A stretch of DNA of 64,000 nucleotides from contig NZ_AP026978.1 of assembly GCF_027924405.1 (NCBI RefSeq), positions 6,882,001 through 6,946,000 of the forward strand, given 5' to 3'. Below are positions 1 to 64,000 of this stretch, piece after piece. Position 1 is the stretch's first letter, and every line of letters begins with the position of its first letter. The position numbers and the translations under genes are program-made. The stretch comes from Nocardia sputorum (GTDB taxonomy: Bacteria > Actinomycetota > Actinomycetes > Mycobacteriales > Mycobacteriaceae). Under the pieces are notes generated by a model that searched no databases, was not told the origin of the DNA, and saw only the letters and a program-made list of their open reading frames with translations.

Positions 1-393
1 CGCGACGAGCAGCGGAACGGGGAACGGCAGTTCGGGCAGCACGCGATCGTGCACGCCCGCGCACAGGGCGGGATCGATCAGGAAGCGCGCCTTCGGATGC
101 TCGACCAGGAACGCCGCCATCGACAGCCGCATCTCCCGCAGGCTGCGCACACCCTCGGCCACGATGGTGGTCGGCGCGGACATGGTGGCCTGGGTCAGCA
201 CGGTCAGCCGGACGGTCGCGCTCGCGGCCGGCGGCGGCAGCACCTCGAGATTCGCCAGGAGCTCCTTGTCGGGGCGGCGCGGCCGCAACAAGCGGCCCGG
301 CGTGGCCGCCAAGGCGGCGCAGCAGCGCAGCAGGACGGGCAGAGTGGGCGTGCGCTCGGCACGGGTGGCGGCACCGCTGTCCGGTTCGGTCAC
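1..393 (-). CDS. MBL-fold metallo-hydrolase, N-terminal part (runs off the window)
   Basis: Only the first 131 codons are present; the gene continues past base 1. A GTG at 393 opens VTEPDSGAATRAERTPTLP and the frame stays open to the window edge. Residues near 95-130 (AAFLVEHPKARFLIDPALCAG) resemble the first strands of metallo-beta-lactamase-fold hydrolases, where a short hydrophobic strand leads into an LIDPG-like turn; the HxHxDH zinc motif would lie outside the window. It is transcribed away from the ACP/PKS/FAAL genes, sharing the 394-544 intergenic region. A hydrolase here could release or edit the polyketide product, because the PKS has no thioesterase; that is inference. The start is uncertain. 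Confidence 0.6.
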   Translation of the reverse strand, partial: MTEPDSGAATRAERTPTLPVLLRCCAALAATPGRLLRPRRPDKELLANLEVLPPPAASATVRLTVLTQATMSAPTTIVAEGVRSLREMRLSMAAFLVEHPKARFLIDPALCAGVHDRVLPELPFPVPLLVA

Positions 394-544
394 GGTGCCA
401 CGGTATGCGATCACCGCCGTTCGCGAAAGAGCCGGGCTGGCAGCGGATATGCGACCTTGCTCCGGGCGATTTCTCCGGCATAATCGCGGGGGTACCGTTC
501 TCGAGTGAGTGACAGCAGCCGGGGAGACGGGGAGGGAGAACGCG

Positions 545-841
545 ATGCGGCCCAGTCTTCCGGACGGGCACCGCGGTGCACCGGAGAACGATGGTTCGCT
601 GGGTCGTAGCCGGCGCGCCGTGCTCACCTGCGCCGCCGTCCTTGCTGTCGCCGACCTATTGGGCGTCGACGCCGCCGCGGTGTCGACCAGCTCGCCCTTC
701 ACCGATCTCGGCCTCGGTTCCACACAGCTCGCGAGGCTGACCGCCCATCTCGAAGACGCCATGGGAGTCGAGGTTCCGCTGACCGCGATCTACGACCATC
801 CGGACATCGAACAGCTTGTCGAGTACCTCGCGATGCGATGA
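545..841 (+). CDS. stand-alone acyl carrier protein
   Basis: A 98-residue protein with one phosphopantetheine-carrier domain. The attachment site is Ser59 in FTDLGLGSTQL, followed by the usual helix III/IV pattern (VPLTAIYDHPDIEQLVEYL). ATG 545 is preferred over the in-frame GTG at 509 because GGGAGGGAGAA lies just upstream. The stop TGA overlaps the ATG of the following PKS (ATGA), so the two are translationally coupled. In FAAL-PKS systems such a carrier takes the acyl group from acyl-AMP and hands it to the ketosynthase; that role is inferred from the order ACP-PKS-FAAL. The first ~30 residues are not part of the ACP fold. Confidence 0.88.
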   Translation: MRPSLPDGHRGAPENDGSLGRSRRAVLTCAAVLAVADLLGVDAAAVSTSSPFTDLGLGSTQLARLTAHLEDAMGVEVPLTAIYDHPDIEQLVEYLAMR

Positions 842-3800
842 GCGGCGCGCCCACGGATTCCGCCGGCTCGCATCCTCCCGTCGCCATCATCGGCATCGGC
901 TGCCGACTGCCCGGGGCGGCGAGCGCCGCCGAGTTCTGGCGGCTGCTGGTCGAGGGCCGCGACGCCACGTCCACCCCGCCCGCCGGGCGGCTGGGTTCCC
1001 GGCGCGGCGGGTACCTCGACGACGTCGAGTCCTTCGACAACGACTGGTTCGCCATCTCCGACCGCGAGGCGGCGGTCATGGACCCGCAGCAGCGGCTCGC
1101 GCTGGAAGTCGCGGTCGAGGCGCTGGACGACGCCGGGATCGGCTATCGCGCCAGGGGTTCCGGCGCCGCCGTCGTCTTCGGCGCTTCCGGGTACGACCAC
1201 GGCATCGCGGTGCTCGGCCGCGCCGGCCACGACGCCCCCTACGCGGTGACCGGCTCCGCGCTCAGCATCATCGCCAACCGGTTGTCGTACGTGCTCGATC
1301 TGCACGGGCCGAGCCTGGTGCTCGACAGCGCCTGCTCGTCCTCGCTCGCCGCGGTGGACCTCGCGGTCCGGCTGCTGGCCGACGGCACGGTGCCGTTCGC
1401 CATCGTGGGCGGCGTCAATCTGGTGCTTTTGGAGCACACCTCGAACTACCTTGCCGAGGGCGGTTTCCTGTCACCGGGCGGACGGTCGGCGCCGTTCGAC
1501 GCCACCGCCGACGGTTACGCCCGGGGCGACGGCTGCGCCGTCGTGGTGCTGCAACGCAGCGCGGACGCGGTGCGCGAGGGCAACCGGGTGTACGCGGAGA
1601 TCGTCGGCACCGCGGTCGGGTCGGACGGGCGCTCGAACGGCCTGTACGCCCCCAACGGCCGCGCGCAGCAGGAGACACTGCGCACCGCGTGGTCGCGGGC
1701 CGGGCGCGCGCCGAGCAGCGCCGGGTACATCGAATGCCACGGCACCGGAACGCCGCTGGGGGACGCGGTGGAAGTCGGCGCGCTCGCGGCCGCGCTCGGC
1801 GACGGCGCGAGCGACCCGATCTGGATCGGTTCGGTGAAGTCGAACATCGGACATCTGGAAGCCGCCGCCGGCGTCGCCGGGATGGTGAAGACCGCGCTGT
1901 CCATCCACCACGGGGTGATCCCCCCGACCATCCACCTGGACACCGAGCACCCTCTGCTGCACTTGGCCGAACGGGGGCTGCGTGTGCCGACCGAGCCGGT
2001 GGATTGGAGCCGGGTGGCCGCGCCGGAGCGCGTGGCGGGGGTCAGCTCGTTCGGATTCGGCGGCACGATCGCGCACATCGTGCTGCGCGGCACCCCGCCG
2101 ACCCGGCCGGATCATGGTGACCATTTCCCGATGCTGCTGCCGTTCACCGCACGCGACGACGAGGAACTGCGCGAACGCGCACTCCGGTTGGCCGACGAAT
2201 TGGACAAGGCGCGGCCACCGTTGCCCGAGTTCGTGTCTGCCGCGGCGCGCTCGATCTCCGAGCCGACCCGGGCCGCGATCGTCGCGCACGATCACGCGGA
2301 CGCGGTGCACCGGCTGCGCGCGTTCGGCCGCGGCGATACCGATGCGGCGCTCGGTCCGGTGACGAACCGCCGCCGCGGCGGGCTGTTGTTCCTGTTCTCC
2401 GGACAAGGTGGTCAGCATCCGAAGATGGGCCGCGCGTTGGCGGCGCGGTATCCGGCCTTCGCCGCCGCGCTCGCCGAGGCGACCGACGCGATCGTGACTG
2501 CGGGCGGGCCGCGGGTGTGGACGCCACGCCACGGCTTCACCTCGGCCGGCGAGACGCAACCCACCGATCTGGTGCAGCCCGCCTTGTTCGCGTTCCAGAT
2601 CGCGCTGGCGAAGTTGCTGGAGACGTGGGGGATTCGTCCCGATGCCGTGGCCGGGCACAGCTCGGGCGAGATCGCCGCGGCGGCGGCGAGCGGCGCGCTG
2701 TCCCTCGCGGATGCCGCGCGCGTGGTGGTGCTGCGCAGCGCGACCCTGGCGCATCTGGACGGGCACGGCGCGATGGCGGTGCTGGAGGCGGACCCGGACG
2801 AAGCCGCCAGACTCGTGGAACCGATGCGGGCGGAGGTGGCCATCGCCGCGATCAACGGCCCGCGATCGGTGGTCGTTTCCGGGACGCCGCGCTATGTCGA
2901 CGCGCTGGTGCGGCGGGCCACGCGCCGCAGCATGTTCGCGCGCAGGCTCGCGGTCGACTTCGCCGCGCACAGCCCGCAGGTCGCTACCGTGCTCGCGCCG
3001 TTCGTCGGGGCGTTGACCGAGATCGCACCGCTCGTCCCGCGCCTGCCGGTGTATTCGACGGCGCGGCGGGGCGTGAAACTCACCACCGCGGTCATGGACC
3101 GCGACTACTGGGCCGAGAACGCCACGGGCACGGTGGAGTTGGCGGCCGCGCTGGAGCGCGCGGCCGAAGACGGATTCTCGACCGTGCTCGAGATCGGCCC
3201 GCATCCGGTGCTGCTCCCGGCGGTGCGGGAGTACGCGGACTTCCGCGACGGCGCGCATTCCGTTGCCGTGCGCGAGGACGAGGCGAGCGCCTACCTCGCC
3301 GGCGTGGCCCGCCTGTACCTGGAGGGGCGTCCGATCGACTGGTCGGCGGTCGGCCCCTTCACCACGCCCGCGCCGCGGCGGTGGCGCAAGCGGAAGTTCC
3401 CGCTGCTGGTGGCCGGGCCCGCGAGCGCGCATGTCCCCGAAACCGCCTTCGAGGCCGAGGATCTCGCCGATCACGTGGTCCAGGGCGACAACATCGTCCC
3501 CGCCGTCTTCTGGCTTCGGAGGCTGCTGCACCTCGCCCGGGACACCGCGGGGACGGCCGCCGTGGCCGACTTCGCCGTGCACGAGCGGACCGATCCGAGC
3601 GTTCTGCCCGCGGTCGTCTATCGCGGACCGGGGCCGGAGGAAAGCGTACGGGCGGAGGTCACGGGCACCGGGACGCTGGCTTCGGCCCGGCCCGCCGGTG
3701 ACCCCACACCCGCGGATATCGTCGCATGGATGCGGGTGGTCGACGCAAATCGGGCCGCCCGGCATCAGATGCGAGTGGTCACCACCGGCGCGTTCTACCA

Positions 3801-5868
3801 GGAATTGCGCCGCAGGCGGCTGGAGTACGGGCCCCGGTTCCGCACGCTGCGCGGCATCGCCGCGGGCACCGGACGTGCGCTGGGATTGTTCGACGCCGCC
3901 GAATTGCATCGCACCGCAACGCTGGACGGCTGTCTCCAAGTGCTCGCCGCGGCGGTGTTCGACGAACTGCCCACGACGTCGATTCCGCTGCCGATCGGCA
4001 TCGATGCGGCCTGGTTGTCGCACGAGCCGAATCGCCACGTGCTCGAGGTACACGCCCTGATCCGGGAGCGCAGCGACACCGGGCTGGTCGGCGAGGTCGT
4101 CGCGACCGACCAGCACGGCGTGCCCTGTCTCGCCTTCTCCGGCGTGCACGTCCGTTACGCCGACGCGGCGGACGAGGAGAGCCCCGGCGGGCTTCGCGTG
4201 GCCCGTGCCCCGCAGACCGCGCCCTTCCGCCACGAGGTCTGGGAACCGCACGACCCCGGCTCGCTCGGAATCGGCGGCCCGGCCGGAACCCTCGTGCGGC
4301 GCGCGGTGGTGGTGGGCGCGTCGGATCTCGCGGTCCGGCTCGCCCGCGCGCTGGACGCCGAGTTGCCGACCGAACGGATCGCGCGTGAACCGGACGACGC
4401 GAGCCCGCTCGTCACCGCGGTCCTGACCGGGCGCGGCGGCGGCCACGGCGTAGTGGCCGTGTGGCCCGCGGACTCCGGCGCGCGCGACGACAGCGCCGCC
4501 GCGACGACTGGTCGCGTTCTCGAATTGCTGCAAGTGATCTCGAACCACGACGCCACCGCCTCCATGACGGTCGTGCTGCCGGTCTCCCGAGCCGACGAGC
4601 CCGGCACGGTGCCCCCGGTCGTCCCCGCGGCCATCGCCGGGCTGGTGCGCTCACTCCAGCTCGAGACGGACCGACCGGTGCGGCTGATCTGGACCGACCC
4701 GGATCTCAGGAACCTGCCGCTGCTCGCCCGCCTGGCGACGACTGCCGACAGCGCGATTCCCGGCGAGCTGCGCTTGTCGGCGGGCGAGGTCGCGGTGCGG
4801 CGCTTCACGCCCGCGCGAGCGCGCGCGCTGCCGGTGGCAGGCATCGACCCGAGCGGAACCTACGTCGTCACCGGCGGGCTGGGCGCGCTCGGCTCGGTCG
4901 CCGTGCGCTGGTTGCTCGAGGCGGGCGCGCGCGACGTGGTGGTGCTGACCCGGGCGCCGCGCCCGGTACCCGCACTGCTCGACGGCTTGGAGGACCGCAT
5001 CGTCGTGGTGCGCTGCGACGCCGCCGACCGGGTCGACCTGGCCAACGCGCTCAGCGATATCCGAGCCTCCGACTCGGTGATCCGCGGCGTCGTGCACGCG
5101 GCGGGAGTACTGGAGGACGCCCTGTTCGACGCGGTCACCGCGGGCCAGCTGGCCAGGATGTTTCTGCCCAAGTCCACCGCGGCGGGCAATCTCATCGAAC
5201 TCACCGCCACCGACACCACCGACTTCGTCTTGCTGTTCTCCTCGGCCACCGGTGCGCTCGGAGCGCCGGGGCAGGCCGCCTATGCCGCCGCCAACGCGGC
5301 CATGGACGCCCTCGCACTGCGTGATCCGGGCAGACGAGTCCTGAGCGTCGGCTGGGGCCTGTGGGATGCCGGTCTCGCCGCGGCGGCGGGCGGAGCGGGT
5401 CATCTGCGACGAGCGGGCGTCGGCGCGTTCGACGTTCGGCACGGAAGCGCCGTGCTGTCCCAGGCCCTGCGGTATGACGGCCCCTATCTGCTGGCGCTGG
5501 AACATTCGCCGACGACCGACGTCTCCCCGGTCGCGGTGCGGTTGGCGAATCTGCTCGCGCCGACGCTCGATTCGCGTCCCGACCCCACCCGGACGGCAGC
5601 GACACTCGAGCCCGCCGAACCGTTGTCCACAACCATCCGCCGCGTCCTGGCGAGCACGCTGGATCTGCCCGCCGAACGCATCGACCCGGCGGCCGACTTC
5701 AACACCCTCGGGCTCAGCTCGCTGCTCGCGATCGAGATGCGACGGAACCTGGAAGCGCGGCTGCGCGTCCGTATCGCCACCGCGGAGTTGTTCAAGCACC
5801 CCACCATCACCGCCCTCGGCGCGGCCCTGCTGGATCGGGTCGCGGCGAACCTCGGAGACGAGTCGTGA
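838..5868 (+). CDS. type I polyketide synthase, KS-AT-DH-KR-ACP
   Basis: A 1676-residue single-module synthase. KS (about 13-420) has the complete triad: Cys166 in DSACSSSLAA, His301 in HGTGTPLGD and His339 in SNIGHLEAA. AT (about 515-820) has Ser608 in GHSSGE; the specificity loop reads FAAHSPQV at about 708, nearer to YASH (methylmalonyl) than HAFH (malonyl), so extender choice is open. A dehydratase-like double hot-dog (about 870-1110) keeps His879 in HVVQGDNIVPA and a candidate Asp1030 in DGCLQ. KR (about 1340-1520) has GGLGALG and Ser1469/Tyr1482/Asn1486; the LED at GVLED suggests B-type. The terminal ACP carries LGLSSL (Ser1628). No enoylreductase or thioesterase is present, so the product should stay unsaturated or beta-hydroxylated and need external release. 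Start overlaps the ACP stop; end overlaps the FAAL start. Confidence 0.95.
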   Translation: MSGAPTDSAGSHPPVAIIGIGCRLPGAASAAEFWRLLVEGRDATSTPPAGRLGSRRGGYLDDVESFDNDWFAISDREAAVMDPQQRLALEVAVEALDDAGIGYRARGSGAAVVFGASGYDHGIAVLGRAGHDAPYAVTGSALSIIANRLSYVLDLHGPSLVLDSACSSSLAAVDLAVRLLADGTVPFAIVGGVNLVLLEHTSNYLAEGGFLSPGGRSAPFDATADGYARGDGCAVVVLQRSADAVREGNRVYAEIVGTAVGSDGRSNGLYAPNGRAQQETLRTAWSRAGRAPSSAGYIECHGTGTPLGDAVEVGALAAALGDGASDPIWIGSVKSNIGHLEAAAGVAGMVKTALSIHHGVIPPTIHLDTEHPLLHLAERGLRVPTEPVDWSRVAAPERVAGVSSFGFGGTIAHIVLRGTPPTRPDHGDHFPMLLPFTARDDEELRERALRLADELDKARPPLPEFVSAAARSISEPTRAAIVAHDHADAVHRLRAFGRGDTDAALGPVTNRRRGGLLFLFSGQGGQHPKMGRALAARYPAFAAALAEATDAIVTAGGPRVWTPRHGFTSAGETQPTDLVQPALFAFQIALAKLLETWGIRPDAVAGHSSGEIAAAAASGALSLADAARVVVLRSATLAHLDGHGAMAVLEADPDEAARLVEPMRAEVAIAAINGPRSVVVSGTPRYVDALVRRATRRSMFARRLAVDFAAHSPQVATVLAPFVGALTEIAPLVPRLPVYSTARRGVKLTTAVMDRDYWAENATGTVELAAALERAAEDGFSTVLEIGPHPVLLPAVREYADFRDGAHSVAVREDEASAYLAGVARLYLEGRPIDWSAVGPFTTPAPRRWRKRKFPLLVAGPASAHVPETAFEAEDLADHVVQGDNIVPAVFWLRRLLHLARDTAGTAAVADFAVHERTDPSVLPAVVYRGPGPEESVRAEVTGTGTLASARPAGDPTPADIVAWMRVVDANRAARHQMRVVTTGAFYQELRRRRLEYGPRFRTLRGIAAGTGRALGLFDAAELHRTATLDGCLQVLAAAVFDELPTTSIPLPIGIDAAWLSHEPNRHVLEVHALIRERSDTGLVGEVVATDQHGVPCLAFSGVHVRYADAADEESPGGLRVARAPQTAPFRHEVWEPHDPGSLGIGGPAGTLVRRAVVVGASDLAVRLARALDAELPTERIAREPDDASPLVTAVLTGRGGGHGVVAVWPADSGARDDSAAATTGRVLELLQVISNHDATASMTVVLPVSRADEPGTVPPVVPAAIAGLVRSLQLETDRPVRLIWTDPDLRNLPLLARLATTADSAIPGELRLSAGEVAVRRFTPARARALPVAGIDPSGTYVVTGGLGALGSVAVRWLLEAGARDVVVLTRAPRPVPALLDGLEDRIVVVRCDAADRVDLANALSDIRASDSVIRGVVHAAGVLEDALFDAVTAGQLARMFLPKSTAAGNLIELTATDTTDFVLLFSSATGALGAPGQAAYAAANAAMDALALRDPGRRVLSVGWGLWDAGLAAAAGGAGHLRRAGVGAFDVRHGSAVLSQALRYDGPYLLALEHSPTTDVSPVAVRLANLLAPTLDSRPDPTRTAATLEPAEPLSTTIRRVLASTLDLPAERIDPAADFNTLGLSSLLAIEMRRNLEARLRVRIATAELFKHPTITALGAALLDRVAANLGDES

Positions 5869-7700
5869 CCCGCGCCGAGCACCCGGCGGGCAATGGCCTC
5901 GCGACTTCGGTGGCCGCGTGGGCCGCCACGCGGCCGGACGAGCCCGCCTGCACCGAACTGCGCTTCCGTGTCCGGGAACGCGAGCCCGTCACGCTCACCT
6001 ACGCCGGTTTGCACGCCGCCGCGGGCGCGCTGGCGGCACGGTTGCGGCAGGAGAGCGCGCCCGGTGACCGGGTCGGCATCCTGTGCGCCCACGGAATCGA
6101 TTACGCGGTGGCATTTCTCGCCTGCCTGTACAGCAATCGAGTCGCGGTGCCGCTGTTCCCCGCCGCGGGCACCCGCAACCGCGACCGTCTGCAAGCCGTG
6201 CTGGCCGACGCGCGGCCCACGCTGGGCCTGATCTCGGCGCACGACGAGATCACCGCGCCGGTCCTCGGGCCCGCACTGGGCCGGGTAGTCACCGTCGCGT
6301 CGGCTTCCTTCGTCCCTGAACAGGATTCAGCTGAACGGATCAGCGCGTATCCGGGGGCCGCGACGACGGGAACGGCGCGGTACGCGGGATCCCTGAAGAC
6401 GCGTTTCGGCACGCAAGCGGGCGCGTCGGACGCTGCCGCACCGGTCATAGATCCGGTATCCGACGAGCTGGCCTACTTGCAGTACACCTCCGGTTCGACC
6501 AAGTCTCCCGCCGGCGTCCGGGTCACCCACGAGAACCTCGCCACGGCGTTGACGCAGCTCGGGCACGCCGTGTCGGGCGCGGCCGACCGGCCGATCGTCA
6601 CCTGGCTGCCGTTCTTCCACGACATGGGTTTGATCCTCGGCCTCGCGCTGCCGCTGTTCCTGGGCGTGCACGGCATCACGCTGGCGCCGGCGGAGTTCGT
6701 GAAGCGCCCCGCCCGGTGGCTGCGTGCGATCGCCGACTACCGCGCCGGCACCACGGGATGCCCGAATTTCGGACTGAAACTCGCGGTGACCGGCACCACC
6801 CCCGCCGAGCGAGCCGGGCTGGATCTGTCCGGACTCGACATCGTGCTCAACGGCTCCGAGCCGGTGCGCGCCGACGTGCTCGAGGCGTTCACCGAGACCT
6901 TCGGTCCGTACGGTTTCCGCCATCACGCGCACACCCCCGGCTTCGGCTTGGCCGAGGCCACCCTCACGGTCACCGTCTGCGATCAGCACGCGGCCCCGGT
7001 GTGGCACCGATTCGACCGGGCGGCACTGGCCGAGGGGCGCGCGGTCGCCCTACCCGAGACCGCGGAGGCCGCGGACGGTGTGCCGCTGGTCGGGTGCGGC
7101 GCACCCGTCGGGCAGGAGCTGCGCATCGTCGATCCGATGGCGGGGACAGTGTTGCCCGCGGGACGCGTCGGCGAGATCTGGGTGGCCGGAGACAATATCT
7201 GCGACGGCTATTTCGGCAGGCCGGACGCCACCGCGGAGATCTTCGGCGCCGCGGTGCCGGGAAGCGGCGCCCGCTGGCTGCGCACCGGGGATCTCGGGTT
7301 CCAGCACGAAGGGCAGCTCTATATTGCGGGCCGCCGCAAGGACGTCATCGTGGTCGACGGACGCAATCACTATCCCGCCGACATCGAGGCGACGGTGCAG
7401 GCATGTGCTCCGGAGGTCAGATCGGGCCATGTGACGGCGTTCGGGCACGACGACGGGCTCCGGGAGGATTTGGTCGTGGTCGCGGAACTGGTCACGGCCC
7501 GCGGACGCGAGCCCATCGAACTCTTCGCCCTGGCTCGGCGCATCCGCACCGCGGTCGCGTCCGCGCACGAGGTGATGCCGGGAGCGGTGCTGCTCGTGGA
7601 GGCGGGACGGATTCCCAAGACCAGCAGCGGGAAATTGCGCCGCGGCGAGTGCCGGGCACGGTACCTCGCGGGGACCCTGAGCCCGGTGGCCATGATCTGA
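5865..7700 (+). CDS. fatty acyl-AMP ligase (FAAL/FadD-like)
   Basis: A 611-residue adenylate-forming enzyme. It starts at a GTG that overlaps the PKS stop (GTGA). The AMP-binding P-loop is YTSGSTKSPAG (from Tyr207), later motifs include the A8-like GRRKDVIVVDGRNHYP, and the C-terminal subdomain ends with a PKTSSGKLRR segment carrying the adenylation lysine. The overall pattern (LTYAGLHAAAGALAARL near the start, LPFFHDMGLI in the middle) is that of FAAL enzymes rather than CoA ligases. It should convert a free fatty acid to acyl-AMP and load it on the upstream ACP to prime the PKS. Absence of CoA ligase activity is predicted from family resemblance, not shown here. Confidence 0.92.
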   Translation: MTRAEHPAGNGLATSVAAWAATRPDEPACTELRFRVREREPVTLTYAGLHAAAGALAARLRQESAPGDRVGILCAHGIDYAVAFLACLYSNRVAVPLFPAAGTRNRDRLQAVLADARPTLGLISAHDEITAPVLGPALGRVVTVASASFVPEQDSAERISAYPGAATTGTARYAGSLKTRFGTQAGASDAAAPVIDPVSDELAYLQYTSGSTKSPAGVRVTHENLATALTQLGHAVSGAADRPIVTWLPFFHDMGLILGLALPLFLGVHGITLAPAEFVKRPARWLRAIADYRAGTTGCPNFGLKLAVTGTTPAERAGLDLSGLDIVLNGSEPVRADVLEAFTETFGPYGFRHHAHTPGFGLAEATLTVTVCDQHAAPVWHRFDRAALAEGRAVALPETAEAADGVPLVGCGAPVGQELRIVDPMAGTVLPAGRVGEIWVAGDNICDGYFGRPDATAEIFGAAVPGSGARWLRTGDLGFQHEGQLYIAGRRKDVIVVDGRNHYPADIEATVQACAPEVRSGHVTAFGHDDGLREDLVVVAELVTARGREPIELFALARRIRTAVASAHEVMPGAVLLVEAGRIPKTSSGKLRRGECRARYLAGTLSPVAMI

Positions 7701-7709
7701 CCTTCTCGA

Positions 7710-8114
7710 TCAGTGCTCGGGTCGGCCCATGAGCCGATCGGTCTCGCGACGCTCACGCTTGGTCGGCCGCCCCGCACCGCGATCGCGACGAGGCATGCTC
7801 GCCACTATCTCGCGCGGGGGAGGGGGCGGACTGCGATCGATCAAGCATTGCGCGGCGATCGGAGCGCCGACGCGCTTGGTGACGATCCGCTCCACGATGA
7901 CGATGCGTTCGATGCCCCCCGCCCGGATGCGGACCTCGTCACCGGGACGCACGGGCTGCGCGGGCTTGGCCGTCGCGCCGTTCACCCGGACGTGTCCGCC
8001 ACGACAGGCTTCCGCAGCAGCGGATCTGGTCTTGAACAGGCGCACCGCCCAGGTCCACGAGTCGACGCGGGCCTGGGTAGCGGTGCTTTGGATGCCGGAT
8101 TCGGCGCGGGCCAC
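7710..8114 (-). CDS. S4-domain RNA-binding protein (Hsp15/HslR-like)
   Basis: A 134-residue protein. Residues about 16-75 form an S4 domain: RVDSWTWAVRLFKTRSAAAEACR, then GHVRVNGATAKPAQPVRPGDEVRI. The rest is a basic, proline-containing tail. Family members such as Hsp15 bind 50S subunits carrying a nascent chain after stalling. The GTG start lies 3 nt after the TAA of the NlpC/P60 gene, so the two are translationally coupled and would share the c-di-AMP riboswitch. The gene ends 9 nt from the convergent FAAL. Confidence 0.85.
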   Translation of the reverse strand: MARAESGIQSTATQARVDSWTWAVRLFKTRSAAAEACRGGHVRVNGATAKPAQPVRPGDEVRIRAGGIERIVIVERIVTKRVGAPIAAQCLIDRSPPPPPREIVASMPRRDRGAGRPTKRERRETDRLMGRPEH

Positions 8115-8117
8115 TCG

Positions 8118-8777
8118 TTAGACGATACGGCGTGCGGTGACCACCATGTCGGGGCGCAGCGGCGTGTAGGACACCGGCGTACCCGTCTGCACCGCGTTGA
8201 GGAGCTTGTTGTCGCCCGCGTAGATGCCGACGTGACCGCCGCCGTTGGTGATGACGATGTCACCCGGCTTCAGGTCGTGGTAGGCGACCGGAGCGCCGAC
8301 GTGCGACTGCTCGAAGCTGGTGCGGGGCAGTTCGACGCCCGCCTGGCGGAACGCCCACTGGACGAGGCCGGAGCAGTCGAAGGAGCGGGGACCCGCGGCG
8401 CCCCACGAGTACTGGGCGCCGACCTTGGTCCTGGCGGCGTCGAGGGCGATGTCGCCCGGGGAGTTGTTCTGCTGCTGACCGAACAGGCCCGGCAGCATGG
8501 GCGCGAAGTTGGGAGCTTGGGGAGCGACCTCTTGCGGCGCCTGGGCAGGGGCGGCGGGAACGGCCGCGAGCGCCTGCTGGATCTGCTGATTGAGCTGCTG
8601 GACCGGCTGTTCCCATTCTTGCGGAACGTCGAAATTGCCGACACCGGGAACGTTGATGGTCGCGGCCATGGCCGGAATCGCGGGCATGGCGCCGGTCGCG
8701 GCCACCGCACCCATGACAATCGCACCCTTGACGGAATTCGGAACCCGAGAATCCCGTTGCAAGCTGTGTTTACCCAC
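8118..8777 (-). CDS. secreted NlpC/P60 peptidoglycan endopeptidase
   Basis: A 219-residue protein starting at GTG 8777, with GGAG about 10 nt upstream and directly behind the riboswitch. A signal peptide (KGAIVMGAVAATGAMPAIPAMAAT) is followed by a Gln/Ala/Pro-rich linker and a C-terminal NlpC/P60 domain with Cys135 in SFDCSGLVQW and His182 in GGGHVGIYAG. The family cleaves peptide stems of peptidoglycan (D-iGlu-mDAP bond) and acts in cell separation and wall remodelling, like the mycobacterial Rip proteins. Placement behind a c-di-AMP riboswitch fits wall hydrolases controlled by osmotic or turgor signalling. A longer in-frame start at 8912 lies inside the riboswitch and was rejected. Confidence 0.92.
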   Translation of the reverse strand: MGKHSLQRDSRVPNSVKGAIVMGAVAATGAMPAIPAMAATINVPGVGNFDVPQEWEQPVQQLNQQIQQALAAVPAAPAQAPQEVAPQAPNFAPMLPGLFGQQQNNSPGDIALDAARTKVGAQYSWGAAGPRSFDCSGLVQWAFRQAGVELPRTSFEQSHVGAPVAYHDLKPGDIVITNGGGHVGIYAGDNKLLNAVQTGTPVSYTPLRPDMVVTARRIV

Positions 8778-8799
8778 CGAGCTACGTCTCCGATCTTGC

Positions 8800-8927
8800 T
8801 GCTCTCCCGCCGACCGGGTTAGCTGACGGGTTCGGGCCGGGAGAGCGGCCCTACCCCACGACCGGCATGGCCGCGAGGATTCACCCCAGACGAACCTGTG
8901 GGTCCCCGGCACGACAGCCGAGACCGG
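8800..8927 (-). ncRNA. cyclic di-AMP riboswitch (ydaO-yuaA class)
   Basis: Read on the minus strand, the leader contains the conserved blocks of this class in order: CCGGGGACCCACAGG, then GGGGTGAATCC, GTAGGGCCGCT, and finally CCCGAACCCGTCAGCTAACC followed by CGGTCGGCGGGAG. In actinobacteria this riboswitch sits before rpf, NlpC/P60 and other wall-hydrolase genes and reduces their expression when c-di-AMP is high. Here the last block ends about 25 nt before the GTG of the NlpC/P60 gene. The outer boundaries are approximate. Recognition is from memory of the consensus; a covariance-model search was not run. Confidence 0.92.
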
Positions 8928-9161
8928 TTGGCCCCGACAGCCGTTTAGGCGGTAACTAGTGGCGCCGTTTCACTTACGAAGCGACTTGTTCCACTAAGTC
9001 ACGAAGAGATTACGGTGCCGACGCGATGTTGTCCAGCGCACAGAGCAGCATCTTTTCCATCACCGCGGGTATCGCTGCGCCCTCGGCGGGAAACGGGCGT
9101 AACAGCTCGGGTCACGAGGAGATCTCACCGCTCGGCCGAGGTCACGGAGAGGGCAACGCGG

Positions 9162-9419
9162 TCAGTACTGCCCGCGGTGCACCGCGCGCTCCAGTTCATC
9201 GATCCTGCGGCGCGCCTCGGCCAGTTCGACCTCGAGTTTGCCGAGCGCCATGACCAGCGGCCCGACCGCGAGATCGGCGACCAGTTGAGGATCGTCGTAG
9301 CCGCGTTCGATCGCGACGAGGATGTTGGACCGGATGCGCTGAGCCACCGTGGCGCCCGCCGGAACGTTCCAGGACCCGACCACTTCGGCGAGGCCCGCTG
9401 GTGTCGGTTCGTCGGACAT
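9162..9419 (-). CDS. small conserved-looking protein with C-terminal coiled coil
   Basis: An 85-residue protein with a good Shine-Dalgarno (GGAGGGG, about 5 nt before ATG 9419). The N-terminal half (WNVPAGATVAQRIRSNILVAI) looks like a small helical domain. The last third (LGKLEVELAEARRRIDELERAV) is a heptad-type coiled coil. No family is recognised. It is divergent from the ATPase that begins at 9587. Codon usage and the strong ribosome site support a real gene. Confidence 0.7.
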   Translation of the reverse strand: MSDEPTPAGLAEVVGSWNVPAGATVAQRIRSNILVAIERGYDDPQLVADLAVGPLVMALGKLEVELAEARRRIDELERAVHRGQY

Positions 9420-9586
9420 GCCCCTCCGTTCTCACGCGCCGTGGCGCGCGACCATTCTGGCGAACCGCCACCGGCCTAGGGAACCGGCGGCGAGAGCAAT
9501 AGTGCAATACCGGCCGCTAAGGCTTTCTAGGACACGCCGTAGATGTGCCCAGATTATCCGGACGAAACGCGCTACGGTGTCCGGGC

Positions 9587-10768
9587 ATGGACCCCGTGCG
9601 GAATCCGTATGCTCCCGGAGCCGGACAGCGCCCACCCGAATTGGCCGGGCGCGACAAGCAACTCACGGCTTTCGACATCGTGCTCGAACGCGTCGCGCGT
9701 GGCCGCCCGGAGCGCAGTGTCGTGCTCACCGGCTTGCGCGGCGTCGGGAAAACAGTGCTGCTCAACCAGCTTCGCTCCGCCGCGATCTCGCGCGGCTGGG
9801 GCACCGGCAAGATCGAAGCGCGGCCGGACCAGGAACTGCGCCGCCCGCTGTCCTCGGCGCTGCACATGGCGGCACGGGCGATCGCCACGGCGCACCGCAA
9901 TCCGGAGCGGGTGGACGACTTCCTCGGCATCCTCAAGTCTTTCGCCTTGCGGGCCACCGCGGACAAGGGCATGCGGGAACGCTGGCAACCCGGCATCGAC
10001 GTACCGGCGGTGAGCGGCCGGGCCGATTCCGGCGATATCGAGATCGATCTGGTGGAGCTGCTCGTCGAGGCGGCGGCGCTGGCCGGCGATATCGGCGTCG
10101 GCATCGCGATCTTCATCGACGAGATGCAGGATCTCGGGCCCGCCGACATCTCCGCGATCTGCGGCGCGTGCCACGAACTGAGTCAGGACGCCGCGCCGCT
10201 GATCGTGGTCGGCGCGGGCCTCCCACACTTGCCCGCGGTGCTGTCCGCGTCGAAAAGCTACTCGGAGCGACTATTCAGCTATCACCGGATAGACCGGCTG
10301 GACCGCGAATCCGCCGACCAAGCGCTGATCGCGCCCGCCCAGCGCGAAGACGTGAAATTCACCGACGAGGCGCTGGACGCGCTGTACCGCAAGGCCGATG
10401 GTTACCCGTACTTCGTGCAGGCGTACGGCAAGGCCGCCTGGGATCAGGCGCCGGAGAGCCCGATCACGGCCGAGGACGTCGAGGTGGCCTCGCCCGCCGC
10501 GGAGGAGGAGCTCGCGGTCGGGTTCTTCGGTTCCCGTTACGAGCGAGCTACCCCCGCCGAACGGGAATACATGCGCGCCATGGCGGACCTGTCGGGCGAC
10601 GACGGCCCGGTGGCGACCGCGGCGGTGGCCAACGAACTCGGCCGCAAACCGGCATCGCTCTCGCCCGCCCGCGACGGTCTGATCAAAAAAGGTCTCATCT
10701 ATTCCGCCGAGCGCGGCACGATCGGCTTCACGGTCCCGCACTTCGGCCGCTACCTGCGCTCGGTGTGA
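9587..10768 (+). CDS. AAA-type ATP-binding protein
   Basis: A 393-residue P-loop ATPase. Walker A is GLRGVGKT (about residue 43), Walker B is IFIDEMQDL (about 170), and a sensor-like VVGAGLPHLP follows. The C-terminal ~90 residues (RATPAEREYMRAM, ARDGLIKKGLIY) look like a winged helix. This layout, an ORC/Cdc6-like STAND ATPase with a C-terminal winged helix, is common in actinobacteria as single-gene ATPases of unknown role. ATG 9587 was chosen because MDPVRNPYAPGAGQRPPELAGRD is the usual start of the family; an in-frame start at 9545 would add 14 residues without sense. It stands alone. Confidence 0.85.
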   Translation: MDPVRNPYAPGAGQRPPELAGRDKQLTAFDIVLERVARGRPERSVVLTGLRGVGKTVLLNQLRSAAISRGWGTGKIEARPDQELRRPLSSALHMAARAIATAHRNPERVDDFLGILKSFALRATADKGMRERWQPGIDVPAVSGRADSGDIEIDLVELLVEAAALAGDIGVGIAIFIDEMQDLGPADISAICGACHELSQDAAPLIVVGAGLPHLPAVLSASKSYSERLFSYHRIDRLDRESADQALIAPAQREDVKFTDEALDALYRKADGYPYFVQAYGKAAWDQAPESPITAEDVEVASPAAEEELAVGFFGSRYERATPAEREYMRAMADLSGDDGPVATAAVANELGRKPASLSPARDGLIKKGLIYSAERGTIGFTVPHFGRYLRSV

Positions 10769-10895
10769 GCGCCCGGCAGCCGCGCCCAGCGGCGGATTGC
10801 CGACTATTCGCCCCTCTTTCAAGATCGCTAGATATTCGTAGATTTATCTCGACCAGCAGCCCTACCGATGGGTAACAAACCCTCCTACACTCGAA

Positions 10896-10911
10896 TGTGA
10901 TCCTGATCACG
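10896..10911. promoter_or_regulatory. CRP-like box upstream of acyl-CoA dehydrogenase
   Basis: TGTGA-TCCTGA-TCACG matches the CRP consensus TGTGA-N6-TCACA except for the last base. It ends 16 nt before the ATG of the acyl-CoA dehydrogenase at 10928, so if the transcript is short-leadered the site would overlap the promoter. Binding is inferred from the match only. Confidence 0.55.
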
Positions 10912-10927
10912 TCCGAGGGAGGACATC

Positions 10928-12883
10928 ATGGCGACAGCCGCGAAAGTCGACGCCACCGAAGAGCAGGCCCGCGCACTGGTCGAGGAGTCCCGCGAAACAA
11001 GCTGGGCCAAGCCGTCCTTCGCCAAGGAGATGTTCCTGGGACGGTTCCGGCTCGATCTCATCCATCCGTATCCGCAGCCCGGCGCCGAGGACGCCGAGCG
11101 CACCGACGCGTTCCTGGCCCGGCTGCGGAAGCTGTGCGAGTCCATCGACGGATCGGTGATCGAAGCGGAGGGTCGGATCCCGGACGAGTACGTCAAGGGC
11201 CTGGCCGAACTCGGCTGCTTCGGCCTGAAGATCCCGCAATCCTATGGCGGCCAGGGGCTTTCCCAGGTCGGTTACAACCGCGCGCTGATGCTGGTCGGCT
11301 CGACGCACCCGAGCCTCGGTGTCCTGCTGTCGGCGCATCAGTCCATCGGTGTGCCCGAGCCGCTCAAGCTGGCAGGCACCGACGAGCAGAAGGCCGAATT
11401 CCTGCCGCGCTGCGCGGCCGGGGCGGTCAGCGCGTTCCTGCTCACCGAGCCCGACGTCGGTTCCGACCCGGCCAGGATGGCCAGCACCGCGACGCCGACC
11501 GACGACGGCGAGGCCTACCTGCTCAACGGCGTGAAGCTGTGGACCACCAACGGCGTGGTCGCCGAACTGCTGGTGGTGATGGCGCGGGTGCCCAAGAGCG
11601 AGGGGCATCGCGGCGGCATCTCGGCGTTCGTGGTCGAAGCCGATTCCCCGGGCATCACCGTGGAGCGGCGCAACTCCTTCATGGGCTTGCGCGGCATCGA
11701 GAACGGCTTGACCCGCATGCACGACGTCCGGGTGCCCAAGCGCAACCTGATCGGCCGGGAGGGCGACGGCCTCAAGATCGCGCTCACCACTCTGAACGCG
11801 GGCCGGCTCGCCATCCCGGCGATGTGCACCGCGGCCGCCAAGTGGTCGTTGAAGATCGCGCGGGAGTGGAGCACCCAGCGCGTGCAGTGGGGCAGGCCGG
11901 TCGGCGAGCACGCGGCCGTGGGCCAGAAGATCTCGTTCATCGCCGCGACGACGTTCGCCCTGGAAGCGGCGCTCGACCTGTCGGCCACCATGTCCGACGA
12001 AGGCCGCAACGACATCCGGATCGAGGCGGCGCTGGCGAAGCTGTGGGCCAGTGAGATGAGCTGTCAGATCGCCGACGAACTCGTGCAGATCCGGGGCGGC
12101 CGCGGCTACGAGACGGCGGCTTCGCTCGCCGCGCGGGGCGAACGGGCCGTCCCCGCCGAGCAGTTGGTGCGCGATCTGCGGATCAACCGCATCTTCGAGG
12201 GCTCCAGCGAGATCATGCGGCTGTTGATCGCCAGGGAGATGGCCGACGCGCACATGGCGGCCGCGGGCGCGCTGGTCGACCGTAAGGCCGAGTTCAAGGA
12301 CAAGGCGAAGGCGGCGGTCGGGGCGACGGGCTTCTACGCCAAGTGGTTCCCGCAGCTGGCGGTCGGCGCGGGGACGGTGCCCGCGGCATACACCGAATTC
12401 GGCGTGCTCGCCCGGCACCTGCGATTCGTCGAGCGCAGCGCGCGCAAGCAGGCGAGATCGCTGATGTACGCGATGGGCCGCTGGCAGGCGGGCCTGGAGT
12501 ACCGGCAGAACTTCCTCGGCCGGATCGTTGACATCGGTGCCGAGCTGTTCGCCATGTCGGCGGCCTGCGTGCGGGCCCAGGCATTGCGCGCCGCGGACGC
12601 GCCGGAAGGCAAGGCGGCCGAGGAACTGGCGGACGTCTTCTGCAGGCAGTCGCGGCTGCGCGTACGCCGGTTGTTCGACGCGCTGTGGGAGAACACCGAC
12701 GACGACGACCGCACCCTCACCCGCGGTGTGCTGGACGGCCGGTACGAGTGGCTGGAGAGCGGCGTCCTCGATCCGAGCGAGGGGACCGGGCCGTGGATCG
12801 CGGAGTGGCAGATGGGTGCGTCGACCGAGGAGAACCTCCTGCGCCCCTTCCTGCCGTCCACACGTCCGCGCGCGGAGGCCTGA
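10928..12883 (+). CDS. acyl-CoA dehydrogenase, long form
   Basis: A 651-residue flavoenzyme for alpha,beta-dehydrogenation of acyl-CoA in beta-oxidation. Strong ribosome site GAGGGAGGA before ATG 10928. The N-terminal half has the FAD-binding blocks FLLTEPDVGSDPARM and LWTTNG; the middle has TQRVQWGRPVGEH and QIRGGRGYE; RIFEGSSEIMRLLIARE is the C-terminal block that carries the catalytic Glu. About 200 extra residues after that block form a second helical domain, as in VLCAD/ACAD9-type and some mycobacterial FadE enzymes, which are usually membrane-associated and long-chain selective. It is monocistronic, ends at a strong terminator, and has a CRP-like box at its promoter. The substrate is not evident. 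Confidence 0.92.
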   Translation: MATAAKVDATEEQARALVEESRETSWAKPSFAKEMFLGRFRLDLIHPYPQPGAEDAERTDAFLARLRKLCESIDGSVIEAEGRIPDEYVKGLAELGCFGLKIPQSYGGQGLSQVGYNRALMLVGSTHPSLGVLLSAHQSIGVPEPLKLAGTDEQKAEFLPRCAAGAVSAFLLTEPDVGSDPARMASTATPTDDGEAYLLNGVKLWTTNGVVAELLVVMARVPKSEGHRGGISAFVVEADSPGITVERRNSFMGLRGIENGLTRMHDVRVPKRNLIGREGDGLKIALTTLNAGRLAIPAMCTAAAKWSLKIAREWSTQRVQWGRPVGEHAAVGQKISFIAATTFALEAALDLSATMSDEGRNDIRIEAALAKLWASEMSCQIADELVQIRGGRGYETAASLAARGERAVPAEQLVRDLRINRIFEGSSEIMRLLIAREMADAHMAAAGALVDRKAEFKDKAKAAVGATGFYAKWFPQLAVGAGTVPAAYTEFGVLARHLRFVERSARKQARSLMYAMGRWQAGLEYRQNFLGRIVDIGAELFAMSAACVRAQALRAADAPEGKAAEELADVFCRQSRLRVRRLFDALWENTDDDDRTLTRGVLDGRYEWLESGVLDPSEGTGPWIAEWQMGASTEENLLRPFLPSTRPRAEA

Positions 12884-12893
12884 GCGAAGCAGC

Positions 12894-12928
12894 GGGTCCG
12901 TCGCGGGCGAGGCGCGTGCGACGGACCC
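12894..12928. terminator. hairpin terminator after acyl-CoA dehydrogenase
   Basis: Perfect 11-bp stem GGGTCCGTCGC / GCGACGGACCC with a 13-nt loop, 10 nt after the stop codon. No U-run follows, as is common in high-GC actinobacteria. Confidence 0.7.
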
Positions 12929-12975
12929 TCGCTCTCGCAATATTCACCGGTATCGGATTTCTCCTAGAAAGACGC

Positions 12976-13008
12976 AGATTCCCCTCGGCGCACCGAGGAT
13001 AGGAATCT
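12976..13008. repeat. interrupted inverted repeat (stem-loop)
   Basis: AGATTCC-CCTCGG-CGCA-CCGAGG-ATA-GGAATCT: 13 paired bases in two blocks with a 3-nt bulge and a 4-nt loop. The right arm GGAATCTA is repeated once immediately downstream. It may be a second terminator, an operator or a processed RNA element; the sequence alone does not decide. Confidence 0.55.
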
Positions 13009-13200
13009 AAAGGAATCTAGTCCGAGGACTATCGTTCCGTAGATTTTCCTGTGCGCATGGCGATGGCCGCTGGATCGACCGGCAGCCTCGGTTGGGCAAC
13101 GTGTCCATAACGGCAGGTGTGGGCCGGTAACGGCGCGGAAATCCAGTCCGACAACTGGGCAGGAAGCGCCGATCATGCGCCTCGCCCACAGGAGAGTGCC

Positions 13201-14163
13201 ATGTCCACCACCATCGCCCGCCGCGCCGCCGATCACGACGGTCACCGCGTCACGGTGTCGGCCGGGGACGGCGTTCCCCTCGCGGTCCGCGTCTTCGGCG
13301 CCGATGACGCCGCCGCGACCGTCGTCTTCGTGCACGGGCACTGCTTGCGCACCGAATCGTGGTTCTACCTGCGCGAGCACCTGCTGCGGCGATGGGGCGA
13401 CGACACCAGGATGGTGTTCTACGACCATCGCGGTCACGGCGAATCCGGGGCAGCGCATCCGTCGACCTACACCATCGAGCAGCTCGGCCACGACCTGGAC
13501 GCCGTGCTGCGGACGGTCGCGCCGACCGGGCCGGTGATCCTGGTCGGCCACTCGATGGGCGCGATGGCGGTGCTCGCCTACGCCCGGCTGTACCCGGAGG
13601 CGATCGGTACCCGGATCGCCGGTGTCGGGTTGCTCGCGGCCGCGGCCGCCGGAATCACCGAGGTAGGACTGGCGCGCCTGCTCCACCGACGGACGGTGAG
13701 CTCGCTGCAAGCCGCCGTCGCGCGGGCGCCGCGCGTCATGCAGGCTTCCCGGCATCTGACCCGCCGCTTGTTCGCGCCGGTGCTGCGCGACGCCGAGTTC
13801 GGCACCAGGAAGGTGAACCCGCGGGTGGCCGCGCTGGCCACCGCGATGCTCAACGACACGCCGCTGGTGACCATGACCGGCTTCCTGCACTCGCTGATCG
13901 CTTTCGACGAGACGGCGACCCTCTGCCGCCTCGGCGCCATCCCCGTGCTGGTGCTGGCGGGCTCGGCGGACATCATCTTCCCGTTCGCGCATTCGGTGGC
14001 CCTGGCTTCCCAGCTGGCCGGCGCCGAACTCGTCCGCCTGGAAGGCGCCGGACACAGTGTGATGCTCGAACGCGCCGAAGAGGTCGCGCTGTCCATCGCC
14101 GCACTCACCGAACGCGCCGTCGCGGCGGCGGCCGCCTGCACCGGGTACGCCGCCGCGGGTTGA
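13201..14163 (+). CDS. alpha/beta hydrolase
   Basis: A 320-residue hydrolase. ATG 13201 follows AGGAG by 6 nt. The oxyanion segment is VVFVHGHCLRTESW, the nucleophile is Ser118 in VGHSMGA, the acid is the Asp in VLAGSADIIFP and the base is the His in LEGAGHSVML, so the triad is complete. A cap of about 80 helical residues separates strands. The family covers esterases, lipases and epoxide or haloalkane hydrolases; nothing here fixes the substrate. No secretion signal. It appears to be monocistronic. Confidence 0.88.
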   Translation: MSTTIARRAADHDGHRVTVSAGDGVPLAVRVFGADDAAATVVFVHGHCLRTESWFYLREHLLRRWGDDTRMVFYDHRGHGESGAAHPSTYTIEQLGHDLDAVLRTVAPTGPVILVGHSMGAMAVLAYARLYPEAIGTRIAGVGLLAAAAAGITEVGLARLLHRRTVSSLQAAVARAPRVMQASRHLTRRLFAPVLRDAEFGTRKVNPRVAALATAMLNDTPLVTMTGFLHSLIAFDETATLCRLGAIPVLVLAGSADIIFPFAHSVALASQLAGAELVRLEGAGHSVMLERAEEVALSIAALTERAVAAAAACTGYAAAG

Positions 14164-14231
14164 CCGTCGGCAACCGAGCGGCAATCATCGGATTTCCCCT
14201 GGTGCGAGCCAGGAGCGGATTCTTTCGGTAC

Positions 14232-14264
14232 TGTGTTGTAGATCACGTTGTGCGGTGGGTCACA
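14232..14264. promoter_or_regulatory. two adjacent CRP-like boxes
   Basis: TGTGT-TGTAGA-TCACG (14232-14247) is followed after 1 nt by TGTGC-GGTGGG-TCACA (14249-14264). Each has nine or so of the ten consensus half-site bases of TGTGA-N6-TCACA; the two centres are 17 nt apart. They lie about 90 nt before the small gene at 14355. Confidence 0.5.
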
Positions 14265-14354
14265 CAACTCGGTGTCGCGCGGTCCAAGGCAGAAGGGCAA
14301 CCGCGCGCCACGGCACCGAGTTCGCATGTCCGCCAAGGAATTCAGGAGGTATCG

Positions 14355-14642
14355 ATGACTCGCAGCGAATTTGCGGAACTACGCTACGCGGTCGGCCAAC
14401 TCCGGCAATCCATCGGCGTACTGCGCAACCAGTACGGCGACGCCAGCACGGTCCGCAGGCTGGAGAACGACCTCGAGCGGCTCGTCATCGACGCCGACGA
14501 ACTCGAGCAGTCACCCCCGCCCGCGGTGCGGCGCGGTGCCCAGGACGTCATCTACGTGCCGGACAGCAAGTCGGACGAGGCCGCCTGGATGGGCGCGCAG
14601 GACGAGGGGCTCGGCTTCCACTCTCGTCCGCGAACGAAGTAG
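14355..14642 (+). CDS. small coiled-coil protein of unknown function
   Basis: A 95-residue protein with an excellent ribosome site (CAGGAGGT, 6 nt before ATG 14355). Residues 5-52 (LRYAVGQLRQSIGVLRNQ, RRLENDLERLVIDADEL) are heptad-like and likely form a coiled coil. The C-terminal part is polar and ends GLGFHSRPRTK. No signal peptide or membrane segment. I do not recognise the family. The tandem CRP-like boxes upstream and the terminator downstream suggest a monocistronic, regulated gene. Confidence 0.8.
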   Translation: MTRSEFAELRYAVGQLRQSIGVLRNQYGDASTVRRLENDLERLVIDADELEQSPPPAVRRGAQDVIYVPDSKSDEAAWMGAQDEGLGFHSRPRTK

Positions 14643-15333
14643 TCCCGGGATGGGCGGTGCGAGCCGCCCATCGCGGTCCGCTCGCGCCCGGACCATGCCG
14701 GCTCGACCGGCACCTCGGCATCCGCCGTGATCGCTGCGGAGCGTCCTGCCCCCGGGCCGCGGGGCCCGTGCGCGGCCACCACCTGTGCGGCATCGACAGG
14801 AGCCGCGGACGGGCGACGATCGCGGAGTTCGACCGAGAAGCTTCGAGGTCGCGGGTCCATGCGGGTGCGCCGGTCGGCCGTGGCTCTACCACCGAGGACG
14901 CATGCCCGCCGTGGCGCGCGGCGTCGGCGCTGCCACCGGCCCTCGAAAGTCATCGTCGATGCGGATCCGATGCGGACGAGCCACCGGCCCCCGCGCTCGG
15001 CGCCGGAATCACATGCCGCCCGCAGGTGACAAAGCATCGCAGCGGAGCCGAGCTTCGCGACTCGATCCGCATACCAGAACTCCGGACGGGCCGTTTCCTC
15101 GGCTCGTATCGCCCCCGCCGGACAGCGGTGACCGCCCCGCTCGAAACACGTTCGGCGTGAGTCGAGTTCGAAAAGTCCGGTTAGCCCGCTACGCGGCGTA
15201 AGCAATCAAGCGGCGCCCCGAATGTGGCGCAAATCATACGGTTGACGGCGGCGCGGGTTTGTCGAGACCCCGCTCGATCAATAGCGGACGTGTCGTATGG
15301 TGCTCAGCATCACATTCGATTGCGGAGGTAACG
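14643..15333. other. 691-base region without a recognisable gene
   Basis: After the terminator at 14649-14672 there are several overlapping open frames on both strands, but their translations are Arg/Pro/Ala-rich with no domain, no ribosome site and no normal third-position GC pattern. The last 100 bases should contain the promoter of the succinate dehydrogenase operon. It could also hold a small RNA or a decayed gene; I see no positive sign of either. Confidence 0.55.
14649..14672. terminator. hairpin terminator
   Basis: GATGGGCGG-TGCGAG-CCGCCCATC, a perfect 9-bp stem 6 nt after the stop codon of the small coiled-coil gene. Confidence 0.65.
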
Positions 15334-15375
15334 ATGACCACCCGCACACAAGATCAGCGAGGCATCCACCTGTGA
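15334..15375 (+). CDS. 13-codon leader ORF before succinate dehydrogenase
   Basis: ATG 15334 has the best ribosome site in the region (GCGGAGG, 5-6 nt upstream) and opens MTTRTQDQRGIHL, ending in TGA 15373-15375. That TGA overlaps the GTG (15372) of the membrane-anchor gene as GTGA, which itself has no upstream Shine-Dalgarno. This is the layout of a translationally coupled leader peptide: ribosomes would enter here and restart on the GTG. A single frameshift fusing the two frames would give the same picture, so sequencing error must be excluded. Confidence 0.6.
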   Translation: MTTRTQDQRGIHL

Positions 15376-16202
15376 GTGCCGCACCGACTGCCGCCCCGGA
15401 AGCGGGCACCGGCGTATTCAGCAGAACAAGGGCCCGGATCTCGGAACGCACATTGCGCACCGACCGATGGTGGATCCCCCCACTCGTCACGGTGCTCGGA
15501 CTCGCCGCGTTCGTCATCTACGCGACGATCAGATCGTATGTGCGCACGGCATATTGGGTTCCCGACTACCACTACCTGACCCCGTTCTACTCACCCTGCC
15601 TGAGCACCTCCTGCGTGGCGGGTTCCAGTCATTTCGGGACGCCGTTCGGGGAGCTGCCCGCGATCCTGCCACTCGGCTTCGTGGTGCTGCCTTTCCTGCT
15701 CGGATTCCGGCTGACCTGCTACTACTACCGCAAGGCCTACTACCGGTCGGTGTGGTTCTCGCCGCCCGCCTGCGCTGTGGCGGAGCCGCACGGCAAGTAC
15801 ACCGGCGAGACCAAGCTGCCGCTGATCATCCAGAACGCGCACCGCTACTTCTTCTATGTGGCCCTGGTGGTTTCGGTGATCAACACCTATGACGCCATCG
15901 TCGCGTTCCACGGCAAATCCGGAGGCTTCGGTTTCGGCCTCGGCAATATCGTGCTGCTGGTCAACGTGATCCTGCTGTGGGCCTACACGCTGTCGTGCCA
16001 CTCGTGCAGGCATATCGCGGGCGGACGGCTCAAGCACTTCTCCGCGCATCCGGTGCGCTACTGGTTCTGGACTCAGGTGTCCAAGCTGAACACCCGGCAC
16101 ATGGCGCTGGCCTGGACCACGCTCGGCACCCTCGTGCTGACCGACTTCTACGTCATGTTGGTTGCCAGCCAAACGATTTCGGATTTGCGGTTCATCGACT
16201 GA
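15372..16202 (+). CDS. sdhC: succinate dehydrogenase membrane-anchor subunit (Sdh1 type)
   Basis: A 276-residue membrane protein with five predicted helices (WIPPLVTVLGLAAFVIYATI, LPLGFVVLPFLLGFRL, YFFYVALVVSVINTY, NIVLLVNVILLWAYTL and TTLGTLVLTDFYVMLVAS). It lies directly before the flavoprotein and Fe-S subunits, as in the mycobacterial Rv0249c-Rv0248c-Rv0247c set. The enzyme passes electrons from succinate to menaquinone. Conserved-looking Cys76, Cys81, His87 and the cluster Cys209-His210-Ser-Cys212-Arg-His214 fit the membrane-embedded Rieske-type [2Fe-2S] centre described for mycobacterial Sdh1; the ligand assignment here is inference. Translation probably depends on the overlapping leader ORF. 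Confidence 0.88.
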   Translation: MSAAPTAAPEAGTGVFSRTRARISERTLRTDRWWIPPLVTVLGLAAFVIYATIRSYVRTAYWVPDYHYLTPFYSPCLSTSCVAGSSHFGTPFGELPAILPLGFVVLPFLLGFRLTCYYYRKAYYRSVWFSPPACAVAEPHGKYTGETKLPLIIQNAHRYFFYVALVVSVINTYDAIVAFHGKSGGFGFGLGNIVLLVNVILLWAYTLSCHSCRHIAGGRLKHFSAHPVRYWFWTQVSKLNTRHMALAWTTLGTLVLTDFYVMLVASQTISDLRFID

Positions 16203-16227
16203 CCGCCTCATCGAGGAGTTTCTCTGC

Positions 16228-18168
16228 ATGGCAGAAGTGGAACGGCACAAGTACGACGTCGTCGTGATCGGAGCGGGCGGCGCCGGATTGCGAGCGGTCA
16301 TCGAAGCCAGGGAGCACGGGCTGTCCGTCGCGGTGGTGTGCAAGTCGCTGTTCGGCAAGGCCCATACGGTGATGGCCGAGGGCGGCTGCGCGGCGTCGAT
16401 GGGCAACGCCAACGAGAAGGACAATTGGCAGGTCCATTTCCGGGACACGATGCGCGGCGGCAAGTTCCTCAACAACTGGCGCATGGCCGAACTGCATGCC
16501 CAGGAGGCGCCCGATCGGGTGTGGGAACTGGAGACCTACGGGGCGCTGTTCGACCGCACCCCGGACGGCCGCATCAGCCAGCGCAATTTCGGCGGCCACA
16601 CCTACCCGCGGCTCGCCCACGTCGGCGACCGGACCGGCCTGGAGATCATCCGCACCATGCAGCAGAAGATCGTCTCGCTGCAACAGGAGGATTTCGCCGC
16701 GACCGGCGACTACGAGAAACGCATCAAGGTGTTCGCCGAGTGCACGATCACCGAATTGCTCAAGGACGGTGACCGCATCTCCGGCGCCTTCGGCTACTGG
16801 CGCGAATCCGGGCGCTTCATCCTGTTCGAGACCCCCGCGGTGGTGCTGGCCACCGGTGGCATCGGCAAGTCGTACAAGGTGACCTCGAACTCCTGGGAGT
16901 ACACCGGCGACGGGCACGCGCTGGCGCTGCGCGCGGGCGCGACGCTGATCAACATGGAGTTCCTGCAGTTCCATCCGACCGGCATGGTCTGGCCGCCGAG
17001 CGTGAAGGGCATCCTGGTCACCGAGGGCGTGCGCGGCGACGGCGGGGTGCTGAAGAACACCGAGGGCAAGCGGTTCATGTTCGACTACATTCCGCCGGTC
17101 TTCAAGGGTCAGTACGCCGAGACCGAGGAGGAGGCCGACCAATGGCTGCGCGACAACGACTCCGCGCGCCGCACGCCGGACCTGCTGCCCCGTGACGAGG
17201 TCGCCCGCGCCATCAACGAAGAGGTCAAGGCGGGGCGCGGCACCGAGCACGGGGGCGTCTACCTCGACATCGCTTCCCGGATGCCCGCCGAGGAGATCGT
17301 GCGCCGGCTTCCTTCGATGCACCATCAGTTCAAGGAACTCGCGGACGTGGACATCACCAAGGAGCCGATGGAGGTCGGGCCGACCTGCCATTACGTGATG
17401 GGCGGCGTCGAGGTCGATCCGGACACCGGTGCGGCCACGGTGCCCGGCCTGTTCGCCGCGGGCGAGTGCTCCGGCGGCATGCACGGGTCGAATCGACTGG
17501 GCGGGAATTCACTGTCCGACCTGCTGGTATTCGGACGCCGGGCCGGACTCGGAGCCGCCGCTTACGTGGAACAACTCGGCGAGCGGCCGTCGGTCGCGGA
17601 CGACGATGTCACGAAGGCCGCGAAGGCCGCCGTGGCGCCGTTCGATCCGCCCGCCGACGGCAACGGCGAGAACCCCTACACCCTGCACACCGATCTGCAG
17701 CAGACGATGAACGACCTCGTCGGCATCATCCGCAAGGAACACGAGGTGCGCGAGGCGATCGACAAGCTCGCCCAGTTGCGCGCCCGGTTCCGGCAGGTGA
17801 CCGTGGAGGGCCACCGCCAGTTCAATCCCGGCTGGCATCTCGCGCTCGACTTGCAGAACATGCTGCTGGTCAGCGAATGCGTGGCGCACGCGGCGCTGTT
17901 GCGTACCGAGAGCCGCGGCGGGCACACCCGGGACGACTACCCGTCGATGGATCCGGACTGGCGCAACAAACTGCTGGTCTGCGCGGTCGATCCGGACACG
18001 GCCGGCGACCCGATCCCCGGCGTCACCGTGACGCGCAAGGACCAGACACCGATGCGGTCGGATCTGCTCGCCCTTTTCGATCTCGGCGAGCTCGAGAAGT
18101 ACTACACCCCGGATGAACTCGCCGGGCACCCGGCCGCGGCCGGGCATTCGACGGAGCGAGAGGCGTAA
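16228..18168 (+). CDS. sdhA: succinate dehydrogenase/fumarate reductase flavoprotein subunit
   Basis: A 646-residue catalytic subunit. ATG 16228 follows CGAGGAG at a slightly long spacing. The FAD dinucleotide fold is VVVIGAGGAGLRAVIEA; the flavin/substrate blocks include HTVMAEGGCAASMGNANEKD, RNFGGHTYPRLAHVGD and MHGSNRLGGNSLSDLL, whose Arg and His residues belong to the dicarboxylate site. It oxidises succinate to fumarate in the TCA cycle and passes electrons to the SdhB clusters. The Sdh1-like N-terminus and gene order (anchor-flavoprotein-FeS) match Rv0248c. Two nucleotides separate it from sdhB, so the subunits are co-translated. Confidence 0.96.
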   Translation: MAEVERHKYDVVVIGAGGAGLRAVIEAREHGLSVAVVCKSLFGKAHTVMAEGGCAASMGNANEKDNWQVHFRDTMRGGKFLNNWRMAELHAQEAPDRVWELETYGALFDRTPDGRISQRNFGGHTYPRLAHVGDRTGLEIIRTMQQKIVSLQQEDFAATGDYEKRIKVFAECTITELLKDGDRISGAFGYWRESGRFILFETPAVVLATGGIGKSYKVTSNSWEYTGDGHALALRAGATLINMEFLQFHPTGMVWPPSVKGILVTEGVRGDGGVLKNTEGKRFMFDYIPPVFKGQYAETEEEADQWLRDNDSARRTPDLLPRDEVARAINEEVKAGRGTEHGGVYLDIASRMPAEEIVRRLPSMHHQFKELADVDITKEPMEVGPTCHYVMGGVEVDPDTGAATVPGLFAAGECSGGMHGSNRLGGNSLSDLLVFGRRAGLGAAAYVEQLGERPSVADDDVTKAAKAAVAPFDPPADGNGENPYTLHTDLQQTMNDLVGIIRKEHEVREAIDKLAQLRARFRQVTVEGHRQFNPGWHLALDLQNMLLVSECVAHAALLRTESRGGHTRDDYPSMDPDWRNKLLVCAVDPDTAGDPIPGVTVTRKDQTPMRSDLLALFDLGELEKYYTPDELAGHPAAAGHSTEREA

Positions 18169-18170
18169 CG

Positions 18171-18917
18171 ATGGGTTACGACGCCAAATTCCGCGTCTGG
18201 CGCGGCGATCTCGACGGCGGAGAACTGCAGGATTTCACCGTGCTGGTGAACGAGGGTGAGGTGGTGCTCGACATCATCCACCGGCTACAGGCCACCCAGG
18301 CGCCCGACCTGGCGGTGCGCTGGAACTGCAAGGCGGGGAAATGCGGTTCCTGTTCCGCCGAAGTGAACGGGCGGCCACGGCTGCTGTGCATGACGCGGAT
18401 GTCGACCTTCACCGAGGACGAAGTGATCACGGTGACGCCGATGCGCACCTTCCCCGTGATCAAAGACCTCGTGACAGACGTGTCGTTCAATTACGAGAAG
18501 GCGCGCGAGATCCCGTCGTTCACGCCGCCCGCCGATCTGAAACCGGGCGAGTACCGGATGAAGCAGGTCGATGTGGAGCGTTCGCAGGAATTCCGCAAGT
18601 GCATCGAATGCTTCCTGTGCCAGAACACCTGTCACGTGGTGCGTGACCACGAGGAGAACAAGAAAGCGTTCGCGGGGCCGCGCTATTTGATGCGCATCGC
18701 GGAATTGGAGATGCATCCGCTGGATGTGGGCGACCGCGCCGAACTCGCCCAGGACGAGCAGGGACTCGGTCTGTGCAATATCACCAAATGCTGCACCGAG
18801 GTCTGCCCGGAACACATCAAGATCACCGACAACGCGTTGATCCCGATGAAGGAGCGGGTGGCCGACCGCAAGTACGACCCCCTGGTTTGGCTGGGTAACA
18901 AGCTGTTTCGCCGATAG
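18171..18917 (+). CDS. sdhB: succinate dehydrogenase iron-sulfur subunit
   Basis: A 248-residue subunit that carries three iron-sulfur clusters. CKAGKCGSC plus the Cys in RLLCMTR binds the [2Fe-2S] cluster. KCIECFLCQNTCHV and the second cysteine set KCCTEVCPEHI bind the [4Fe-4S] and third centre. It links SdhA to the membrane anchor. Start ATG 18171 lies 2 nt after the sdhA stop, with GAGAGGCG upstream. Equivalent to Rv0247c. The operon ends here at a strong hairpin. Confidence 0.96.
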   Translation: MGYDAKFRVWRGDLDGGELQDFTVLVNEGEVVLDIIHRLQATQAPDLAVRWNCKAGKCGSCSAEVNGRPRLLCMTRMSTFTEDEVITVTPMRTFPVIKDLVTDVSFNYEKAREIPSFTPPADLKPGEYRMKQVDVERSQEFRKCIECFLCQNTCHVVRDHEENKKAFAGPRYLMRIAELEMHPLDVGDRAELAQDEQGLGLCNITKCCTEVCPEHIKITDNALIPMKERVADRKYDPLVWLGNKLFRR

Positions 18918-18926
18918 CGCCGGACC

Positions 18927-18952
18927 ACCGGCCGGGGTGATCCCCGGCCGGT
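18927..18952. terminator. bidirectional hairpin terminator after the sdh operon
   Basis: ACCGGCCGGGG-TGAT-CCCCGGCCGGT: a perfect 11-bp stem with a 4-nt loop between sdhB and the convergent small membrane-protein gene. Confidence 0.75.
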
Positions 18953-18962
18953 CGGCGCACCC

Positions 18963-19160
18963 TTACAACATGGCCACGACACCGAGGGCCACGATCCACA
19001 CCAGCAGGCCGACGAGCAGCGCCGACAGCAGTGAGCTGGTGAGGACGAAGACTCCGACCGCCGACACCGCGAACAACAGCGCGACGATCAGCCATTCCAC
19101 CCAATCGTCCGGCCGTAATTTCCGGTACCGGGGATGGGAACTCTTGAGCCCACGGTCCAC
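18963..19160 (-). CDS. small two-helix membrane protein
   Basis: A 65-residue protein: a basic N-terminus (MDRGLKSSHPRYRKLRPDD), then hydrophobic stretches WLIVALLFAVSAVGVFVL and SALLVGLLVWIVALGVVAML, giving two membrane helices joined by a short turn. The basic end should be cytoplasmic. GTG start at 19160; no strong ribosome site. Convergent with sdhB. No family recognised; the clear membrane pattern supports it as a real gene. Confidence 0.6.
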   Translation of the reverse strand: MDRGLKSSHPRYRKLRPDDWVEWLIVALLFAVSAVGVFVLTSSLLSALLVGLLVWIVALGVVAML

Positions 19161-19248
19161 GGATATGGGCTACCCGCCTCCGGCCTCGGCAAACGTCTTT
19201 TCGTTGCCGAATATGTGTCATTCCGTGATTTTCGGCGGCCACCGTGCC

Positions 19249-19473
19249 TTATCGTGGCCGGTCGAACTCGCCGTCCTGCACGCCCGCGGTGAAGGCGGCC
19301 CACTCCGCGGGCGTGAAGATCAGCACCGGCCCGTCCGGGTCCTTCCCGTTGCGCATTCCCACGTGTCCGTCGGCGAGCAGCGCCACCTCGACGCTGTCGT
19401 TGCCCGCTCCTTCCCCCGCCCTTCGCCACGTGGCGCCGGTCAGGTCGATGTTCGCGTTGCCTTGAATGCTCAC
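19249..19473 (-). CDS. DUF397 domain protein
   Basis: A 74-residue DUF397 protein. The diagnostic blocks are TGATWRRAGEG near the start, DSVEVALLADGHVGMRNGKD in the middle and ILFTPAEWAAFTAG-type helix (IFTPAEWAAFTAGVQDGEFD) at the end. GTG 19473 is chosen because GAAGGAG lies 6-12 nt upstream. DUF397 proteins are small partners of XRE-type regulators in actinobacteria and may work like antitoxin or anti-regulator proteins, but no mechanism is firmly shown. Here no XRE gene is adjacent; instead the neighbour is an unknown protein (19661-20131) that is related to the one at 61283. Confidence 0.85.
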   Translation of the reverse strand: MSIQGNANIDLTGATWRRAGEGAGNDSVEVALLADGHVGMRNGKDPDGPVLIFTPAEWAAFTAGVQDGEFDRPR

Positions 19474-19660
19474 GAATTGGACTCCTTCGCTGTCTGCCGT
19501 GGCAGACGTGTACGGACCGAGAACCCAGCGCTGTCGCCGGACGCATTCACGCGCGCCCGATAGTACCGCCGCCGACCGGCGCTGTCGGGCGAACAACCGG
19601 CCGAAATCGGCCCGGTACCTCGATGATCCCGGCTGACAGTTGTCACGGGTATCGCCGTGC

Positions 19661-20131
19661 TCAGCGGCGGCGCGGCGCAGGCTCGGCCCACGCCCGGATG
19701 GCCGCGACCACTACCCGCCCGGAGGGGCGGAATCGGTTTCGCGGCGGCACTATCCAGGATCGGATCGCGCCGACCGAGGCGGTCGGGGACGGCAACGCGA
19801 TCGTCGACCCGGTGCGGGAGACCGACACGTTGAGCCGGAACAACTCCGCGAACAAGCGCGTATCGTTTTCCGGCAGGTCCGGCGCGATCAAGAAAGTCCA
19901 TCGGTTCGAGCGCGGGTGCGCCAGGATCGGCCCGAGCCGGACGCTCTTGCTCTGTAGGTGCGCCTTGACCGCCTGCCCCAGACCGCTCGGCATGGTCAAT
20001 GCCCACACCGAGCCTGCTCGCATCACGATGCGGCCCAGTTCGGGTGGGTCGACCATGGCGGGCAGATCACATTCGCGCCGGTAGAACTGACATCTGGACC
20101 GTGGTGTATCCCCAAGTGGCCTCTGCTCCAC
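19661..20131 (-). CDS. unknown protein, relative of the 61283-61807 protein
   Basis: A 156-residue protein whose core matches the protein at 61283: LGRIVMRAGSVWALTMP aligns with LGRIMLEVGAVGAVVMP, LGPILAHPRSNRWTFLIAP with PGPIIAHPRADRWTFLTGP, and the later LPSPTASVGAIRSWIVPP with LPSPTDEHGGYRTWVVAP. Compared with that protein it lacks about 30 N-terminal residues; the reading frame stays open upstream, so the start may be further out or the gene may be truncated. It lies just before a DUF397 gene on the same strand. Function unknown; the alternating strands and the RWTFL core suggest a small alpha/beta fold. Confidence 0.65.
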   Translation of the reverse strand: MEQRPLGDTPRSRCQFYRRECDLPAMVDPPELGRIVMRAGSVWALTMPSGLGQAVKAHLQSKSVRLGPILAHPRSNRWTFLIAPDLPENDTRLFAELFRLNVSVSRTGSTIALPSPTASVGAIRSWIVPPRNRFRPSGRVVVAAIRAWAEPAPRRR

Positions 20132-20360
20132 TGAACAACCCCCTGCAGTTGTGTGGTTCGATCGACAATGAGGTGCGCGCCAAACCGAAGCGCCTGCTCT
20201 CCGACCGCGGTGGCCTCGCGTACCGATATGAATGCGGCGATGGCCGAGTGTGGCGCGACTACCTATAGTTTCGCTTTCCCCAGACCGGGAACGGCGGATA
20301 AAGACTGGCCAAAATTGCGGAAAAGTAGTCGACTATGGGACGTCTGTTAACTGCTGTGAC

Positions 20361-21302
20361 TCAATGCCAACTGTGGTCGGTGCGAGCGGTGCGCGGGCCG
20401 AACTTCGGTTTGTGGAAGTGGCCGCTGATTTCCAGCAGGCGGATCGCTCGATAGCGGTGTGGACGCAGCGGTTCCAGATATTCGACCATCTCGTCGTCGT
20501 CGATCGGACGGCCGAGCAGGGTCCAGCCGACCGTAGCGGCGAGGTGATAATCACCGACCGACAGCGCGTCCGCGTCACCGAAAGCTCGCTGCCCGATTTC
20601 CGCGGCTGTCCACACCCCGATACCGGGAACGCTGCACAGCATGCGTGCCGCCTCGGCCGGATCCACCCGCGCGGCGCGCTCCAGCGACTCGGCGATCCGC
20701 GCCGCGCGCACGATGGTCTGCGCGCGCTGCGGTCCGACGTTGGCCCGGTGGTAGACCCAGGAGGGAATCCGCCGCCAGGTGTCGGCGTCCGGCGGCAGCC
20801 GCATTCCTTCCGGTGCCGGGCCCGGCGCCGGTTCGCCGTACTGCCGCACCAGCTTCCGCCACGATGCCCGCGCGGAGACGGTGTGCACCTTCTGCTCCAG
20901 CACGGCCGGTACGAGGGCTTCGAACACCAGATCCGTGCGCAACATGCGCAGGCCGGGGAACCGGCGGTGCGCATCGATGAGCTTCGGGTGATCAGGGAGG
21001 AACGCCGAGACGTTCTCGTCCAGGCAGAGCATGCGCTCGAGACCCGCGAGGAATTCCTCCGCGCCCGGCCCCCAAGCGCGGGCCTGCACCGCACACGGGC
21101 CGGACTGCGCCAACCGGTAGGTGACCGGCCCGGTCGGGAGGCGGGAGGCATGCCAGTGCGCGCCGTCGGCGGTCACCCGGTGGCACGGATCACCTGTGCC
21201 GCGGCCGAGCGGGGCCAGGGTGCACGCCAGATCGATCGGCCGATCCGTCATGAGGGTCCGGCTCGCTCCCGGTTCGACCGTCACGCTGCGCACCGGCCTC
21301 AT
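20361..21302 (-). CDS. DNA-3-methyladenine glycosylase II-like (AlkA/HhH-GPD)
   Basis: About 313 residues. The HhH-GPD signature is present: LCSVPGIGVWTAAEIGQRA (helix-hairpin-helix) followed by DALSVGDYHL, where the Asp is the catalytic residue. An upstream LVFEALVPAVLEQKVHTVSA helix is typical of the AlkA-like fold. The enzyme should remove alkylated purines in base-excision repair. No [4Fe-4S] cysteine loop follows, so it is AlkA-like rather than EndoIII-like. The start is uncertain: 21302 (ATG) and 21293 (GTG) give a natural N-terminus (MRPVRSVTVEPG), while the frame is open to 21392. Its 3' end is followed by an AT-richer 230-base spacer. Confidence 0.85.
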   Translation of the reverse strand: MRPVRSVTVEPGASRTLMTDRPIDLACTLAPLGRGTGDPCHRVTADGAHWHASRLPTGPVTYRLAQSGPCAVQARAWGPGAEEFLAGLERMLCLDENVSAFLPDHPKLIDAHRRFPGLRMLRTDLVFEALVPAVLEQKVHTVSARASWRKLVRQYGEPAPGPAPEGMRLPPDADTWRRIPSWVYHRANVGPQRAQTIVRAARIAESLERAARVDPAEAARMLCSVPGIGVWTAAEIGQRAFGDADALSVGDYHLAATVGWTLLGRPIDDDEMVEYLEPLRPHRYRAIRLLEISGHFHKPKFGPRTARTDHSWH

Positions 21303-21494
21303 TCTGCCCGGTGCGGCGCGCGGCGCCGCATCACCCTCCGCCCGGGCGCGACGGATTATCATCACACCCATAACTCTTCTCATCTCGATCACGCATGATT
21401 ATAGTTTCGCAATCGGTTGTAACGAAACAAGATTCACGGCGATATTGATTTCGTTCGGCAAATAGCTGGCTGTAGCGATGACGGAGGTTGTCTG

Positions 21495-21599
21495 ATGATC
21501 ACCAATCTGCTCAACTGGTTGCTCAACGCCTGGGGCGGGATTTTCGCGGGCAGTTCGGGCTACCAGATCCCGCCGGGCACCCTGCCGTTCGGCAGCTGA
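21495..21599 (+). CDS. 34-residue small protein
   Basis: ATG 21495 is preceded by CGGAGG at 8 nt and opens 34 codons ending in TGA at 21599. The N-terminus MITNLLNWLLNAWGGIFAG is strongly amphipathic or membrane-inserting (Leu/Trp/Ile on one face) and the C-terminus YQIPPGTLPFGS is proline-rich. The leader (21393-21494) is much more AT-rich than its surroundings, as for a promoter and 5'UTR. I recognise no family. It could be a membrane-active small protein, a leader peptide or a regulatory peptide. Too short for routine gene finding. Confidence 0.6.
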   Translation: MITNLLNWLLNAWGGIFAGSSGYQIPPGTLPFGS

Positions 21600-21632
21600 C
21601 CTCGCCCGGATCGCAGGCGGGCCCCGAAAGGC

Positions 21633-24431
21633 TCACCGCTCCAAGAGAAATTGCGCGAGATGCCGCGCCTGTCGCCCGGCCAGGGCAGCGGCCTGGGTGC
21701 GACAGGAGAAGCCGTCGGCGAGGAAGATCGCGTCCTCGCCCGCGGCGCGCAGCGCGGGGAGCATGCCGTTCTCGGCCACCGCTACCGAAATGTCGTAATG
21801 ACCTCGCTGCATTCCGAAATTTCCCGCCAGACCGCAGCATCCGGTGATTTCCGTCACCTGCACGCCCATACTGGCTAATAACCGGCGTTCGACGTCGAAA
21901 CCGAGGATCGCGTGCTGGTGACAGTGCGGTTGGACCACCACCGACTGCCCGGTTCGCCGTGGCGGCCGCCAGGTCGGCTGCTCGGCCAGGAACTCGGCCA
22001 AGGTGCGTACCGCGGCGGCGGTGGGCGCGGAGCGTGGATCCTCCGGCAACAGTTCGGTCAGGTCCGCGCGCAGGACTGCGGTGCAGGACGGTTCCAGCCC
22101 GACGATCACGCCGCCCGCGCTCACGTGCTCCTCCAGCGCGGCCAGGGTGGCCCGCAGCCGCGCGCGGGCGCCGTCGAGCTGCCCGGTGCTGATCCAGGTC
22201 AATCCGCAGCAGACGCGTCGCTCGGGGATCCGGACCCGGTAGCCCAACGTGGTCAGCAACCGAGCCGCCGCCAGTGCGATCTCCGGATCGAACGCGTCGG
22301 TGAACGTATCGATCCACAGCATGACCTCCCCGCGACCACCGCTGCGCTCCTCCGGCGCATAGGACGACTCGGCCAGTGCGGCGCCGTCGTCCAGATCGCG
22401 CCAGATCCGGCGGAAGCCGCGCACGGCCAGGCGCGGCACGTCACGGCGCGGGTCGATGCCCGCCGCGCGCAGACCGATTCGACGCAGCGCGGGCCGGCCG
22501 GCGAGTGCGTTGACGACCCTCGGCAGCCGGCTCGCGGCCGACAGCCACCGGGGCAGCCGGCCCAGCGAGTAGTGATCGATCGGGCGCAGCCGATGGCGGT
22601 AGCGGCGATACAGCGTCTCCGACTTGTAGGTGGCCATGTCCACGCCCGCCGGACAGTCCGACCGGCACGCCCGGCACGACAGGCACAGGTCCAGCGACTC
22701 CGCCACAGCCTCCGACGACCAGGGCAGCGCGCCGCGCACCACCTCCTGCAACACCCTCGCCCGCCCGCGCGTGCTGTCCTTCTCGTCCCGGGTGGCCTGG
22801 TAGGACGGGCACATGAAACCGCCGTCGGCGCGGCACTTGCCGACGCCGACGCAACGATGAACCGCGACGGCCATATCGCCGCCGTCTTCGGGGAGCGGGT
22901 GACCGAGCGACGGCCGGGCGTCCATCAATCCGGCCAGCCGCAGGTCGGCGTCGATCGCACGGGGTGCGACGAGCACACCGGGATTCAGGACGTCGCCGGG
23001 ATCGAACAGCGCCTTGTATCCGGCGAAGACGTCGAGCACCGCAGGGGAGTACATCACCGAGAGCAGCTCCGAGCGGGCCCGGCCGTCGCCGTGCTCGCCG
23101 GAGAGCGAACCGCCGTAGCGCACGACCAATTCCGCCGCGTCGAAGAGGAAAGCGCGGAAACGGCGCGGCGCGTCGGCGATCGGGAGATCGAGGCGGACGT
23201 GGATGCAGCCGTCGCCGATGTGCCCGTACAACAGCCCGTCGACGCCGTGGTCGCGGGTGAGTGCGGCGAAATCGCGCAGGTAGGCGCCGAGCCGCGCGGG
23301 TGGGACGGCCGCGTCCTCCCACCCCGGCCACGCCGGCCGACCGTCGGGCGTGCGACCCGCCAGCCCCGCGCCGTCGGCCCGGATCCGCCAGAGCGCCGCC
23401 GCCGTCCCCGGATCGGTGACGATCCGGGTGTCCATCGCGCCCGTGGTCCGGCACAGCTCCTGTGCTACGGCCAGCGCGTCGGCTCGGGTCTCGCCCGCGG
23501 TCTCCACGAACAGCCAACCGCCGCCGCGCGGCAGGTCGGGCACCGTGCCCCGGTGCGCCCGGACCACGTCGACCAGCCGCGCGTCGATGCCTTCGACCGC
23601 GATCGGCGCGCAGGCCAGCACGGCGGAGACGTCGTCGGCCGCCGTGGCCATATCCGGGTAGCCGAGCACGGTGAGCACGGTGGCCGCCGGAAGCGCGACC
23701 AGGTCGACGGTCGCGTCCAGCAGCAAGCCGCAGGTGCCCTCGCTGCCGACGAACGCCTTCGCCGCCGACGCGCCCCGCTCTGGGAGCAGATGCTCCAAGC
23801 CGTATCCCGACGCCTGCCGGTCGAAGCGCCCCAGATCGGTGCGCAGAACCGCGAGATTCGTCCTGCTGAATTCCGCGAGGCCAGGCACCGCCGACAGGTC
23901 GGCGGCCAGCGCGCGTTCGGTGCCGGTGCCGTCCAGGATGCGCACCGCCCGCACGGTGTCGGAGGTGCGGCCCCACGCGACGGCGCGCGGTCCGCAGGCG
24001 TTGTTGCCGATCATGCCGCCGAGGGTGCAGCGATTCTGCGTCGAAGGGTCCGGTCCGAAGCGCAGGCCGTGCGGACGCGCCGCCCGCTGCAATTCCGACA
24101 GCACCACGCCCGGCTGCACGGTGGCCACGCGGGCGGCCGGATCGATCACCACGATCCGGTTCATATGCCTGCTGAAATCGAGCACCAGGCCGGGGCCGAT
24201 CGCGTTGCCCGCCACCGACGTTCCCGCGCCGCGCGCGGTCACCGGAAGGCCCTCGCCGCGGGCGAATTCCAAGGTGACGGCGACGTCCTCGTCGGTCCTG
24301 GGGAAGACGACCGCGGCCGGGAGAACCCGATAGTTCGACGCGTCCGAGGAGTACTCCGCCCGCCGCCGCTCGGAGGTGTCGACCTCACCCGCGATCCTGC
24401 CGTGCAGTGCCGCCATCCGGTTCTCGGTCAC
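21633..24431 (-). CDS. FAD-linked oxidase/Fe-S dehydrogenase (D-2-hydroxyacid type)
   Basis: A 932-residue fusion. Residues about 40-480 are a PCMH-type FAD domain (VTARGAGTSVAGNAIGPGLV, MIGNNACGPRAVAWGRTSD) with the FAD-oxidase C-terminal cap (GEHGDGRARSELLS). The C-terminal half has ferredoxin-like cysteines (CVGVGKCRADGGFMCPS, CLSCRACRSDCPAGVD) and two CCG blocks (RVCCGLTWI, TGCCGLAGNFG). This is the architecture of D-lactate or D-2-hydroxyglutarate dehydrogenases such as YdiJ, feeding electrons to the respiratory chain. Start GTG 24431 (VTENRMAALHG) or ATG 24416; the longer frame upstream is antisense to the ABC gene. The exact substrate is not determinable. Confidence 0.9.
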   Translation of the reverse strand: MTENRMAALHGRIAGEVDTSERRRAEYSSDASNYRVLPAAVVFPRTDEDVAVTLEFARGEGLPVTARGAGTSVAGNAIGPGLVLDFSRHMNRIVVIDPAARVATVQPGVVLSELQRAARPHGLRFGPDPSTQNRCTLGGMIGNNACGPRAVAWGRTSDTVRAVRILDGTGTERALAADLSAVPGLAEFSRTNLAVLRTDLGRFDRQASGYGLEHLLPERGASAAKAFVGSEGTCGLLLDATVDLVALPAATVLTVLGYPDMATAADDVSAVLACAPIAVEGIDARLVDVVRAHRGTVPDLPRGGGWLFVETAGETRADALAVAQELCRTTGAMDTRIVTDPGTAAALWRIRADGAGLAGRTPDGRPAWPGWEDAAVPPARLGAYLRDFAALTRDHGVDGLLYGHIGDGCIHVRLDLPIADAPRRFRAFLFDAAELVVRYGGSLSGEHGDGRARSELLSVMYSPAVLDVFAGYKALFDPGDVLNPGVLVAPRAIDADLRLAGLMDARPSLGHPLPEDGGDMAVAVHRCVGVGKCRADGGFMCPSYQATRDEKDSTRGRARVLQEVVRGALPWSSEAVAESLDLCLSCRACRSDCPAGVDMATYKSETLYRRYRHRLRPIDHYSLGRLPRWLSAASRLPRVVNALAGRPALRRIGLRAAGIDPRRDVPRLAVRGFRRIWRDLDDGAALAESSYAPEERSGGRGEVMLWIDTFTDAFDPEIALAAARLLTTLGYRVRIPERRVCCGLTWISTGQLDGARARLRATLAALEEHVSAGGVIVGLEPSCTAVLRADLTELLPEDPRSAPTAAAVRTLAEFLAEQPTWRPPRRTGQSVVVQPHCHQHAILGFDVERRLLASMGVQVTEITGCCGLAGNFGMQRGHYDISVAVAENGMLPALRAAGEDAIFLADGFSCRTQAAALAGRQARHLAQFLLER

Positions 24432-24639
24432 GGTGTTATTTTCCAGCGAGCTGTGTTCGTTTTTCCAGCGCCTATGCGTAAAGCGCCATGCACGTCGTGG
24501 TCCGGGGTTCGGGTTGTGGCCGGTTTCGCTGTGGGAGGAAAGGGTTCCGCGCCGGAATCGACTTGAACTAAACCATTGTTGAGGTCTTAGTGTCGGTGGC
24601 CAGGTCTTGGATGGGGTGGGGAGCGAGAGGAAGAGCAAC

Positions 24640-26520
24640 GTGAGCATCGAATCCGTGGCGTGGAGCCAGATGTACCGGCGGGCGAACGCGCCGCAGGAAC
24701 AGCGGCCGTTCCGCTTCGCCACCGCCAAGCGCATCATCCGGTTCGCGACGCCGCACCGCCGCAGGATCAGCGCGTTCCTGCTGTTCAGCGTCGTGTCCGC
24801 CGGGCTCGCCGTGGCGACGCCGGTGCTGGCGGGCCGGGTGGTCGACGACATCGTCGGCGGCGCGGCGCCCCGGGTGGTGGTCGTGCTGGCGCTGGTGATC
24901 GGGATGCTCGCGGTGTTCGACGCGGGGCTCGGGCTGGCGATCCGATGGATGTCGGCGCGGATCGGTGAAGGGCTCATCCTCGATCTGCGCACCGCCGTGT
25001 TCGACCACGTGCAGAAGATGCCCGTCGCCTTCTTCACCCGGACCAGGACCGGCGCACTGGTCAGCCGCTTGAACAACGACGTCATCGGCGCGCAGCGCGC
25101 GTTCAGCGACACCCTGTCCGGCGTGGTGGCCAACCTGGTGACCCTCGCGTTGACGCTCGGGGTGATGCTCAGCATCTCGTGGCAGATCACGGTGCTCGCG
25201 CTGGTATTGCTGCCGGTGTTCGTGCTTCCGGCGCGCCGGATGGGCAACCGCCTTGCGGACATGCAGCGGGAAGCGGCCCGTCTGAACGCGGCGATGAGCA
25301 CCCAGATGACCGAGCGGTTCTCCGCGCCGGGCGCGACGCTCGTCAAGCTCTTCGGCCGTCCGGAGCAGGAGTCCGACGAGTTCGCCTTGCGGGCGCGCCG
25401 GGTGCGGGACATCGGCGTGCGCACCGCGATGCTGCAGACCGTCTTCGTCACCTCGCTCACGCTGGTGTCGGCGCTGGCGATCGCCCTGGTGTACGGGCTC
25501 GGCGGCTGGTATGCGCTGCGCGGGCAGTTGGACGCGGGCGCGGTGGTGTCGCTGTCGCTGCTGTTGACCAGGCTCTACACGCCGCTGACGGCGCTGGCCA
25601 GCGCCCGGATGGAGATCATGGCCGCGCTGGTGAGTTTCGAGCGCGTCTTCGAAGTGCTGGATTTGAAGCCGCTGATCGAAGACGCGCCGGGGGCGCGGCC
25701 GGTTCCGGCGGGCCCGGTCGCGGTGGAGCTGGACGCGGTGAGTTTCGGCTACCCCTCGGCCGACAAGGTGTCGCTGGCCTCGCTGGAGGACGTGGCGAAT
25801 CTGGACACCCGCGGCGGGGTGGAGGTGCTGCACAAAGTGTCGCTGCGCGCCGAGCCCGGGCAGCTGATCGCGCTGGTCGGCTCGTCCGGCGCGGGCAAGT
25901 CCACCATCGCGCAACTGGTCTCGCGGCTCTACGACGTCGACAGCGGCGCGGTGCGGTTGAACGGCGTGGACGTGCGCGAGCTGACCACCCGGTCGATCCG
26001 CGAATCGGTGGGGCTCGTCACGCAGGACGGGCACCTGTTCCACGACACCATCCGTGCCAACCTGCTGCTCGCAAGGCCGGAGGCCGACGAGGACGAACTC
26101 TGGGACGCGCTGGAGCGCGCCCGGCTGCGCGAGCTGGTCGCGTCGTTGCCGGACGGACTGGAGACCGTGGTCGGCGAGCGCGGCTATCGGCTCTCCGGCG
26201 GTGAGCGCCAGCGCCTGACCATTGCGCGCCTGCTGCTCAAGCAGCCGCGCGTGGTGATCCTGGACGAGGCGACCGCGTCGCTGGACTCGACCTCCGAAGC
26301 CGCCGTGCAGGAAGCGCTGTCCGAGGCGCTGGAGGGCCGGACCGCGCTGGTGATCGCACACCGGTTGTCCACGATTCGCGCCGCCGACCAGATCCTGGTG
26401 CTGGAGGAGGGCCGGATCGTGGAGCGCGGCACGCACGCCCAGCTGCTGAACGCCGACGGCCGCTACGCGGAGCTCTACCGCACCCAGTTCGCCGAGGAGC
26501 CCGTCACGGCGGCGGCTTGA
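24640..26520 (+). CDS. ABC transporter, fused membrane and ATPase domains (exporter)
   Basis: A 626-residue half-transporter that works as a dimer. The N-terminal membrane domain (residues about 40-340) has six helices and the coupling region; the ATPase domain follows with Walker A GSSGAGKST (about 414), signature LSGGERQR (about 518), Walker B VVILDEATASLDS and the H-loop IAHRLSTI. Start GTG 24640 has GAGAGGAAG upstream. The family (MsbA/BmrA-like) exports lipids or drugs; no specific substrate is indicated. Divergent from the FAD/Fe-S gene, which suggests a shared regulatory region of about 208 bases. Its end meets the Tap-like gene after 12 nt. Confidence 0.92.
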   Translation: MSIESVAWSQMYRRANAPQEQRPFRFATAKRIIRFATPHRRRISAFLLFSVVSAGLAVATPVLAGRVVDDIVGGAAPRVVVVLALVIGMLAVFDAGLGLAIRWMSARIGEGLILDLRTAVFDHVQKMPVAFFTRTRTGALVSRLNNDVIGAQRAFSDTLSGVVANLVTLALTLGVMLSISWQITVLALVLLPVFVLPARRMGNRLADMQREAARLNAAMSTQMTERFSAPGATLVKLFGRPEQESDEFALRARRVRDIGVRTAMLQTVFVTSLTLVSALAIALVYGLGGWYALRGQLDAGAVVSLSLLLTRLYTPLTALASARMEIMAALVSFERVFEVLDLKPLIEDAPGARPVPAGPVAVELDAVSFGYPSADKVSLASLEDVANLDTRGGVEVLHKVSLRAEPGQLIALVGSSGAGKSTIAQLVSRLYDVDSGAVRLNGVDVRELTTRSIRESVGLVTQDGHLFHDTIRANLLLARPEADEDELWDALERARLRELVASLPDGLETVVGERGYRLSGGERQRLTIARLLLKQPRVVILDEATASLDSTSEAAVQEALSEALEGRTALVIAHRLSTIRAADQILVLEEGRIVERGTHAQLLNADGRYAELYRTQFAEEPVTAAA

Positions 26521-26532
26521 TCCGTCGTCCGG

Positions 26533-28083
26533 CTAGCTCGCTGTCTGGTCCGTGGTACAGGTGGTGTCCGTGTCCGGCAGGGTTCCCGCGCCGAAGTAGG
26601 CGTTGATCGCGTTGTTCACGCAACTGCTCAGCTCGGGCCGGAATGTCATGTGGATACGGACGCCTTCCAAGGTGACCATCCGCGACGCCGACAGGTACTC
26701 GTGCAGCCGGACGGCATGGGTGTAGGGAGTGCGTGGATCGCCCGACGCCTGCACGATGAGCACGGGCACCGCGTTCCGCACCACTGTCGGCGGTTCGACC
26801 GGACGAGGCCAGAAGGCGCAGGGCTGGATATTGCCCGCCAGCGCCCCGAACACCGGTTGCGTGGCCCGGCTCTCCTCGATGTTGCGCCAGTACCAGGTGG
26901 GATCGACGGGCGCGCCGACATCACCGCAAGCGATCTGCGCCAAGACGGAGTTCTCGTTGTCCCGCAGCGCCGCCACGATCGCGCGCAGTCGCGGCGTGCG
27001 GGAGGTCGTGGGCGGACCGCCCGCGTCGTCGGCGAGCTCGCGCACCGTCGCGGCCAGCGGTTCGTTGAGCCGGAAGTTCCACAGCAAGGCGTGCAGGATG
27101 AACGGCAGCCAGTGGTCGTCGATCGCGAAACCGTCGATGACGATCGGCTTGCGGTTGACGACGCGGACCAACTCCTCGACCTTCGCTCGCACCTGCTGCG
27201 GCGTCGCACCGAGCCGGAATTCGTCGTCCCGGGCGGCGGCCCACACCGCCCAATCGTCCAAGGCGATCTCGTCGGCTGGTCCCCAATCCTGGACCAAGCC
27301 CGTCCAGTACCGGTCCGGATCGATCGCGCTGTCGAGCACGACTCGATCACTGCGCTCCGGGAACATCTGCGTGAACACCGCCCCGAGGTACGTGCCGTAG
27401 GACAGGCCGTAGAAATTGACCTTCTGCTCACCCAGGGCGGCTCGGACGATGTCCATGTCCCGCGCGGTGTTGCGGGTGGTGAACTGCCGCACCAGCTCCG
27501 GATCGCGAACGACGCAGGTGGCGGCCATGCCCGCGGACTGAACGGTGTCGTGCACGAACCCCAGCGGATCCAGGCCCGCCGACCGGATCATCTCGCCGAC
27601 CGGCCACCCGCACCGCGGGCTGCTGCTGGACTCGCCGACCCCGCGCGGGTCCATGCCGATCAGGTCGTAACTCGCCAGCACGTCCGGCGACAGCACGTCA
27701 CCGAGCAGATCCACGCTGTCCAGGCCCGGGCCGCCGGGACCGCCCGGATTCGACAGCAGGACGCCCCGCCGCCGCGCCGGATCGGTCGCCTTCACCCGGG
27801 ATATCGCCACGGTGATCGTGCGATCGCCGGGCCGCCCGTAGTCGAGTGGCACCAGGACGTTCGCGCACTCGCCTCCGGCCTTGTCCAGATTCTCGGCACC
27901 GCACGGCTTCCACTCGAGCGTCTGGTGATAGAACCGGTCCACGCCGTTGGGCTGCGCGTCGACCGCCGGATCGGCCCGGCCGTACGTGGGCGCGGCGAGC
28001 AGTGCGGACGCCGCCACTATCGACATCGAACGCCAGAACAGATTCGCGGACAACGAGGTTCGCCTCTCGACCGGAGCGAGCAT
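26533..28083 (-). CDS. secreted alpha/beta hydrolase, tripeptidyl aminopeptidase (Tap)-like
   Basis: A 516-residue protein with a signal peptide (MSIVAASALLAAPTYGRAD). Residues about 50-150 have the family start VPLDYGRPGDRTITVAISR, the oxyanion block LLSNPGGPGGPGLDS and MDPRGVGESS. The nucleophile is in FYGLSYGTYLGA, the acid in VPVLIVQASGDPRTPY. The C-terminal His lies in EGVRIHMTFRP, where relatives usually show a GHG. Similar proteins include mycobacterial Hip1/CaeA and Streptomyces tripeptidyl aminopeptidases, which cleave peptides outside the cell. The substrate is not known. The gene meets the ABC exporter head-on. Confidence 0.88.
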   Translation of the reverse strand: MLAPVERRTSLSANLFWRSMSIVAASALLAAPTYGRADPAVDAQPNGVDRFYHQTLEWKPCGAENLDKAGGECANVLVPLDYGRPGDRTITVAISRVKATDPARRRGVLLSNPGGPGGPGLDSVDLLGDVLSPDVLASYDLIGMDPRGVGESSSSPRCGWPVGEMIRSAGLDPLGFVHDTVQSAGMAATCVVRDPELVRQFTTRNTARDMDIVRAALGEQKVNFYGLSYGTYLGAVFTQMFPERSDRVVLDSAIDPDRYWTGLVQDWGPADEIALDDWAVWAAARDDEFRLGATPQQVRAKVEELVRVVNRKPIVIDGFAIDDHWLPFILHALLWNFRLNEPLAATVRELADDAGGPPTTSRTPRLRAIVAALRDNENSVLAQIACGDVGAPVDPTWYWRNIEESRATQPVFGALAGNIQPCAFWPRPVEPPTVVRNAVPVLIVQASGDPRTPYTHAVRLHEYLSASRMVTLEGVRIHMTFRPELSSCVNNAINAYFGAGTLPDTDTTCTTDQTAS

Positions 28084-28175
28084 GGGATTGATGCGGAAGA
28101 ACCGTATCGGATCGAGGCTCTCGGCGGTGGCAGCGTGTTCCCGCGCGCGGCGTGATCCGATCGCAGCCGTTCAAC

Positions 28176-28216
28176 CGGCGAAGCCCGGCTCGAACGAGTC
28201 GAGCCGGGCTTCGCCG
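28176..28216. terminator. long perfect hairpin terminator
   Basis: CGGCGAAGCCCGGCTCGA-ACGAG-TCGAGCCGGGCTTCGCCG: an 18-bp perfect stem with a 5-nt loop, 12 nt after the stop of the quinone-oxidoreductase-like gene (minus strand). It separates that gene from the Tap-like gene. Confidence 0.8.
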
Positions 28217-28227
28217 ATCGGTCGCGA

Positions 28228-29220
28228 TCAGAATTCGCCCATGACGCCGATCACGGTGCGGCCCCGGTGGCTGCCGTCGCGGATGGCGCGCAACACCCGC
28301 TCCACATCGGTGATCGGAGCGTAGTTCTCCAGGGCCGAAAGATGCTGTGGCCGCAGCTCTTTGCCGAGCTGGGACCACACTTCCCGGCGACGCTCGATCG
28401 GGAGGTTGACCGAATCGATGCCCTCCAGCGCGACACCGCGCAGGATGAACGGCATCACCGTGGTGGGCAGTTCGGACCCGCCGGTCAGCCCGCTCGCCGC
28501 GACCACGCCGCCGTAGCCGATGGCGCTCAGTATGTAGGCGAGCGAGGCGCCGCCGACGCTGTCCACGGCCGCGGCCCACCTGGCCTTGGTCAACGGCCGC
28601 GGTTTGGCATCCGGCTCCGGCAATCGGCCGATCACCTCGTTGGCGCCGATCTCGCTGAGCAGCCCGCCCGCGTCGGTCTTGCCGGTGGATGCGATGACTT
28701 CGAAACCGAGTCCGGAGAGGATGTCGATGCTCACGCTGCCGACCCCGCCGGTCGCGCCGGTGACCAGCACCGGGCCCGCGTCCGGGGTGAGGCCGCGATC
28801 GAGCAGCGCCTGCACGCTCAGCGCCGCGGTGAAACCCGCGGTGCCGACCGCGGCCGCGTCGCGCAGGCTCAGGTCCTCCAGCTTGACCACCCATTCGGCG
28901 GGGACCCTCGCGTACTCGGCGAAGCCGCCGTTGTGCGAGACGCCGATGTCGTAACCGTGCGCGATCACCGGGTCGCCGGGGGCGAAATCGTCGTCGGCGG
29001 ACTCGACCACCTCGCCCACCAGATCGATTCCGGGCACGATCGGGTAGTTGCGCACCACCCCGCCGCCCTCGGTGATCGCCAGACCGTCCTTGTAGTTCGC
29101 GCTCGAGTAGTGCACTTTGATCGTCACGTCGCCCGGCCCGAGGAAATCCTCGCCGACCTGCTGCCGGGTCAGGACGATCCCGCTATCCGATTCGTGTGCC
29201 ACCATCGCCCAGAACTCCAT
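28228..29220 (-). CDS. acuI: acrylyl-CoA reductase-like zinc-independent MDR oxidoreductase
   Basis: A 330-residue medium-chain reductase. The N-terminal GroES-like domain contains VHYSSANYKDGLAITEGGGVVRNYP and PGIDLVGEVVES, which are typical of the AcuI/YhdH group; the Rossmann domain has VLVTGATGGVGSVS. The zinc-binding cysteines of alcohol dehydrogenases are absent. AcuI reduces acryloyl-CoA to propionyl-CoA with NADPH. ATG 29220 (MEFWAMVAHESDSG) fits the family; an in-frame extension to 29514 is Arg/Pro-rich and unlikely. It lies 37 nt downstream of dinB2 on the same strand, so the two may be co-transcribed. Confidence 0.88.
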   Translation of the reverse strand: MEFWAMVAHESDSGIVLTRQQVGEDFLGPGDVTIKVHYSSANYKDGLAITEGGGVVRNYPIVPGIDLVGEVVESADDDFAPGDPVIAHGYDIGVSHNGGFAEYARVPAEWVVKLEDLSLRDAAAVGTAGFTAALSVQALLDRGLTPDAGPVLVTGATGGVGSVSIDILSGLGFEVIASTGKTDAGGLLSEIGANEVIGRLPEPDAKPRPLTKARWAAAVDSVGGASLAYILSAIGYGGVVAASGLTGGSELPTTVMPFILRGVALEGIDSVNLPIERRREVWSQLGKELRPQHLSALENYAPITDVERVLRAIRDGSHRGRTVIGVMGEF

Positions 29221-29257
29221 GCGGACGAGCATACGAGTGTCCGGACGGCTCCGGGAG

Positions 29258-30328
29258 CTACTGCGGCAGGAGTTCCAGCCGGACGCCGAGCAGGCGGACC
29301 GGGCGGTCGAGGTCGAACCGATCGATGATGCGCAGTGCCGTCTCGGCGATCCGCGCCACGTCGATGGTCGGTTCGGGCAGTTTCTCCTGTTTGCTGCGTG
29401 TGTAGAAGGTGTTGGTCCGCACGGTGACAGCGACGCGGGTGGCGATCCGGCCCGCCGCGGCCATCTCCTCCGCGACCTCGGTGGCCAGCCGCGCGACCTG
29501 AGCGCGGATCTCACCGGGATCGGTCAGATCGTGCGGGAATGTCTCCGACTTACTGCGGCCTACGGGGATTCGCGGTTCCGTGGTGACATCCGTATCGCCT
29601 TTGCCGTGGCCGAGCACCCAGAAGTACGGCCCGGTGTTCGGCCCGAACTCCGCCGCGAGACGCTGCCGGTCGGCCGCCATCAGGTCGCCGACGGTTCGGA
29701 TACCGAGCTCGGCCAGCCGTGCGGCGATCCGATTGCCGATACCCCACAGCGCGTTCGTCGGTCGATGGGCCATCACTTCGGTCCAGTTCGCGGCGGTGAG
29801 CCGGAAGACGCCCGCAGCGGCGCCCGGGCCTGCGACGGGCTCGGCCGACGACTTGCCCGCCGACTTGGCGAACCCGGTCGCGAGTTTGGCGGTGAGCTTG
29901 TTGTCGCCGATGCCGATCGAGCAGGTCAGGTCCAATCCGGCGATGGCGTCGCGCACCTGCTGTGCGAGGGCCTCCGGGTCGTCGGTGTCGGCGGCGAGGA
30001 ACGCCTCGTCCCAGCCCCACACCTCGACCCGGCCGGGAAACGTCCGCAGCAACGCCATGACCTCGTCGGAGGCATCCTCGTAGGCGGCCATGTCCAGGGG
30101 CAGGAAGACGCCCTCGGGGCACTTGCGCTGCGCGCTGCGCAGCGGCATCCCGGCCCGCACGCCGAACGCGCGCGCCGGATAGGACGCGCAGGTCACCACC
30201 TTGCGCGGTTCGGTGGGATCGCCGTGGCCGCCCACGATGACCGGCAGTCCCCGCAGTTCCGGATGCCGGCGGAATTCCACCGCCGCCTGGAACTGGTCGA
30301 GATCGACGTGCAACAGCCATCTGGCCAC
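29258..30328 (-). CDS. dinB2: DNA polymerase IV, DinB2 type (Y family)
   Basis: A 356-residue translesion polymerase. The catalytic carboxylates are in the N-terminal HVDLDQF and in VEVWGWDEAFLAA; the WGWDEA form is diagnostic of mycobacterial DinB2 (Rv3056) rather than DinB1. Later blocks are CSIGIGDNKLTAKLATG (thumb) and VRTNTFYTRSKQEKLPEP (little finger). No clamp-binding tail follows RLLGVRLELLPQ, as in DinB2. The steric-gate position, two after the second catalytic Asp of DLDQFQAAVE, is Gln14, where other Y-family enzymes have Tyr or Phe and mycobacterial DinB2 has Leu. No SOS box was seen upstream. Confidence 0.92.
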   Translation of the reverse strand: MARWLLHVDLDQFQAAVEFRRHPELRGLPVIVGGHGDPTEPRKVVTCASYPARAFGVRAGMPLRSAQRKCPEGVFLPLDMAAYEDASDEVMALLRTFPGRVEVWGWDEAFLAADTDDPEALAQQVRDAIAGLDLTCSIGIGDNKLTAKLATGFAKSAGKSSAEPVAGPGAAAGVFRLTAANWTEVMAHRPTNALWGIGNRIAARLAELGIRTVGDLMAADRQRLAAEFGPNTGPYFWVLGHGKGDTDVTTEPRIPVGRSKSETFPHDLTDPGEIRAQVARLATEVAEEMAAAGRIATRVAVTVRTNTFYTRSKQEKLPEPTIDVARIAETALRIIDRFDLDRPVRLLGVRLELLPQ

Positions 30329-30380
30329 CTCTCGTTCTTACCGCAGACCTGCGACACCCGGCGTTGCGGCGCGCGCAGGA

Positions 30381-30395
30381 CAGAACTAAATTCTG
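30381..30395. promoter_or_regulatory. inverted repeat at the TetR start, possible operator
   Basis: CAGAA-CTAAA-TTCTG ends 3 nt before the ATG of the TetR gene. It is an inverted repeat of the size TetR proteins bind, in the 70-base gap shared with the divergent dinB2. The very short distance to the ATG implies a leaderless transcript or an operator inside the promoter. Autoregulation is inferred. Confidence 0.45.
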
Positions 30396-30398
30396 GAT

Positions 30399-30983
30399 AT
30401 GAAGATTCGAGATCGGTTGCTGTTGGCGGCCGAGCGTCAGTTCGCCGAGCACGGGGCCCTCGACGCGACGCTGGCCCAGATCCGGGATGCGGCGGGCGCC
30501 AGCGTCGGCGCGCTCTACCACCACTTCCCGGACAAGGCCGACCTGTACCGGCAGGTATGGGCCAACGCGCTGGCGGACTACCAAGCGCACTTCTGGGCGG
30601 TGGTCGGCGACAGCACCGACGCGCGCGAAGGCGTCACCGCCGGCGTGCGTGAGCATCTGCGGTGGGTGAGCGAAAACCAGTACCGCGCAACGGTGCTCAC
30701 GTCCGCACGGCCGCCGGGGGTGCGCGAGAGCGAGAGCAACCGCCGCTTCCTGTCGGACGTGACGCGGTGGTGGCGCACACACGCGGGATACGGGGCGGTG
30801 CGCGATCTTCCGATCGATCTGGTCTACGCGCTGTGGTTGGGTCCGGCGCAGGAATACACGCGGCAGTGGCTGGGCGGGGAAATGCGCATCGGCCCGGCCG
30901 AAGTCGCGGGCGAACTGGCCGATGCCGCCTGGCTAGCCCTCTCCGCCGATCGCACCCGGGCCGTGGGGGAGGTCTCCCGATGA
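30399..30983 (+). CDS. TetR family transcriptional regulator
   Basis: A 194-residue regulator. The N-terminal helix-turn-helix is RLLLAAERQFAEHGALDATLAQIRDAAGASVGALYHHFPDK in two blocks, matching TetR helices 1-4. The C-terminal ~140 residues are the ligand-binding and dimerisation domain, unlike named subfamilies. The stop overlaps the ATG of a PaaI thioesterase, and a palindrome sits at its own start, so it probably controls itself and the thioesterase. A CoA-ester ligand would be plausible, but this is inference. Confidence 0.9.
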   Translation: MKIRDRLLLAAERQFAEHGALDATLAQIRDAAGASVGALYHHFPDKADLYRQVWANALADYQAHFWAVVGDSTDAREGVTAGVREHLRWVSENQYRATVLTSARPPGVRESESNRRFLSDVTRWWRTHAGYGAVRDLPIDLVYALWLGPAQEYTRQWLGGEMRIGPAEVAGELADAAWLALSADRTRAVGEVSR

Positions 30984-31432
30984 CGACCACGATGACCCTC
31001 GACCTCGACAGCGCCAAGAGAATCCTGGCCGCGCAGCCGTTCGCCGCCCTGGTGGGCACCGAGATCACCGCGTTCGGCGACGGCGCGGCCACCCTGGTCA
31101 TCCCGTTGCGCCCGGAACTGACCCAGCAGTTCGGCTACGTGCACGGCGGTGTGCTCGCCTACGCCGCCGACAACGCCCTCACCTTCGCCGCCGGAACAGT
31201 TCTCGGCGCGAACGTGCTCACCGGCGGTGTGACGATCACCTACCTCCGCCCCGCCGCGGGCGATCGCTTGCGCGTCGAGGCAGCCGTCACCGGGTCGACG
31301 CGCCGCCAGGCGGTCGCGCACTGCGAGATCTACGCGGAGAGCCCGGACCGCGCACCTGTCCTCTGCGCGGTGGCCCAGGGCACCACCCGGCTCGCGGAAG
31401 CGGACCTGACCGGTGCGAATACCGGCGCATGA
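30980..31432 (+). CDS. PaaI family hot-dog thioesterase
   Basis: A 150-residue single hot-dog domain. The signature GYVHGGVLAYAADNALTFA carries the His-Gly-Gly turn and the acidic residue of the active-site helix; strands GGVTITYLRPAAGDRLRVEA follow. Such proteins hydrolyse acyl- or aryl-CoA esters (PaaI acts in phenylacetate breakdown). The ATG overlaps the TetR stop (ATGA), so they form a coupled operon. The substrate is not evident; no phenylacetate genes are near. Confidence 0.88.
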   Translation: MTTTMTLDLDSAKRILAAQPFAALVGTEITAFGDGAATLVIPLRPELTQQFGYVHGGVLAYAADNALTFAAGTVLGANVLTGGVTITYLRPAAGDRLRVEAAVTGSTRRQAVAHCEIYAESPDRAPVLCAVAQGTTRLAEADLTGANTGA

Positions 31433-31751
31433 CGCCACCCGGCCAACGGTGCTACGACGTACGGGAAGCGCCGCACGATCCGCAGCGGGGTACCGGTCTG
31501 ATCGACGGCGTCGGCCGGGCTTGCACCTGTCGCGGCGGCTGCGCGGGACGGCGACCGCCGAAACTCGCCGCGACGTGCTGCGGCTGTTCGGCGGGATGAG
31601 CCGCACGATGGTCCGCTGCCGCGATGCCGAATGCGCAGGGTTGCGAGCGCGAACTGCCTGCTCAGCAGACCACGGCCGGGCAGCGCGCGTCCGCCCGCAG
31701 GCATGCGACGGCCGGGCACGGGAACTCCGTGCCCGGCCGTGGCAGCCCAGG
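31433..31751. other. 319-base region without a recognisable gene
   Basis: Between the thioesterase and the end of lon. It contains the lon terminator at 31708-31740. Frames in the first 270 bases are Arg-rich and have no ribosome site or recognisable domain. Confidence 0.5.
31708..31740. terminator. hairpin terminator after lon
   Basis: ACGGCCGGGCACGG-GAACT-CCGTGCCCGGCCGT: a perfect 14-bp stem with 5-nt loop, 11 nt after the lon stop codon on the minus strand. It would also stop transcription from the thioesterase side. Confidence 0.8.
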
Positions 31752-34142
<2,391 letters not shown>

Positions 34143-34161
34143 GTCTTCGACCCTTCCAAAA

Positions 34162-34182
34162 GTTGAGCGATGCCTACTCAAC
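34162..34182. promoter_or_regulatory. HAIR operator (HspR-type) upstream of lon
   Basis: GTTGAGC-GATGCCT-ACTCAAC matches CTTGAGT-N7-ACTCAAG at 11 of 14 positions; the core TTGAG and CTCAA are intact and the 7-nt spacer is exact. It lies 20 nt upstream of the lon GTG. In Streptomyces, lon belongs to the HspR regulon through such a site. Confidence 0.75.
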
Positions 34183-34336
34183 CCCGGGGCGTCCGGCTTT
34201 GTTCCGCCCCGACCGGTCCGTTCGCTCACGGCGAAGACCCGCCGAGCGTTGACACCCCGTCCAAGGCAATGAGAACGTGAGGACATTGATATCTCATACC
34301 GGCGGTACCGCCGGATCGGCTTGAGGAGTCCCATCG

Positions 34337-35692
34337 ATGTCGTCGCTCGCCGCTGGCGTGTTCATCGACTGGGAAGGTTTGACCGGGCAGCCGAAGTTCG
34401 TGGTCGACCTGATCACATTCCCGATCTTCAGCGCGCTGGCGGGCTGGCTGACCAACTGGACCGGCGTGCTGATGTTGTTCTGGCCGATCATCTTTCGTGG
34501 CGTCCGGATTCCCGGCCTGCACGTGCTCTATCCCTATTTCCCGCGCCGCGTCCAAGTACTGCCGACCTTCTCCGGCGACGGTCGCCGCCTCGGCTTCCAG
34601 GGCTTCATCCCGGCGCGTGCGGAGAAGATGGCCAGCATCTGCGTGGACAAGGCCCTGATGCGGATCGGCAGTCCCAAGGACTTCATTCACGAACTCGATC
34701 TCGACGGCATCGCCGACTACATCGCGGTCCTCGCGCGCGAGCAAGTGCGCCCCCTGGTGGACGAGTTGATGTACCGGGAGAACCCCGACCTGTGGCGCAC
34801 GGTGCCGCGCGCCGCCAAGCAGCTGATCTACCAGCGGGTGGATCGCGAACTGCCCGCCTTGTCACGTCGCGCGTTCGCCTCGCTCGGCGACAACGTCGAC
34901 CAGCTGATCGGCATCAAGGGCTTCGTGATCCGCTACCTGCAGGACAACCCGGCCATCCTCAAGGACCTGACCACCACCATCGCGGCGCCCGAGCTGCGCT
35001 TCATGGTGCGCATCGGCCTGCTCGGCGCGCCCTTCGGCGTGCTACTGGCCCTGTATCTGCACGTGCACCAGCACATTCCGGTGCTGGGCTGGATTCCGGG
35101 CTGGGTGATCGTCCTGCTCGCCTCGGCCGCGATCGGCGTGATCGTGAACGTCATCGCGGTGAAGATGGTGTTCGAGCCGGGCGACCCGCAACCGAGGTAC
35201 AAGTACCTGTGGAAGCAGGCGCTGCTGGCGAAACGGCAGCCACAGGCGGCCACCGATCTGGCGCACATCCTGGCCTACCAGGTGCTCACGCTGCCGAACT
35301 TGTCCAAGGAGCTGCTGGAGGGCCCGAACGGGGACAAGACCAGGCAGTTGCTGGAGCGCTTGATCGCCGACGAGATCCATCGCCAGCTCGGGCCGACGAC
35401 CTCACTGGTGCGAGCGGCGCTGGGGCGCCGCCAATTCGACAACCTCACGGTGGGCGCGGCGGGGGCCGCGGTCGGGCTGGCCCCGACCCTGGTCGAGGAC
35501 GAGGAGTTCACCCTGGCGCAGGCCAAGACCATCGACGACTTCGCGGCGCGCAAGTTGCGGCGGCTCACGCCGGGGGAGTTCATGGAGATGTTCTACGCGT
35601 CCGTCGAACAGGACGCCTGGCTGCTGTATCTGCACGGCGCGGTCCTCGGCCTGGTCGTGGGAGCCGCCCACCTGATGGTCTTCGGCTGGTAG
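34337..35692 (+). CDS. DUF445 family membrane protein
   Basis: A 451-residue protein. The first helix VVDLITFPIFSALAGWLTNWTGVLMLFW carries the family hallmark (GWxTNxxA-like GWLTNWTGVL). The middle is a helical, soluble DUF445 domain; two helices follow at GLLGAPFGVLLALYLHV and WVIVLLASAAIGVIVNVIAVKMVFEP, and one more at the end (YLHGAVLGLVVGAAHLMVFGW). The ATG at 34337 has TTGAGGAG upstream. DUF445 proteins are anchored membrane proteins with unclear function. Divergent from lon across a 194-base region. Confidence 0.85.
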   Translation: MSSLAAGVFIDWEGLTGQPKFVVDLITFPIFSALAGWLTNWTGVLMLFWPIIFRGVRIPGLHVLYPYFPRRVQVLPTFSGDGRRLGFQGFIPARAEKMASICVDKALMRIGSPKDFIHELDLDGIADYIAVLAREQVRPLVDELMYRENPDLWRTVPRAAKQLIYQRVDRELPALSRRAFASLGDNVDQLIGIKGFVIRYLQDNPAILKDLTTTIAAPELRFMVRIGLLGAPFGVLLALYLHVHQHIPVLGWIPGWVIVLLASAAIGVIVNVIAVKMVFEPGDPQPRYKYLWKQALLAKRQPQAATDLAHILAYQVLTLPNLSKELLEGPNGDKTRQLLERLIADEIHRQLGPTTSLVRAALGRRQFDNLTVGAAGAAVGLAPTLVEDEEFTLAQAKTIDDFAARKLRRLTPGEFMEMFYASVEQDAWLLYLHGAVLGLVVGAAHLMVFGW

Positions 35693-35714
35693 CAGCCCGT
35701 AGCGCAAGATAAAA

Positions 35715-35726
35715 CAAGCATGCTTG
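35715..35726. repeat. perfect 12-bp palindrome followed by T-run
   Basis: CAAGCATGCTTG in an A/T-rich context (AAAA before, CCTTTTTTT after). It has no loop, so it is poorer as a hairpin than as a protein-binding site, but with the T-run a terminator for the DUF445 gene is possible. Confidence 0.4.
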
Positions 35727-35801
35727 CCTTTTTTTGACCTCGCTGCGATGCTGGACCACGGCGGCACACGAAGCGGTGTGCCCGGACCGGCAGGGGAACT
35801 G

Positions 35802-36593
35802 ATGGCTGACCTAGAGGCGTTGCTCGGCGACTTCGCCGACGAATGCGCGGGCCTGGAACGACTCGTCGCCCCGTTGGCACCCGCGGAGTGGGCGCGCGCC
35901 ACCCCCGCGCCCGGCTGGACCATCGCCCATCAGATCGGCCATCTGGCTTGGACCGACGAAATCGCGACGATCGCCACCGCGGACGCCGCCCGATTCCAGC
36001 AGTTGCTGGCGGAAGCCGGGCCGCGGGCGCTCACGTTCGTCGACGAGGCCGCCGAGAAAGCCGCCACCGAACCACCGGCCGAGCTGCTCGATCGCTGGCG
36101 GCGTGGCCGCGCGGGACTCGTCGCCGCGCTGCGCGCGACGCCTCCGGGCGTGAAGTTGCCGTGGTTCGGTCCGCCGATGAGCGCAGCGTCGATGATCACC
36201 GCCCGCATCATGGAGACCTGGGCACACGGGCAGGACGTGGCCGATGCCCTGGGCGTGCACCGCACTGCCACGGCGCGGCTGCGCACCGTGGCCCATATCG
36301 GCGTGCGCACCAGGAATTTCGCCTACACCGTGCACGGAAAGACCCCGCCCGCGGCGGAATTCCGGGTGGAACTGACCGCACCGGATCGCACGATCTGGGC
36401 GTGGGGCCCCGAAGACGCCGAGCAGCGGGTGACCGGATCGGCACTCGATTTCTGCCTGCTGGTGACCCAGCGCCGCCATCCGGACGACCTGGCGATCCAC
36501 GCGGACGGCGACGACGCCGCGGAATGGCTCACTATCGCACAGGCTTTCGCGGGCCCGACAGGTGAAGGAAGGACAGCGGGCCAGTTCACCTGA
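35802..36593 (+). CDS. TIGR03084 family, mycothiol-dependent/DinB-like four-helix protein
   Basis: A 263-residue protein. ATG 35802 follows GGGGAA. The N-terminal ~150 residues form a DinB/maleylpyruvate-isomerase-like four-helix domain with metal-ligand candidates in IAHQIGHLAWTD and METWAHGQDVADALG; the C-terminal part (HADGDDAAEWLTIAQAF) is the small C-terminal domain. TIGR03084 proteins are restricted to actinobacteria and the enzymatic reaction is not established; mycothiol-dependent chemistry is suggested by related folds. Monocistronic as far as can be seen. Confidence 0.82.
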   Translation: MADLEALLGDFADECAGLERLVAPLAPAEWARATPAPGWTIAHQIGHLAWTDEIATIATADAARFQQLLAEAGPRALTFVDEAAEKAATEPPAELLDRWRRGRAGLVAALRATPPGVKLPWFGPPMSAASMITARIMETWAHGQDVADALGVHRTATARLRTVAHIGVRTRNFAYTVHGKTPPAAEFRVELTAPDRTIWAWGPEDAEQRVTGSALDFCLLVTQRRHPDDLAIHADGDDAAEWLTIAQAFAGPTGEGRTAGQFT

Positions 36594-36955
36594 CCCGCCC
36601 CACACCCGACCCGATCGGTGACGATTCGGGAGCGGGCGAGCGCCACACTTGGGTGCGCCGTGTTCATGTCGACGGCCGGACGCCGTTGGCCGGGTGTCTC
36701 GAGATGGCAGTCGAGAATGGCGCTCGCCAGCTACCCGAATATTTACCCGTCCGTGTGACCACGGAAACATTGCCGCCATGTAGGCCGTAGCGTGCATCTC
36801 TCCTCGCGCTGACCTGCCGGGATGGACAGACGGCTGTGATCCTGCTCGCATCGATGCCGTATCCCGCGCCGCCCCACAGGTAATCTGGACGGGCGTACAG
36901 CTTTCCGCGGTGCCGATCGCCTGTGGGAGCAGCGTCGCAGGGAAAGGAACGCATC
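36594..36955. other. 362-base region without a recognisable gene
   Basis: Between the TIGR03084 gene and the secreted hypothetical at 36956. Short frames on both strands are not protein-like. The 3' half is relatively AT-rich and should contain the promoter of the downstream gene. No convincing repeat. Confidence 0.5.
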
Positions 36956-37624
36956 GTGACAGCACACCGACCTGTCCAGGTCGCGCGGCATGCCGCCATC
37001 GTGCTCGCCGGTGCGGCCAGTGTGAGCCTGACCGCCGCAGCGGGCGCCTATATCGTCCAGCAGATCGCCGACATCCAGCGCCCGGATACTCGGATCGCCG
37101 CGCCGGTCGTCCCGACCGCCCCGCATGCACCGGACCATGGCCGCGCATACGTCGCCTATCCGGCACTGACAAGCAGCAGTGTCGTTCTGCCCGTTGACAT
37201 TTCCACCGCCCCCGCTACCGAGCCGGAGATCGCCGAACCGCTCGTCGATTCGCCCGCCGCGCCGCCCCCGCCCGCACCACTCGCCGGCAGCGTCCGCGTC
37301 GGCGAGGCCTATGTCGGCGCGCGAGTCACGCGTACCGAGGCCGATACCGTCTCGGTCACCGTGGACACGAACGCCTTGACGATGCTGACCGGTTTCCTCC
37401 GCGCGGATCCCGCGCGAGAGAAGCCGGGCACGTCCGCCGTGACCACGATGCGCACCGACTTGAATACCCGGAACGGTGAAGTGCGGCTCGCGCTTTCGGA
37501 CCCGGGATCGGGCGAGCGTGACCTGCACCTCGATCGCCACGCCAGGCCCGCGTCCACCGGGCAGGCGACCACCGAACACCCACCCGCGACATCGCCGGAC
37601 AAGACGAGTTCCGCCACGGTGTGA
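36956..37624 (+). CDS. secreted or membrane-anchored protein of unknown function
   Basis: A 222-residue protein beginning at GTG 36956 (GGAAAGGAACGC upstream). The N-terminal VARHAAIVLAGAASVSLTAAAGAYIV is a signal anchor; the rest is Pro/Ala/Thr-rich (SPAAPPPPAPLAGS) with a short structured stretch GEAYVGARVTRTEADTVSVTVD and ALTMLTGFLRADP. It looks like an extracytoplasmic protein with a flexible linker. No family recognised. 22 nt before lhgO. Confidence 0.65.
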   Translation: MTAHRPVQVARHAAIVLAGAASVSLTAAAGAYIVQQIADIQRPDTRIAAPVVPTAPHAPDHGRAYVAYPALTSSSVVLPVDISTAPATEPEIAEPLVDSPAAPPPPAPLAGSVRVGEAYVGARVTRTEADTVSVTVDTNALTMLTGFLRADPAREKPGTSAVTTMRTDLNTRNGEVRLALSDPGSGERDLHLDRHARPASTGQATTEHPPATSPDKTSSATV

Positions 37625-37646
37625 CCGACCGCCTACTCTGCTCGGC

Positions 37647-38831
37647 ATGAGCGCCTACGACTTCTGCGTCATCGGCGGCGGCATCGTCGGTGTGGCCACC
37701 GCGCACCGGATCCTGGCGCGCAATCCCGGGGCGAGCCTCGTGCTACTGGAGAAAGCCCAGCGTCTGGCCGCCCATCAGACCGGGCACAACAGCGGAGTCA
37801 TCCACTCCGGCATCTACTATCCGCCGGACAGCCTGAAGGCCACGCTGTGCCGCCGTGGCGCCCGCTGGACCAAGGATTTCGCCGCGGCACACGACATTCC
37901 GTACCGGGTCTGCGGAAAATTGCTGGTCGCCACCGACGACGCCGAGTACAAGCGAATGCTCGCGCTGCACGAACGTTCGATCACCAACGGCGTGGCCGTC
38001 GAACTGATCGACACGGCGGAACTCACGCGGCGCGAACCGCGCGTCACCGGCGTCGGCGCCCTTTTCGTCCCGGACACCGGCATCATCGACTTCACCCGGG
38101 TGGCCGAAGCGCTCGCCGAGGAAGTCCGCGGCGCGGGTGGTGAATTCGTGCTGGGCGCCGAGGTGACCGCGCTCACCGAGAGCACGGACGCGGTGACCGC
38201 CGCGGGGCCGACCGGCTCGTGGACGGCGCGCCGCATGGTGGTCTGCGCGGGGCTGCAAGCCGACCGGCTGGCCCGGGCGGCCGGACTGCGCACCGACTTT
38301 CGCATCGTTCCCTTCCGCGGCGAGTACTACCAACTGCCGCAGGAGCGCAACGGGCTGGTGCGCACGCTGATCTATCCGATCCCCGATCCGGAATTGCCTT
38401 TTCTCGGAGTGCATTTGAGTCCCATGATCGACGGTTCGCTGACCGTGGGGCCGAACGCGGTGCTCGGATTGGCCAGGGAGGGGTATCGCAAAGGCAGCGT
38501 CGACCTGACCGACGCGCGAGAAGTGCTCGGATTCCCCGGATTTCACCGTGTCGCCAAGGCGAACGTGCGCACCGGCCTGCGCGAGCTGCGCAACTCGCTG
38601 TTCAAGCGCGGATACCTGGCGCAGTGCCGCCGCTACTGTCCGGAGCTGACGCTCGCCGATCTGCTGCCCCGGGAGGCGGGCATTCGCGCGCAGGCGGTCT
38701 TGCGGGACGGAACGTTGGTGCACGACTTCATGATCGAGCGCACGGAACGCTCGGTTCATCTGCTCAACGCGCCGTCACCCGCGGCGACCTCGGCCATGCC
38801 GATCGCGGAGCACATCGTCGACCAGCTCTGA
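37647..38831 (+). CDS. lhgO: L-2-hydroxyglutarate oxidase
   Basis: A 394-residue FAD oxidoreductase. The Rossmann start is DFCVIGGGIVGVATAHRI, and the substrate-site blocks HQTGHNSGVIHSGIYYP, YRVCGKLLVAT, IPDPELPFLGVHLSP and PREAGIRAQAV are typical of LhgO. It oxidises L-2-hydroxyglutarate to 2-oxoglutarate, returning electrons to the quinone pool or oxygen. ATG 37647 has no strong ribosome site. No partner gene is fixed beside it, but a D-2-hydroxyacid dehydrogenase-type gene lies at 21.6 kb and succinate dehydrogenase at 15-19 kb. Confidence 0.92.
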   Translation: MSAYDFCVIGGGIVGVATAHRILARNPGASLVLLEKAQRLAAHQTGHNSGVIHSGIYYPPDSLKATLCRRGARWTKDFAAAHDIPYRVCGKLLVATDDAEYKRMLALHERSITNGVAVELIDTAELTRREPRVTGVGALFVPDTGIIDFTRVAEALAEEVRGAGGEFVLGAEVTALTESTDAVTAAGPTGSWTARRMVVCAGLQADRLARAAGLRTDFRIVPFRGEYYQLPQERNGLVRTLIYPIPDPELPFLGVHLSPMIDGSLTVGPNAVLGLAREGYRKGSVDLTDAREVLGFPGFHRVAKANVRTGLRELRNSLFKRGYLAQCRRYCPELTLADLLPREAGIRAQAVLRDGTLVHDFMIERTERSVHLLNAPSPAATSAMPIAEHIVDQL

Positions 38832-38960
38832 ACGCCTTTCCTTCCCAAGCAACCAGTCGGTCGCACTCTTGCGAATTGGGTCGACCAAATCGTCCAGAGC
38901 CCTCGAATAAAGAGGAGAGCTGTAGTACTTTTAACGCCAGTCGTGGAACAGGGAGGGCCT

Positions 38961-39431
38961 ATGGGCCACATCAAGTACGCGAGTGACGTCGGAGCGCCCG
39001 TCGAGGTCGCTTTCCATTACACGGACAACCATCTGTTCGTACCGGACTGGATGTTCGGCATCGCGGACTTCGTCCCGACCGGCGAACAGGACCGCGGACT
39101 CGGCGCGGTCTTCGCCACCACCACCCGCCTCGCGCTCTGGCAACCGACATCGACCTGCGAGATCACCGAATACCGCCACAACGCGGTGATCGGGTACACG
39201 CTGCGCGGGCGCGTCTCCGGCACGCTGCGGCTGCGCTTCGATCCGCTCGGTTACGGACGCTCGGTGCTGACCTCCGAGGCGGAATACCGTCCACCCCGCG
39301 GACCGGTCGGGCGCGTGAGCGCGGGTCTGGTGGACGCCGCGGTCAAATCGGCGCTGCGGCGGACGGAGTCGCGGTTACGGAGGGAGATAGAGGAATTCCA
39401 CGGTACCGATCTTGTCGGTCGGATTGCGTAG
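38961..39431 (+). CDS. SRPBCC (START-like) family protein
   Basis: A 156-residue hydrophobic-pocket protein. ATG 38961 follows CAGGGAGG. The fold pattern is IKYASDVGAPVEVAFHYTDN and the C-terminal helix SAGLVDAAVKSALRRTESRLRR; the middle has PTSTCEITEYRHN and LRLRFDPLG strands. SRPBCC proteins bind or transport hydrophobic ligands or act as cyclases; no polyketide cluster is adjacent. It is 10 nt before the RNase H gene, which may be co-transcribed. Confidence 0.78.
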   Translation: MGHIKYASDVGAPVEVAFHYTDNHLFVPDWMFGIADFVPTGEQDRGLGAVFATTTRLALWQPTSTCEITEYRHNAVIGYTLRGRVSGTLRLRFDPLGYGRSVLTSEAEYRPPRGPVGRVSAGLVDAAVKSALRRTESRLRREIEEFHGTDLVGRIA

Positions 39432-39441
39432 GGTGCCAGCC

Positions 39442-40014
39442 ATGATCATCGTGAGCACCGACGGATCCTGCCTCCGCAATCCCGGCGGCGCCATCGGCTG
39501 GGCTTGGGTCAATCATCAGGGCTCCTCGGCCAGTGGGGGAGCCGCATCCGGAACCAACCAGGTCGCGGAGTTGCGCGCGGTGCTGGAGGCGATCGTCGCC
39601 CACCCCGGGTCCGAACCACTGCTCATCGAGAGCGATTCGCTCTACGCGATCAAATGCGCCTCGGAATGGGTGTCGGGGTGGCGGCTCAACGGCTGGCGCA
39701 CGTCCACCGGCGGCGCGGTGAAGAACGTCGAACTCGTCCGGCAGATCGATCGCGCCATCCAGAGCAGGCCGGGCCCGGTCCGTTTCCGTTGGGTCCGCGG
39801 ACATGTCGGCAACTACTTCAACGAGCAGGCCGACGCACTGGCTGGAGAAGCGGCTCGGCAGGCCGCGGTCACCGCGGCTGTCGCCGAGGCGAACACCGTG
39901 GAGATGCTCGCGGTGACTGTGGAGGAAACGCCGACGGCGCCGGAAGCGCCGAAGAGCAAGGCCGCGGGGAAGGCGGCCGCGCCGTCGGCGCCACAGACTT
40001 TGACGCTGTTCTGA
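39442..40014 (+). CDS. rnhA: ribonuclease HI with clamp-binding-like tail
   Basis: A 190-residue protein. The catalytic residues are in STDGSCLRNPGG, NQVAELRAVLEAI, IESDSLYAI and RGHVGNYFNEQAD, so the DEDD set is complete. It cleaves the RNA strand of RNA-DNA hybrids (R-loops, Okazaki primers). The core ends near residue 145; the remaining ~45 residues are Ala/Pro/Lys-rich and end in QTLTLF, which matches the hexapeptide form QxLxLF of the bacterial beta-clamp-binding motif. Start ATG 39442 is within 10 nt of the SRPBCC stop. The gene meets the mce operon at a strong terminator. Confidence 0.9.
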   Translation: MIIVSTDGSCLRNPGGAIGWAWVNHQGSSASGGAASGTNQVAELRAVLEAIVAHPGSEPLLIESDSLYAIKCASEWVSGWRLNGWRTSTGGAVKNVELVRQIDRAIQSRPGPVRFRWVRGHVGNYFNEQADALAGEAARQAAVTAAVAEANTVEMLAVTVEETPTAPEAPKSKAAGKAAAPSAPQTLTLF

Positions 40015-40050
40015 TTCGCCGGGCGAATCGCCGCAGGGCCGCCCGAATGA

Positions 40051-40085
40051 CCTCCGGCGGTGGTGGCTCGGCCCACCGCCGGAGG
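40051..40085. terminator. bidirectional terminator between rnhA and the mce operon
   Basis: CCTCCGGCGGTGG-TGGCTCGGC-CCACCGCCGGAGG: a perfect 13-bp stem between two convergent genes; it can serve both. Confidence 0.8.
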
Positions 40086-40092
40086 CGCTCGG

Positions 40093-40902
40093 CTAGTTGC
40101 CCGGCTGCGGTGCGGGCTGACCAGACGGTGCCTGCTGCGGAGCCGGAGTGCCGCCCGGCGCGGGAGCGCCAGGCAGGCCGGTGCCCGCGCCCTTCAGCAT
40201 CGGCGAATCGAGCTTCTCGACCAGCCACTTGTCGCCGGACTTCTGCAGCTGGGCGATCACCACCACGAACTGTCGCTCGGGGTTGGTCTGGGTGAAGTTG
40301 GTCCGATACTGCGTGAGGGTCACCAACACCTTGGCCGAGGTCTTGTCACCGGCCTGGTATCCGCACTGCACGTCATCGACCCAGGACTTGACCTGCGCCT
40401 GCACCATGGCGTCTTTCAGCGCCTTGGTCGCGTCATCGAACTCCTTGAGGAACTCGCCCGTCGAGCCGGCCTTCACCGTGGTGAAGTAGTCGTCGAGGTT
40501 CTTCGAGTAGTCGTAGACCGAGACGTCCTTGCCGAATGCGCACGCGGCGTCGGTCGAGTCGCGAATCGCGTCGAGCTTGTCGCCGCGATCGGACCCTTGC
40601 AAGAAGAACACCACCACCGCGGTGATCGCCGCGACCGCGAGCACACCGGCCGCGAACGCGGCCACCAGCGGAAGCGAGGTGGATTTCCCGGACGGTGCGG
40701 GGCCCGCCGCCTTGGGCGCGACCTTCTTCTCGGCCGGCTTCGCGCCGGTCTCGGCCTTGTCTGCCTTCTCCGCCTTGGACAGCTCGGGCTTCGCCGCGCC
40801 GGCGGCGTCCCCCGACTGCGCGGTCACCGCGTCGGTGTCCTTGTCGGAGGCGGCGGCCGTGGTCTCGGCGTCCTTGTCGGTCTCGGCGTCGTCGGTAGAC
40901 AT
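40093..40902 (-). CDS. Mce-associated membrane protein
   Basis: A 269-residue protein at the end of the mce operon. The first ~80 residues are charged and Ala/Lys/Glu-rich (SKAEKADKAETGAKPAEKK), one membrane helix follows (LPLVAAFAAGVLAVAAITAVVVFFL), then an extracytoplasmic domain (YDYSKNLDDYFTTVKAGSTGEF) and a Pro/Gly tail. This is the Mas/Mce-associated topology; such proteins stabilise the Mce complex in mycobacteria. Start ATG 40902 is chosen over 40932 on the family start (MSTDDAETD). It lies 133 nt after mceF. Confidence 0.85.
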   Translation of the reverse strand: MSTDDAETDKDAETTAAASDKDTDAVTAQSGDAAGAAKPELSKAEKADKAETGAKPAEKKVAPKAAGPAPSGKSTSLPLVAAFAAGVLAVAAITAVVVFFLQGSDRGDKLDAIRDSTDAACAFGKDVSVYDYSKNLDDYFTTVKAGSTGEFLKEFDDATKALKDAMVQAQVKSWVDDVQCGYQAGDKTSAKVLVTLTQYRTNFTQTNPERQFVVVIAQLQKSGDKWLVEKLDSPMLKGAGTGLPGAPAPGGTPAPQQAPSGQPAPQPGN

Positions 40903-41034
40903 CGATAAAACCTGCACTTTCCCGGCACGCATCGGTGCGCACCGATTGGCTTCAGCGGCCCGCGGCAGCGAACCTTACGCGTTCCACCGGCGAGTATGCC
41001 CGCCCGACGGGATGACCGCCGGGCCGGGTACGAC

Positions 41035-42213
41035 TCACCGCACCGGAGGCAGGGTCCGTTCGTTCGGATCCACGCCCGGCGGCATGTGCGCGCCGTTGTT
41101 GGGCACGTCGGGCCGCGGCGCGTTGGCGGCGCCGCGGATCTGCTGACCCGGCGGCGGGTTCTCACAGTAGTTCCACTTCGGGATCGTGCCGTCCTGCACG
41201 ACCTCGTTGCGCATCTTCGGAGTGTTGTAGGTGCAGAACGGCCGCGGCCAGATGTCGATCATCGCGTGGAACTCGCCGTCGTGCGCCGGGACGCCGAGCG
41301 CCTCGCCGCCGAGCGCGAGCGAGGGGAACAGGGCGCGCAGCGCGGGCAGCCGCAGCTGCGCCGCCTTCGTGATCGCCTGGAAGTTGGTCGCCAGGCTGGT
41401 GATCGGATCGGCCGTGCGGTCCACCACCGCGCCGAGACTGGTGAGCTGCCCGGGGGCCTGCTCGAGCACGCGCTGCAGTTCCGCGTTCGCGTTGTTGAAC
41501 TGCTCGAACAGCACTCCGGAGTTGCGGGTCAGCGTGGCCAGATCCGGCTGCGCGTTGGAAGTCGTACTGGCGATGGTCCGCAGATTGGTGATCAGATTCG
41601 TGGTCTGCGGCAGCAGCGAATCCAGTCCCGCCGTCGCCAAGCTGATGCCGTTGACCAGGCCGCGCAACTGATCCGGGCCACCGCTGAGCGCGATGTCCAG
41701 CTCGTTCAGGATGACCTGGAAATGATCCGGATTGATCTGCGCGATCAGGGCGCTGGAGTTGTCCAGGACCGACCACACCGGCGTGGGCGTGTGGATCTTG
41801 TCCGGATCGAACTTGATCACCGCGCCGTTGGCCAGATACGGCCCCTGCTCGGCGTTCGGCCGGAAGTCGATGTACTGCTCACCCGCGCCGGACAGCGCCT
41901 GCACCGCGATCTGGGTGTCCACCGGGATCTTGTACTTCGACTCGATCTGCGCGGTGGCGGCGATGGCCTGCCCGCGATCGGTCAGCTCGATCGAGGTCAC
42001 CTTGCCGATGCGCCAGCCGCGCAGCGTCACGTCGTTGCCGGGCTGCAGACCGCCGGAACGGTCCAGATTCACCGTGACGGTGTAGTCGGACCGCAGCGGG
42101 TTCACCCGCATCACGTTGATCATCAGGTACGCCGCGCCGACCAGCAGCACGAGCACCAGACCCACGTTCGAGAGGAAGATCTTGCTTCCGAAGAGTTTGC
42201 GCGCGGAGGTCAT
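41035..42213 (-). CDS. mceF: Mce family protein, MceF position
   Basis: A 392-residue member of the Mce substrate-binding proteins. One N-terminal helix (FLSNVGLVLVLLVGAAYLMI) anchors it; the MCE domain follows (YTVTVNLDRSGGLQPGNDVTLRGWRIGKV in pieces), then the long helical region that stacks with the other five Mce proteins into a lipid-carrying tunnel, and an extended C-terminal tail with cysteines (PRPFCTYNT, WNYCENPPP). Its ATG overlaps the mceE stop (ATGA), showing tight coupling. Last of the six mce genes. Confidence 0.93.
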   Translation of the reverse strand: MTSARKLFGSKIFLSNVGLVLVLLVGAAYLMINVMRVNPLRSDYTVTVNLDRSGGLQPGNDVTLRGWRIGKVTSIELTDRGQAIAATAQIESKYKIPVDTQIAVQALSGAGEQYIDFRPNAEQGPYLANGAVIKFDPDKIHTPTPVWSVLDNSSALIAQINPDHFQVILNELDIALSGGPDQLRGLVNGISLATAGLDSLLPQTTNLITNLRTIASTTSNAQPDLATLTRNSGVLFEQFNNANAELQRVLEQAPGQLTSLGAVVDRTADPITSLATNFQAITKAAQLRLPALRALFPSLALGGEALGVPAHDGEFHAMIDIWPRPFCTYNTPKMRNEVVQDGTIPKWNYCENPPPGQQIRGAANAPRPDVPNNGAHMPPGVDPNERTLPPVR

Positions 42214-43313
42214 CGCTGTCCGCCCCCCACTCGACTCTGGACCAGTTGCAGCACCTGGATCAGGCTGCCCGCGAAGTCCTGCAGGTCGTTGAGATCCTGG
42301 AGCTTGCCGTGTTGCGGATCGGTGAGCGCGCTGATGTCCAGGTTGGTCGCGGTCGCGTACACCGCGAAGCTGCTGCCGCGGAAGGTCGCGTCGACCTTCG
42401 GCCGGATCACCCGCAGCCGATCCAGCAGGACGCCGAAACCGTCACCGGTCTTGGCGATCGCGTCCATCAGCTGGCGGGTGTTCTCCAGCAGCCCGTTCAG
42501 GCTCTCGGTCGAGGTGTTCGCGTAATCGCCCAGCGCGGCGCTGGAAATGGACAACTTGCTGAGCAGTTCGCCGAGGGCCCGGTTGTTCTCGGCGATGGCG
42601 CCGATCATCTGCGGCAGCGTGTCGGCCACCTCGCCGAGCTCCGACCGCCGCCCCTCGATGGTGTTGGCCAGCGTGCTGAATTCACCGAGCACACTGTCGA
42701 CGCGAGCGGAGTTGGCGTTCAGACTGCCGACCACGCCGGTCATCTCGGTGATCAGGTGGGCCAGTTGCTCGCCGCGGCCGCCGACGATGGAGTCCAGTTC
42801 GGCGCCCAGCTTGGAGAGGCTGGCGATGCCGCCGCCGTTGAACAGCATGGAGACCGAGATGAGCAGCTGCTCGACGGTCGCGCCCGCGGAGGTGCTGTCG
42901 ATGGTGAGCGTGTCGCCGTCGTGCAACATCTGCGCGCCGGAGTCGGTCTTCGGCTTGGACACCGCGACGAAGACGTCACCCAGCGGAGTGGCCTGGCGCA
43001 ATTCCGCCGTGCTGCCCTTCGGCAACTCGATGTCCTTGCGGATGGTCAGGTCCACGATAGCCTGGAAGTTCTTGGTCTTGATGTCGGTGACCACGCCGAC
43101 ATCCGAGCCGCCGATCTTCACCTTCGCCTGATCGGGCAGATTCAGCGCGTTCTCGAAGACCGCGTGGATCGTGTAGGTCTCCCCGCCCTGGCCCGGTTTC
43201 GGCAGCGGCAGCTTCTCCACGGTGAGCCCGCAGCCGGAGGTAACCGCCACGCCGGCCACCGCGGCGAAGGCGACCAGCGCCCTGCGTGCCTTGATCGTCA
43301 TTCGGTACGTCAT
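42210..43313 (-). CDS. mceE: Mce family lipoprotein, MceE position
   Basis: A 367-residue Mce protein with a lipoprotein-type signal (RALVAFAAVAGVAVTSGCGL); the lipidated Cys follows TSG. The MCE domain begins at YTIHAVFENALNLPDQAKVKIGG. The rest is a helical needle region. MceE members (LprK etc.) are the lipoprotein of each mce operon. The start overlaps mceD and the end overlaps mceF. Confidence 0.93.
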   Translation of the reverse strand: MTYRMTIKARRALVAFAAVAGVAVTSGCGLTVEKLPLPKPGQGGETYTIHAVFENALNLPDQAKVKIGGSDVGVVTDIKTKNFQAIVDLTIRKDIELPKGSTAELRQATPLGDVFVAVSKPKTDSGAQMLHDGDTLTIDSTSAGATVEQLLISVSMLFNGGGIASLSKLGAELDSIVGGRGEQLAHLITEMTGVVGSLNANSARVDSVLGEFSTLANTIEGRRSELGEVADTLPQMIGAIAENNRALGELLSKLSISSAALGDYANTSTESLNGLLENTRQLMDAIAKTGDGFGVLLDRLRVIRPKVDATFRGSSFAVYATATNLDISALTDPQHGKLQDLNDLQDFAGSLIQVLQLVQSRVGGGQR

Positions 43314-44419
43314 TTCGTCAGTCCGAGCAGTGCGGCGGTGAGCCCGTAGTCGGGTCCGAAGTCCTGCATGTTTCCGGTGCGGCAGCCGTCGGCCTTCATC
43401 TGGATGCGCTCGCAGAACAGGCTGACGATCTCACCCGACAGCGCGGTGCCGATCACCGCGTGCAGCCGGACGTACCCGTGCTCGCGGTTGATGATGTTGT
43501 CGACGTTCTGCATGACCATCGGCGCCAGGTCCGCGACCTCGGTGAGGCCGTAGGCGTTGTCGCGCAGCTGCTGGGTCACGTTGGTCAGGCCGCTCATCGT
43601 GCCCTGCAACTGATCCTGGTACTGCGTCAGCGTGGTGCTCGTGTTCCGCAGGAAGGCCAGCAGCTGATCCAGCGTGGCCTGCAGACCCGGGGCCTGGTCG
43701 GCGAGCAGGCCGGTCATCTGGGTCACCCGGTTGCTGAAATCACGCACCGACTGGTCGTTCTCGGCCAGCATGGTGGTGAGGTCGTTCAGCTTGATGATGA
43801 TGCTGGAGATCGCGTCCTTGTTGTCCACACCGACCTTCAACGCGCTGGACAGCGCGTTGAGCGTGTCGCGGATCTTCTCGCCGTTGCCGTTGAGCATCGG
43901 GTAGAGCACCCGGCCCGACAGCGGGCCGATGCCCTCCTGGCCCGGCTCCGGCTTCAGCGCGGCGGCGAACTGATCGATGGTCTTGATCATCGTGTCCAGT
44001 TCGACCGGCGTCTTGGTCCGCGCCTTGGGCAGATGATCGCCGTCGGACAAGGTCGCGCCGCCGGTGTAGACGGGGGTGAGCTCGACATGCCGGTCGGTCA
44101 CGATGGACGGCGAGACGATCGCGGCGATCGCGTCCTTCGGGATCTTCACGTCCTTGTCGATGGACATGTGCACCTCGACCAGGGTGCCCTTGGGCACGAT
44201 CTTGTCGACCTTGCCGACATCGAGCCCGAGCACCGTGATCGGGTTGCCCTCGTAGATACCCGCGATGTTGTCGAAGTCGGCGGTGATTCGCAGGGTGTTG
44301 CCCAGCGCGTCGTTCACCGAACTCGGCAGCAGCGAGCAACTGCCGACCGTCAGTGCGGCGGCGCTGATCATCAGCGCCTTCGCGACGGTCCTCAGCGGAA
44401 AGCCCGTGCGGAATCTCAT
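43310..44419 (-). CDS. mceD: Mce family protein, MceD position, with lipobox
   Basis: A 369-residue Mce protein. ATG 44419 (MRFRTGFPLRTVAKALMIS) is preferred to an in-frame 44476 start; it overlaps the mceC stop. The signal ends in ALTVGSCSLLPSS, which fits a lipobox (VGSC), so this subunit may also be lipidated. The MCE domain starts ITADFDNIAGIYEGNPITVLG. The C-terminus is short (CERIQMKADGCRTGNMQDFG), unlike the long proline tail of M. tuberculosis MceD proteins. Confidence 0.92.
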   Translation of the reverse strand: MRFRTGFPLRTVAKALMISAAALTVGSCSLLPSSVNDALGNTLRITADFDNIAGIYEGNPITVLGLDVGKVDKIVPKGTLVEVHMSIDKDVKIPKDAIAAIVSPSIVTDRHVELTPVYTGGATLSDGDHLPKARTKTPVELDTMIKTIDQFAAALKPEPGQEGIGPLSGRVLYPMLNGNGEKIRDTLNALSSALKVGVDNKDAISSIIIKLNDLTTMLAENDQSVRDFSNRVTQMTGLLADQAPGLQATLDQLLAFLRNTSTTLTQYQDQLQGTMSGLTNVTQQLRDNAYGLTEVADLAPMVMQNVDNIINREHGYVRLHAVIGTALSGEIVSLFCERIQMKADGCRTGNMQDFGPDYGLTAALLGLTK

Positions 44420-45417
44420 CCCTGGCACCCCTCGATGACTTGGGCGAAGCACAACCAGTTGTCCGGGAACAGCCACGGCAGGCCGACATCGCCGTACGGA
44501 CCGCTGCCGCCCCAGGAGTTCGCCAGGTAGCGCAGGGTCGGCGGCATGATCGACAGCATCCGATCCAGGTTGTCCTTGTTCTTCTGCAGGCCTTCGGCCA
44601 TGGTGTTCAGCTGCTGGATGGTCGGGCCGAGCTGATCGTTGTTCTCCGCGCCGATCGCCTCCAGCTGCTTGGTCAGCGTCGCGACGTTGTCCAGCAGCTG
44701 GCGCAGCAGCGCCTGGCGCTCCATCACCCGGTTGGCGATGGCCTCACCCTGGGTGATCACCAGCAGGATGCTGTTGCGGTTGTCGCCGAGGATCCGGGTG
44801 ACCCGGTCCAAGTCCTTCAGCAGCGTGTCGACCTCGGCCTTGCGGCTGTCGATCACCTTGGCCAGCGCGCCGACGCTGTCCAGCGCCTGGGCGGTGAGCT
44901 GGGGCGAGCCGTTCATCTGCTCGTTGATCAAGTTCAGCGACTCGGCCAGCTTCTTGGTGTCGAGCGCTTCGAACTTCGGGGTGCCGACCTGCACCACGTC
45001 GGCCAGGTTGTACGGAACCGTGGTGTTGGACACCGGGATCCGCTTGCCCTTCAGGCCAGAGCCGTCACCCGGCTCGAGGTCGACGTACCTGGCGCCGAGC
45101 AGCGTGGCCATCTTGATCGAGGCGCGCGCGTCCGGGCCGAGCTTCACGTCGTTGCTGACGCTCAGCGTGAGCAGCACGTGGCTGCCCTCGAGCTCGGCGT
45201 CGACCACCCGCCCGGAGGACACCCCGGCGACGTTCACCTTGTCGCCGACCCTGATGCCCGCGGCCTGCACGAACTCGGCCTTGATCGACTGCTCGCCGAC
45301 GCCGATGAGCTTGTAGACGCTGGACACCAGCAGCAGCACCACGATGAGTACGCCGCCGATGATGCCCAACCAGAAGTACCGGTTGCTCTCGAACCTGGAC
45401 CTGAGTTTCGTCATCAT
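44416..45417 (-). CDS. mceC: Mce family protein, MceC position
   Basis: A 333-residue Mce protein. Two adjacent ATGs (45417 and 45414) overlap the TGA of mceB. One membrane helix (YFWLGIIGGVLIVVLLLVSSVYKLI) precedes the MCE domain (IKAEFVQAAGIRVGDKVNVAG), followed by the helical needle. There is no long C-terminal extension; it ends PDNWLCFAQVIEGCQG. Confidence 0.92.
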   Translation of the reverse strand: MMTKLRSRFESNRYFWLGIIGGVLIVVLLLVSSVYKLIGVGEQSIKAEFVQAAGIRVGDKVNVAGVSSGRVVDAELEGSHVLLTLSVSNDVKLGPDARASIKMATLLGARYVDLEPGDGSGLKGKRIPVSNTTVPYNLADVVQVGTPKFEALDTKKLAESLNLINEQMNGSPQLTAQALDSVGALAKVIDSRKAEVDTLLKDLDRVTRILGDNRNSILLVITQGEAIANRVMERQALLRQLLDNVATLTKQLEAIGAENNDQLGPTIQQLNTMAEGLQKNKDNLDRMLSIMPPTLRYLANSWGGSGPYGDVGLPWLFPDNWLCFAQVIEGCQG

Positions 45418-46457
45418 GGGCGGCACACCGCCGAGTGCGAGGTGCCGCCGATCTGGGAGAACAGACCGCGCGGGAACAGGACGCCGTAGAGCGAGACGTC
45501 CAGCCCGCACAGGTAGGCGTTGGCGTAACCGCCTTCCGAGGTGTGCCTGCCGGCCGCGGACAGGACGTTCGGCAGGTCGATCGCCGCTTGGTCGAGCTTG
45601 GCGCCGTTGTCCAGCAGCAGCGTCAGCGCGGCGCTGGTGGAGTTCTGCGCGTTGCGCAGGCTCGGCTGGATCCGGTCCATCATGCCGACCAGCGACGTGG
45701 TCGCGCTCGCGATCTGTTCGGTCGAACCGAGCAGCGACTGCCCTTGTTCGTACAGCCCGCCGATCAAGGCCCGGGTCTGGGTCACCAGGGTCTCCAATTC
45801 ATCACCTCGTTTCGCCAACCCCGACATCACGCCCGACAGGTTGGTGATCACATCGGACAGGATCGCGTCCCTGCGCTGGAAGTCGGTGGCCAGCTGGGCG
45901 GCCTGCACGATGAACGCGCTCAACGAGACGCCGTCACCCTGCAAGGCCTGGATGAAGGTCTCCGAGAGCCGGTTGACCTGTTCGGGCTGCAACACCTGGA
46001 ACAGCGGCTGGAATCCGTTGAGCAGACCGGACACGTCGAACGACGGCTCGGTCCGGTCGATCGGGATGGAACCGTTGTTCTTCAGCGGCGCCGGGCTCGA
46101 CGACTTGCCGGGAGCCAGCGCCACGTACCGCTGACCGATCAGGTTCTGGTAGCGGACCAGCGCTTTGGTGTCGTTGTAGATCGTCTGGTCGCGCTGCACG
46201 ACGAAGGTCACCTTGGCGACCGACTTCTTCAGGTTCGCGTCGCGGCCCAGCTCGATCTTCTCGACCTTGCCCACTCGCACGCCCGCCATGCGGACGTCGT
46301 CGCCCTCGTGCAGGCCGAGCACATCGGAGAACGTCGCGGAGTAGGTGTAGGTGTCACCGCTGACGATGCGCGCCAGTGTGTTCCACACCACCACCGTGAC
46401 CAGGATCGACACGATCGCGAAGATGCTGAATCCGATCAGCGGTTTGCGAATGCTCAT
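45414..46457 (-). CDS. mceB: Mce family protein, MceB position
   Basis: A 347-residue Mce protein. The N-terminal helix is PLIGFSIFAIVSILVTVVVWNTL, the MCE domain YSATFSDVLGLHEGDDVRMAG, then the helical region. The end contains the conserved-type cysteine pair (NAYLCGLDVS, SAVCRP). ATG 46457 overlaps mceA's stop and its own stop overlaps mceC. Confidence 0.92.
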   Translation of the reverse strand: MSIRKPLIGFSIFAIVSILVTVVVWNTLARIVSGDTYTYSATFSDVLGLHEGDDVRMAGVRVGKVEKIELGRDANLKKSVAKVTFVVQRDQTIYNDTKALVRYQNLIGQRYVALAPGKSSSPAPLKNNGSIPIDRTEPSFDVSGLLNGFQPLFQVLQPEQVNRLSETFIQALQGDGVSLSAFIVQAAQLATDFQRRDAILSDVITNLSGVMSGLAKRGDELETLVTQTRALIGGLYEQGQSLLGSTEQIASATTSLVGMMDRIQPSLRNAQNSTSAALTLLLDNGAKLDQAAIDLPNVLSAAGRHTSEGGYANAYLCGLDVSLYGVLFPRGLFSQIGGTSHSAVCRP

Positions 46458-47944
46458 CGGCGGGCACCGTTGTCGGACACCTGCATGGTTCCGCCCTTCA
46501 AAATCGAGCTCAGCAGCAGATATTCGGCTGTGGTCGGCTTGCGGCCGAGCAGCGGGGTGATCGCGGACTCACCCCGGTAGGAGATCGGCGCCGCCGACGG
46601 AGCGCCCTCGGGCGCGGCGGCCGGAGCCACGGGCGCCGTGGGCGCGGCCGGCGGGAGCAGACCCGGCGGCAGCATCGGGAACAGGCCCTCGAGCGGGGTG
46701 CCCGCGAACGGAGCGGGTGCACCGCCGGTGGGAGCGGCCGCGGTGGCGCGGTTCGGATCGGGGGTGGTGACGCCGGGGATCAGCGGCAGGCCCGGCATCG
46801 GCACCACCGGCGGAAGCCCGGCGGCCGAGGCGAGGGCGCGCGGCTTCAGCTGTTCCGGCAGCTCGCCGACATCGGCGACGGCGGGAGCGGTGTAGCAGCT
46901 CGGCCCGACCATGTCGCCGTAGCGCGGGCAGTCGGCCACGGTGTAGGGCCGGTACGGGGTGAGCGTGATGCCCGCGTCCCAGACCTGCTGCTTCTGCGGA
47001 CCCCACTTGAACGTGGTGTCCATCCGGCGCATGGTCTCGCTGAGGTTCAGCAGGCTCCTGGTGATCGCGTCCGGGTCCGCGGCGAGAGCGCCGAACATGT
47101 CGTTGGTTCCCGCGGTGACCTCGATGCCCACGTTCGGGTTGCGGGCGAACAGGTCGTTGACCGTGTCGATGGTGCCCGAGGTACCGGTGATCAGCGAGAC
47201 CAGCTGGCTGCGGCGGTCGGCGATGGTGCGCGCGGTCTGCACCGAGCTGCCGAGCACGTCGACCAGCTCGGGCGCGGACTGGTTGAGCGCGTTGAACGAC
47301 GCGGAGAAGTCGCCCAGCAGCACCCCGAGATCGGGAATCGACTCGTCGACGGCCAGCAGCCAGCGGTCCAGCCGCTCGACGGTGGAGCCGGGCATGCGGC
47401 CGCTGCCGTCCAGCGCCTGCGACAAGGTGCCCAGCACCCGGCCGAACTGCACCGGATCGATCTTGTCGAGGATGTTGCGGACCGTGGTGAGCGTGTCCTG
47501 CAGCGCGATGGTGCCCTTGCTGCGGTCTTCCTCGATGACCGAACCCTCGTGCAGGTACTGGTCGGCGGGGCCGTTGAAGACCAGCTCGACGGAGGTGACG
47601 GCGAACAGGTTGCTCGGCACCACGCGTGCGGTCACGTTGGCCGGGATGTCGCCGGCGAACTCCGGCTTCATCTCGATGCGAACCTTCTGCAGCTCGCCCT
47701 TGGCCGCGACGTCGACCGTCTTCACCGCGCCGACGAGCACCCCGCGGAACTTGACGTCGGCCTGCTCGGGCAGACCGTCACCGGTGGTGGTCAAGTTGGC
47801 GGTGACGTTGACCTTCTCCTGGAAGTAGCCCTTGTAGCGCAGCATCAGGAAGCTGAGCACCAGCGCGAACACGACCAGGCCGCACACGCCCGCGATCAGC
47901 AGCTGTCGCATCGTGGGCCCGCGCCCACTGGGATCGATGATCAT
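46454..47944 (-). CDS. mceA: Mce family protein, MceA position
   Basis: A 496-residue Mce protein. Start ATG 47944 (MIIDPSGRGPTMRQLLIAG) lies 7 nt after the yrbEB stop; an upstream in-frame start at 47983 would overlap yrbEB. One helix (LLIAGVCGLVVFALVLSFLML), the MCE domain (VNVTANLTTTGDGLPEQADVKF), the helical needle and a long Pro/Ala/Gly tail (PMLPPGLLPPAAPTAPVAP) that ends in a small helical segment TTAEYLLLSSILKGG. Such tails are usual for MceA in Nocardia and mycobacteria. First mce subunit after the permeases. Confidence 0.92.
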   Translation of the reverse strand: MIIDPSGRGPTMRQLLIAGVCGLVVFALVLSFLMLRYKGYFQEKVNVTANLTTTGDGLPEQADVKFRGVLVGAVKTVDVAAKGELQKVRIEMKPEFAGDIPANVTARVVPSNLFAVTSVELVFNGPADQYLHEGSVIEEDRSKGTIALQDTLTTVRNILDKIDPVQFGRVLGTLSQALDGSGRMPGSTVERLDRWLLAVDESIPDLGVLLGDFSASFNALNQSAPELVDVLGSSVQTARTIADRRSQLVSLITGTSGTIDTVNDLFARNPNVGIEVTAGTNDMFGALAADPDAITRSLLNLSETMRRMDTTFKWGPQKQQVWDAGITLTPYRPYTVADCPRYGDMVGPSCYTAPAVADVGELPEQLKPRALASAAGLPPVVPMPGLPLIPGVTTPDPNRATAAAPTGGAPAPFAGTPLEGLFPMLPPGLLPPAAPTAPVAPAAAPEGAPSAAPISYRGESAITPLLGRKPTTAEYLLLSSILKGGTMQVSDNGARR

Positions 47945-47951
47945 CTGGTGT

Positions 47952-48815
47952 CTACCCCGAGATCCGGATGCCGGGGTTGACACCCCAGATCGCCAATGTC
48001 ATGAACAGGTTCGCGAAAACGACCGCGATGATGCACATCTTGATCGCGCGGCCCGCGGCCACGCCGACGCCCTCGGGGCCACCGGAGGCGAAGAAGCCGT
48101 AGTAGCACTGGATGAACGTGGTGATCGCGACGAACAGGATCGCCTTGATCAGCGAGTAGATGACGTCGGTCGGAATCAGGAACTGATAGAAGTAGTGCTG
48201 GTAGGTGCCGGTGGCGGTGCCGCCGATCAGCTGCACGGTCAGCGAGCAGGAGATGTAGGCCATCGTCAGACCGAGGCAGTAGAGCGGGATGATGGCGATC
48301 ATCGCCGCGAACATCCTCGTGCTGATCAGGTAGGGCAGCGGCCGGATCGCGATGGACTCCAGCGCGTCGATCTCCTCGGAGATGCGCATGGCGCCGAGCT
48401 GCGCGGTGAAGCGGCAGCCCGCCTGCGCGGCGAAGGCCAGCGTAGCGAGCAGCGGGCCGAGTTCGCGAGTGGTCGCGAACGCCGAGATTGCACCGGTGAT
48501 CGGGCTCAGGCCGAGCAGGTTGAGCGAGTTGTAACCCTGGATGCCGACGGTCATGCCGCCGAAGGCGCTCAGGATGACGACGACGCCGATGGTGCCACCG
48601 CCGACGACGAGATTGCCGTTGCCCCAGGTGACGTCCGAGAGCAGGCGCCACACTTCCTTGGGGTAGTGCTTGAGCGCCAGCGGAATCGAGCCGATCGAGC
48701 GCAACAGGAAGAACACCTGGTGGCCGAGCCTGGCGAGCAGATCGACCGGCGCCTGAGCGGATTTCCGGAGCGTCTGGAGAGGCCGCAGCAGCGGCGGTAC
48801 ATAGGTTGAGGACAC
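47952..48815 (-). CDS. yrbEB: Mce transporter permease, YrbEB
   Basis: A 287-residue MlaE/YrbE-family permease with five to six helices. The family core is the conserved amphipathic EExDAL motif in AMRISEEIDALESIAIRPLPYL, which contacts the ATPase. With YrbEA it forms the inner-membrane part of the Mce importer; the ATPase (MceG-like) is not encoded here and must be elsewhere. 4 nt after yrbEA. Confidence 0.95.
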   Translation of the reverse strand: MSSTYVPPLLRPLQTLRKSAQAPVDLLARLGHQVFFLLRSIGSIPLALKHYPKEVWRLLSDVTWGNGNLVVGGGTIGVVVILSAFGGMTVGIQGYNSLNLLGLSPITGAISAFATTRELGPLLATLAFAAQAGCRFTAQLGAMRISEEIDALESIAIRPLPYLISTRMFAAMIAIIPLYCLGLTMAYISCSLTVQLIGGTATGTYQHYFYQFLIPTDVIYSLIKAILFVAITTFIQCYYGFFASGGPEGVGVAAGRAIKMCIIAVVFANLFMTLAIWGVNPGIRISG

Positions 48816-48819
48816 CGGC

Positions 48820-49674
48820 TCAGACCACCTGTGACGGGAATAGTGCGTTGTAAACCTGGGTGATGATGAGGTTCACCCCGAACAGCATGATGGCGGAGCT
48901 CACCACCGCTGAATTCACCGAGTTCGCGACGCCGCCCGGGCCACCCCGGGTGTTCAATCCGGTATCGCAGGCGATGATTGCCGCCAGCAGACCGAATATC
49001 AGCGATTTCGCCAGCGCGACAAGAAGATCGGTGGTCACGGCGAACGACGAGAAGGTGCCGACGTAGGAACCCGGCGTACCGTTCTGCGCGAAGATATTGA
49101 AGATGTAGCCGGTCAAGAAGCCCACGAAGACGACGAAGCCGCACAGCAGCACGCTCACCAGCATGGCGGCGCCGAGCCGCGGGGCGACCAGCCTGCGCAT
49201 CGGGTCGACGCCCATGACCTTCATGGCGTCGATCTCCTCGCGGATCGTGCGCGAGCCGAGGTCGGCGCAGACCGCGGAGCCGACGGCGCCCGCGATCATC
49301 AGCGAGGTGACCAGCGGGGCGCCCTGCTGGATGATGCCCAGGCCGTTGGCCGCGCCGATGAACGAGGTGGCGCCGACCTGGCCGGCGACCGACCCGACCT
49401 GGATGGACACGATGACGCCGATCGGGATGGCGACCAGCAGCGTCGGCGCGGCGGAGACGCTGGCCATGAACGCGCACTGCCGGACGAACTCGCCGAACGG
49501 GAAGCGCCTGCGGAAAATCGAGACGAACAGTTCGGCGACGGCCGCGAAGCCCATCGTGATCTGCCTGCCGAAGGTCTCCAGCGAACGCTTGGGGTGATCC
49601 TGCCAGTAAGACCTCGTCCAATCGACCGCACCACTGACCCGTGACCCTGATGGTGGACTCTCGGTCGACTGCAC
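48820..49674 (-). CDS. yrbEA: Mce transporter permease, YrbEA
   Basis: A 284-residue permease. The ATPase-contact motif is RTIREEIDAMKVMGVDPMRRLV; helices are FVRQCAFMASVSAAPTLLVA, VTSLMIAGAVGSAVCA, AAMLVSVLLCGFVVFVGF and later ones. First gene of the operon yrbEAB-mceABCDEF, whose products import lipids (steroids, fatty acids or mycolate-derived lipids, depending on the operon). The 5' region has a short inverted repeat that could bind a regulator. Confidence 0.95.
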   Translation of the reverse strand: MQSTESPPSGSRVSGAVDWTRSYWQDHPKRSLETFGRQITMGFAAVAELFVSIFRRRFPFGEFVRQCAFMASVSAAPTLLVAIPIGVIVSIQVGSVAGQVGATSFIGAANGLGIIQQGAPLVTSLMIAGAVGSAVCADLGSRTIREEIDAMKVMGVDPMRRLVAPRLGAAMLVSVLLCGFVVFVGFLTGYIFNIFAQNGTPGSYVGTFSSFAVTTDLLVALAKSLIFGLLAAIIACDTGLNTRGGPGGVANSVNSAVVSSAIMLFGVNLIITQVYNALFPSQVV

Positions 49675-50199
49675 TGGCTAATCCTCCTCGACGCCGGTTG
49701 GCTGCCCCGGCGACTCGTTTGCTTGACGCACCTTACTACGGAGTAGTGCAGAACACACCATCCACTTGTGATCGCAGTCATAGATGTCGCTCACCGTTGC
49801 CGGAAAGCAATGCTTAAGCCGCGGAACATTGGGAACGAGCCCAAACGCCGTGCCCTTACCTCTGGCACAAGTTACAGCCCAACTGGGCGAATCCGCGCTC
49901 CGCGGCGACGGAACGGCGAATTACTTCGGATATTTATCATCGAAAATCGGATTTGTTTCCGGAGACCAACATCGCGACTCCTTACTATCACCGTGACACT
50001 AAGGGGCACGACATTTTCACAATTGCGATAGCGGAATGCTATTGAGCCCGTAAGATACATTCCATCTCAGTTGTATGAAATGGGGTTGAAGCGCGGAACA
50101 GTGGGGACAACCCCGTAGTGGTGACGCGCCCGAGGTCGATTACTGACACGATGGGTGCGACAGATTGATATCGTGCGGGCTTCCGACGTCTGGAGGGAC
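49675..50199. other. 525-base divergent regulatory region
   Basis: Between yrbEA and the chymotrypsin-fold gene, which face away from each other. It is notably more AT-rich than the surrounding genes (for example around 49920-50060) and should carry promoters in both directions. Short frames on both strands do not look like proteins. Confidence 0.55.
49735..49747. promoter_or_regulatory. short inverted repeat upstream of the mce operon
   Basis: ACTAC-GGA-GTAGT lies about 60 nt upstream of the yrbEA start, in its likely promoter. It is not the KstR motif. A role as an operator for a local regulator is inference; 5-bp arms can occur by chance. Confidence 0.3.
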
Positions 50200-50874
50200 A
50201 TGTTCAGCAAACTCGCCAAGGTGGCCAACGCCGCCTTCGCCGTCGCCCTGGGCGCGGCGCTGCTCGGCACGGGCGCAGGGGCCGCTAATGCCGACCCGGG
50301 CCCGCCGGTCTTGGGCGGTGGATCCGGCATCATCATCGACAACCAATTCGAGTGCACCGTCACGACTGTCGGTCACGACAACGCGGGACGTCTGGTCGGC
50401 CTGACCGCAGGCCACTGCGGCGACCCGGGCGCACAGGTCTACGCCGAAGCCGATCGGGGCGCCGGCGTGATCGGCCGTTTCGTCTACTCCAACCACGACC
50501 TCGACTACGCCGTCATCCAGTTCGACCCGGGCAAGATCACCCCGGTGAACCGGGTCGGCAACGTCACCATCACCGGTCTCGGCGGACCGGCCAACTTCCC
50601 GCAGATCGTCTGCAAGGAAGGGCGCACCACCGGCAACACCTGCGGTATCGCCTGGGGTGACATCTTCAGGACGAACGTCGAGACCTGGAGCCAGATGTGC
50701 GTGGTGGAAGGCGACTCCGGTGCGCCGGTGGTCGTCGGGACGACGCTGGTCGGCATGGTGAACGCCTACCTGGCCATCGCCTGCTTCGGTCCTGAGGTCG
50801 GTACCAACATGAGCGCGATCGTGGCCGACATCAACGCGCGCGGCGGCGTCGGCGCGGGCTACCTGCCGATCTGA
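50200..50874 (+). CDS. secreted trypsin-like serine protease (S1 family)
   Basis: A 224-residue protein. ATG 50200 follows GGAGGG by 4 nt; the frame is open to 50155. The signal peptide is FAVALGAALLGTGAGAANAD. The S1 triad is His72 in LTAGHCGD, Asp102 in NHDLDYAVIQF and Ser173 in VVEGDSGAPVVVG. Cysteines (QFECTVTTV, IVCKEGRTTGNTC) may form disulfides. Such small actinobacterial S1 proteases (like mycobacterial Rv1815 relatives) act outside the cell on unknown substrates. The gene has its own promoter region and is followed by a strong terminator. Confidence 0.9.
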   Translation: MFSKLAKVANAAFAVALGAALLGTGAGAANADPGPPVLGGGSGIIIDNQFECTVTTVGHDNAGRLVGLTAGHCGDPGAQVYAEADRGAGVIGRFVYSNHDLDYAVIQFDPGKITPVNRVGNVTITGLGGPANFPQIVCKEGRTTGNTCGIAWGDIFRTNVETWSQMCVVEGDSGAPVVVGTTLVGMVNAYLAIACFGPEVGTNMSAIVADINARGGVGAGYLPI

Positions 50875-50892
50875 TCGGACGACATCCGCTAC

Positions 50893-50928
50893 GAGCGGCC
50901 CGAAGGGAGCGATCCGTTCGGGCCGCTC
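50893..50928. terminator. bidirectional terminator
   Basis: GAGCGGCCCGAA-(12 nt)-TTCGGGCCGCTC: a perfect 12-bp stem between convergent genes; its right arm touches the stop codon of the MFS gene. Confidence 0.75.
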
Positions 50929-52381
50929 ATGCTTCGCTCCGGGCCGGCGCGACCGCCGGTCCCGCGACGCCGCACTGCGGCATGCAGTCGACGCTGTCCA
51001 ACTTGGGCGCCCGCCGCATCGGGCGCAACAGCACGGCGGCGAGCACCGCGCCGGTCACCAGCAATCCGGCGCACAACCACATCGCGGTGGCGAAACCGTC
51101 GTCGAACGCCACCGGGTCGCCCAGCGCCCCCGAGATGCCCACGAGCCCGGGCAGCGTCGCCACCGCGAGCAATTGCGCGGTGCGCGCGACGGCGTTGTTC
51201 ACTCCGGAGGCGATGCCCGCCTCGCTCGCGGGCACCGCGCCCAGCACCGCACCGGTGAGCGGCGCGACCAGCGCCGCGAGCCCCAGGCCGAAGACGACGA
51301 CACCCGGCAGGACGTCGGTGAGGTACGCGGTGTCGGGTCCGATGCGCAGCAACAGCACCAGACCCGCCGCCGCCAGCAGCGGTCCGGCGGTCATCGGGAT
51401 GCGCGGCCCGTGCTTCTGCGCCCAGCGTCCGGCGGGCGCCGAGAGCACGAGCATGACGAGGGTGACCGGCACGGTGGCGACGCCGGACATCAGCGGCGAG
51501 TACCCCGCCACCAGTTGCAGTTCGAGCACGAGCAGGAAGAAGACGCCACCGAGGGCGGCATAGACCGCGAGCGTCACGAGATTCGCGGCGGTGAACACCC
51601 GCGAGGCGAACAGCGCGGGCGGCACCAGCGGGTGGTCGCTGCGCAACTCGATCACGACGAACGCCCCGAGCAGCACGACACCGGCCACGACGAGCGAAGG
51701 CATGCTGTCGATCAGCCCGAGGGTCAGCGCACCGAGCGACAGCGCCACCACCAGTGCGCCGGGCACGTCGAGTTGGGCGGCCGCGTCGGGGTCACGGCTC
51801 TCCGGCACATGCCGTAACGCGACCAGCACGACGACGAGGGTCAGCGGGACGTTGAGGAAGAAGATGGACCGCCAGCCCGCGATCTCGATCAGCCAACCGC
51901 CCAGGAACGGCCCGAGCGCGCCCGCCACACCACCGAAACCGGACCACAGGCCGATCGCCGCGCCTTGATCGCGCCGATCGATGGACGAGGAGATCAGGGC
52001 CAGGCTGCCCGGCGTGAGCATCGCACCCGCCACGCCCTGCAGGATCCGGGCGGCGACCAGCATTTCGATGGAGGTCGCGACGCCACACAGCACCGAGGCG
52101 AGCGCGAAGGCCACGGTCCCCCAGACGAAGACCCGGCGCCTACCGAGTTTGTCGCCGAGCGAGCCGCCGAGCAGGATGAACGAGGCGAGGGTCAGCGTGT
52201 AGCCGTTCAGCGTCCACTGTAGTCCGGCCACGTCCGTGTCCAGCGATTCCCCGATCCGCGGCAGCGCGATGTTCACGACCGTCGCGTCGAGCGAGGCAAC
52301 CGACGAACCGAGGATGGTGGCCAGCAGGATCCAGCGTCCGGTGCCGGATCGCAGCCGCGGTAGCTCGGTGGTGCTCACCAA
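50927..52381 (-). CDS. MFS drug transporter, DHA2 (14-helix) type
   Basis: A 484-residue major facilitator protein. Motif blocks include LDATVVNIALPRIGESL in helix 1 and GGSLGDKLGRRRVFVWG (motif A) between helices 2 and 3; helix 5 has ALGPFLGGWLIE (motif C of antiporters). These mark a proton-driven multidrug efflux pump of the QacA/EmrB group. No regulator gene is adjacent. The start is the GTG or ATG at 52381 with no strong ribosome site. Confidence 0.9.
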   Translation of the reverse strand: MVSTTELPRLRSGTGRWILLATILGSSVASLDATVVNIALPRIGESLDTDVAGLQWTLNGYTLTLASFILLGGSLGDKLGRRRVFVWGTVAFALASVLCGVATSIEMLVAARILQGVAGAMLTPGSLALISSSIDRRDQGAAIGLWSGFGGVAGALGPFLGGWLIEIAGWRSIFFLNVPLTLVVVLVALRHVPESRDPDAAAQLDVPGALVVALSLGALTLGLIDSMPSLVVAGVVLLGAFVVIELRSDHPLVPPALFASRVFTAANLVTLAVYAALGGVFFLLVLELQLVAGYSPLMSGVATVPVTLVMLVLSAPAGRWAQKHGPRIPMTAGPLLAAAGLVLLLRIGPDTAYLTDVLPGVVVFGLGLAALVAPLTGAVLGAVPASEAGIASGVNNAVARTAQLLAVATLPGLVGISGALGDPVAFDDGFATAMWLCAGLLVTGAVLAAVLLRPMRRAPKLDSVDCMPQCGVAGPAVAPARSEA

Positions 52382-52418
52382 CCCAACCTAGCGGCCCGCA
52401 GGCGCTGGGAAGTCCGGG

Positions 52419-53042
52419 TCAGAGTTCCTGTACGCAGACCACGAAGCGGCGCTTGTCGTAGACGTATCCGGTGCCGCTGCCGCAGACGCTGACGTCATCG
52501 GCGCCCTGCTGGATCTTGACCACCTTCACGCCCTTCGAGGGCGACGAACCGGTGCAATCGATGCGCTTGGGGTCGTCACCGCCGACGTCCATACAGCCAC
52601 CGACCACCCAGTCGATGTCCAGGCACAGCGCGCCCTGTTCGATGCCGTTGATGGTCTCGGCGTAGTAGTTGTCGGCGTCGCTGCTGCACTGCGAGCTCTT
52701 CGCCGCCTTCGCGATCACCTTGTAATTCGACTCGCGGCTGCCGCACGACGCCTTCTCGATGGTGGCGTTGGTGGTGGTGCCGCCCAGCTTCACGCAATCG
52801 TTGACGTTCGCGTCGAAGTCGGTGCTGCCGCTGGGCTTGCTCGTCGTCGGCTTGCTGGTGCTCGGCGTGGGCTTGCCCGAGGAGGGCTTCGGCGTGCTGG
52901 TCACCGACACCGCGTCGATCGTCCCGTCCACGGCGGGCTGGGCGGTACCGCTGACCGTGGAGCTGCAGCCGACCAGTGACAATCCGGCCGCGACGGCGAA
53001 TCCGGCGAAGGCGAGACGCCCCCAGGCCAGTTGACGAGACAC
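52419..53042 (-). CDS. lipoprotein, LppU-like
   Basis: A 207-residue lipoprotein. The signal is RLAFAGFAVAAGLSLVGCSS, with lipobox LVGC. A Ser/Thr/Lys/Pro linker (TPKPSSGKPTPSTSKPTTSK) is followed by a cysteine-rich domain (NDCVKLGG, KASCGS, SSQCSSDADNYYAE, LCLDIDWVVGGCMD, VSVCGSG) that resembles the LppU family of mycobacteria. The cysteine spacing suggests disulfides. Function is not established. Confidence 0.82.
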   Translation of the reverse strand: MSRQLAWGRLAFAGFAVAAGLSLVGCSSTVSGTAQPAVDGTIDAVSVTSTPKPSSGKPTPSTSKPTTSKPSGSTDFDANVNDCVKLGGTTTNATIEKASCGSRESNYKVIAKAAKSSQCSSDADNYYAETINGIEQGALCLDIDWVVGGCMDVGGDDPKRIDCTGSSPSKGVKVVKIQQGADDVSVCGSGTGYVYDKRRFVVCVQEL

Positions 53043-53230
53043 GTACAGTCCTCCCGAGCTGTAACGCCGGCGAACTCACGCCCCCGTAATCCGAAGTTGC
53101 CATGGCTGCGCTTGAAATACCACGCCATGAATACACCATCGAGCGAGCGCGCGTCGAGCCGGAGACGGAAAACAACCGCTGCCAACGGGTCTGGGTATGG
53201 TGGGTGCCCAGGTGCGAGAGGAGCCCCCCG

Positions 53231-53740
53231 ATGAAGCTGATCAGCGCAATCGTGTGTTCGACCGCGGCGATCGGAGGCTCTCTCGTCGTTCCGGGGGCTG
53301 CTTCGGCCACCGACGTGCACTGCCGATCGGAACACGGTTCCGACGTCACGGTCATCGATGGCGAGACGGCCTGCCGCGCGGCGACCGACGGCAACGGCCT
53401 GGCCAGGGCCAGCGGGATAGATGGAGTCGGCTACGCCAACGCGACCTCGGGCGCGACGGCCATCGGCATCGGCGCGGCCGGAGGCGTCGGCGCGAGCGAG
53501 GGCGCGGGCGGGGTTCCGGTGGCCGTCGGCTTCGGCCCGGACGCCGTCGCCCTGACCTCGACCGTCGACGAGCCGGGAACGCGGACGTTCGCCATCTCCA
53601 TCGCGCTGGAAGGGTCGCGGGCGGGGGTGGAGACCGGCGAACAGGCGGTGGTCTGCCTGGGCGTGGCGGCCTTCGCGTGGAACGCCGACAGCGGCGACGC
53701 GTGCTTGGCCACCCCTTTTGGGCTCTGGCAGACCGACTGA
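53231..53740 (+). CDS. secreted protein, Ala/Gly-rich, DUF6764-like
   Basis: A 169-residue protein with a clean signal peptide (MKLISAIVCSTAAIGGSLVVPGAASATD). ATG 53231 has GAGAGGAG upstream. Mature part: DVHCRSEHGSDVTVIDGETACRA and an Ala/Gly-rich middle (NATSGATAIGIGAAGGVGASE) with two further Cys near the C-terminus. The family appears in Nocardia and relatives as secreted hypothetical proteins; the DUF number is from memory and should be checked. Role unknown. Confidence 0.72.
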   Translation: MKLISAIVCSTAAIGGSLVVPGAASATDVHCRSEHGSDVTVIDGETACRAATDGNGLARASGIDGVGYANATSGATAIGIGAAGGVGASEGAGGVPVAVGFGPDAVALTSTVDEPGTRTFAISIALEGSRAGVETGEQAVVCLGVAAFAWNADSGDACLATPFGLWQTD

Positions 53741-53792
53741 ACGGGTTACCCTGGTTGACCAGCCCGGATAACGGCGGTCAGGAGGTGACCCC

Positions 53793-55091
53793 ATGGTTTC
53801 GGCAATGGCGGCGGACGACTTCGAGCCCGCCGATTCGGCGCGCGAGAAACTGGCGGCACCGCACGAGATGCTGGTCGACCCGCGTTTCATCCGGTTGGCC
53901 GATCAATTCTTCGGCCTGTTCGCGCAACCGGCGCGCGGTGGCGGCGCGCTCGCGGTCTACCTCGACGGCAAGCCCGTGGTCGACATCTGGGCCGGCTGGG
54001 CGGACAAGGAGCGGCGCTGGAACGGTGACACCGTCGCGCTGACCTTCTCCACCGGCAAGGGCGTGGCCTCGACTGTCGTCCACCGCTTGGCCGAACGGGG
54101 TCTGATCGCCTACGACACGCCGATGGCCGAGTACTGGCCGGAGTTCGCCGCGCACGGCAAGGACGACATCACGGTCCGGGACGTGCTGTGCCACCGCGCC
54201 GGTTTACACCGGGTGCGCGGCCTGGTTCCCGGCCGTGAAGGCATCCTGGACTATGACGCCGTGGTCAAGGCGCTGGCCGACAGCCCGCCGGACCCCCGGC
54301 GCATCCGCACCTCCGGCTATCACGCGATCACCTTCGGGTGGCTCGTCGCCGAACTCGTGCAGCGGGTCACCGGCAGGCCGTTCACCGAGGTGCTACGCGC
54401 GGAGATCGCCGAGCCGCTCGGTCTGGACGAGTACTGGTTCCGCGTTCCGGAATCCCAACGACATCGGATCGCCAAGATCTTCCGGCCCCTCGGTCCGCCC
54501 GGCATCCGCTGGAACACCGCCTCCTCGGTGCTGTCCTGGGTGCGGCCGGTGCGCGGGCTCGCCGAGGCGGGCATGCCGGAGAGTTTCGACGAGCTGGTTC
54601 GCGACCCCCGGGTACACGACTCGGTGATGCCGGGCTGGAACGGCGTGTTCTCGGCGCGCGCTCTGGCGCGGATGTACGGCGCGCTGGCCAACGGCGGAGT
54701 TGTGCACGTCGGCCGCTCGGGACGGGGCGTGCACGGTGTCGACGCGCCCGGATCCGAGCCGGTCGTGCGGCTCCTGCAGCCCGCGACGATCGCGACCATC
54801 GCCCAGGTCCAGCCCACCCACAGCCGCGACTACGTGCTCGGTCTGCCGATCCACTTCACGCTCGGCTATCACCGCCCGGTCCTGATGTCCAAGCAGCAGC
54901 CGCGCAACGCCTTCGGCCATTACGGCGTCGGCGGCTCCGGCGCGTACGCCGACCCGGATCTCGGCATGTCGATCGCGTTCGTGACCAACGGGCTCGGCAG
55001 CATGGTGACCGCGCTCGGCGACGCCAGGCTGGCACGGCTGGCCGCGACCGCGCAGGCCACGGTGCGCAAGCACAAGCAGGCCCCGAGCTAG
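53793..55091 (+). CDS. serine hydrolase of the beta-lactamase/EstB type
   Basis: A 432-residue protein. The ribosome site AGGAGGTGA is optimal. The SxxK motif is in FSTGKGVAS, the Tyr motif in RTSGYHAITFGWL, and the third motif is HYGVGGSGAY. This is the class C/EstB esterase arrangement found in mycobacterial Lip proteins such as LipD/LipE, so an esterase or transesterase function is more likely than a beta-lactamase. No signal peptide. The P450 gene follows after about 38 nt. Confidence 0.88.
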   Translation: MVSAMAADDFEPADSAREKLAAPHEMLVDPRFIRLADQFFGLFAQPARGGGALAVYLDGKPVVDIWAGWADKERRWNGDTVALTFSTGKGVASTVVHRLAERGLIAYDTPMAEYWPEFAAHGKDDITVRDVLCHRAGLHRVRGLVPGREGILDYDAVVKALADSPPDPRRIRTSGYHAITFGWLVAELVQRVTGRPFTEVLRAEIAEPLGLDEYWFRVPESQRHRIAKIFRPLGPPGIRWNTASSVLSWVRPVRGLAEAGMPESFDELVRDPRVHDSVMPGWNGVFSARALARMYGALANGGVVHVGRSGRGVHGVDAPGSEPVVRLLQPATIATIAQVQPTHSRDYVLGLPIHFTLGYHRPVLMSKQQPRNAFGHYGVGGSGAYADPDLGMSIAFVTNGLGSMVTALGDARLARLAATAQATVRKHKQAPS

Positions 55092-55129
55092 CGTCGAACC
55101 GCTCCGGGGGCGACTACGTGTTTCTCGGT

Positions 55130-56500
55130 ATGACTGTGCGGATGCCGGAAGCCGAGACGGGCGCCGGACCTCGGGTGCCGCGCTCGACGGCGCTACACGC
55201 CGTGGCCGCCGGCGTCGATTTCGACCGGTACTTCCGTTGGCGCAGGGCGCGCGAAGGCGACCCGTTCTACGTGCGCTTTCCCGGTTTCGGCGCCGTGCTG
55301 TTCACGGGGACGGCCGTCGGTGCCCGCGAGGTGTTCCGGTCGCCGGTGGAGTTCTCCGAACCGCCGCGTCCGAACCCGATCGAGCCGATGGTCGGCGCCG
55401 CGTCGCTGATCCTGGCCTCGGGGGAGCGCCATCGCCGCGATCGCGCGCTGCTCGCTCCCGCCTTCCACAGCGCCCGGATACGGGAGTACGGCGCGCTCAT
55501 CCGGGAGGCCACGCTGCGGGAGCTGGCCGGGGAAAGCGGCCCGGCATGGGTGGCGGGCGCGCGCGTCGATGCGCGGGCGGCGGCGCGGGCGCTCACGCTG
55601 CGGGTGATCGCGACGGCGGTGTTCGGCGTGCGCGACCCGGGGCGGCAAGCGGAGTACACCGCCGCGGTGACGGACTTCCTCACCGCGTTCTCCGGGCCGT
55701 TGCTCCTGGTGCCCGCGCTGCGCCACGGAATGCGCGGGCACGGCCCGTGGGACCGGTTCCGCGCCGCGCGCGACCGGCTGGATCGGTTGATCCGAGCCGA
55801 CATCGTGCGCAGGCGCGAGCACGTCGCCGCGGAACCCGCCGACGTGCTCGACGTGTTGCTGTGCGCGTACGAGGGCGACGCCGACGAGGAGCTGTGCGAG
55901 CAGATCCGCACCTTGCTGGTCGCCGGGCACGAGACCACCGCAACCACACTGGTCTGGGCGCTGTTCCGGCTGCACCGCGCGCCGGAGGCGCTGATCCGCC
56001 TGCGGCGGGAACTGCACGACGCGGGCCGGGACGCGAGCCCCGCCGAGCTGGCCGCACTGCCGTATCTGGACGCGGTCTGCCAGGAGACGCTGCGACTGCA
56101 TCCGCCGGTGCCGATCGTGCTGCGCCGCCTCACCGAGCCCTTCACGCTGCGCGGCGTGGCGCTCGCCCCGGGCGACACCATGGGGATCGCGGTGCCGTTG
56201 CTGCACTCCGATCCGGAGGTGTGGTCCGACCCGCGGCGCTTCGATCCGGGCCGCTTCGCCGAGCGCCGCTACCGGCCGTTCGAGTTCGCCCCATTCGGCG
56301 GCGGCCACCGGCGCTGCGTCGGCGCGGCACTCGCGGACTACGAACTGCGGATCGCGCTGGCCACGATCCTCGGGCGGGTGCGCCTGCGACCGGCCCCGCG
56401 ATACCCGCGCGGGCGCATCCCGCGCTCGGTGCCGCACAACATCGCGACCGGTCCGCGGCGCCCGATTTCGTTCGACGTGATCAGTGAGCTTGGTCACTAA
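55130..56500 (+). CDS. cytochrome P450
   Basis: A 456-residue P450. The heme loop is FAPFGGGHRRCVGA with Cys396, the I-helix is LLVAGHETTATT, and the ExxR motif is ETLRLHPPVP. Such soluble P450s oxidise lipids or xenobiotics with a ferredoxin/reductase pair encoded elsewhere. Start: ATG 55130 gives MTVRMPEAETGAG; a GTG four codons upstream (55118) has a possible GGGGGCG ribosome site. The frame is also open further up. It resembles class IV-like P450s of the CYP132/CYP139 type; subfamily is not fixed. The gene may be co-transcribed with the hydrolase. Confidence 0.9.
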   Translation: MTVRMPEAETGAGPRVPRSTALHAVAAGVDFDRYFRWRRAREGDPFYVRFPGFGAVLFTGTAVGAREVFRSPVEFSEPPRPNPIEPMVGAASLILASGERHRRDRALLAPAFHSARIREYGALIREATLRELAGESGPAWVAGARVDARAAARALTLRVIATAVFGVRDPGRQAEYTAAVTDFLTAFSGPLLLVPALRHGMRGHGPWDRFRAARDRLDRLIRADIVRRREHVAAEPADVLDVLLCAYEGDADEELCEQIRTLLVAGHETTATTLVWALFRLHRAPEALIRLRRELHDAGRDASPAELAALPYLDAVCQETLRLHPPVPIVLRRLTEPFTLRGVALAPGDTMGIAVPLLHSDPEVWSDPRRFDPGRFAERRYRPFEFAPFGGGHRRCVGAALADYELRIALATILGRVRLRPAPRYPRGRIPRSVPHNIATGPRRPISFDVISELGH

Positions 56501-56807
56501 CTAGTTTGGGGCGAACCATCTTTCGCACGCCCCCTCGTGCCGACCGGAGGTCGTCCGATCCGTCGTGACCGGGAGGTTTGCCCGCATCTATACCCAACGG
56601 TAGCGTTTGTGACCCATATCACTCGTCATGCGGTATGCGAATCACTCTGAAACGCCGGTAGCTTCCGGCCGCGCCGGGACGGTAGGAATGGACGACGGGT
56701 CGGGCCGTCGATACCCGCGGGGCGCTCTTCTGGCTCCGCGCTGAAATGAAAAATCTCGCTACGCGCGCGTACGCGTGCGCGCGAGAGATGGAATGGACGA
56801 GAAACCT
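56501..56807. other. 307-base region before the L,D-transpeptidase
   Basis: It holds a CRP-like box at 56608-56623 and a 24-bp alternating pyrimidine-purine tract at 56760-56783. No gene was recognised. Confidence 0.55.
56608..56623. promoter_or_regulatory. CRP-like box upstream of the L,D-transpeptidase
   Basis: TGTGA-CCCATA-TCACT matches TGTGA-N6-TCACA at 9 of 10 half-site bases. It lies about 185 nt before the L,D-transpeptidase start. Control is inferred. Confidence 0.5.
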
Positions 56808-57707
56808 ATGCATGCCGCTTTGCACACCGGGTCGTTGCCTGCTCGCCGCAAGGGAGCGCGGCTGACCCGCCGGATGCGCGAGGGCGTCCTGCTGTCGGCC
56901 GCGATCGCGGCAGCCGGTGTTCTGCTCGTCGCGCCCGCACATGCCGAACCGATTCCGGGGATCGGCACCGGCTCGGCCGCCGCGGCCACCGAGCCCGAGC
57001 CGCAGGCGAACTTCGCCCCGCCCTCGATCAACATCGCCGACGGCGAGGTCGTCGGCGTCGCGCAGCCGATCATCATCACCTTCAAGGAGCCGGTGACCGA
57101 CCACGCCACCGCCGAGAAGGCTATCAAGATCACCTCCTCGAAGGCCGCGCCCGGCCACTTCTACTGGCGTGGCGACAAGCAGGTGCGCTGGCGGCCGGAC
57201 GAGTTCTGGCCGGACAACACCGACGTGCAGGTGCAGGCGGGCGGCACCACCAGCTCGTTCCGCATCGGCGACGCCTTCGTGACCACCGCCGACGACACCA
57301 CCCACACCATCACCATCACCCGCAACGGCGAGGTGGTGAAGGAGATGCCCACCTCGATGGGCAAGCCCAAGCACGAGACGCCGAACGGCACCTACATCGT
57401 CGGCGAGCAGCTGCGCAAGATGACCATGGACTCGTCGACCTACGGCGTCCCGATCACCGACCCCGAGGGCTACAAGCTCGAGGTCGAGTACGCCACCCGC
57501 ATCTCCAACAGCGGCATCTTCGTGCACGCGGCTCCGTGGTCGGTCGCCCAGCAGGGCGTCTCCAACGCCAGCCACGGCTGCCTGAACGTCAGCACCGAGG
57601 ACGCCAAGTGGTTCTTCGAGAACGCCCGCCGTGGCGACCCGGTGATCGTGCAGAACACCCAGGGCGGGACGCTCAGCGCGAGTGACGGCCTCGGAGACTG
57701 GAACTAA
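56808..57707 (+). CDS. L,D-transpeptidase
   Basis: A 299-residue periplasmic-side enzyme. A signal segment (GVLLSAAIAAAGVLLVAPAHAEP) is followed by an Ig-like domain (VAQPIIITFKEPVTDHATAEKA) and the YkuD catalytic domain with His256-Gly-Cys258 in NASHGCLNVSTED; the upstream His lies in GIFVHAAPWS. It forms 3->3 peptidoglycan cross-links, important in mycobacterial-type walls and resistant to most penicillins. Start options are ATG 56808 (preferred), ATG 56793 and GTG 56775; a Shine-Dalgarno is weak for all three. Terminated by a strong hairpin. Confidence 0.93.
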   Translation: MHAALHTGSLPARRKGARLTRRMREGVLLSAAIAAAGVLLVAPAHAEPIPGIGTGSAAAATEPEPQANFAPPSINIADGEVVGVAQPIIITFKEPVTDHATAEKAIKITSSKAAPGHFYWRGDKQVRWRPDEFWPDNTDVQVQAGGTTSSFRIGDAFVTTADDTTHTITITRNGEVVKEMPTSMGKPKHETPNGTYIVGEQLRKMTMDSSTYGVPITDPEGYKLEVEYATRISNSGIFVHAAPWSVAQQGVSNASHGCLNVSTEDAKWFFENARRGDPVIVQNTQGGTLSASDGLGDWN

Positions 57708-57733
57708 CAGCCGGTAACCTCCGGCTCGACGCG

Positions 57734-57788
57734 AAGCCGAACATTACGATCAACTACTCGAAGCAGCTGATCGTAGTGTTCGGCTTTT
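57734..57788. terminator. bidirectional terminator
   Basis: AAGCCGAACATTACGATCA / TGATCGTAGTGTTCGGCTT pair over 19 positions with one mismatch, loop of 15 nt, and TTTT after it. It serves the L,D-transpeptidase and the convergent M13 peptidase. Confidence 0.85.
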
Positions 57789-57823
57789 GCTCTACTCGGT
57801 ACGTGCGCGAGAAGTTCGCGCAG

Positions 57824-59842
57824 CTACCAGATCTTCACGCGCTCAGCGGGTTCCAGGTACAGCGCATCGCCGGGCTGGACGCCGAACGCCTCGTGGAAAC
57901 TGTCGATGTTGCGCACGACCGCGTTGCAGCGGAACTCCGGCGGCGAGTGCGGATCGGTGGCGAGCCGGCGGATGGCCTCCTCCGCGCGGGCCTTGGTGCG
58001 CCACACCTGCGCCCAGCCGTAGAACACCCGTTGCAGGCCGGTGAGCCCGTCGATCACCGGCGCGTCCGCGCCGCCGAGCGAAATCTGGTACGCCGCCAGC
58101 GCGATGGACAGACCGCCCAGGTCACCGATGTTCTCGCCGATGGTGAACTGGCCGTTCACCGTGTGCTCGTCCGGCAGGTCCTTCGGGGAGAGCACGTCGT
58201 ACTGGTCGATCAGCGCCTTGGTGCGCTTGCCGAATTCGGCGCGGTCCTCGTCGGTCCACCAGTCCACCATGTTGCCGTCGCCGTCGTACTTCGCGCCCTG
58301 GTCGTCGAAGCCGTGCCCGATCTCGTGGCCGATCACCGCGCCGATCCCGCCGTAGTTGGCCGCGTCGTCGGCGTTCATGTCGAAGAACGGCGGCCGCAAG
58401 ATGGCGGCCGGGAAGACGATCTCGTTCATGCCCGGGTTGTAGTAGGCGTTCACCGTCTGCGGGGTCATGAACCACTCGTCGCGGTCGACCGGACCGCCGA
58501 GCTTGCGCAGATCTCGATCGTGTTCGGCCGCGTAACCCCTGCGATAGTTGCCGACCAGATCGGCCGGGTCGATCGTCACGCCCGAGTAGTCCCGCCACTT
58601 GTCCGGGTAGCCGATCTTCGGCGTGAACTTCTCCAGCTTCGCCAGCGCGGCGACCCTGGTGTCCTGGCCCATCCACTCCAGCTCGGCGATATTGCGGCGG
58701 TAGGCCTCCTGCAGGTTGGCCACCAGCTCGACCATGCGGGCCTTGGCCTCCGGCGGGAAGTGCTCGGCTACATACAGTTTGCCCACCGCCTCGCCGAGCA
58801 GGTCCTGCACCAGCGTGACGCCGCGCTTCCAGCGTTCGCGGTTCTCCTCGGCGCCGGTGAGCGTGCGACCGTAGAAGTCGAAGTTCTCCTCGACCACCGC
58901 CTCGGTCAGGTACGGCGCACGCGAGCGGAGCACCCGCCAAGCCGCCCACGCCTGCCAGTCCGCGAGCGGCTCATCGGCCCAGAGCCGCGCGAACGTGCGC
59001 AGATAGTCCGGCTGGCGCACCACCGACTCGGCGAACAGCTCGGACCCGGCCCCCTCGACGCCCTCGGCCAGCGCGGAAGTCCATGCGGCCCAGTCGAATT
59101 CGGGGTTGTCCGCGGCCAGGGCGGCGAAGGTGGTGAGGTTGTATCTGAGTTCGGCGTCCCGGCGGCGCACCACGTCCCAGTGCCCGGCGGCCAGTTTCCG
59201 CTCCAGCGCGAAGACGCGTTCGCCGACGGTGTCGAGTTCGTCCGGCAGCAACCCGGCGACCTGCGGGTCGGCGGCGGCGAGGGCGAACATGCGGCCGATG
59301 TGCGTGATGTACTTCGCGCGGATCTCGGCGAACTCGTCCTGCCGGTAGTACGACTCGTCGGGCAGGCCGATGCCGGACTGGGTGACGTGCGCCAGATAGC
59401 GGTTGGAGTCCTTGTCGTCGGTGTCGACGAAAACGGCGACGGCGCCCCCGACGCCGGTGCGCTGCAACCGGCCGAGCAACGCCGCGAAAGCCCTCTTGTC
59501 GGCGACCTCGGCGATCGCCGCGAGTTCGGCCGCGATGGGGGCGAGCCCGGCGGCGGCCACCGCGTCGGTGTCCATGAAGCTGGAGTACAGGTCACCGATC
59601 TTGCGGGCCTCGCTGCCCGGTTCGGCGTCAGCGGCCGCGGCATTCTGGATGATTGCCTGCACGTCCAGCTCCGCCTGGTCGTAGAGCGCGCGGAAGGCGC
59701 CGTCGACGGCCCGGTCGGCAGGGATCTGGTGCTCTGCCAGCCATTTGCCGTTGACGTGCGCGAACAAGTCGTCCTGCACCCGCACGCCCTCGTCGAGGTA
59801 GGACAGATCGATACCGGAGGGACGGGTCAGTTCGGAAGTCAC
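57824..59842 (-). CDS. M13 family zinc metallopeptidase (Zmp1/PepO-like)
   Basis: A 672-residue neprilysin-type peptidase. Zinc ligands are His506 and His510 in VIGHEIGHGFDD and the Glu of the GENIGDLGG block; NAYYNPGMNEIVFPA is the substrate-binding stretch. The C-terminus ends PAERVKIW, as in mycobacterial Zmp1. No signal peptide or membrane anchor is seen near the start, again like Zmp1, which is exported without a classical signal. Start GTG 59842 (VTSELTRPSGIDLSYLDEG) is chosen because the upstream frame runs into a neighbouring gene in the wrong frame. It cleaves peptides of limited size. Confidence 0.93.
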   Translation of the reverse strand: MTSELTRPSGIDLSYLDEGVRVQDDLFAHVNGKWLAEHQIPADRAVDGAFRALYDQAELDVQAIIQNAAAADAEPGSEARKIGDLYSSFMDTDAVAAAGLAPIAAELAAIAEVADKRAFAALLGRLQRTGVGGAVAVFVDTDDKDSNRYLAHVTQSGIGLPDESYYRQDEFAEIRAKYITHIGRMFALAAADPQVAGLLPDELDTVGERVFALERKLAAGHWDVVRRRDAELRYNLTTFAALAADNPEFDWAAWTSALAEGVEGAGSELFAESVVRQPDYLRTFARLWADEPLADWQAWAAWRVLRSRAPYLTEAVVEENFDFYGRTLTGAEENRERWKRGVTLVQDLLGEAVGKLYVAEHFPPEAKARMVELVANLQEAYRRNIAELEWMGQDTRVAALAKLEKFTPKIGYPDKWRDYSGVTIDPADLVGNYRRGYAAEHDRDLRKLGGPVDRDEWFMTPQTVNAYYNPGMNEIVFPAAILRPPFFDMNADDAANYGGIGAVIGHEIGHGFDDQGAKYDGDGNMVDWWTDEDRAEFGKRTKALIDQYDVLSPKDLPDEHTVNGQFTIGENIGDLGGLSIALAAYQISLGGADAPVIDGLTGLQRVFYGWAQVWRTKARAEEAIRRLATDPHSPPEFRCNAVVRNIDSFHEAFGVQPGDALYLEPAERVKIW

Positions 59843-59875
59843 GGAGTCCAGTATGCCGACAAGCGGGTGGATCGG

Positions 59876-59900
59876 CCCCCGGGCGCGGTCGGCCCGGGGG
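59876..59900. terminator. hairpin terminator after the DUF397 gene
   Basis: CCCCCGGGC-GCGGTCG-GCCCGGGGG, a perfect 9-bp stem 16 nt after the DUF397 stop on the minus strand. Confidence 0.6.
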
Positions 59901-59915
59901 TGGTGAACAGGGAAA

Positions 59916-60287
59916 TCAGGCAGGGGAGACGATGCGATCGAATTCGCCGTCGTGCGCGCCGAGCAGGAAGGCGTCCCACTCCTCCGGGGTGTAGGTGAGA
60001 GTGGTTCCGCCGTGGCGCAGTGCGATGTGACCGTTGGCTGCGGGATGTGCGCCCAGTTCGCCATGTGATCGCCCGCTGCGCAGTGCGTCGAGGAAGGCGG
60101 TCCATTCGGCTACGGTGACGGTGATGACGGGCTCTTCGTCGAGGCGGTTTGCCGGGTCACGGCGATATTTGCTGTCACGGATGAGCACCGCGTCACCAGC
60201 GAACCGGACCTCGACGCATTGGTTGCCGTTGTTCGATCTGGTCGATGTGAACCAGCCGGTGTGTTCCGGCCGTGCGGTGATGGCCAT
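59916..60287 (-). CDS. tandem DUF397 protein
   Basis: A 123-residue protein made of two DUF397-type units. The first is GWFTSTRSNNGNQCVEVRF through DSKYRRDP to ITVTVAEWTAFLDAL; the second is shortened, GHIALRHGGTTLTYTPEEWDAFLLGAHDGEFDR. The gene begins 10 nt after the XRE regulator gene (60298), the usual operon pair. In the family it is the small partner of the regulator. The duplication is uncommon; the normal size is 60-80 residues. Confidence 0.88.
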   Translation of the reverse strand: MAITARPEHTGWFTSTRSNNGNQCVEVRFAGDAVLIRDSKYRRDPANRLDEEPVITVTVAEWTAFLDALRSGRSHGELGAHPAANGHIALRHGGTTLTYTPEEWDAFLLGAHDGEFDRIVSPA

Positions 60288-60297
60288 GGGCAGGATT

Positions 60298-61149
60298 TTA
60301 CACGCGGGAATAGTGCCTGATCAGGGCCAATGACTCCGCTCGCGACAGCGATTGCTCGACCGCGCGCAGGTACGCGAAGCGCAGATCGCGGACCAGATCC
60401 GGGTCCTCGACGGCCCCGCCGAAGACCGCGCTCTCCACCCAGCCGAAAGTGGGCAGCTGTTCACCGGCGAAGTCGATGAGGTGGAAACTGGAGCCGCCCA
60501 GCACCGCGCCCGCGGTGGCCGCGAACGGGATGACGCGCACCTCGACGGTGTCCAGTTCCTCGATCAACTCGGCCAGATAGGTCAACTGCCCGCTCAGCAC
60601 GTCCGGACCGCCGGTCTGCTGCAGCAGCGTGCCCTCACCGAAGACCGCGGTGAGTTCCACCGGGTCCGCGCCGCGCAACCGCTCCTGGCGCCGCATCCGG
60701 ATCGCCACCAGCTGCTCGACCTGGACCGGCCGGATCATCACGTCGGCGCTGATCAACGCGCGGGCGTAGTCCTCGGTCTGGAGCAGGCCCGGTATCACGA
60801 GGCTGTCGTAGCTGCGGATGCTCTGCGCGCCGTATTCCATGCCGTAGAGGCGCTGCAGTTCCGGGCCGATCAATGCCGAGGACTTCGCCCACCATCCGCG
60901 CTGCTTACTGGCCTCCAGCAGGGCCAGCAGCTCCGCGCGTTCCTCGGGTTCCACGTCGAGCAGTTCGAGCACCGGGCCGATGGTCTTGGTGGTGAGCACC
61001 CGGCGGCCCTTCTCCACGTGTGACCAGTTGGCCGGGGTGAAGCCCACTCGCCTGGCGAAGCCCGCGGAGTCGAACCCCCGCTGTTCGCGCAGTTCACGCA
61101 GCCGAAGCACCAGCTCCCAGCGGGCAACGGTGGGGGACACGGGTGCCAT
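60298..61149 (-). CDS. XRE family regulator with DUF5753 domain
   Basis: A 283-residue protein. The N-terminal helix-turn-helix is RLRELREQRGFDSAGFARRVGFTPANWSHVEKGRR (in two blocks), the C-terminal ~190 residues are DUF5753 (GMEYGAQSIRSYDSLVIPGLLQTEDYARAL, FGEGTLLQQTGGPDVL). Such regulators are abundant in Streptomyces and Nocardia together with DUF397 partners and ATP-binding anti-sigma-like proteins. ATG 61149 is preferred to the in-frame start at 61200. Divergent from the unknown gene at 61283 over a 133-base gap. Confidence 0.9.
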   Translation of the reverse strand: MAPVSPTVARWELVLRLRELREQRGFDSAGFARRVGFTPANWSHVEKGRRVLTTKTIGPVLELLDVEPEERAELLALLEASKQRGWWAKSSALIGPELQRLYGMEYGAQSIRSYDSLVIPGLLQTEDYARALISADVMIRPVQVEQLVAIRMRRQERLRGADPVELTAVFGEGTLLQQTGGPDVLSGQLTYLAELIEELDTVEVRVIPFAATAGAVLGGSSFHLIDFAGEQLPTFGWVESAVFGGAVEDPDLVRDLRFAYLRAVEQSLSRAESLALIRHYSRV

Positions 61150-61282
61150 GTGCAGGATGCTACGCCCACCCTTCCGCACGCTGTGAGTGACTATTGTCAA
61201 GCTACTTGACCAGGACTAGGGTCGAGACAGCGATCGATTCTTCCGAGCACGCGTCCACCACAGCGAGGCGAGGTTGTTCGTC

Positions 61283-61807
61283 ATGAGTACATCGCGCATC
61301 GAATCGGCCAGGCATCTCGCGTCCACGGACTTCCCCTCGATCCAGGACGCGTTCGCTCGCTGCCGTCACTATCGCGAGAGCAATGGCCTATACGGTCTCG
61401 TGGACCCGATCCTGGGCCGCATCATGCTGGAGGTCGGCGCGGTCGGCGCGGTCGTGATGCCCGCGGAAGTCGGCAGGCGCGTACGCGAGCGCCTGACCGC
61501 AGGCCCCGAGCCTCGGCCGGGGCCGATCATCGCGCATCCGCGCGCGGATCGCTGGACCTTCCTGACCGGCCCCACCGACAACTCGTACCTGGACACCGGA
61601 CTGTTCGCCGACCTGTTCCGGGTCTGCGCCTCGATCGCCCTGCCCGGCAGCCACATCGTGCTGCCGTCACCCACCGACGAGCACGGCGGCTACCGCACCT
61701 GGGTCGTGGCGCCCGACGGGGACTTCCGCCGCGAATTCGCCGAGGTGATCGCCGCGACCCGGGTGTGCGCCGCCGCTAACGGGGCGTCGGAGCGGGCGCC
61801 GGAGTGA
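61283..61807 (+). CDS. unknown protein next to an XRE/DUF397 pair
   Basis: A 174-residue protein with the same core as 19661-20131: RIMLEVGAVGAVVMPAEVG, PGPIIAHPRADRWTFLTGP, LPSPTDEHGGYRTWVVAP. It adds an N-terminal helix region (RIESARHLASTDFPSIQDA) that the other copy lacks. GGCGAGG lies before ATG 61283. It is divergent from the XRE regulator. Function unknown. The recurrence next to DUF397 genes suggests that it belongs to the same regulatory module. The gene overlaps the convergent DUF4190 gene by 32 nt. Confidence 0.78.
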   Translation: MSTSRIESARHLASTDFPSIQDAFARCRHYRESNGLYGLVDPILGRIMLEVGAVGAVVMPAEVGRRVRERLTAGPEPRPGPIIAHPRADRWTFLTGPTDNSYLDTGLFADLFRVCASIALPGSHIVLPSPTDEHGGYRTWVVAPDGDFRREFAEVIAATRVCAAANGASERAPE

Positions 61808-62279
61808 GCGTGATGCTGTATTTGTCCTGCAGCTTCTCGTTCCAGTCGCGCTCGCACTGCTCGATCTTGGACTGGTCGTTGCCCGCTTTGTTCACGCAGT
61901 CCACGAAGTCCTTGCCGCCCGAGTCGACGAAGAAGTTGTAACCCACAATGGTGAGCAGGACGGCTCCCACGATGCCCAGCACGCCGAGGACGACACCGGT
62001 GATCGCCATGCCCATGCCCCCGGCGGTGCCCGCGCGGGCCTTGAACACCGCGACGATGCCGAGGATGACGGCGAAGATACCGCAGACGTAGCCGCCGATG
62101 ATCGTCCAGAAGAACAGCAGCGCGAGGATGCCGAGCACCAGCGCGGTGATCGCCAGGCCCCGTCCCTTCGGCGATTCCTGCCAATAGGTGGGCTGGCCCG
62201 GGTACTGGCCGCCGGGCGGCGGGGGGTATTGACCCGGCGGCGGGTACTGGCCGGGCGGCGGGGGCGGATATTGCGACAT
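61776..62279 (-). CDS. DUF4190 domain membrane protein
   Basis: A 167-residue protein. ATG 62279 follows GAGAGGAAG. The N-terminus is a Pro/Gly/Tyr-rich repeat (QYPPPPPGQYPPPGQYPPPP). DUF4190 follows: GLAITALVLGILALLFFWTIIGGYVCGIFAVILGIVAV and GMAITGVVLGVLGIVGAVLLTIV, two helical hairpins. The C-terminal part (DFVDCVNKAGNDQSKIEQCERDW) is soluble with two Cys. Proteins of this type are membrane-anchored with unknown function. The 3' end overlaps the convergent gene. Confidence 0.82.
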   Translation of the reverse strand: MSQYPPPPPGQYPPPGQYPPPPGGQYPGQPTYWQESPKGRGLAITALVLGILALLFFWTIIGGYVCGIFAVILGIVAVFKARAGTAGGMGMAITGVVLGVLGIVGAVLLTIVGYNFFVDSGGKDFVDCVNKAGNDQSKIEQCERDWNEKLQDKYSITLTPAPAPTPR

Positions 62280-62393
62280 GGACTTCCTCTCCGTCGGTGC
62301 CTCGCGATGCTCGGTCCGGACGAGGCGGTCCGAGGGTGCGCGGCGGTCGCCTACTGATCGCCCGCCCAACGGACGGATGTTAATGCGAACCGG

Positions 62394-63185
62394 CTACTGG
62401 GCGCCCAGCCGCGCGTGCATCTCCCACACCAGGATTTCCGAAGGTTGCCGCGCCACCACGCGTTGGCCGCCCGACCTGGTCAAACGCACCGCGTCGCCCT
62501 CGTAGAGCGGGCCCACTCCCTCCATGTCCACCTCACCGCGCGCGACGAACAAGTGCAGGTACGGCGCGTCGGGCAGGTCGACCACCTGCTCGGCGCCCGG
62601 CTCCGCGCTCGCCATGCGCGCCACATGCAGCGCCGAATGGCTGCTGTTGATGGCGATGGCGGTCCGATCGCGGTAGCGGGGCAGCCCCGAGGCGACCGTG
62701 ACCAGACCTCCTCCCGCGAGTTCGTCGTCGATCTCCAGCTGCTCGTAGCCTGGGGTCAGCCCCGGTTCGTCGGGCACCACCCACATCTGCACGAAATGCA
62801 CGGGATCCTCGTGCTCGGCGAGGTGGCCGTCCAGGCGCCACGAGTCGTTCTTCTCCGAATGCAGGATGCCGGTGCCCGCGCTCATGCGCTGGGCCAGACC
62901 GGGATAGATGACACCGCTGTGGCCCAGCGAATCCTGATGGACCAGACTGCCGCCGAGGACCCAGGTGACGATCTCCATGTCGCGGTGCGGATGGGTGTCG
63001 AAGCCCTGGCCGGGGGAGACGATGTCCTCGTTGTTGACCAGCAGCAGGCCGTGGTGGGTGTTGTCGGGATCGTAATGTTCCCCGAAGGAGAACGAATGCT
63101 TCGAATCCAGCCAGGAGACCCGCGTCTTCATGCGGTCGCCACCACGGTGGACATCGATGTGTGGTGTCGTGAGTGTGGACATCAT
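62394..63185 (-). CDS. pirin family protein
   Basis: A 263-residue bicupin. Metal ligand candidates are the His residues in DTHPHRDMEIVTWVLGG and GILHSEKN. Some bacterial pirins have quercetin 2,3-dioxygenase activity; others act as redox sensors. The two ATGs at 63185 and 63182 follow GAGAGGAGGACC. Monocistronic. Confidence 0.9.
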   Translation of the reverse strand: MMSTLTTPHIDVHRGGDRMKTRVSWLDSKHSFSFGEHYDPDNTHHGLLLVNNEDIVSPGQGFDTHPHRDMEIVTWVLGGSLVHQDSLGHSGVIYPGLAQRMSAGTGILHSEKNDSWRLDGHLAEHEDPVHFVQMWVVPDEPGLTPGYEQLEIDDELAGGGLVTVASGLPRYRDRTAIAINSSHSALHVARMASAEPGAEQVVDLPDAPYLHLFVARGEVDMEGVGPLYEGDAVRLTRSGGQRVVARQPSEILVWEMHARLGAQ

Positions 63186-63417
63186 GGTCCTCCTCTCGGG
63201 ACCGTGCACCGATCGCCATTCAGGGTAGGAGCACTTCCGCCGTGGTACTCCGCATTCCTAGTAAATTGTGCCGCACTCGGCATTTTACGCGAGCGACCGG
63301 AAGGTGAACGGGAGGCGAGCAGAACCAACCGGTACGTCGAAACGTCGGGCCACCTCGTCGGATATCGCGGCCCGGCCCCGATTGCCCAGCGCCACAACGC
63401 CAACCGGAGGTAACGAC

Positions 63418-63882
63418 GTGCTGGACCCCGATGACCTCGCCCGGCTGGAGCAGCAACTCCGCAGCGAAGCGCGCCGTGACGGCATCGCGCATTTCGTGAT
63501 CGGCGTCGCCGTGTTCCGCGAGGGCCGGCTTCTGGTGGTGCGACGGGTTGCCGACGACTATCACGGCGGCATGTACGAACTGCCCGGCGGGGGCGTCGAA
63601 TCGGGGGAGACATTCGCCGAGTGCGTCGAGCGGGAATTGCTGGAGGAAACAGGGCTGCGGCTGCGCGCCGTCGTCGACTTCCTCGGTGGATTCGATTACG
63701 CCACGCGGACCAAGGCGAAAGTGCGGAAATACACCTTCGTCGCGGAGGCCGAATCGGGCGATGTCACCCTCGCCCCGGGCGAGCACGACGCGTTCGCCTG
63801 GATCGACGCCGGTGCGCTCGACGAACTGCCGATGGCGCCGGATATGCGAGCGACAGTGAGCGCGCTGGTCGACCGGGTCTGA
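63418..63882 (+). CDS. NUDIX hydrolase
   Basis: A 154-residue protein. GTG 63418 has CGGAGG 8-9 nt upstream. The Nudix box is GGGVESGETFAECVERELLEETGL, in two parts: GGGVESGETF and RELLEETGL, with all essential Glu. Preceding strand IAHFVIGVAVFREGRLLVVRR. These enzymes hydrolyse nucleoside diphosphate derivatives (8-oxo-dGTP, NDP-sugars, others); the substrate cannot be named from this sequence. Confidence 0.9.
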   Translation: MLDPDDLARLEQQLRSEARRDGIAHFVIGVAVFREGRLLVVRRVADDYHGGMYELPGGGVESGETFAECVERELLEETGLRLRAVVDFLGGFDYATRTKAKVRKYTFVAEAESGDVTLAPGEHDAFAWIDAGALDELPMAPDMRATVSALVDRV

Positions 63883-63946
63883 CGCGCGGCGCTGGGCCGA
63901 CGCGCGAGCATGCGACATCGTCGGCGTACGCAGTAGTCTCGCGGAC

Positions 63947-64000
63947 GTGTCGACTGGTCACGCCGAAGGCCTCACTCCCGCGGAGCAGCGGCCGGAGGGA
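63947..64000 (+). CDS. start of an unknown gene (runs off the window)
   Basis: GTG 63947 opens 18 codons (VSTGHAEGLTPAEQRPEG) to the window edge with no stop. A possible promoter (TACGCAGTAGTCT) lies directly upstream, fitting a leaderless transcript. Too little is present to name a family. Confidence 0.35.
   Translation, partial: MSTGHAEGLTPAEQRPEG

Follow-up and report, generated by a model that had tools for sequence, protein, structure and literature searches.

Architecture of the three-gene unit

The window analyzed here is a 64,000-nucleotide stretch (positions 6882001-6946000) of the single-contig, 7.43-Mb genome of Nocardia sputorum; its relatives are Nocardia. Three co-directional genes, read as ORFs at 509 (or 545)-841, 838-5868, and 5865-7700 of the window, sequentially encode a discrete acyl carrier protein (ACP), a polyketide synthase (PKS), and a fatty acyl-AMP ligase (FAAL). 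Adjacent genes overlap by ATGA at 838-841 (ACP/synthase) and by GTGA at 5865-5868 (synthase/FAAL). An earlier note on this DNA had described three coupled genes with these overlaps, and every ORF and overlap was re-read as described there. Its assignment of a carrier, a KS-AT-DH-KR-ACP synthase, and a fatty acyl-AMP ligase agrees with the Pfam domains, which are PP-binding in the first gene, ketoacyl-synt, Acyl_transf_1, PS-DH, KR, and PP-binding in the second, and AMP-binding with a DIP2-like AMP C-domain in the third.

The discrete ACP (545-841, plus strand) comprises 98 residues and matches PF00550 with E=7.6e-15. GTG 509 is an alternative start, and ATG 545 appears more likely because a GGGAGGGAG stretch precedes it. 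The phosphopantetheine serine is present in 45 of 46 aligned relatives; the one without it is a frameshifted draft, L076.

The synthase (838-5868, plus strand) is a one-module type I PKS of 1676 residues, delineated by Pfam, catalytic residues, and 45 aligned relatives. The KS domain spans residues 14-420 (877-2097) and contains Cys166, His301, and His339. The AT domain (residues 515-845, 2380-3372) carries the nucleophile Ser608, encoded at 2659-2661, and a FAAH motif at residues 708-711. It is followed by a DH domain at about residues 870-1150 (3445-4287) with His879 and Asp1030, a KR domain at about residues 1336-1545 (4843-5472) with Ser1469 and Tyr1482, and a C-terminal ACP domain (5632-5829, PF00550 E=3.9e-13) with Ser1627. 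All active residues are thus in place: Cys/His/His in KS, Ser and His in AT, His and Asp in DH, Ser and Tyr in KR, and Ser in ACP, with the roles usual in these families. The protein contains what defines a type I modular PKS, namely KS, AT, KR, and ACP with catalytic residues, DH being optional.

The ligase (5865-7700, plus strand) has 611 residues, matches PF00501 and PF23024, and finds FAAL proteins as its best PDB matches. FAALs are diagnosed by a specific insertion relative to CoA ligases. By direct length count, the protein is 26 residues longer at this stretch than the FadD5 CoA ligase of the same genome, and it is similar in length there to the mycobacterial FadD32 in L097. By fold and insertion the ligase is a FAAL, predicted to form acyl-AMP without transfer to CoA. 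Some FAAL matches seemed to contain TGA stops. The frame of one re-read locus, L038, is open to a stop after an SSGK motif, on which basis we take these as terminal stops; none of the 49 named loci has a stop inside its best FAAL match.

The unit is bounded on the right by two minus-strand genes (7710-8912), encoding a 134-residue S4-like protein (7710-8114; named from the sequence, with no family call) and an NlpC/P60 protein (8118-8912). This pair is conserved at the edge of the site, including sites that lack the unit. On the left, the 5' part of a divergent gene for an MBL-fold hydrolase of 330 residues occupies 1-414 on the minus strand. The gene was completed leftward on the same contig, from a start taken at 414 past the window edge to about -578, and the full translated frame matches PF00753 with E=8.7e-17.

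Distribution and synteny in Nocardia

Of 148 Nocardia genomes, 77 contain a FAAL match at E of 1e-100 or lower. Orthologues were delimited by gaps in score, giving FAAL in 72 genomes (at least 417 bits; next score 352) and the MBL-fold protein in 108 (at least 410 bits; next score 330). In a family-level search, 8 of 201 genomes passed 1e-100, six in the window's genus and two in one other genus; the latter two matches score 338-350 bits and lie under the orthologue gap. Both genes are present in 51 of the 148 Nocardia genomes, FAAL alone in 21, the hydrolase alone in 57, and neither in 19 (Fisher p=0.58).

Named loci were taken from the best 80 of 520 places. Of these, 49 are in Nocardia, where the unit is syntenic, and the others show at most 46% identity. 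Of 50 loci (the 49 and the window), 45 yielded a PKS that could be aligned, and the gene order is therefore far beyond chance. Left out of the alignment were L049 and L063 (no PKS on the contig), L056 and L085 (truncated), and L076 (the frameshifted draft). The three-gene unit is intact in the window, syntenic throughout Nocardia, compact, and Nocardia-specific. The comparison of gene order in other Nocardia, proposed in the earlier note, thus recovered a syntenic unit, but many copies turned out to be catalytically dead or the site to be empty.

Linker length in the synthase is hypervariable, and the linker sequence seemingly of low complexity, whereas domains and neighboring genes are conserved. 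Among the 45 aligned synthases, the KS-AT linker measures 81-660 residues, the AT-DH linker 27-436, the KR-ACP linker up to 241, and the DH region 246-629. Intact domains are near constant in length, with KS at 395-410 residues except for 487 in L064; KR measures 310 residues in L069. An in-frame extra stretch of about 88 residues (5624-5889 of L064) lies inside KS near residue 323. The inserts in L057, L067, and L070 look to be of low complexity, and tandem repeats fill 13 rows in L057 and 2 in L070. The window synthase is compact; the window holds a single repeat row, located outside the unit.

Eroded copies of the synthase

Eighty-one synthases were aligned at the AT nucleophile, which is serine in 41 (intact copies) and glycine in 40 (eroded copies). 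All 40 glycine copies have lost the C-terminal ACP, and only 2 keep the KS cysteine. Each of them is still readable as a single uninterrupted frame. The KR tyrosine is still present in six eroded copies (L182, L150, L142, and L153-L155). Six eroded copies belong to the named loci and come from N. suismassiliense, N. ninae, N. colli, N. altamirensis, N. brasiliensis, and N. vulneris. All six show the AT serine-to-glycine change and loss of both the KR tyrosine and the C-terminal ACP; the KS cysteine is lost in four and the DH histidine kept in six. Their FAAL motifs and discrete ACP serine remain.

The 57 hydrolase-positive, FAAL-negative sites fall into 36 with a PKS-derived ORF, 20 that are empty, and one (L169) that a contig end truncates. 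Two of the 36 ORFs, L138 and L144, still have the AT serine; the remaining 34 are eroded, with lengths of 647 to 1908 codons. The smallest forms, found in 15 genomes, are reduced to AT, a short DH fragment, and the first part of KR. In all 15, an ATG lies six codons ahead of AT, with no clear ribosome site.

The two serine-bearing ORFs fit plain decay in progress. In L138, from a close relative (G042), ACP and PKS are intact and remnants of the start, middle, and end of FAAL are found at 12145-12501. L144 (7528-12973) keeps the AT serine and has lost the C-terminal ACP, the discrete ACP, and FAAL; it is possibly an early stage of erosion. In addition, the draft L076, an eroded N. brasiliensis locus, has frameshifts in the genes of the unit.

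Replacement of the AT nucleophile by glycine

Position 608 is serine in 41 of 41 intact and glycine in 40 of 40 eroded copies, while Gly606, Gly610, and Glu611 do not vary in any of the 81 sequences. Among 101 AT positions conserved in intact copies, whose mean retention in the eroded ones is 0.76, position 608 is the least retained. At no other of these positions does one and the same substitute occur in at least 30 of the 40 eroded copies. The KS cysteine, where its position remains, is replaced by Y, R, G, P, S, Q, or D.

A glycine at a strained nucleophile turn would be expected to keep the fold without catalysis. The AT of the eroded N. brasiliensis copy, modeled with its glycine from 18 sequences, is predicted to adopt the AT fold (pLDDT 82.8, pTM 0.78), and the top PDB matches of the model are AT structures. 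The codons may also have contributed. Ser608 is encoded in intact copies by AGC (29), AGT (11), or TCG (1), and the fixed glycine might derive partly from the easy transition of AGC/AGT to GGC/GGT.

Independent origins and selection

A flank tree built from six genes (1944 columns, 105 loci) requires at least eight changes between intact and eroded states. L169 and L174 were left out of this tree, the latter being included in the protein tree; L049, L056, L063, and L085 were labeled intact without the AT serine having been seen, and L076 was labeled eroded by kinship and partial matches. The protein tree, calculated from AT and KR columns with position 608 omitted, requires at least six changes. 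A single eroded clade is rejected, with a difference of 194 log units and p-AU of 1.7e-12. Comparison of loci shows the unit to be dispensable and repeatedly dismantled; in at least six to eight lineages, the synthase is without its C-terminal ACP and AT nucleophile and remains an open frame.

As a rough estimate, one change from AGC/AGT yields glycine with a chance of about 0.29 if transitions are favored fourfold. Six to eight identical changes would therefore be unlikely, at about 5e-4 to 4e-5 (again rough), or 0.016 to 0.004 with a bound of 0.5 per event.

The dN/dS values, calculated by NG86, which is crude in GC-rich genomes, and from pairs that are not independent, range from 0.18 to 0.28 in 10 intact pairs and from 0.23 to 0.47 in 55 eroded pairs with dS below 0.75. 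In a frame control on 15 eroded pairs, the true frame gave 0.23-0.43 and shifted frames 0.90-2.93; third positions differ most in these pairs. Gaps in pairs of eroded ORFs are multiples of three in length in 310 of 385 cases, the pairs sharing history and the rest being alignment artefacts or compensated shifts, and this count carries no weight in our reading. Catalytic residues have been lost in the eroded copies, and the dN/dS values indicate purifying selection after the loss.

The eroded copies might alternatively be ordinary pseudogenes that decay slowly while high GC keeps their frames open by chance. Long chance ORFs are indeed common here, as exemplified by an antisense ORF of 1025 residues inside the window PKS gene; yet in each of the 34 eroded copies at FAAL-negative sites, the PKS matches share a single frame. 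Losses of domains vary by lineage, 20 of the 57 sites are empty, L138 and L144 resemble early stages, and L076 is frameshifted, all as expected of decay. However, dN/dS is well under 1 within clades of shared eroded architecture and reaches at least 0.90 when the frame is shifted, and the AT glycine and its neighbors Gly606, Gly610, and Glu611 show no variation among the 40 copies. We consider decay of this ordinary kind unlikely as an account of the eroded copies.

The eroded proteins are more probably maintained pseudoenzymes, which keep the fold of AT and the first half of the KR fold for a putative non-catalytic role. Whatever the dead forms do is dispensable, since 20 of the 57 sites are empty. 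The window would then carry the catalytic form of the ancestral type. As a whole, the locus is probably best explained as a predicted fatty-acid-extending unit that was repeatedly dismantled into maintained pseudoenzymes. A further proposal holds that the synthase was turned dead at least six to eight times in one genus, each time with the same serine-to-glycine change at the AT nucleophile, and that selection has retained the dead protein, with its AT fold and the front of its KR fold, for a structural or regulatory function in which the intact enzyme may share; we regard this one as evenly balanced.

The surprising part of the locus history is that the synthase was converted, more than once, into seemingly maintained dead enzymes. 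This amounts to a natural experiment with replicates: an assembly-line enzyme gives up catalysis, stays under selection, and undergoes a convergent change of one residue. Should the dead forms prove functional, PKS proteins could serve purposes other than catalysis, and cluster mining by PKS domain count would overcall active pathways in such species.

Predicted reaction and chain release

The domains of the intact unit suggest a short reaction sequence. FAAL would activate a fatty acid as acyl-AMP and load it onto the discrete ACP. KS would take the chain from this carrier and condense it with an extender that AT places on the C-terminal ACP. KR and DH would convert the product, now longer by two carbons, into a 3-hydroxy- or 2-enoyl-acyl chain, which an enzyme encoded elsewhere would remove. 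Both the product and the release step are predictions from the gene content. The compact FAAL-PKS of the window is small enough to make reconstitution in vitro feasible.

Pfam lists neither a thioesterase nor an enoyl-reductase domain in the three genes, and the absence of a thioesterase claimed in the earlier note is accurate for the unit. Nor was a release enzyme found among the neighbors scanned with Pfam, which cover part of the window. An alpha/beta-hydrolase gene at 13117-14163 gives a weak PF00975 match (30.9 bits against a cut-off of 26.4) and was rejected as a dedicated release partner because it also lies beside an empty site, L139; a non-dedicated part in release is conceivable. Downstream of FAAL, relatives encode a short protein with no Pfam match, ParB-like by eye, and then a CPA2-type antiporter; neither fits a release enzyme.

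Instead of being released, the chain might be passed straight on to a different synthase or transferase whose gene lies elsewhere in the genome. The lack of a release domain in the unit would suit such a transfer, as would the other PKS regions of the genome and its two further FAAL candidates above the Pfam cut-off; no docking partner was identified, however, and no partner gene is syntenic beyond the three, which leaves direct transfer a doubtful candidate. Two regions of the same genome, L135 (4344500-4353500) and L136 (3592500-3606000), contain FAAL-like sequences adjoining or fused with PKS.

Still less probable is a role of the MBL-fold protein as a dedicated thioesterase that releases the chain. 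Its gene is divergent to the unit in the window and in many relatives, and MBL-fold hydrolases can act on thioesters. Nevertheless, its presence is independent of FAAL in the 148 Nocardia genomes, with many genomes having one gene without the other in either direction, on which basis a link to the unit was rejected. Its nearest families are lactonases, all matched well under their cut-offs. The divergent metallo-hydrolase of the earlier note is thus real, but the suggested link to the unit fails. Identity as an AHL lactonase was likewise rejected, the NCBIfam AttM model giving 58 bits against a cut-off of 390. The genome contains a second MBL-fold paralogue at 3203967-3204896, which is 53% identical to the locus-side protein.

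Comparison with known systems

The best NCBIfam match of the synthase is PKS_plus_SDR (NF045894), with 940 bits against a cut-off of 1740, which is not reached. The Pks13 model (NF040607) gives 635 bits against 2100, and the Mas/Pks2 model (NF041183) 599 against 2400. Among 41 KS sequences placed in a tree, those of the Nocardia locus group by themselves (SH-aLRT 100, stem 0.79), apart from Pks13 (100) and from three paralogues of the same genome of 2121-2182 residues (100). This group joins a FAAL-fed group that includes Pks13 with a support of 86. The earlier note had named a tight grouping of KS with a known lipid synthase of the same product as refuting its reading; the tree shows a separate clade. 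A complete Pks13 (2696 bits) is encoded at 7215601, about 326 kb from the end of FAAL, and the note's statement that the synthase is not Pks13 holds on model scores, clade, and this separate gene alike.

Pks13 has the order ACP-KS-AT-ACP-TE in one chain. In the FadD32-Pks13 system, the FAAL loads an N-terminal ACP that feeds KS-AT, and the standalone ACP, PKS, and FAAL of the window match the Pks13/FadD32 models. The window unit differs in that a gene of its own encodes the ACP, the synthase contains DH and KR, a thioesterase is missing, no AccD4 neighbor was called, and KS forms its own clade; membership was rejected. Synthases of the Mas/Pks2 type share the one-module KS-AT-DH-KR-ACP core, and MAS chains are the best PDB matches of the window PKS. 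However, Pfam lists no enoyl reductase in the window protein, which has 1676 residues against 2086 positions in the Pks2 model, and this membership was rejected as well. A divergent synthase of the mycolate (Pks13) or mycocerosate type is thus highly improbable as the identity of the unit: the FadD32 and Pks13 models do rank among the top NCBIfam matches of FAAL and PKS, but the scores lie far under the cut-offs, DH and KR are present without TE and ER, and the KS clade and the complete Pks13 are separate.

The nearest systems outside Nocardia are clusters of other actinomycetes such as L091 from Saccharothrix, which consists of FAAL, ACP-KS, a luciferase-like oxygenase, and AT-DH-KR-ACP; L088-L095 are similar. 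Its order equals that of the window unit, split at the KS/AT border. L091-L093 also have the AT motif FAAHS in common with the window synthase, and the FAALs of L088-L093 and L095 are 42-46% identical (L090, a Nocardia locus, falls within these numbers and is not one of the clusters). Clusters of this type differ in being parts of longer ones, in which an oxygenase separates KS from AT and another PKS with a KS follows downstream. In L091 (11653-18035), the luciferase-like monooxygenase gene lies between the ACP-KS and AT-DH-KR-ACP genes, downstream of FAAL.

We know of no PKS family that has been repeatedly converted into a pseudoenzyme in this way. The eroded copies resemble the general class of pseudoenzymes that have lost the nucleophile and kept the fold: here too the catalytic residue is replaced, and the fold is predicted to persist.
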